Program-made: the position numbers and the translations under genes
Shown: piece after piece, positions 1-23,679 of the stretch
How positions within the stretch are numbered: the first letter of the stretch is position 1
Layout: each line of letters begins with the position of its first letter
Notes under the pieces: model-generated
What the model was told of the DNA's origin: nothing
The model's database searches: none
The model's input: the letters and a program-made list of their open reading frames with translations, nothing else
Source: a virus
Virus record (IMG/VR): IMGVR_UViG_3300031565_000380
Coordinates: 1-23,679 of that record
Length of the DNA stretch: 23,679 bases
Reading direction: 5' to 3' (one strand)

Positions 1-2127
1 AGCCAGTGGTGTAAATCCAAGATCACTTGCAACGGTTATCGTATTTGAAGTCACAGCGTTAAGTAAAGCTCTGCCTTGTATGCTGTAGTCCGGCGAACTC
101 ACCACGACTTCTGTGTCTGTGAATTTAGTCCATTTCTTCCACTCAGCCGTGCCGTTCACCGTAGTGTTAAACGATGGGTCAATAATGAACTCAGTGCCAG
201 ATGTGCCGGACTTCACAATAGAAGCTGGCCCGATCAAACAATACCTGGCATCTAGGTCGAAGTTCGTGTCTAGAAGTTTCAGCTTTATCGAGCCGTCCCT
301 AATGCCCAGTTCTTTGTTAGTGATCTCGTAAATCCTAGATGCGCCCGACCTGGTGCCGGATTGAATGTCCGTCACTTGTAGGTCGGTCATGTCTAGAATA
401 ATCTTATCGCCCACCTCTAAGTTAAAGCCAGTTGAGAAGTCCGTGGTTACTTCACTGATCTGTTCAGCTCCGAATCTGTACCTTTTTAGGCGTCTAGAGG
501 AGGCTATTTGAGCAATATTTATGGCCGAAAGTATCTCCCTAAGGCCTTTCGACACAATCGTGAGTGGCTTATTGCCAGTGGGAATTCTAGTTACCGAAGT
601 GCCGTCGATGAATACCGTTCCGCGAGAGAACTGATCTTCTAATGCGTCTTCTTCGAATTTATAAATAATAGTGTTAAAGAAGTTCTTATTGGTCGTGCGC
701 TTTATCGACATCTTCGAAGCGTTGGTGACGTTGGTTTTGTCCAAAGTCTTGATCAACACACCAGGAATTGGGCCGATGTTGTAGCCAATAGAAGCTGAGG
801 CTTTTCTAGGTATGCCGTAAGCAGAAACGGGATTGTAAATCTCTGTTGCAATAAACTCTTTGCCGTCTTCTATTTCTTCCTTCAGGTAAAAGTCATACTC
901 TGCAGAACTTAGGAATTTAGACTGAACCGAAAGGTGCTCTAAAATATCGACTTCCTCATTTCTTAATCCAAGTCCAGCGTTAGGTCCCCAGGTGTCGTAT
1001 TGTGAATTAAAGCTAACCAGCGCAGCAGTAGTGGCTTCATTGGCCAGCGCCGCACCGTCTAAGATAAAATAAGACCCAGAATCGACGACATTTATTTCTG
1101 TGATAACTCTGTTGGTGACATTGTTCAGCCCATTAGTTGCACCAGTAGTGGTAACGTAATCACCGACGCGGATATTGAATTCTCTTTCAAGATCCCTGTC
1201 TGCAATAAATATGGCGTTCGCCACCGTTAGACTTGCAGTAATTACCTGAAAGCTTTTAACGGTGAAGTCTTCTAAATATGGATCCGTCTGACCTGAAAGC
1301 ATTAGCTTCAAAGCAAGGTCAATGGCGTTCCCAGTGATGCGGTAAAATGAATTAACAGTTGCTTCGTCACTGTGAGCAGCTGCAATTGTTCCGAGCTGTC
1401 CGCGAGTTATCGTGTCGAACGTGGTTCCTGTTGTGGATTCATAGCGCATGATCTCGTCGTCAATGCGAACGTAAAGTTTCAAGCTGGTGTCAATAGTTCC
1501 ACCAAGATTAGTAAATGGTGAAAGAAAGTCAGCAGTTGTTAAAACAGTTGCCGTCGTTACGGTGTCGTCAATCGCACCGTCTAAAGCAGTCTCACCTGGC
1601 AAGAATGTAGCGCCGGTTAAGTTACTGCCCTGATTTAAATTCAAAGTTACTATTCCCGACTTCGCGTCGATGTCGTCTATTAGGCCACGGAAGATAATAA
1701 CGTAATCATCCTTCCATGAGCCAGAAGCCTCGCCGAGCCAAACCTTAGCCCTGCGACCGAGCACGTCTTCAACAACTTGGCCTGGTGTGATTAGTTTAGT
1801 GGCTTTTAACCCAAGATCTATTAACGCTATTTTAAGTGTAGACACAGAATCGTTAGTGCCTTTGTCTACATTTAAAACCTGACTAATGGAGTTAGATGTT
1901 CCGCCAGTCCAGGATACTAATGACTCCTGATCATCTACGGAAACCTGCCCACCAATAGTTAAAAACGGTTCTCCAACTTCTCTGTTAGGATCACCAATGC
2001 GCCAGTATTCTTTAATCTCCACAGCGCCGTAGAGAGTATCTACGCCGTCGATCTGTAAAACGATCTGAGGCGTGATACCTGTTTTTTGCAATAATTGTTC
2101 TGCGTCTCTAGTTAACGGGAGTGCCAT
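1..2127 (-). CDS. Large phage tail protein (tail tip/hub region), 3' end outside window
   Basis: An ATG at 2127 opens a frame with no stop for all 709 codons to the left edge; I read it codon by codon. The ATG directly follows the TAG of the preceding gene, with a GGTGA-type ribosome site just upstream. The protein is beta-rich and has the signature RGQLGTIAAAH at about residues 242-252; RGxxGTxAAxH motifs are common in tail-tip and central tail proteins of siphophages. Another tail-like stretch, KVWLGEASGSW, lies in the first 150 residues. Its position after the tape measure and fibre genes fits a tail-tip, hub or baseplate role. The exact role (hub, distal tail or receptor-binding) cannot be settled because the C-terminus is missing. 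Confidence 0.75.
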   Translation of the reverse strand, partial: MALPLTRDAEQLLQKTGITPQIVLQIDGVDTLYGAVEIKEYWRIGDPNREVGEPFLTIGGQVSVDDQESLVSWTGGTSNSISQVLNVDKGTNDSVSTLKIALIDLGLKATKLITPGQVVEDVLGRRAKVWLGEASGSWKDDYVIIFRGLIDDIDAKSGIVTLNLNQGSNLTGATFLPGETALDGAIDDTVTTATVLTTADFLSPFTNLGGTIDTSLKLYVRIDDEIMRYESTTGTTFDTITRGQLGTIAAAHSDEATVNSFYRITGNAIDLALKLMLSGQTDPYLEDFTVKSFQVITASLTVANAIFIADRDLEREFNIRVGDYVTTTGATNGLNNVTNRVITEINVVDSGSYFILDGAALANEATTAALVSFNSQYDTWGPNAGLGLRNEEVDILEHLSVQSKFLSSAEYDFYLKEEIEDGKEFIATEIYNPVSAYGIPRKASASIGYNIGPIPGVLIKTLDKTNVTNASKMSIKRTTNKNFFNTIIYKFEEDALEDQFSRGTVFIDGTSVTRIPTGNKPLTIVSKGLREILSAINIAQIASSRRLKRYRFGAEQISEVTTDFSTGFNLEVGDKIILDMTDLQVTDIQSGTRSGASRIYEITNKELGIRDGSIKLKLLDTNFDLDARYCLIGPASIVKSGTSGTEFIIDPSFNTTVNGTAEWKKWTKFTDTEVVVSSPDYSIQGRALLNAVTSNTITVASDLGFTPLA

Positions 2128-2424
2128 CTATTTATCACCAGTGAGTTCATCAATTTTAATATGAAGTGCTTCGTGATGTTGATCGGTATCGCCAAACGCT
2201 CTTGGACTTAAACAAGAGTAACCAAGTAATTCAGTCGGTGATATCTCGATCTGTTCTTTAGTCGGATCTTGAACATGATAACATAGAGCCTTGTCTACGT
2301 TTACGATGTCGCAAATCCAAAAGGACGGTTCCGCTAATCCTGGAATTGTTTTACAGCCCATCATCAAAAGGCAAGCCAAGGTTACGACGCTGAAGAATAC
2401 GAGACATTGCAAGCTCTGTTGCAT
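2128..2424 (-). CDS. Small lipoprotein, candidate outer-membrane spanin (Rz1-like)
   Basis: The frame encodes a signal-peptide-like hydrophobic stretch (LVFFSVVTLACLLMMGCK) ending in a lipobox-like LMMGC, with Cys24 as the likely lipidated residue if translation starts at ATG 2424. The mature part is about 75 residues and carries several further Cys. An alternative ATG at 2493 has a better ribosome site (GGGAAG, 9 bases upstream) but would give a long charged leader before the hydrophobic stretch. The start lies inside the end of the upstream gene in a different frame, the layout of Rz/Rz1 spanin pairs, which fuse inner and outer membranes at lysis in Gram-negative hosts. The lipoprotein call is reasonable. 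The spanin role is inferred from layout only, because the partner is not a clear inner-membrane spanin. Confidence 0.55.
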   Translation of the reverse strand: MQQSLQCLVFFSVVTLACLLMMGCKTIPGLAEPSFWICDIVNVDKALCYHVQDPTKEQIEISPTELLGYSCLSPRAFGDTDQHHEALHIKIDELTGDK

Positions 2425-2632
2425 CCGTAACTCTGCCGAACTGTGTGGCTTCTTCTTTTGCGATAGCTGAAAGACGGTTAATTTCTTCCACATATTTATC
2501 AACTTCCCTTTTCTTTACGTTACCTCGGTAAATGCTTTTGCCAATCTTAACGGCCCATGCGTAAATGGCTGACCCAATTTTACTGAGCCAACCACCTAAA
2601 ACTTTTTCAAGCAATATAGCTAAGAAATTCAC
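2351..2632 (-). CDS. Small amphipathic/hydrophobic phage protein, possibly lysis-related
   Basis: The start is a GTG at 2632 overlapping the TGA of the gene before it (GTGA), so translation is probably coupled. The 93-residue product has an N-terminal half rich in aromatic and aliphatic residues with interspersed Lys (LLEKVLGGWLSKIGSAIYAW), better described as amphipathic than as a clean membrane segment, then a charged helical half (VDKYVEEINRLSAIAKEEA). Small proteins of this build are common near the end of phage tail clusters. The 3' end overlaps the lipoprotein gene in another frame, so it could be an inner-membrane spanin or a holin-like protein. The imperfect membrane segment argues for caution. 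Function unknown. Confidence 0.6.
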   Translation of the reverse strand: MNFLAILLEKVLGGWLSKIGSAIYAWAVKIGKSIYRGNVKKREVDKYVEEINRLSAIAKEEATQFGRVTDATELAMSRILQRRNLGLPFDDGL

Positions 2633-2871
2633 TCAGCTAAATCTTTCTCACCGTCAATTTTATCAGCAAGGTCCTTTAACACACCTCTAAGTAGTGGTGA
2701 AACGGCAAGAGCCATGTCATCGTACTTATTTTCAGACAAAACTGCAGAGGCTTCGAACCAATCTAACATCATGTCAATACTGGCAAGTGCAGTTGCTTCT
2801 GTTGCTTCGAGACCAACTTTTTTAAGTTCGCCCAGAAGTGGCTTTAGATCGTATGCTTCTTCCATTTCCAT
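2629..2871 (-). CDS. Small helical phage protein of unknown function
   Basis: I chose the ATG at 2871 because GGAGGG sits 4 bases upstream; the frame could also open at a TTG at 2883, but that lies inside the ribosome site. The product is about 80 residues, acidic and predicted helical, with no signal peptide or membrane segment. It lies between the tail fibre gene and a small amphipathic protein and overlaps the latter by 4 bases. No family assignment can be made from motifs. Its position suggests a tail- or lysis-cluster accessory role. Confidence 0.65.
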   Translation of the reverse strand: MEMEEAYDLKPLLGELKKVGLEATEATALASIDMMLDWFEASAVLSENKYDDMALAVSPLLRGVLKDLADKIDGEKDLAE

Positions 2872-2895
2872 TTTACCCTCCAAGGTAATTAATTA

Positions 2896-5292
2896 TTAAA
2901 CAGTATTTCCAGCTGCGTCTATCCAGTTTGAACCGTCATACCAAATTGGAACCGCCGCCGATCCATTAGAAGTTAGATCAGTGTCTAAATAATGTGCTCC
3001 TAATGTTGCGGCTGGTCTTGATGCTGTGTTGCCGCTTTCAATGACAAAACCTGTTGATGGGTTTTGATTATGATTAATTGCTAAGGCATCTAATGAAATT
3101 GAACCGCGTGTTCCTGCATTGGCAGTACCTATAGATAAATTTATACTTCCAGAATTTCCACTCGTGCTACCAGCAGCATTACCTGTAGTAATGTCAACAT
3201 TACCAGTATTACCGTTATTTGTAACAACGGTGGTGTTTCCAGATCTCAACAACATATTACCAGTGCCAACTGTGCCAGCAGAACCAATGTGATTTCCAGT
3301 CTCAATATTTACGCCACCGCTAGATACCCCAGTGGTGGAAATAGAATCTGTCATTACCCCAATTTGTTTTGATGCTGGACCGACCAAGCAAGCCCTAGTC
3401 GCTGCACCACTAGGTAGTGCTGAATTGATAAGATAACCCTGAAGAGTTGAAGCATTATCATATACATTATATATAGTAGAATGAACCTGTGACCATTTGT
3501 GAGTTGAATCACCTAATTGTCTAGAGTTTAGAGTGTCAGGCAACAAACTTTGATTGACGGAAGTCGCAGTTAGATTGTTTAAGTCTGTGGCGGCACCGCC
3601 ACCACTTGGCGCGGCCCAACCACCAATTCCGTCAGCCGCCGCTTGCGTCCAAACTGCACCTGCACCTGCACCAGTTTCTGAACCATCCTTAAAAGAAATC
3701 TTACCGCGTGTGCCTGTAGCCGTTCCAGGTTGTAAATTGATACCGCCAGAGTTTCCACCACTTGCATTACCACTTTCAATACTAACATCTTTAGTGGCCG
3801 CTTGATCTATTGTGTATAGTCCTAAGCCTTGACCTGCCTCTGCTCTGTGCCCTGCGAAAAGTGTGGCACCACTTGGCATTGTTTCAGAGTTCACTAGCCT
3901 ATGGCCATTTGCTGGGCCACTTCCTACGAATAATGAGTTTAAAAATATAATGTTGAATCTTGTTCCAGTTGCGCCAACGTTTCTTGTTCCATCGGCATCA
4001 GGAACAATATTTGCGTTAACAGGATCACTCCATAAGTCACCACCGCCTCCACCTGCTGGTGCCCATTCGCCTTCGCCATTTACTCCAATTGAAGTCCAGA
4101 CTTCTCCGATGTTTCCCTCTGATGGACTTCTTAATCTAATCTTTCCTGGAGTAGCGTCAGAAGTTCCAGGAGATAAATCAATATTACCAGAGTTTCCGCC
4201 AAGTGCGTTTCCGGTTTCTAAAGTAATGCTGCCGGATATGCCAGCAGATGAGTTACCAGTATCCATTCTCATAGGGAAAGTGGTCGTCCCATCGGCAGTG
4301 CTTAAATTCGCAGTGGATACCCATGACAGACCAGTGCGAACTTCTCCGACATAAAGATTCCACTTGTTAGCGCCACCGCCCATGTTGGCTGTAGATCCGT
4401 TAGGCAGAACATTTGGAGACATTAGAACCATGTTGTTTGAAATGTCGCCGACCTCTACGCGGTTTACTGAATTAGTATTTATAAGATCAATATCGGCGTC
4501 GTCGGCTAGTGTTCTACCAAATATCTTTACACCGTTCTTAAGGCGGATTGTTCTTGTTGCATCAAAATTGAGATCCTGATTAACAGCCGTAGGGCTAGTT
4601 AAGTTTGAAAGAGTTTTATTAGCTGCTCCAACATCGTCTGCGTCTAGAACTACCGTTCCCTGCTGGCCGTTAACAGAATCAATAGTTGATCCGTCGATCT
4701 TTTGCCAGACAGCACCAGAATAAATAACAGTGTCGCCTGTAGTAAAAACAATATTACCAGCGCCGAAGTCTACAGTTCCATTGTCTGAAACAGAATATTC
4801 ATCGCCCGAAACAGCAGGATCACCATCTGCCAGTGTTGGCGTATTGGTAGAAGCTGCCCATGTTCCTAAATACCTTCTGGCATTTACAACAGCATCAGGC
4901 AATTCAGCAAGGGGAATCTTTGCAGTTCCATCTAGACTTGCGTAACCGCTGGCCTGACTTTTTTCAGAAAGTAATTGTCTTAAAGAAATGTCAGCAGCGT
5001 TAACTCCTGATGCAACAGTTAAAGCCTCTGCTCTTTGTGTTAAATCATCAGTTCCAGTTCCAACAGCACCTGAAACCCATAATGGGAGTGCATTTTTAAT
5101 GGCATTTATTGTTTTACCAACATAACTTGCAATTGAATTGTGCTCTCGCTGAACATTGGTAACCTGAGTGCCAGAAGCAACATCAGCATCGTTTAAATCC
5201 TGATTGCCCACCATGGTGTTATCATCAGTCTTGGATGCAAAGGCATCATTAAAAGTATTCTGATCTGCCGGTTGGCCGTTACTTACTGACAT
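2896..5292 (-). CDS. Modular repeat-containing tail fibre / receptor-binding structural protein
   Basis: The start is ATG 5292 with GGAG 7 bases upstream. The 798-residue protein is Gly, Asn, Ser and Thr rich. Residues 1-110 form an N-terminal segment that probably attaches to the tail. A Gly/Ser beta-repeat recurs at about residues 345-417, 505-566 and 664-735, with shared blocks such as SGNxxGGNSGxIxLxPGT, GTRGKIS, VWT and GxGxWAxPxGGG. A second recurring block, VNQxLxxD...RxLG...KWxxV, appears around 571-608 and more weakly around 235-315 and 425-455. The end (PIWYDGSNWIDAAGNTV) resembles the C-termini of many phage fibre proteins. This is consistent with an elongated fibre grown by module duplication, and the host-binding role is inferred from position after the tape measure. 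No chaperone or peptidase domain was recognised. Confidence 0.8.
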   Translation of the reverse strand: MSVSNGQPADQNTFNDAFASKTDDNTMVGNQDLNDADVASGTQVTNVQREHNSIASYVGKTINAIKNALPLWVSGAVGTGTDDLTQRAEALTVASGVNAADISLRQLLSEKSQASGYASLDGTAKIPLAELPDAVVNARRYLGTWAASTNTPTLADGDPAVSGDEYSVSDNGTVDFGAGNIVFTTGDTVIYSGAVWQKIDGSTIDSVNGQQGTVVLDADDVGAANKTLSNLTSPTAVNQDLNFDATRTIRLKNGVKIFGRTLADDADIDLINTNSVNRVEVGDISNNMVLMSPNVLPNGSTANMGGGANKWNLYVGEVRTGLSWVSTANLSTADGTTTFPMRMDTGNSSAGISGSITLETGNALGGNSGNIDLSPGTSDATPGKIRLRSPSEGNIGEVWTSIGVNGEGEWAPAGGGGGDLWSDPVNANIVPDADGTRNVGATGTRFNIIFLNSLFVGSGPANGHRLVNSETMPSGATLFAGHRAEAGQGLGLYTIDQAATKDVSIESGNASGGNSGGINLQPGTATGTRGKISFKDGSETGAGAGAVWTQAAADGIGGWAAPSGGGAATDLNNLTATSVNQSLLPDTLNSRQLGDSTHKWSQVHSTIYNVYDNASTLQGYLINSALPSGAATRACLVGPASKQIGVMTDSISTTGVSSGGVNIETGNHIGSAGTVGTGNMLLRSGNTTVVTNNGNTGNVDITTGNAAGSTSGNSGSINLSIGTANAGTRGSISLDALAINHNQNPSTGFVIESGNTASRPAATLGAHYLDTDLTSNGSAAVPIWYDGSNWIDAAGNTV
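3088..4260 (-). repeat. Diverged coding repeats within the tail fibre gene
   Basis: Three copies of a 60-75 residue module lie at about 4042-4260, 3595-3780 and 3088-3303. They share a SGN..GNSG.I.L..GT...GTRG.IS core. The first two copies also share a downstream VWT...GxGxWA(A)P.GGG segment. The copies differ in DNA sequence, so they are protein-level repeats rather than recent DNA duplications. Confidence 0.7.
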
Positions 5293-5296
5293 TTAT

Positions 5297-6073
5297 TTAC
5301 TCCAATATTCTAAAAGCTAAGTTACCAGTTTTATAAATGTTCGGAAGGTTCTTGCCCGTTTCTTCTTTGAGCTTGAACTTCGTAGCCTTACCATCTTCAG
5401 GTGTTTTATCTAAAATCACCTGGTTAAAAGTGCCGCTGTCATCCTTGTCTGGCATGAATTCAATCGCACCGCGATTAGTAGCAAAGGTCAAGAAATCAAT
5501 GGCGTCTTGTGTGCCGTTTAAGTTTGTGCGAATGACACCGCTTCCCATCGGTAGGTCTGTGATGAACATTAAATCCATCTCGATGAATCTAACATCGCCG
5601 AATGATATGACCTCTATTTTTCCGGAGGCACTTTGATTAACCGAAGCGTCGGCTTTTTCTTTACGGAAGCCTGGGGCGACGTAGTTTTGGGGAGGGAACT
5701 GGGTAATGTATTCTGAACCGGCTGGTGAGTCGCCGGAATAAGTGAGCAGGCCAGTGAGATCAACAGTGCCAGTAAAGCCGAACACAGAATAAGCGCCACT
5801 AGCAGCGTTAGTGCCGGTATTAATAAGCAAATCAAAAGCACCGTCAGCAGTAATCGTAAAAATTCGCGTATCACGATTAACATTAACAGAGTATGTCAAA
5901 AGTCCAATAGCATTTAAAAGTTGTTGAAGCTCTGCAGCAAGACCCGTTAGAGAATAAATACCAAGGTCCAGTGTGCCGGATAATTCTCCAGCGCCCTCGT
6001 TAATATCAATACTTGGTTTTGATAACGTGATCTGTGTGCCGTAGTAAAATTTAGAGAATGTTGAAATTGCCAT
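5297..6073 (-). CDS. Tail protein downstream of tape measure (distal-tail or tip component)
   Basis: ATG 6073 overlaps the tape-measure stop (TAATG), so the two are translationally coupled. The 258-residue protein appears beta-rich in its N-terminal two thirds and has a mixed C-terminal part (DVRFIEMDLMFITDLPMGSG, then DGKATKFKLKEETG). There is no signal peptide or membrane segment. The gene after the tape measure in siphophages usually encodes the distal tail or a minor tail protein, so that role is inferred from order. I do not recognise a named family. A highly hydrophobic frame embedded antiphase at 5614-5883 is treated as a shadow. Confidence 0.65.
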   Translation of the reverse strand: MAISTFSKFYYGTQITLSKPSIDINEGAGELSGTLDLGIYSLTGLAAELQQLLNAIGLLTYSVNVNRDTRIFTITADGAFDLLINTGTNAASGAYSVFGFTGTVDLTGLLTYSGDSPAGSEYITQFPPQNYVAPGFRKEKADASVNQSASGKIEVISFGDVRFIEMDLMFITDLPMGSGVIRTNLNGTQDAIDFLTFATNRGAIEFMPDKDDSGTFNQVILDKTPEDGKATKFKLKEETGKNLPNIYKTGNLAFRILE

Positions 6074-8181
6074 TATGCTGTCACCACTCTGGTTCCACCA
6101 GCTTCGAAAGTGTCGTTTAGAATTTGTGCTATTTGATTGCCAACCTGCTGCGGATCCAACACCGTGCCCTCTACATTGATGGCAACTTTGGTTGTTTTTT
6201 CTTCAACTAAGTCTTCGCCAAAGTCCTGATCTTCTGGAAGCGTAACATTAGTTGGTGATAGTGGAGTTGATGCACTCGCCTCGCCACCGCCACCACCAGT
6301 CACCGCTGATAAAACTCCACCGAATGTTGCAAGAGCAGCACCGGATGCAATCATCGCAGCACCTACTCCTTGAAATCCAGGCACTACAGAATAAGCAAGA
6401 CCCTCTAGAATAAATCTAGTTCCAGATTGAATTGCCATTTGACCAATTGCTGAGATAAATGTCTTAGCGAATGCCTCGATTGCATTGTCTCCATTTGCTA
6501 AGGCTTTACCGAAAGACGCGAACGCCTGACCGATTCCACCAGCAAGTTGATTCCTTGCAGCGACACCGATCTCCACCATTTTCTTCTTTAATTGATCTGA
6601 ACGTGCTCCAAAGTTATCAACACTCATTGCGACAGTCTCATCAATAGTTTTAAATGCTGAAGTAAATGATGGAACTAACTCAGATGGATCGAACTGCTGT
6701 AATATCGGAGATTTTTGTTCACCCTCGGCATCATCTGTTTTAATCGGATCTAGAGGTACGTTGGATGCCGCTACAAGTGCGTTTCGCTGCGCTGTTAACT
6801 CTGCAAACTTTAATGCAAGCGCATCAATGGCTGGCTGAAGATCCTTTGCAGCCTGATCGGTGTCTAAAAAGAAACGATCAAGACCAATGCCGCCTTGGGT
6901 TAGATCGAATTGTTCGGCCTGCAAACCGCGAAGTCTTTCGTTAACACTTTCAATTTGTGAATCTAAAAGAGATAATGGACCAGATGCGCCAGCCGAAGAT
7001 ATAAAGTTCCGTATTCCGCGAGCTGCGTCTGTAAAGAATTGAATGTTCTCTTTAAGTCTAGGTCCTATCAATGAGCCAAGAGTTGTAGACAGTGCAGTCA
7101 ATTCGTTTTTTAATCTCTCTACTGCTGATCCAGTAGTTCGGTTTACTCTGCCGAACTCAATATTTAATGCGCTGTTTTTAGTGTATTCATCTGCCTGAGA
7201 AGATAGTGCTGCGGTTAACTTATCATTAGCAAACACAAGTGGTACTAAAGACTTTAAAGTTCTTTTATTATCAAGACCTAATTCTCTTAGTGCTACCGTC
7301 AGACCAACAGATCCGCCCTTAACTTCACCCAGTCTTTTAATTAATAATTCAAAAACACTAAGGGCATCTTCATTAAATTGCTTTTTTAATTCCTCGCCAG
7401 ATATTCCAAGAACTTTAGTGAAGTCCTTTAGTTTCTTTCCGCCACCACCAATAGCTTGGGCGATTTTAATAAACGCATCACCAACAGCAGTACCGGAACC
7501 CTCAGCCTTTGCACCAACAGATTGAAGCGCAGCACCTAGAGCTAAACCCTCCTGTGCCGAAAGTCCAAACTGTGCCGTTGCACGGATTACTTCGTTACCA
7601 GTGGCAAGTATGTCGCCCTCTGTAGCTTCGAAGTTATTGCCTAAAGCAACAAGCACCGATGAAAGGCGATCAATATCCTTAACACCTTGGCCAGTTACGT
7701 TCAGCATTCGCACTAAACTTTGCGCTGCTGTTTCTGGGTCAATGCCCTCAATGGCGAACTGTAATTTTCCAACAGTCTCTGCGAACTTAATAATGTTATC
7801 AGAACCGCGAACACCGAATTGTCCGGCAACTTGTGCGAGCCTTAATAAATCGGTTGCCGTAACTGGTATCTGAGTTGACAGCTCCTGTAGCCTTGTGCCG
7901 ATAAGACCTAAGTCCTTCTCTGCAATGTTTGTTGTTTTACCAACTCCGACTAGGGCTCTTTCGAATTTAATAAAATCTTGGGTTATTGTTTGCGCAATTC
8001 TTAACGATGCAAACCCAGCGGCAAATGTTATTAACTCTTTTCTAATGTTGGTGAATGCACTCTTGAAAGAACTATCTATTTCATTAGCTGCCTTCTTAGC
8101 AGATCGCTTAACAGTGGCCAGACCTTTTACGATCTGACCATTATCTAAAACAATTTCTATCTCAAGTTTTTCATCAGCCAT
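6073..8181 (-). CDS. Tail tape measure protein
   Basis: This 702-residue protein directly follows the tail chaperone genes and overlaps the preceding stop by 8 bases. Its N-terminal 240 residues match the core of TP901-type tape measure proteins: long helices with stretches such as TTNIAEKDLGLIGTRLQELS, then repeated Ala/Gly-rich helices. The C-terminal third has hydrophobic Ala/Gly helices (about 575-625), a poly-Gly linker near 627 and a small terminal domain. Tape measure proteins set tail length and are released or inserted on infection. At roughly 0.15 nm per residue, 702 residues suggests a tail near 100 nm; this is an estimate from the family rule. No peptidoglycan hydrolase domain is evident. 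Confidence 0.9.
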   Translation of the reverse strand: MADEKLEIEIVLDNGQIVKGLATVKRSAKKAANEIDSSFKSAFTNIRKELITFAAGFASLRIAQTITQDFIKFERALVGVGKTTNIAEKDLGLIGTRLQELSTQIPVTATDLLRLAQVAGQFGVRGSDNIIKFAETVGKLQFAIEGIDPETAAQSLVRMLNVTGQGVKDIDRLSSVLVALGNNFEATEGDILATGNEVIRATAQFGLSAQEGLALGAALQSVGAKAEGSGTAVGDAFIKIAQAIGGGGKKLKDFTKVLGISGEELKKQFNEDALSVFELLIKRLGEVKGGSVGLTVALRELGLDNKRTLKSLVPLVFANDKLTAALSSQADEYTKNSALNIEFGRVNRTTGSAVERLKNELTALSTTLGSLIGPRLKENIQFFTDAARGIRNFISSAGASGPLSLLDSQIESVNERLRGLQAEQFDLTQGGIGLDRFFLDTDQAAKDLQPAIDALALKFAELTAQRNALVAASNVPLDPIKTDDAEGEQKSPILQQFDPSELVPSFTSAFKTIDETVAMSVDNFGARSDQLKKKMVEIGVAARNQLAGGIGQAFASFGKALANGDNAIEAFAKTFISAIGQMAIQSGTRFILEGLAYSVVPGFQGVGAAMIASGAALATFGGVLSAVTGGGGGEASASTPLSPTNVTLPEDQDFGEDLVEEKTTKVAINVEGTVLDPQQVGNQIAQILNDTFEAGGTRVVTA

Positions 8182-8478
8182 TCATTCGCATCCTTGCAAA
8201 AGCTTTAGCTACGTCCTGTATCGAACCGAGCTTTCCCTTAGTTCTGTTCACAAGATTTCTAATTCTGCTCTTGTGCCTTCCAACTGTATTTTTCCTATCT
8301 TCTTTCTTCATGTGCGGCGCAAAGTGTGCCTCGAAAGTAAATAGTTGCTCCTCTGATGATAACACGTCTATGGCAAGGTAATATTCGTTAAAAACTGCAG
8401 CCGTCATGTTATCAATCGTGTCGGGTGTCCAGCCATAAAAGCGTGATGCCCTAGCCTTTATGTAGGCGTAGTTACTTA
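8174..8478 (-). CDS. Tail assembly chaperone T domain, made by -1 frameshift as a G-T fusion
   Basis: The frame reads from the slippery site at 8485-8479 to the TGA at 8174. After a -1 slip the ribosome continues VSNYAYIKARASRFYGWTPD and on through the ATG at 8407 without a stop, adding 101 residues to the 84 of the upstream chaperone (about 185 in total). The FYGWTPDTID and LSSEEQL stretches resemble the T domain of lambda GT-type chaperones, which bind the tape measure and recruit tail tube subunits. The ATG at 8407 gives a 77-residue frame and would be the automatic call, but it lacks a good ribosome site and would cut off the conserved FYGW segment. I therefore prefer the fusion. Confidence 0.8.
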
Positions 8479-8730
8479 CTTTTTTTCGACTAAACCCAGT
8501 AAACCTTCTGAAAGTTTCCTGATCTGGATAACATCTAGATCTTCTGAAACTTCTTTGGGTAAACCCAACTCAGCGAGTAGGTCAATAAATGCACCCATCT
8601 CGCTGCCTTGTTTCTTTCCTAAACTTTTTTGATATGTTTCGCTCTGTTTAACAGTCGGAGCACTCATCTTGTACTCCGACCCTCCAACTTTCACGTTACA
8701 TATAGCTTTTGAACCTAAATCCAAATCCAT
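8476..8730 (-). CDS. Tail assembly chaperone (gpG-like)
   Basis: ATG 8730 has GGAGAAG a few bases upstream. The product is 84 residues, mostly helical after a short beta N-terminus. It lies between the major tail protein and the tape measure gene, the standard place for the tail assembly chaperone. Its last codons, GTC GAA AAA AAG TAA, contain the heptamer A AAA AAG in the correct phase for -1 slippage. The normal product ends at 8476, and a minority of ribosomes are expected to make the longer fusion. The assignment rests on position, size and the frameshift, since chaperone sequences are poorly conserved. Confidence 0.82.
   Translation of the reverse strand: MDLDLGSKAICNVKVGGSEYKMSAPTVKQSETYQKSLGKKQGSEMGAFIDLLAELGLPKEVSEDLDVIQIRKLSEGLLGLVEKK
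8479..8485 (-). promoter_or_regulatory. -1 programmed ribosomal frameshift slippery heptamer (A AAA AAG)
   Basis: On the minus strand the zero frame reads GTC GAA AAA AAG TAA, so A AAA AAG has the canonical X XXY YYZ phase, and the stop follows at once. A short potential hairpin (GCCT/AGGC with a 6-base loop, 8467-8454) begins 11 bases downstream; it is only 4 base pairs and its role is uncertain. The -1 frame stays open through the T-domain coding region. Confidence 0.82.
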
Positions 8731-8752
8731 TCACTTCTCCTATTGGTTGATA

Positions 8753-9643
8753 TTACAAGACTCCAGCTTGATTAATATCACCAATGACGATCATGTCAAG
8801 ATCTGGTCTTGTGGCTGTTAGATCAGGAATTGCATCCCAAGAAACAGTCAATGTCCTAGGATTCTCACCAGAGAACACCAAGGATCCAGGCGTTGGAATT
8901 GCCAAACGCATAGTAAAGTTGTAGGACAATTCGTCACTTTGGAAGTTCACCGGAATGAATTCTAGACGAGCGCCTTCAATAACTAAGTTCTTTCCAATCT
9001 GGCCAGTGCCTGCGCCGTAAACTGTAGACGAAGGTCCTGCGAAAGATTCGCCGTAAATCTTATAGATTTCACCAAGATTTGAAAGCGTAGTTTCTTGCAA
9101 AACAGTTTCAACATTAGCAGAGAAGCCCTGAACAAGCTTAGCTGTAATGGTTGTTCCTGTTTGCTGAGAAGTCACATCGAAGTTCGATGGCTCGAATGTA
9201 GGAGAAGGTTCACCTTCTAATAATCCAAGGTCAAAGTTCTTACCTCTACGGCAAGTTGTGATTGAAACGCCACTGTCAACGTCTACAGTGTCGGCAACTT
9301 CGCCAACAAGAACGCCAGTGATTGTCACAACATTTCCGCTAATGGTTGCAGTAAAAGCAGGATCTGCATCAACAGCAACCTGAACAAGTCCTGCAATTAC
9401 AGCTGCGCTGTCACCAGTAGTAACAGAAGCTTCAATAAGTCTGCCTCCTGATGGTGTTGCCGGTGGTGTTGAACCAGCGTCTAGGTCAAACCAAACTCTT
9501 GCTACAGCACCAGTGCTGTCGGTTACATCGTAAGATGTTCCGTCTGGATTAACTAAACTAGAATGGTCAACGGCAGATTGAGCTTCAATCCTCCAGAATA
9601 CATTCACGGGTGAAATTACTATGTTATTACTTGCGCCTGCCAT
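8753..9643 (-). CDS. Major tail (tube) protein with inserted beta domain
   Basis: ATG 9643 has a strong AAGGAGGG 6 bases upstream, one of the best ribosome sites in the window, fitting a protein needed in many copies. The 296-residue protein carries the stretch FDLGLLEGEPSPTFEPSNFD near residues 137-156, typical of phage major tail proteins. Residues about 28-128 (VARVWFDLDAGSTPPA onward, to DVDSG) look like a separate beta module also found in many phage structural proteins, probably exposed on the tube surface. The gene lies between the tail completion gene and the chaperone. There is no sheath gene next to it, which argues for a non-contractile tail. Confidence 0.83.
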   Translation of the reverse strand: MAGASNNIVISPVNVFWRIEAQSAVDHSSLVNPDGTSYDVTDSTGAVARVWFDLDAGSTPPATPSGGRLIEASVTTGDSAAVIAGLVQVAVDADPAFTATISGNVVTITGVLVGEVADTVDVDSGVSITTCRRGKNFDLGLLEGEPSPTFEPSNFDVTSQQTGTTITAKLVQGFSANVETVLQETTLSNLGEIYKIYGESFAGPSSTVYGAGTGQIGKNLVIEGARLEFIPVNFQSDELSYNFTMRLAIPTPGSLVFSGENPRTLTVSWDAIPDLTATRPDLDMIVIGDINQAGVL

Positions 9644-9661
9644 CTTAAACCCTCCTTGGTT

Positions 9662-10087
9662 CTATATAAAATTGCAAAGTATCGAGGCTCTGAAGCCCAT
9701 TGTTAAAGTACAGTCATTGTCGTCACTGCCAGAGTATGGATCAACGGTGATCGTCCCTGGTGAAATGCCTTTTATTGTTTGTCCGTTTCTAACGGCTGGT
9801 GATAACAGGTCGGCAAGAACTTCATCTGCAACAGACCATGCGCGGTCCACCAGTTCGATGTTCTTAATTCCCTTACCCCTAAGAGTAATCACCAATTCAA
9901 CATCCATATTAAATTGAAATACAGTTTGGTTTGCAACATCACCAGTTGTCGTAGTGGTGTTGATTCTATAAAGCTTTTCTAATTGTGTCTCTGGTCGGTT
10001 GGTGTCATCGAACGCGTCTGTGTGCTCCCTGAATCCAAGGGCATTAAGTTGCGCTCTAAATAATGGCCTTATAGAAGCTAAGCTCAT
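9662..10087 (-). CDS. Tail completion / tail terminator protein
   Basis: ATG 10087 overlaps the TGA of the preceding neck gene (ATGA). The 141-residue product starts MSLASIRPLFRAQLNALGF and continues with alternating beta strands (VFQFNMDVELVITLRGKG) and a helix (VDRAWSVADEVLADLL). This alpha/beta layout, its length and its place just before the major tail protein fit the tail completion or terminator family, which caps the tail tube and joins it to the head. The assignment is by position and fold pattern. Confidence 0.72.
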   Translation of the reverse strand: MSLASIRPLFRAQLNALGFREHTDAFDDTNRPETQLEKLYRINTTTTTGDVANQTVFQFNMDVELVITLRGKGIKNIELVDRAWSVADEVLADLLSPAVRNGQTIKGISPGTITVDPYSGSDDNDCTLTMGFRASILCNFI

Positions 10088-10788
10088 TCTCTAAATAATC
10101 CTAAGCTCTGCGGCCTAATGAATTCACCATCCGTGATTGTTCCATCCTTGTTTAAATCCAGCTCAAGTACGGATCTTCTTTTAGCGTCCACCGAAACAGA
10201 ATCGTAATACTTAGATTTTTCAGCGAACTTATCGTCAATCGAGTTTGAGTTATCATTGTAAATAAACGAAAGAACAGTTGCTTCACTCCACTTGCGAACC
10301 TCGTCGTGGTCAAGCACTTCTTCTTTAGTTATCTTATCATTGCCGTTTGCGCGATAGCCTTCTTCATTAATCCAGTCTAGTATTACTGTTTGTGCCTTGC
10401 GGTGTTCATAGTTAAAACTACTATATCCGTCAGGTAACAGGCTCATGATATCTGTTTCATATCTCAATAAATCAGCATCGTCTGAGAACAACATATCATC
10501 AGCTGCGGTGATAACAGAAACACTCAATGTCGTAGTGACTGGAGCACCGTCCGTGGTGATGCGCAGTGAAACTACAACAATGCCGTCCGTGGCGTAACTC
10601 CAGTCCAAGTACCATTCGTCACTGCTGGTGCCGGTGACATCAATAAAACCATTACCTGCAATGGGCTCTATCTCTACAAGAGTTACCGCGGCCTCGTCTT
10701 TTGAAACAAAGGATCTCATCGCTTTTAATCTAACTTTATCATTCACCTGAACGATTGGATCTGATTCTAAAACTCCAAAAATAGCCAT
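10084..10788 (-). CDS. Head-tail connector/neck protein with C-terminal EF-hand loop
   Basis: ATG 10788 directly follows the TAA of a small upstream gene. Of 234 residues, about 1-98 are beta-rich and Ig-like (DKVRLKAMRSFVSKDEAAVT). Residues about 100-200 are helical and resemble phage head-tail connector proteins (ADLLRYETDIMSLLPDGYSS). The C-terminus has a perfect 12-residue EF-hand loop, DLNKDGTITDGE (211-222), with Asp1, Asn3, Asp5, Gly6, Ile8 and Glu12 in the expected places. A degenerate partner loop lies at about 146-157 (RANGNDKITKEE). Calcium binding is predicted from the motif. The connector role is inferred from position between head and tail genes. Confidence 0.68.
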   Translation of the reverse strand: MAIFGVLESDPIVQVNDKVRLKAMRSFVSKDEAAVTLVEIEPIAGNGFIDVTGTSSDEWYLDWSYATDGIVVVSLRITTDGAPVTTTLSVSVITAADDMLFSDDADLLRYETDIMSLLPDGYSSFNYEHRKAQTVILDWINEEGYRANGNDKITKEEVLDHDEVRKWSEATVLSFIYNDNSNSIDDKFAEKSKYYDSVSVDAKRRSVLELDLNKDGTITDGEFIRPQSLGLFRE

Positions 10789-10869
10789 TTATGTAACTCC
10801 ATTATCTAGTTCATCCTGGACTAAAACTTCATCTAGGTGAAGGTAAAATCTGTTGCCGTATCTTATCAC
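10789..10869 (-). CDS. 26-residue small phage protein filling an intergenic gap
   Basis: A GTG at 10869 opens a frame MIRYGNRFYLHLDEVLVQDE and on to TAA at 10789, immediately before the ATG of the next gene (TAAATG). AGGTGG (10880-10875) lies 5 bases upstream. An alternative GTG at 10878 would start inside that ribosome site. The product alternates polar and hydrophobic residues like a short beta hairpin. The gap is otherwise too long for this packed operon, and the frame fills it exactly. The gene is below common length cut-offs and its function is unknown. Confidence 0.55.
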   Translation of the reverse strand: MIRYGNRFYLHLDEVLVQDELDNGVT

Positions 10870-10874
10870 ACGAC

Positions 10875-10880
10875 CCACCT
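10875..10880 (-). promoter_or_regulatory. Ribosome binding site for the 26-residue gene
   Basis: The minus strand reads AGGTGG, 5 bases before the GTG at 10869. It supports the small gene and the choice of the second GTG over the first. Confidence 0.5.
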
Positions 10881-10893
10881 GTAACTCATATTA

Positions 10894-11190
10894 TCACCAT
10901 AAAATAAACTGGAGTTCGGAAACCCCACCCTCTCCCCTGGCATTGAGTTCCGTCTTGTCTGATATTTCTATTGCAGATGGTAGCGAATCACCAGGAGCTA
11001 ATTGCCAGTAGTTAGGGTTGCCGTCTGTGTTGAAGTTAATTCTCACTGGATTAGCGCCAGTGTTTTGACAAATGAACTTAGATACCCGTGCGTTAATCAT
11101 AATAGTAGTGCCAGCAGGACCTTGGGCTATGGCTTCACGCCTTGCCCTGATCTGTCTTTTCTGTCTGGATTCTGTTTCTTCAATTGCCAT
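10894..11190 (-). CDS. Small head-region structural protein
   Basis: ATG 11190 overlaps the preceding stop (TAATG). The 98-residue product has a basic helical N-terminus (ESRQKRQIRARREAIAQG) followed by a beta-rich domain (ARVSKFICQNTGANPVRINF). The second part resembles small beta-sandwich proteins that decorate capsids or form neck parts. There is no signal peptide or membrane segment. Its place among head accessory genes suggests a virion component; the specific role is unknown. Confidence 0.6.
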   Translation of the reverse strand: MAIEETESRQKRQIRARREAIAQGPAGTTIMINARVSKFICQNTGANPVRINFNTDGNPNYWQLAPGDSLPSAIEISDKTELNARGEGGVSELQFILW

Positions 11191-11792
11191 TATACAACCT
11201 CAACCTTGGCGAAAGCGTTAAAGTAAAAATCAGATGCGTCGCCATTATCGCAACAAACTGCCAATTTCTTAACGCCATCACCAGTAACAGTTACAGCATT
11301 CTCTTGTGGCATGATTCCTTCTCTCTGAAAGACCCAAAGTATTTCCTCTCCAACTTCGCCTGGATCCCACACGAGACAAGCAATACATAGTGGCGAATCA
11401 GGGCAGGATGCTTCGAATATTTTAACTGTAGCAACAGATCCATTGGCAATTACTAATGTGTCTGAAATAGTTGTGCCAGCTAACACCACCTGAGAAACCC
11501 TGAGTGTGTTAGAGGCATTCACCACAGCTGGGTCAGCAACATTAACAACTTCAGTCGGTGCGTCTGGTCCTGGATCTCCAGTATGAGCAGCAACAACACC
11601 ATCCAAGATAGTTTCATCGCCTACAGATAAAGCGTCCTTCATAAAGATGTCCAGCACATCACCGAAGACATTTGTGTAATCTAACGCTGTTACAATTGCA
11701 GATGTTCTTACTGAATTGTCCAGAGTGTCAACGTCAACAACTGCGTTGAGAGTGTCTGTTGCAACTGAGTAAGTGTATTTAGTCTGTGCCAT
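11190..11792 (-). CDS. Head-region structural protein with clustered cysteines
   Basis: ATG 11792 directly follows the TAA of the upstream gene. The 200-residue protein is acidic and beta-rich. Five Cys lie in its C-terminal third (130, 136, 139, 180, 181), including CPDSPLCIAC and LAVCCD, which is unusual for a cytoplasmically assembled virion protein and could bind a metal or form disulfides. The gene lies in a set of beta-rich proteins between the major capsid and the neck genes, so a capsid accessory or head-fibre role is inferred. No named family is recognised. Confidence 0.6.
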   Translation of the reverse strand: MAQTKYTYSVATDTLNAVVDVDTLDNSVRTSAIVTALDYTNVFGDVLDIFMKDALSVGDETILDGVVAAHTGDPGPDAPTEVVNVADPAVVNASNTLRVSQVVLAGTTISDTLVIANGSVATVKIFEASCPDSPLCIACLVWDPGEVGEEILWVFQREGIMPQENAVTVTGDGVKKLAVCCDNGDASDFYFNAFAKVEVV

Positions 11793-12764
11793 TTAACTAC
11801 CTAACCTGATTAGAATAAGTGATCTTTGATTTACATCAAGCGATCCAGAGCTAACATTAACTCTAATATCAACGGCCTGCGCCCCATTCACGGTGACTTC
11901 GCCAATAGTTGCAAGTGTAGCGTCAAAGTTACTAGATACACCTTGCGCTGTTCTTCTTGTGTTTGGTACTGCCACCCCATCAACGAAAGTTACACATTGG
12001 GATATTCTATTATTTTGAGAAATAACAACATCAGATGAAAAGTAAAGCGAATACCGGCCAGGTACAGGAGTCGTAGTAAATCCAGTTATGATTACATCAG
12101 TTGAAGAAGATGTTGAAAATAAAGTATTAGAAGTCACAACATAACTTGCAACACCAGTGGCCGAGCCAGAGGTTACAATTGTAAGCCATGTTCCTGCTGC
12201 GTTTGGATCGTCTTCAAGAATACACTCAACCACATCTTCAGAGTTAAGAGTTAAAAGCGATCCACCGGCACCATCTTTAATAGTAATCGGATTAGTTGAA
12301 CTGTTCACAATTAAATAAGACGACCCGTGATTAACTGTGGTCGCATCAGGTAATTGAACAGAGTAACCTGTTAAAGTTCCACTAATAATATTAAGAGTGT
12401 TTGATGTGGCTGTTAAAGTTAAGGTTCCATTCAATGTTGTAGCTGTGTCGATAGGAACATAAAGTTTTAATTCTCTCAGCTCATCAAGTGCCGAGTTCAC
12501 ATTGTCAGATGTTGACCTATAGGCACTAGCCGATGGAGTGTATGAAATTCCTGCTGCTGGATAGTTTCTCCAGTCTGCACTCGTGTCACCTGCTCCGTAT
12601 TTTTGCCAAAGTATAACACCACCGGCAACCGTCTGAGAGTAAACACAATTTGCCGGCAAGCCTTGGCCCACTGGTGAAGCAGTCCCTCCTGTGTAGAAGG
12701 GACCACCATTTTCTTCGTCTACAATAAGTCCGTTATCAACGGAAAATGCTTTTGTCGAATCCAT
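11793..12764 (-). CDS. Beta-rich head fibre/decoration-like structural protein
   Basis: ATG 12764 overlaps the previous stop (TAATG). The 323-residue protein is rich in Ser, Thr, Val and Asn. Its N-terminal 110 residues share a layout with the neighbouring protein encoded at 12764-13702: a short opening strand, a W-containing segment (GDTSADWRNYP), a SYTP motif and a helix (NVNSALDELRE). The remainder looks like beta-strand domains (ATSNTLNIISGTLTGYSVQL). This is consistent with a fibre or decoration protein on the head or neck; a virion role is inferred from location and composition. Confidence 0.62.
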   Translation of the reverse strand: MDSTKAFSVDNGLIVDEENGGPFYTGGTASPVGQGLPANCVYSQTVAGGVILWQKYGAGDTSADWRNYPAAGISYTPSASAYRSTSDNVNSALDELRELKLYVPIDTATTLNGTLTLTATSNTLNIISGTLTGYSVQLPDATTVNHGSSYLIVNSSTNPITIKDGAGGSLLTLNSEDVVECILEDDPNAAGTWLTIVTSGSATGVASYVVTSNTLFSTSSSTDVIITGFTTTPVPGRYSLYFSSDVVISQNNRISQCVTFVDGVAVPNTRRTAQGVSSNFDATLATIGEVTVNGAQAVDIRVNVSSGSLDVNQRSLILIRLGS

Positions 12765-13702
12765 TAGTTACTTACTAGAACTCCTGTTCGTCTAACTTCC
12801 ATTGAAACACCAGCTGTTGAACTTGAAGCTCTTAATCTCATAGTCTGAGCACCAGCAGCGCCATTTAGATCAACAATAATTACTAGATTGAAGCTTGCGC
12901 CCACTTTTAATTTAGTGTGAACAGAATCATCAACAACAGTAGCGTCTGCCACTGCTGTTCCATTGTGCAATGTAGTAATTTTTTGAAAGATTTTATTAGC
13001 TGGAGTTGCTTCTTCCCATGCCACTATTTCATATTCAAGTGAATGAACATCATCAACTAAAACAGTATCAATGTCTTGTAGGGTAGTGATGCCAGAAACA
13101 AGAACTGCAAATCCGCCTTCGATTGCTTCGAGTGCCGTTTCTAAACTTTGAAAGGCTGCTTTATTTGTGGAGCTGTCTGGTATCGTAACTCCAGTGAATG
13201 TTCCGAGCGAAGTAGCATTTTCCGCAACACCTGAGAGAGTAATTAAATCATCAACATTTTGACGAGTATCAACTAGCTCCGTTTCGAGTTCTTGAAATGC
13301 AACTTTATTAACCACGTTGTCGGTGATAATATCGCCGGTAAATGTTCCAAGATCAGTAGCGCCCTGAGCAACACCAGAAAGAGTTGTTAAATCAATTTGG
13401 TTGCCATCAAGTTTTTCAATAGCTTCTTCAAAGCTGTCAGCGATGGCTGGTGTTCCGTTGACCGGCGTGTAGCCAGCACTTAATTGAATTGGAACTAATT
13501 TCCAATCTGTAGCAAGATTAGCATTGACGGTCTTTACATAAAACTCACCATTGCTTCTTTGATAAATTGAACCGATTGGCTGCGCTGCAAACGGTGCTCC
13601 AACAGCAGGTGCTCCAGCTCCAGCTATCTGTGCCGCCAGTATTAAACCATTCTCATCATAAATGTCGAAACCTAATTCGACTGCAAAATTAACTCTTCCC
13701 AT
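12764..13702 (-). CDS. Repeat-containing head fibre/decoration-like structural protein
   Basis: ATG 13702 has GGGAG 6 bases upstream. The 312-residue protein has an N-terminal domain with W67 in ATDWKLVP and a GYTP motif. It then carries two copies of a repeat spaced 48 residues apart (about 108-141 and 156-190) with the core LSGVAxxATxLGTFTGxxIxD...NKxAFQxLExxL. A C-terminal beta domain ends in MEVRRTGVLVSN. Repeats of this kind are common in phage fibre-like proteins, where they form coiled or triple-helical shafts. It is probably a trimeric structural protein, paralogous at its N-terminus to the next gene. The placement on the head is inferred. Confidence 0.63.
   Translation of the reverse strand: MGRVNFAVELGFDIYDENGLILAAQIAGAGAPAVGAPFAAQPIGSIYQRSNGEFYVKTVNANLATDWKLVPIQLSAGYTPVNGTPAIADSFEEAIEKLDGNQIDLTTLSGVAQGATDLGTFTGDIITDNVVNKVAFQELETELVDTRQNVDDLITLSGVAENATSLGTFTGVTIPDSSTNKAAFQSLETALEAIEGGFAVLVSGITTLQDIDTVLVDDVHSLEYEIVAWEEATPANKIFQKITTLHNGTAVADATVVDDSVHTKLKVGASFNLVIIVDLNGAAGAQTMRLRASSSTAGVSMEVRRTGVLVSN
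13133..13381 (-). repeat. Two tandem 48-residue coding repeats
   Basis: The two units translate to LSGVAQGATDLGTFTGDIIT and LSGVAENATSLGTFTGVTIP, each followed by a similar NKxAFQxLE helix. They differ at many DNA positions, so the duplication is not recent. Confidence 0.7.
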
Positions 13703-13721
13703 ACCTGCTCCCTTTTATTTA

Positions 13722-14153
13722 TTACGGCGTCAGCGCCCTTAGAAATGTTACATCAAGATCAAAAGATTCGTTGTTAGTTATTGTTAGCAAACCGTCTACA
13801 GCGTCGTCGTCCATAGTTGTCTGGACGTTTATCGGGCCGCCGAGCCTCTCACTAACTGAATCAGTTACCACTCCAGAGTTATTCTGCGCTTGTAGCTTTA
13901 AACTTTTGGTAACTGTAATAGGATTGTCTTTAAAGTTAATTATATAATCAAGTCTGGACCATGTTGATAACAGCACAGTATCTATGACAACAGTGAGGCC
14001 AGCTCCAACTGTTACAGGACCGAAAGGTAAATAGCCAACTGCAGATCCAGGTGCGATAAGAACATTTCTTGCCGCGTTGCCATCACCATCAGGGACAAAA
14101 CTTCTCTGATCATTATCTTTTTGATTGTCACTTTCGTATGTGTAAACTGGCAT
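13722..14153 (-). CDS. Small beta-rich head protein, possible capsid decoration protein
   Basis: ATG 14153 overlaps the upstream stop (TAATG). The 143-residue protein is beta-rich and acidic with no membrane segment. Stretches such as GYLPFGPVTVGAGLTVVIDT and ITNNESFDLDVTFLRALTP suggest a compact beta sandwich. Being two genes after the major capsid protein, it could be a decoration or stabilisation protein. This is inferred from position; no family is recognised. Confidence 0.6.
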   Translation of the reverse strand: MPVYTYESDNQKDNDQRSFVPDGDGNAARNVLIAPGSAVGYLPFGPVTVGAGLTVVIDTVLLSTWSRLDYIINFKDNPITVTKSLKLQAQNNSGVVTDSVSERLGGPINVQTTMDDDAVDGLLTITNNESFDLDVTFLRALTP

Positions 14154-14368
14154 TAGTTAACGCCTTTTGCTTCTGCTTCTTCGATCTCGTCTCTGAAACC
14201 ATCGACGGCATCCAGTTGATACCAAGCCAATAGTTTATTTCCGAATATCATGATCTTGTAATCGAAAATCGCTTTATGCTTTACGTTGTTGCGTAACATT
14301 AAACGACGAAGTCCCTCTGGGGACCTCGCCGATAAATAATGCGGGATTAAAGTTATCTTCAAAGACAT
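14153..14368 (-). CDS. Small basic protein downstream of capsid gene
   Basis: ATG 14368 is 3 bases after the capsid gene stop, and its own stop overlaps the next start. The 71-residue product begins MSLKITLIPHYLSARSPEGL, is basic in the first half and ends in an acidic helix (FRDEIEEAEAKG). It has no recognisable family. Small proteins at this place can be head-tail connectors or capsid accessories. Confidence 0.6.
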   Translation of the reverse strand: MSLKITLIPHYLSARSPEGLRRLMLRNNVKHKAIFDYKIMIFGNKLLAWYQLDAVDGFRDEIEEAEAKGVN

Positions 14369-14371
14369 TTA

Positions 14372-15220
14372 TTAAACGTTGCCGTCTTTTATGATAAGCG
14401 CTGACTCTGTTCCAGCAGCAGTACCTTCACCAAGCTGAACGCCTTTCACGCCGAACAACTGATCCATTGCCCAAAGTTGAGCAGTAGTTCCGTAGCCGAT
14501 TGCATTTTCAGATGCAAGCTGTGGAGAACGTTGAAACCCATAAACAAGACCCTCTTTACCAGCAAGATAAAAAGTAGTCGCGCCAAGAGCGTTGTGACGA
14601 ATCACTGGAGCGCCGAAAAGAGTTCCAATTTGACCAGCGCGGATTGCACCGTTTGGCCCGTAAACATCTTGTCGCTTGTACTCATCAATGTTCAATAGAG
14701 TTGTTTCAGAGTCACCAGATACAACCCAAGCAGCCATGTCCATGTCGCCTTCGTTGTTTAGGTAAGCATCTCTCATCTCTAGAGAAATTGCATAAGAAAA
14801 AGCACCAGCAGTAGTAGTTGCAATTCCAACTGTTTCCATTTCAGTAATAACTTCTGTGTCGAAGCGGCGTCCATGCGCAGATGCAGCGCGAGCAGCAGCT
14901 TCCAGTTGAAAGTTAAGAGTTGATTGAACTTCGTCGTTAGCGTCTACCAACCAACTGCAATATGGACGATGGTTCAGGTCCAATTTATCCACAGAAGCGG
15001 TTAGCGCCTGAGGAACACCTAAAACACCAGATGCACGATCAGGAGCAGTAAAGCTAGTTAACTTCGGAAAGCTAATAGACTGAGCGCCCTTCACTGCGTA
15101 CTGAGAAACGTCCATGAAAAATGGAGCTAGTTTAGCACGAAATTGAATTTCTCTCTGAACGCGTGCAGCGATCAGATCTTGTTTGGTTGCGAGTAGTTCC
15201 GTATTACCTGTGATTGCCAT
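14372..15220 (-). CDS. Major capsid protein
   Basis: The 282-residue protein follows the scaffold gene, the usual order. The start ATG 15220 has an AGGA site about 8 bases upstream. The N-terminal helix (LIAARVQREIQFRAKLAPFF), the beta stretch (VKGAQSISFPKLTSF) and the later FGAPVIRH and QLWAMDQLFGVKGVQL segments are typical of HK97-fold capsid proteins of siphophages. The short N-terminal arm suggests assembly with a separate scaffold rather than a cleaved delta domain. No protease gene is seen nearby. Confidence 0.87.
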   Translation of the reverse strand: MAITGNTELLATKQDLIAARVQREIQFRAKLAPFFMDVSQYAVKGAQSISFPKLTSFTAPDRASGVLGVPQALTASVDKLDLNHRPYCSWLVDANDEVQSTLNFQLEAAARAASAHGRRFDTEVITEMETVGIATTTAGAFSYAISLEMRDAYLNNEGDMDMAAWVVSGDSETTLLNIDEYKRQDVYGPNGAIRAGQIGTLFGAPVIRHNALGATTFYLAGKEGLVYGFQRSPQLASENAIGYGTTAQLWAMDQLFGVKGVQLGEGTAAGTESALIIKDGNV

Positions 15221-15249
15221 AATAAAATCCTTTTTATATGGTTAAATTG

Positions 15250-15903
15250 TTATCTGAAGTAAGGCGCACCAATCGCCCGTCCTTCCTGTCTATCTATTTC
15301 ATTTGCTAATGCTTTCTGTTCTTCAACAGTCATATCAGCAATTGATTTTTTCTTTTGAACAAACTCAGTTGATGGATTTCCGCTATTTATCTTTGGTCCT
15401 TGTTTACTAAACAGATATGGTCTGCTTTTCTTCTGCTCTTCAATCATCGCTTTTAGCTCATCTTGATCAGCTCTAAAAGTTTCCATATCAACCTCAATAC
15501 TTTGCAGGTCCATTAACTTTCCCAGAGCTTCTGTATCAACGCATCCGAGTTTTGCAGCCACAGCTTCAACCTGAGAGATAAGTGAATTGAAAGCGAAGTT
15601 ACCAGCCAATTGCTTTTTGCCCTTAGTAAGTTCCTCAACTTGTTTCTTCAATCTCTCATTGCTTTCGGCAAGGTTTCCCTCAGCCTCAAGCTTAGCCTGC
15701 CGTTCACTTTCAAGTTCTAACGCAAGCATATCTGCTCTCTGTTTTTCACTTGCAGCGCGACGCTTCTCTCGAAGCAAACTCTCGTATTTTACAGTGTTAT
15801 CAGAACTGGGAGACCCTTGTGCTGATTGCTCATTGGATTCCTGACTGTCTGGGTGACCCGTCTCGTCTGGCGCTGGAGATCCAGCCTTTACTTGTTCACT
15901 CAT
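15250..15903 (-). CDS. Capsid scaffolding protein
   Basis: ATG 15903 has AAGGAGAG about 9 bases upstream. The 217-residue protein has a low-complexity acidic N-terminus (about 1-38), a long charged coiled coil (about 40-97, KYESLLREKRRAASEKQRAD onward) and a basic C-terminal part. This is the build of phage scaffolds, which guide capsid assembly and leave the shell before DNA filling. Its place just before the major capsid gene supports this. No serine protease motif is apparent, so it seems to be a scaffold without a protease. Confidence 0.8.
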   Translation of the reverse strand: MSEQVKAGSPAPDETGHPDSQESNEQSAQGSPSSDNTVKYESLLREKRRAASEKQRADMLALELESERQAKLEAEGNLAESNERLKKQVEELTKGKKQLAGNFAFNSLISQVEAVAAKLGCVDTEALGKLMDLQSIEVDMETFRADQDELKAMIEEQKKSRPYLFSKQGPKINSGNPSTEFVQKKKSIADMTVEEQKALANEIDRQEGRAIGAPYFR

Positions 15904-15940
15904 AAATATAACTCTCCTTGTTAGGGTTTAGCAACTTTTA

Positions 15941-16450
15941 TTATTTTCTAAGTTCTTTACGAAGAAACCTAAGCAGTATTTGCTTTATACGTAAAGGGAT
16001 TTTTCTATCCAAACGGATCCCCTTCTTACTGAAGATTGTAAAGCCCTTCTCCTCTAAATACCCTGCTAGCTGCTTGTTATTAGGTGGCGTTCCGAGTTCT
16101 AATTTTCTTTTCGTAGGCGCAATGAACAATAAAAAACTCGTGTCGTCTAACCGATCAAACCTAACAGCATCCAACAATTGGCCGGTAATTGTTAAGTTAG
16201 ATCTAGCAGGACTGAAGGCTGGGTGCTTGCCACCTTTTGTTAACGCCTTGCGAGCCTTAATGGTTGATGGTTTTAAATTAGGAAAGTGCCAGGTGTTGTT
16301 AAGTGGTTGGCCTTTGCGAGCCCTTGCCCTAACGCGTGTAGTTATAAATTCACCTATCAGTAGCTCGAACTTCTTTTTACTCGAAGCTCGCATAACTTTC
16401 TTTGCAATCTCGGCTGCCGTCTTGCCGATGTTCCATTTAATCTCAGCCAC
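15941..16450 (-). CDS. Phage morphogenesis protein (HK97 gp10 / gpG-like)
   Basis: I place the start at GTG 16450 because GGAGG (16464-16460) lies 9 bases upstream; the ATG at 16459 directly abuts this site. The product is about 169 residues and basic. The stretches WHFPNLKPSTIKARKAL and LTITGQLLDAVRF resemble tail-completion/morphogenesis proteins of the gp10/gpG type, in which a TG-L segment is followed by beta strands. It overlaps the similar gene upstream by 8 bases. A head-tail joining or neck role is inferred. Family membership is moderate because only short motifs support it. Confidence 0.62.
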   Translation of the reverse strand: MAEIKWNIGKTAAEIAKKVMRASSKKKFELLIGEFITTRVRARARKGQPLNNTWHFPNLKPSTIKARKALTKGGKHPAFSPARSNLTITGQLLDAVRFDRLDDTSFLLFIAPTKRKLELGTPPNNKQLAGYLEEKGFTIFSKKGIRLDRKIPLRIKQILLRFLRKELRK

Positions 16451-17003
16451 CAGTATCATCCTCCAGTGATTTAATGAATCTTAAAATAGCTCTGTCCCTT
16501 TCAGATGACTTGGCCGTTTTAATGGTGCTGATCTCATCGCTGAATTTATTTTTAACTTCTCGAAGATCCTTTTCATTCAGACCGAAGAAGTCTCTAATAG
16601 GTAATTTTGTTTTAGGATTACCCGTGATGTGCCCATGGGCTTTGCCCTGCTCGTCTGATTCTTCCCAGCCAAGTGTTACGGTGTTTCTGCTTTCGTCGGT
16701 AACGTCTATCAGCCCAAGCATATCACCACTCAGCGTTAGGTTGACTTTACCAGTCTTGCCAGCCGCTTTGAAGTCCAATGAGTTCATATAGGATTTTGAA
16801 TATTTCTTAAACGGTTTACCAGTTCTGGACTTATTGCCCTGAGTTTTATCAATGATCTTCGTTAACAAAGCCTCGGCCATCGCCAGGCGCAGGGCTTCGT
16901 TATCTTGAACATCAACGCCGAAGATGTCTTTAAGGTTGAACTTCAACTTCGGGTTGTTGTTCGATAATGTTCTCGTCTGCCCCTTGGTTAACTTCTTCGT
17001 CAT
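16443..17003 (-). CDS. Phage virion morphogenesis protein (gpG-like)
   Basis: ATG 17003 lies inside the end of the portal gene (74-base overlap) and has only a weak purine-rich ribosome site, so coupled translation is likely. The 186-residue protein has KPFKKYSKSYMNSLDFKAAG, then VNLTLSGDMLGLIDV, HGHITGN and IRDFFGL motifs. This order (linker, SG-x-L segment, His-containing loop, P/I-R-D-F-F-G-L) is typical of phage virion morphogenesis proteins, which act in head-tail joining. The next gene looks related, making a tandem pair between portal and scaffold. Confidence 0.7.
   Translation of the reverse strand: MTKKLTKGQTRTLSNNNPKLKFNLKDIFGVDVQDNEALRLAMAEALLTKIIDKTQGNKSRTGKPFKKYSKSYMNSLDFKAAGKTGKVNLTLSGDMLGLIDVTDESRNTVTLGWEESDEQGKAHGHITGNPKTKLPIRDFFGLNEKDLREVKNKFSDEISTIKTAKSSERDRAILRFIKSLEDDTGG
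16460..16464 (-). promoter_or_regulatory. Ribosome site deciding the GTG start at 16450
   Basis: The minus strand reads GGAGG here, 9 bases before GTG 16450 and touching ATG 16459. The spacing favours the GTG. Confidence 0.5.
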
Positions 17004-18492
17004 CTTCTTCTACCTCTACCTCATTTTCTTCTTCACGGATCTCTGCAAGAATTTCTTTGGCTTTATCCTTCTCAACACTATCGAGTTTTTCAATAGCGCC
17101 GACGATTGACATTGTGCCGTTGTCTAATCTCCGCTCGACTAAGTCTAACTCCTCGGCTTCTGTTTTAACAGCCTCTGGTCCAGTGAAGTTAACTGTCATC
17201 ACTACATCGTCGCTAATGGTGGCAATATTAAGTTCATCTGTTAGTCTCGTCTCGTCGCTAACACCTTGCATGACGTTAGACCAATCGCGCATTAGATCGA
17301 ATATGTCTACCTCTGCGCACTTAAATAAATCAGCATCGTCCTGACTGGCAGAGAAACGATCTATCATTGCTAACAGGCGCTCTACTCCAGAACTGAAGGA
17401 CTGACCATCTAATTTACCGCTGATGGTCTTTGGGTCTATCGAACGGGAACTTAGAAACAGTCTCAACAGTGTGTCTAGAAACTCTAAACTGTTGGCAATG
17501 TCTGGGTTGGGAGATACAAATTCAAATGTTGGTTGCACGGTGGCGTTTGGATCCTGCTCTAACCAGATAATCTTATTCGGGCCAACGGATAAGTTAGTCG
17601 GCTGCTTCACGCTGGTAATAACAGCCTGGGCGTAGCCTTGTAGTTTAATAATGTTAGCAAGGTCGCTTAGGCAGGCGGAGAACTCAATGGCGAAGTTAAT
17701 AATACCAGCACCGCGACGAACGAAGTATTGATTATCCTTCTCCTGTGCGATGTTCACAATTGGCAAGCGCCCAACTGGATTCGGTTCAAGTTCCTCGATA
17801 AGTTTACCATGGCCATCGGTAGTGAAATGCCATTCAGGTGTCCACCAGATGTAGCGCTGAAGCAGTTTAAGTCTGTCGTCATCGTCGGCAATCTTTTCAT
17901 TTCTGTAATCGCGCTGGTAATAATCATTGCGATCTTGCGTTATGTTAGTGCCATCGACAAATGTTGCATGAGTCGCATCGTCGAACGTCGATAGAATAAG
18001 CGCGTAAGCTTTTTCAGGATCATTGGCGTCTGGAACAATATCGTAACCTTGTTTAATTAATGGCTTCACTTTAATCATACCGTCTTTAGGTATAACTAAA
18101 ATATCAAGATCATCCCAGAGGTTGTAATACTTATTCGCAATCTTCATTACAGAATTGAACTTAGCTTTATTGTAAAGTTCATCTATTTGTTCTTCTTCAT
18201 TCTCGCTGGCGTCTGTGTACTCACGCACTGGCTCGTTCTTGTAAAGCGAACTTAGCTCATCAATGATCTTCTCTGTCATGTTAATGGAAAGAATGGTGCG
18301 CATCTCCTGCACTGTTCTAACTGAGAATTCACTAATTAGCTTTTCTAAAATGTAGGCGTCCTGCCTGCCTCGATACACATCAAACCGGCGCTGCGCTTCA
18401 CGTTTACGGCTGAAGTTCTCCTCCTGATTGATGTCACCAAGGACTTGTTTGCGAACACCTTCGTCAAGTAAATTCAAATTCTCTAATGACAT
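16930..18492 (-). CDS. Portal protein
   Basis: The 520-residue protein follows terL with a 4-base gap; ATG 18492 has GAGG 7 bases upstream. Its length, its gene order and its helical segments with a central beta/loop region (LSINMTEKIIDELSSLYKNE; FAIEFSACLSDLANIIKLQG) fit the SPP1 gp6-type portal, the dodecameric ring at the capsid vertex through which DNA is packaged. The last ~35 residues are strongly acidic (NEVEVEEDDEEV), a frequent portal tail, and overlap the next gene. Confidence 0.88.
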   Translation of the reverse strand: MSLENLNLLDEGVRKQVLGDINQEENFSRKREAQRRFDVYRGRQDAYILEKLISEFSVRTVQEMRTILSINMTEKIIDELSSLYKNEPVREYTDASENEEEQIDELYNKAKFNSVMKIANKYYNLWDDLDILVIPKDGMIKVKPLIKQGYDIVPDANDPEKAYALILSTFDDATHATFVDGTNITQDRNDYYQRDYRNEKIADDDDRLKLLQRYIWWTPEWHFTTDGHGKLIEELEPNPVGRLPIVNIAQEKDNQYFVRRGAGIINFAIEFSACLSDLANIIKLQGYAQAVITSVKQPTNLSVGPNKIIWLEQDPNATVQPTFEFVSPNPDIANSLEFLDTLLRLFLSSRSIDPKTISGKLDGQSFSSGVERLLAMIDRFSASQDDADLFKCAEVDIFDLMRDWSNVMQGVSDETRLTDELNIATISDDVVMTVNFTGPEAVKTEAEELDLVERRLDNGTMSIVGAIEKLDSVEKDKAKEILAEIREEENEVEVEEDDEEVNQGADENIIEQQPEVEVQP

Positions 18493-18496
18493 CTAA

Positions 18497-19834
18497 TTAC
18501 CTCGGTAAGTTACTGGCTGAAGTTTGGATCTTAACTATTGGGAAAGCCCAATGGCAAAGGTAGCCAAGAGCATCGCTGATGTGTGTTAAATGTTTTTCCT
18601 TCGTATCGGGCAAATCAGTTCCCTCTTTGAAACTCACCTGTTCTAAGTCGCGGATTAGTTTAACACACTTAGGGTCAATTATAAGACGACCTTTCTCAAG
18701 CAGGTTATTCATTGCTGCGTATCTGTCAACTCTAAACGGATTACGAAACGGTGGCACTATCAATCCATGGTTCTTTAATGTTTGCAAGTTAGACAATGGG
18801 CCAGTTGTTGAACGGTTACCACCAGTGTGATCGGCTATTACCTTCCACTTGCCAGGGAATTTAGAGTTAATATGTAGTGAGGTTTCCGGCGTGTTGCTGT
18901 TCTCTAAATATATTTCGTCAACCACATGGACTTTATCGTCATAAATCTGACACACCACAGCAGTCATTGGGTTTACGTTAAAGTCCATACCTAGGACCAG
19001 TTGTATGTCTGGTTTACGTTCAACGGGCATGACTTGTTTATCTCTGTCGAAGGCGTAATAAATGGCACCGCTGGTGTCGTCGGTGAACTGGCCTTTTAAA
19101 AATCTTTCCCTTTCCTTCTCTGGAAGCTGTTCGAGAATGTCCAGGTAATCGGGGTCAATGTTCTCTAGATTATCCTCTGGGTTCATTAGTATGTTTGTGT
19201 AATTGTGCGCGTCCTTGCGCGGTTCCCATGAGTTTGGATCCAGGCCTTTAATAAATAACGGATAACTCCAATGGCGCTTTGTTGGTGGGTTCTCATCGTA
19301 GAAGGCCATCTTTGTAAGTTCGTTTTGTTCGGCCAGCCTGGTTAGCACGGTCGTCACTGAGCTGTAGGGAATTTGCGAACATTCATTGAAAAATAAAGTT
19401 GAATACTCTTTACCGAGAACCTTCTCAACGCGCTCTTTCTCATCCACTCCGCCAATCCATATCTCTGACCCATTGGGCAGTTGAAAGTAGTAGTCCGACT
19501 TGTTGGTGGTGTAGTTGATATCGGGAAAGCAAAGGTTAAACACCTTGGGGAAGGTGTCCATAAACAGTGACGTCTTTGCATGGTTGAACTTCAAGCGCAC
19601 GCAAAGGTGCCTGCTTTTTTCATAGGCAGCGCGAACAATAATAGCACGACAGATGCCGAATGTTTTACCAGAACGAGAACCGCCATAACTCATGACGTGC
19701 TTCTTCTCTCCGAATAAAAGATCAGCCTGCTCGGTCTGCTTTATCGTTCTTTCGAAGAGGATTTTCGTTTGAGAAGACGTCAACTTTAATTTCCCTGTTG
19801 GTAATGGTGGTTTCGTGATGATCAACTTGCCCAA
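18497..19834 (-). CDS. terL: Terminase large subunit
   Basis: The 445-residue protein has the packaging ATPase and nuclease domains. The Walker A is GGSRSGKT (51-58), the Walker B-like strand is TLFFNE with Glu151, and the RNase H-fold nuclease has acidic residues D284 (GMDFNV), D335 (IADHTG) and D421 (HISDALGY). The enzyme translocates DNA into the procapsid and cuts the concatemer. The start at 19834 is a TTG without a visible ribosome site and overlaps terS by 113 bases. A second TTG at 19783 has AGGG 9 bases upstream and may be the true start, shortening the protein by 17 residues and leaving the motifs intact. The overlap indicates coupled expression with terS. Confidence 0.93.
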   Translation of the reverse strand: MGKLIITKPPLPTGKLKLTSSQTKILFERTIKQTEQADLLFGEKKHVMSYGGSRSGKTFGICRAIIVRAAYEKSRHLCVRLKFNHAKTSLFMDTFPKVFNLCFPDINYTTNKSDYYFQLPNGSEIWIGGVDEKERVEKVLGKEYSTLFFNECSQIPYSSVTTVLTRLAEQNELTKMAFYDENPPTKRHWSYPLFIKGLDPNSWEPRKDAHNYTNILMNPEDNLENIDPDYLDILEQLPEKERERFLKGQFTDDTSGAIYYAFDRDKQVMPVERKPDIQLVLGMDFNVNPMTAVVCQIYDDKVHVVDEIYLENSNTPETSLHINSKFPGKWKVIADHTGGNRSTTGPLSNLQTLKNHGLIVPPFRNPFRVDRYAAMNNLLEKGRLIIDPKCVKLIRDLEQVSFKEGTDLPDTKEKHLTHISDALGYLCHWAFPIVKIQTSASNLPR

Positions 19835-20099
19835 GGTAGTTCTTGCCCAACCATATCTGCATGGTGGCGTTGCCTTTCTTAGCCAACTCGAATTGCATTC
19901 TTCTTAAGCTCATTTTGCCTGTTGCTGAATGTCTTTTAAACCACTCCGCAAAATTAACCCACCCATCCTCCTTGATTCGGCGCTCCAAGGTGTCGTAAGA
20001 AAAGCCGAGAACGTTGGCAATTTCTTCTCCGGTGCAGTGGATACTGGCCATCTTTTCGGCCTGTGCCCAGTTTACTTCTATCTTCGGTCTTCCGGCCAT
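19722..20099 (-). CDS. terS: Terminase small subunit
   Basis: ATG 20099 has GGAG 6 bases upstream. The 125-residue protein has a helix-turn-helix at about 23-43 (TGEEIANVLGFSYDTLERRI) and the family-typical stretch SLRRMQFELAKKGNATMQIW, followed by LGKNYLGQVD. Small terminases recognise phage DNA and control the large subunit. It lies directly upstream of and overlaps terL. It follows the modification cassette by only 37 bases, so it is probably on the same transcript. Confidence 0.86.
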   Translation of the reverse strand: MAGRPKIEVNWAQAEKMASIHCTGEEIANVLGFSYDTLERRIKEDGWVNFAEWFKRHSATGKMSLRRMQFELAKKGNATMQIWLGKNYLGQVDHHETTITNREIKVDVFSNENPLRKNDKADRAG

Positions 20100-20136
20100 C
20101 GGGTCTCCTGGTAAAATAATATTGTAACACAGATAG

Positions 20137-20967
20137 TTATTTATTCAGACTACGACGCCACTCATCCAGTTGCTTTGTGTTGGTGAAGCGTATTTGTAGT
20201 TCAGCCATGGGATGGCATCCAGCTTTTTCTTTATATCGAAATAGGCCAGGATATTTATACATTAAATAGGCGCAGTCTTTAATCTTTCTTGGCAGGCGTT
20301 CTTCGTATGTTCCGATGCCGCCTTTTTCGTAGTGCCCAGCCCTGGGTATGATGAAGTTATTGATGAGCACCCCACCGAAGTGAAGCAGGTTCTCGGCGGT
20401 GAAGCCGAAGTCCTCCATGGCTTCGAGGTTTAAATCATAGTCCAGGCCCATGTTCTTTATGATGGCTATTTTTGATATCACGTATCCGACGGATCGGTAC
20501 TTCTTGGCTAGAAAGTAATAGTTCGGCACCGTGGAGAAGCCACAGTATTTAACGTTAATGGCTTCGGCAATGGAGATGTCCCTATGGCACAGTTCGATAA
20601 ACTCCGTTGAGTTGTACTCGTGGTCGTAGATGGTTTTATCAAACCCTGGATCAGTAACGTTCAGTTTCATTTTACCATAGTGCTTTGGACTAACGCCTTT
20701 TATCCCGCGGACGTTGTCGTCCATCGTCATGAACCATTCCTCCTTCTCTGCGAAGTTGCGAATAATCCAACGCCGCTGATTGGCAATGCCTCTGTCGGCG
20801 TTGGAAACAATAATCTTCGATGGGTCAATGGTGGGGTTGCGACAGTAATCCTTTTTATGCTCCTCGGTGTGTAGGAGAATATTATAATTCGTAACACCGC
20901 CATCCTCTAGAAATTTATGAGTGGTGATGGTGTCGGCTCTACCGTATGAGGGTATAATAATTTTCAT
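20137..20967 (-). CDS. GT-A glycosyltransferase associated with TET/JBP (base-J glycosyltransferase-like)
   Basis: ATG 20967 overlaps the dioxygenase stop by 4 bases (ATGA). The 276-residue protein begins with MKIIIPSYGRADT, the first strand of a GT-A fold. It continues with a conserved RG..NQRR segment (59-66) and then WFMTMDDNVRG, in which D83-D84 are at the DxD-like metal and sugar-nucleotide site. A later ED pair (185-186) may be the acidic catalytic region. Glycosyltransferases of this build are linked by gene neighbourhood to phage TET/JBP enzymes and are related to the kinetoplastid base-J glucosyltransferase. The predicted role is transfer of a sugar to hydroxymethylated bases in phage DNA. 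The sugar and the exact base cannot be read from the sequence. Confidence 0.8.
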   Translation of the reverse strand: MKIIIPSYGRADTITTHKFLEDGGVTNYNILLHTEEHKKDYCRNPTIDPSKIIVSNADRGIANQRRWIIRNFAEKEEWFMTMDDNVRGIKGVSPKHYGKMKLNVTDPGFDKTIYDHEYNSTEFIELCHRDISIAEAINVKYCGFSTVPNYYFLAKKYRSVGYVISKIAIIKNMGLDYDLNLEAMEDFGFTAENLLHFGGVLINNFIIPRAGHYEKGGIGTYEERLPRKIKDCAYLMYKYPGLFRYKEKAGCHPMAELQIRFTNTKQLDEWRRSLNK

Positions 20968-21827
20968 TTCTTCAAGCCCTTTACATGCGCCATGTACTTG
21001 CGGTGTTTATATTCTTCACTGTCACGGGTTTTTTGAATTTCCTCTTCTATGTTACCAGCCTTCGTTAGCGACTCCAACGCATAGAAGACAATACTATATC
21101 TGGAGCTGTCCTTACCTAGATTACTAATTGGCGTTACGCCATGCACCAGGGACTGCCCATCGAATATCAGTAGTGACCTGTCCTGTAGTTTTACTTCAAC
21201 GTCCAGGCTGGGGACCATTAGGTTACCGCCAAGGCTTTTAGTTTTAAACACGACCATGTTGCTAAACACGTTCTTGAAGTTGTTTCTGTCGGTGTGGAAG
21301 TTCAACCGGTTGTTTTGGTTAACGATGGCGCTGGTAAAGGGCGACTTGCCCAGTTTGTAGCCAAGGCGAATGGCGCTGGAGAACTCCTGGTGAATAGCGT
21401 ATATGTCAGGAGCGAAGTCTTTATATTGCTCTGAAACATAGTGGGCCATGTCTATTAGTCGGCCATACAGCTTCGGATATTCGGTGTTGCTTTTGCAGGG
21501 TCCGGCCGGCAAGTGATACATTGCATTTCGTTTGCGAGCGCCGAAGGTTGTTTCAGCTCCCATTTTTCTAATATCCTCGTAAACAAAAGACTCACGATGA
21601 ACGTATCCGAGCCTATTGGTATCTGAGAACTGAACACTGGGGAGTGTGGCCTTTACATCGCTAAATAATCCCTTCGGAATAATGGCGTGCTTCATAAAGG
21701 GAAGCCCGTCCATGTAAATCTCAAACTCCCCACTGAGGATATTCTTCGTTTTAAATGTGCTGGCTTCCTTCCCTATTAAACTTTCATCCTCTGGTGGCTT
21801 GTTGTTCAGGTGTATAATCTCAGGCAT
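20964..21827 (-). CDS. TET/JBP-like 2-oxoglutarate/Fe(II) DNA base dioxygenase
   Basis: The 287-residue protein has a double-stranded beta-helix dioxygenase core in its C-terminal half. The segment FTSAIVNQNNRLNFHTDRNN supplies the HxD pair (H178, D180), SLGGNLMVP the Gly-Gly turn (200-201), FDGQSLVHGVTP the distal iron ligand H229, and SSRYSIVFYA the 2-oxoglutarate-binding R243. The N-terminal part has GARKRNAMYHLPAGP, consistent with TET/JBP relatives. Known family members oxidise 5-methylcytosine or the thymine methyl group in DNA. The gene overlaps the ParB-like gene by 8 bases and the glycosyltransferase gene by 4, so the three are surely co-expressed. A generic prolyl-hydroxylase-type enzyme is the main alternative; the neighbouring glycosyltransferase makes the DNA role more likely. 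Confidence 0.8.
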   Translation of the reverse strand: MPEIIHLNNKPPEDESLIGKEASTFKTKNILSGEFEIYMDGLPFMKHAIIPKGLFSDVKATLPSVQFSDTNRLGYVHRESFVYEDIRKMGAETTFGARKRNAMYHLPAGPCKSNTEYPKLYGRLIDMAHYVSEQYKDFAPDIYAIHQEFSSAIRLGYKLGKSPFTSAIVNQNNRLNFHTDRNNFKNVFSNMVVFKTKSLGGNLMVPSLDVEVKLQDRSLLIFDGQSLVHGVTPISNLGKDSSRYSIVFYALESLTKAGNIEEEIQKTRDSEEYKHRKYMAHVKGLKK

Positions 21828-22473
21828 TGTCTAACAGCTTTTCAACTAGCTCACTAGCGTTTTGCACTTCGTATTTTTTAAACAGCGCGGACATCTTGTC
21901 GACAATCTGCAGGTAATGATCCCGTTCGTACATGAGAACAATCTTCCCACTGGTGCCGATCATCTCCCCACTAGCGCGAAGGTTGTCTTTCCAAGACCCC
22001 TCGCCCAGGTCACCGTCTTCGGCAATTGCACCTACAACTTCATCCTCCTCAGTTCCGAGCAAGTCGTCTAGGTTAAAGTCGGGTATGCCGAGCATTTCAA
22101 AGTCAAAATCATCACCGAATTCCAGGTCTTTAAGGCTCTCCAGTATTCGGTCCTTGTCGGTGGTGGCTAGCTTTGCAATTTCATTATCCGCCACCATGTC
22201 AGCATATTCATGCTCTTCACTTTGGTAGTCCTGGAAGTCGACGGCGGCGTTCTGCCACCCAGCTTTTTGAAGCGCCTCCAGACGGCCATGTCCCTTTACG
22301 ATCAGGCCGGTTTGGTTGCTCACGATAATGGGTGCGCGCTGTCCCTGGAACTCCATTATTCTCGCCAACAGGCTGACTTGCTGCTCGCTGTGAATGTTGG
22401 GATTCCTGGGGTTTGGCTTGAGTTCTGTGATTGGGATGATTTTAGTGTGTGCACATTTAAAAGCTTCTGGCAT
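21820..22473 (-). CDS. ParB-fold domain protein heading the modification/packaging operon
   Basis: ATG 22473 has a strong GGGAGG 5 bases upstream. The first ~105 residues form a ParB/Srx-type domain: IPITELKPNPRNPNIH, LIVKGHGRLEALQKAG with the GxGRxxA core (61-67), and YADMVADNEIAKLA. This version, with the IADN-like segment, resembles the ParB domains that accompany or are fused to phage DNA methyltransferases. The C-terminal 110 residues (SWKDNLRASGEMIG; FKKYEVQNASELVEKLLDNA) hold no methylase motifs and may bind DNA or partner proteins. It is the first gene of the leftward operon and overlaps the dioxygenase gene. A role in choosing or presenting DNA for modification or packaging is inferred. 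Confidence 0.78.
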   Translation of the reverse strand: MPEAFKCAHTKIIPITELKPNPRNPNIHSEQQVSLLARIMEFQGQRAPIIVSNQTGLIVKGHGRLEALQKAGWQNAAVDFQDYQSEEHEYADMVADNEIAKLATTDKDRILESLKDLEFGDDFDFEMLGIPDFNLDDLLGTEEDEVVGAIAEDGDLGEGSWKDNLRASGEMIGTSGKIVLMYERDHYLQIVDKMSALFKKYEVQNASELVEKLLDNA

Positions 22474-22615
22474 TGGGCCTCCCTAAGTGACTCAAACTGA
22501 AGCAAAGTATTTTTTCTGTGTCAAGCAGGTAGGCTCTGGTGGCAAGAAAAGTTGGCCCCAGGGGTATAGGATTCTCGCAAACCGCCGATTAGTTATTATA
22601 ACTAAAGGGGAATGG
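22474..22615. promoter_or_regulatory. Divergent intergenic control region
   Basis: These 142 bases separate the leftward late operon from the rightward small-gene operon, so promoters for both are expected here. On the minus strand a perfect TTGACA hexamer occurs at 22524-22519, but no good -10 hexamer lies at the usual distance. On the plus strand I found no convincing -35/-10 pair. A perfect inverted repeat sits at 22590-22604. The frame open here on the plus strand (from 22487) is treated as non-coding upstream of 22616. Confidence 0.5.
22590..22604. promoter_or_regulatory. Inverted repeat TAGTTATTATAACTA, possible operator
   Basis: Two perfect 7-base arms (TAGTTAT and ATAACTA) flank one T. 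The repeat abuts the ribosome site (AAAGGGG) of the first rightward gene, so a bound repressor could block transcription or translation. AT-rich short palindromes can arise by chance, so this is tentative. Confidence 0.4.
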
Positions 22616-22810
22616 ATGAAAAGATTTACGATGAGAGAAGCCGCCCAAGAATTCAAGGGTTTTGCCGATAAATTTGGAGTGGGCCATATAAGCGTAAGGT
22701 TTTTCGGAAAATGTGCAGTGGTAAAAGCAGTAGGCAAAAATGGAGAAGTCTTAGAAGCCAGAACCCCGCTGGGGTTTGGAGACCTGGTTTGCCAAAAATT
22801 TAATAAATAA
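22616..22810 (+). CDS. Small hypothetical protein, first gene of the rightward operon
   Basis: I chose the ATG at 22616 (MKRFTMREAAQEFKGFADKF) because AAAGGGG ends 5 bases upstream. The longer frame from 22487 would run through the divergent control region. The 64-residue product is basic, with an N-terminal helix and a C-terminal beta-like part (GHISVRFFGKCAVVKAVG). No family is recognised. As the first gene next to the control region it may be an early or regulatory protein. Confidence 0.6.
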   Translation: MKRFTMREAAQEFKGFADKFGVGHISVRFFGKCAVVKAVGKNGEVLEARTPLGFGDLVCQKFNK

Positions 22811-22833
22811 AAATTTTTTTCTAAAACTGAAAC

Positions 22834-22885
22834 GCCAAGGGCTAACAACGCCCAAGGCAAACTGGAAGTAACAGCCCTTCGGGGC
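22834..22885 (+). promoter_or_regulatory. Two-hairpin leader before the second rightward gene
   Basis: The first hairpin pairs GCC..GGGC with GCCC..GGC (22834-22842 and 22850-22858) around a 7-base loop and an AA/AA internal loop. The second is GCCC-TTCG-GGGC (22874-22885), a very stable UUCG tetraloop, ending just before the AAGGAG ribosome site of the gene at 22899. There is no T-run after it, so a terminator is unlikely. Translation control or mRNA protection is more plausible. Confidence 0.45.
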
Positions 22886-22898
22886 AAGGAGTTTTGAA

Positions 22899-23138
22899 AT
22901 GGTTAAAACAATTACTCAAAAACAGAAAGAATCTAAAGTAGCAAAAGTAAACGTGGCTCAACTTGAAACAATTTTAGAAAGACTTGAAACAGCCCGCAAC
23001 ATCATCGGATCCAGGATTGCTTGCATGGATGAGGAAACTCAAAAATATCACCGAGAAGCCAAAGGCAAATTAGAGCTGGCGATTGAAGCAATTCATGATG
23101 CGATTTATGTAGAGTCCAAACTAGTTGAGGAGGAGTAA
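22899..23138 (+). CDS. Small acidic helical protein, unknown function
   Basis: ATG 22899 has AAGGAG 7 bases upstream, right after a stable hairpin. The 79-residue product has a basic N-terminus (MVKTITQKQKESKVAKVN) and is otherwise a long helix (LETILERLETARNIIGSRI), ending in VEEE. Its last Glu codons double as the ribosome site of the next gene. No family is recognised; it is probably an early or accessory protein. Confidence 0.68.
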   Translation: MVKTITQKQKESKVAKVNVAQLETILERLETARNIIGSRIACMDEETQKYHREAKGKLELAIEAIHDAIYVESKLVEEE

Positions 23139-23391
23139 AAAATGAAAGACGCTGAAAGTTTTGAACTAATCCAATTCGCTAAAGCCTGGTCAGACCTAGG
23201 GTGCATGATCACCAACCAAGTTGAAGAGCTGCTGAACGATATCAGCGGCGCAAGTGAAGAAGTTAATCCAAACGCAATAAAGACTGCCAAAGAAAGCCTT
23301 GGCGGGATGAATGAAGAAATTGACCAAATATTTAGTGAGTATTTTGAGTGGCTTGAGAAAAACGAAATGGAAGAGGAGGAGTAAAAAATGA
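23127..23391 (+). repeat. Repeated gene-junction sequence (two copies of 19 bases)
   Basis: The sequence GAGGAGGAGTAAAAAATGA occurs at 23127-23145 and again, identical, at 23373-23391. Each copy encodes the last Glu codons and stop of one gene and the ribosome site and start of the next. Similarity runs a little further, since both following genes begin M-(K/R)-D-A. Confidence 0.75.
23142..23384 (+). CDS. Small acidic helical protein, unknown function
   Basis: ATG 23142 follows the preceding stop by 3 bases, with GAGGAGGAG just upstream. The 80-residue product is strongly acidic and predicted helical (FELIQFAKAWSDLGCMITNQ; EEIDQIFSEYFEWLEKNE), ending in EEEE. Like its neighbours it ends in Glu codons that form the next ribosome site. 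It is similar in size and character to the gene before it, but alignment by eye is weak, so paralogy is not claimed. Confidence 0.68.
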   Translation: MKDAESFELIQFAKAWSDLGCMITNQVEELLNDISGASEEVNPNAIKTAKESLGGMNEEIDQIFSEYFEWLEKNEMEEEE

Positions 23392-23576
23392 GAGATGCGA
23401 TGCAAATAATATTTGATGCTTGTAGAGAAGCTGAAAAAGGCAATTGGCTTTTAGTCTCTAAGTTTCAGAAAGAGTATGAAGAAACGACTGGCTTCTGTCT
23501 TGATACATATAATTATATGGATGGAACATTCTTTTTCTTTGATGAGAAACGAGTTGTTAAAGGGAGGGCGCTGTGA
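23388..23576 (+). CDS. Small protein, unknown function
   Basis: ATG 23388 follows GAGGAGGAGTAAAA and the previous stop by 3 bases. The 62-residue product has a helical N-terminal half (MRDAMQIIFDACREAEKGNW) and an aromatic-rich C-terminal half (FCLDTYNYMDGTFFFFDEKR). The stop overlaps the start of the next gene. No family is recognised. Confidence 0.65.
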   Translation: MRDAMQIIFDACREAEKGNWLLVSKFQKEYEETTGFCLDTYNYMDGTFFFFDEKRVVKGRAL

Positions 23577-23679
23577 GATTCGAACAGAAGACAGAGGATC
23601 TCGGTGGTAGGAACGCATACTTTAACAGCGGCAGTGTTGTCCATAGAATTACCTGCATCCACAGGAATGAAACAGATGG
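23573..23679 (+). CDS. Partial small gene at right edge
   Basis: A GTG at 23573 overlaps the preceding TGA (GTGA) and has AGGGAGGG 4 bases upstream. The frame is open for 35 codons to the window end (MRFEQKTEDLGGRNAYFNSG). The overlap and strong ribosome site support a real coupled gene. Its function cannot be judged from this fragment. Confidence 0.55.
   Translation, partial: MRFEQKTEDLGGRNAYFNSGSVVHRITCIHRNETD

Follow-up and report, generated by a model that had tools for sequence, protein, structure and literature searches.

Introduction

Between the major tail protein gene, named by its position, and the tape measure gene of an uncultivated tailed virus of bacteria lie two small overlapping frames, and the locus raises the question of whether they are two separate genes or one gene that also yields a longer fusion product. 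The window, by which we mean the whole stretch of DNA analysed here, comprises positions 1-23,679 of the IMG/VR virus record IMGVR_UViG_3300031565_000380. Its late genes are on the minus strand, where the order is presumed tail tube, G, T and tape measure. Our results point, with high confidence, to programmed -1 ribosomal frameshifting between two genes that form a tail assembly chaperone pair of the lambda/HK97 type. The features on which the argument is built are the following.

8753..9643, minus strand: presumed major tail (tube) protein, 296 aa, named by its position directly upstream of G
8476..8730, minus strand: G, putative tail assembly chaperone of 84 aa, read in the zero frame, with its ATG at 8730 and TAA at 8478-8476
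8479..8485, minus strand: slippery heptamer A AAA AAG, phased as X XXY YYZ, abutting the G stop
8451..8471, minus strand: candidate stimulatory stem-loop of 7 base pairs with one bulge, beginning 7 nt past the heptamer
8174..8479, minus strand: T, the -1 frame extension of 101 codons plus stop; after the shift its first codon is GTA (8479-8477)
8405..8407, minus strand: first ATG of the -1 frame, 24 codons past the shift, a gene caller's likely start for T
6073..8181, minus strand: tape measure protein, 702 aa, matching phrog_13339 (E 3.4e-51) and PF10145 (E 3.1e-21)

Results

The slip site and the two frames

The 3' end of G reads GAA AAA AAG TAA. The heptamer is thus at 8485-8479(-) with the TAA adjacent, in the canonical phase and just before the stop of the 84-residue frame, where the original prediction had placed it. 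Two further claims of that prediction were confirmed in the letters of the window: the -1 frame is open on the minus strand from 8569 to a stop ending at 8174, crossing the G stop and encoding FYGWTPD ahead of the ATG at 8407, and the fusion, announced as having about 185 residues, has 84 + 101 = 185 aa, with LVEKKVSNY as its predicted junction residues (junction segment LVEKKVSNYAYIK). The 24 T residues that standard annotation was said to lose correspond to exactly 24 codons between the shift and ATG 8407; they read VSNYAYIKARASRFYGWTPDTIDN, FYGWTPD included. As the -1 frame of the window has no ATG, GTG or TTG before 8407, translation of FYGWTPD requires either a shift or a rarer start. At its other end T overlaps the start of the tape measure gene by 8 nt.

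The string AAAAAAG is unremarkable by itself, since the window holds six copies and shuffled versions of it hold 10.7 on average (100 shuffles); another copy is found inside G, at 8630-8624, and is out of phase by its coordinates. What stands out is its place: of 138 mechanically listed ORFs of at least 120 aa from the window and 17 further loci, only one has a phased A AAA AAN directly against its stop, and this single positive is the G frame of one relative (L004), read from an early start.

We infer from the sequence that slippage takes place, that it has a certain rate, that the ribosome is the slipping agent and that G and the G-T fusion have roles like those of their lambda counterparts. 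Most ribosomes would stop at the stop codon of G and release the 84-residue chaperone. A minority would slip back one base when two lysine tRNAs occupy A AAA AAG, re-pairing from AAA AAG to AAA AAA, and these would bypass the adjacent stop and follow the -1 frame to 8174, producing the 185-residue G-T fusion. The stem-loop that begins 7 nt past the heptamer probably raises the rate of slippage. By analogy with lambda, G would coat the tape measure protein, and the fusion would recruit the tail tube subunit through its T part.

Conservation of the site in relatives

Viral contigs were scanned for relatives with two queries, the tail tube protein and the N-terminal 130 residues of the tape measure protein. 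This gave 21 further contigs, hence 22 rows with the window, representing 18 lineages. Second views of contigs already counted were dropped (L007-L010, L018, L021, L022, L030), and near-identical pairs (L012/13, L023/24, L025/26, L029/31) were collapsed for the tests on 18 lineages; the alignments A5 and A6 have 19 rows, with L012 and L013 both kept.

In all 21 relatives, and thus in all 22 rows, G has an in-phase A AAA AAN at its 3' end and the -1 T frame is open; in the relatives this frame extends for about 100 codons and reaches the start of the tape measure gene. We looked for relatives in which both frames persist but the heptamer is gone, and none of the 21 is of this kind. The heptamer is A AAA AAG in 13 rows, A AAA AAA in five, A AAA AAC in two and A AAA AAT in two. 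The G stop abuts it in 19 of 22 rows (16 of 18 lineages), and lies one codon beyond it in L019 and six codons beyond it in L023 and L024. This conservation is observed across divergent proteins, with identities to the window of 20-46% for G and 21-35% for T. The length of the A run also varies, from A6 (three rows) through A7 (eight) and A8 (four) to A9 (seven), and so does the stop codon of G (TAA, TAG or TGA), whereas the phase of the heptamer is constant.

Searches beyond this set were mostly negative. Genome contigs searched with the tape measure and tail tube proteins yielded no relative, phage records gave no significant match to the G-T fusion (best E 3) or to the tail tube protein, and the matches of the tape measure protein in phage records all had less than 60% identity, none spanning 80% of the protein. 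Three of these tape measure matches, Cellulophaga phiSM, Pseudoalteromonas B8b and Vibrio 2.096.O, were inspected and left out, as the G/T pair of the window is not shared by them.

The neighbours of the pair are recognizable to different degrees. The presumed tail tube gene is a conserved neighbour of G in the relatives; in a family scan its product matched phrog_2175 'Ig domain' (E 1.1e-6) and, weakly and over 58 residues, a tail sheath family (E 0.0012). The PF10145 match of the tape measure protein is absent from the eight related contigs scanned, despite similar tape measure starts.

Coding constraint upstream of the first ATG

If the ribosome enters the -1 frame at the heptamer, the 24 codons before ATG 8407 are protein-coding in that frame. 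Over these codons the -1 frame contains no stop in any of the 18 lineages, versus 42 and 53 stops in the other two frames. The mean pairwise BLOSUM62 score is 1.88 in the -1 frame, versus -0.34 and -0.36 in the others, and controls with permuted residues reach at most -0.82. Nucleotide differences peak at the third positions of the -1 frame (0.665 per site, versus 0.468 and 0.446). The 24 residues upstream of ATG 8407 are thus conserved as protein in the -1 frame only. Together with the 21 of 21 relatives and the order V-G-T-H, this supports the original reading of the locus as a lambda-type G/GT -1 frameshift.

The near-identical pair L012/L013 has no synonymous difference in T codons 1-24 (72 bases), whereas G has 12 and the remainder of T has 9. 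The same codons hold a 9-bp stem-loop, and such synonymous silence is expected if RNA structure is kept there too.

The downstream stem-loop

Pieces of 38 nt were folded at 26 places around the site in the 18 lineages. The lowest mean folding z (-1.41) was that of the piece 4-41 nt past the heptamer, the next being -0.78, and seven of the 18 lineages have z < -1.5 in this piece. For the window the 38-nt piece has a z of -2.53 in the scan and of -2.15 by the folding tool, and longer folds give weaker values (-1.04 over 70 nt, 0.11 over 81 nt). In the window itself, then, the stem-loop is of modest strength, which changes with the piece chosen for folding.

The two arms are matched within lineages. 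When the 3' halves were redealt among lineages, the mean energy rose from -9.08 to -6.01 (sd 0.52), and none of 2000 permutations reached the real value; three control places gave z of -1.43, -1.15 and -0.57. The signal comes mainly from six lineages whose own half ranked first, and the window ranks 6 of 18. Lineages with an AAG-ending heptamer have a mean stem-loop z of -2.03 (11 lineages), versus -0.51 for the other endings (7 lineages), which is a trend only (Mann-Whitney p 0.10). An upstream Shine-Dalgarno-like stimulator was sought around the sites and no consistent one was found.

Structure and family matches of G and T

The structural model of G has a beta-hairpin and four helices, with a mean pLDDT of 79.6. 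Foldseek gave it no match at E <= 0.001; its first match was 2OB9, the HK97 tail assembly chaperone (E 0.099, probability 0.84). A second structural comparison (VIA) ranked 3FGX (Z 5.9), 3KLU (5.5), 2OB9 (5.2) and 5IR0 (5.0) ahead of the next entry at 3.5, all of them in the range, Z < 8, where according to the tool a match may reflect a common arrangement. We take 3FGX and 3KLU to be tail chaperone structures as well. Family profiles point in the same direction, weakly: phrog_166 'tail protein' matched five of 19 G rows, the best being the G of the window itself (E 0.0093), and PF10109 Phage_TAC_7 matched three of 19 (best E 0.0027). A profile search of solved structures with G returned nothing relevant.

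The model of T is all-helical (pLDDT 83.9), with no significant structural match in the PDB. It has no significant profile match to lambda T (hhalign, E 0.57), nor to nine T domains of the lambda/HK97 type taken together (E 0.15). The description of this frame as T-like draws on position and frame, and no sequence homology to the T of lambda or HK97 was detected.

Discussion

Alternatives to ribosomal slippage

The break between G and T lies at a homopolymer, which is where one would look for a sequencing error or a frame-breaking mutation that split one gene. Yet the same break is found in 21 contigs from separate metagenome assemblies with low protein identity, and run lengths and stop codons differ among them. 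The relatives thus already refute this explanation, to which we give practically no credit. Hardly more probable is that the heptamer is incidental and T a separate gene coupled to the end of G, started in its own frame at ATG 8407 or at a non-standard codon such as ATA. Stop-start coupling is common in phages, and a start codon lies between the shift and the FYGW-type motif in six lineages (L004, L005, L006, L019, L020 and L025/L026, where for L025 and L026 the start codons were counted by eye from the sequences and the ATG precedes the motif), so that a separate T is possible there. The interval is however devoid of ATG, GTG and TTG in 15 of 22 rows and 12 of 18 lineages, the window included, and a separate T would therefore miss the most conserved stretch in these lineages. 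The 24 codons ahead of ATG 8407 evolve as protein. Nor is it credible that the in-phase heptamer is kept by accident in all 22 rows, because none of the 137 other long ORFs in these loci has one abutting its stop.

The agent of slippage could also be the RNA polymerase, which on the A run would make transcripts one base shorter (or two longer) that are then read conventionally. We regard this as improbable, if less so than the previous two explanations. It fits the presence of a homopolymer A run touching the site in every row, and seven of the 22 rows have A9, a length class tied to transcriptional realignment, which one study associates with A runs over 7 (PMC3711429). The lineages with A9 (L014, L020, L028, L029/L031, L032 and L034) rarely have the stem-loop, with z < -1.5 in one of six (L029), versus six of 12 among the others (raw counts), which is a hint of transcriptional slippage in them. 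Against the polymerase, the run of the window is A7, below the run of about 8-9 or more taken as a criterion of transcriptional slippage, and half of the rows (11 of 22) are A6 or A7. The phase of the heptamer is constant at every run length, and the stem-loop stands at ribosomal spacing with matched arms in the A6-A8 lineages. For the window, three features speak for the ribosome rather than the polymerase, namely the A7 run, the stem-loop and the unchanged phase.

The position of the heptamer against the stop and the contrast in stem-loop strength associated with A9, itself a hint, are mild peculiarities of the system. They might have a mechanistic meaning. The slip site abutting the stop would make competition with release factors part of the signal, and the mechanism could have been swapped among lineages, with ribosomal slippage aided by the stem-loop at A6-A8 and slippage by RNA polymerase, or unaided slippage, at A9. 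We hold this to be speculative and rather unlikely.

Comparison with known systems

Programmed ribosomal frameshifting between G and T is an already known type, and the present case very probably extends it to a further phage group. The window shares with lambda its gene order (V-G-T-H in lambda, from the major tail protein through G and T to the tape measure), a -1 heptamer that is in phase and close to the 3' end of G, and a T frame open beyond the G stop. It differs in that the lambda heptamer, G GGA AAG, lies five codons before the G stop whereas A AAA AAG touches the stop here, in that its T has no detectable sequence homology to lambda T, and in that the ATG-less overlap of T is short in most relatives of the window. 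HK97 (gp13 and gp13-gp14) resembles it in that a -1 frameshift is annotated in the stretch that separates the gene of the major tail subunit from that of the tape measure, and the gp13 structure, 2OB9, is the sub-threshold top Foldseek match noted above. However, a simple pattern search found no in-phase heptamer of the A/G type in the last 80 nt of gp13, T-domain profiles do not match the T of the window, and in HK97 a moron gene separates T from the tape measure gene.

Antonov et al. 2013 measured frameshifting at two HK97-like tail chaperone genes and reported values of 6 and 7% (PMC3711429). Atkins et al. 2016 describe lambda G-GT frameshifting, its roles and its wide conservation, and mention that some tailed phages seemingly need no stimulator (PMC5009743). 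The heptamer of the window, A AAA AAG, is also that of Escherichia coli dnaX, where it is accompanied by a downstream stem-loop (PMC3711429, PMC5009743). But dnaX is another gene, its shift gives the shorter product, and its Shine-Dalgarno-like upstream stimulator has no consistent counterpart in the group of the window. From slip site to stop, the PRFect paper (PMC10885494) gives mean distances of 26 nt for the phages of its training set and 36 nt for those of Xu et al., whereas 19 of the 22 rows here have 0 nt.

We found no published report on this phage group in a limited literature collection. The case extends a conserved tail chaperone frameshift to uncultivated phages in which family libraries barely detect G and T. 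The fusion can be found where homology fails, from a slip site at the stop, an open -1 frame and the neighbouring genes. Routine annotation would report two genes, and the T it reports would be missing its best conserved part. The natural series of A6-A9 runs, heptamer endings and stem-loops at one homologous site would allow a direct comparison of ribosomal and transcriptional slippage.

Other observations

Two loci outside the set of relatives deserve mention. L002, found through a 25-residue match to T, was not counted, being outside the set defined by tail tube and tape measure. At L002:2513-3321 this different phage has a T-like frame (FQGWTPDTIDNLT) placed -1 to the upstream frame; their overlap has no in-phase A AAA AAN, and the lone in-phase two-triplet heptamer, AAACCCT, is far from the stop. 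This can be read as a result against strict heptamer conservation beyond the group. The other locus is that of Cellulophaga phage phiSM (L015:3321-3919), where two genes annotated as 'hypothetical' lie between tail tube and tape measure and overlap in -1 frames at GTT TTT TAG; from their arrangement they are possibly a tail chaperone frameshift of another type, absent from the annotation.

Elsewhere in the window, a scaffold-like protein at 15250-15903(-) (PF06810, E 6.9e-8, just under the cut-off) adjoins the major head gene at 14372-15220. Further along, a TET/JBP-type oxygenase at 20964-21827(-) (PF12851, E 1.2e-19) is clustered with a TET-associated glycosyltransferase at 20137-20967(-) (PF20691, E 1.6e-9) and with a weakly matched ParB-like protein at 21820-22473(-) (PF02195, E 0.0071, under its cut-off). 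From these family matches, the region 20137-22473(-) is likely a cassette for the oxidation of 5-methylcytosine and its glycosylation, which would hypermodify the phage DNA.
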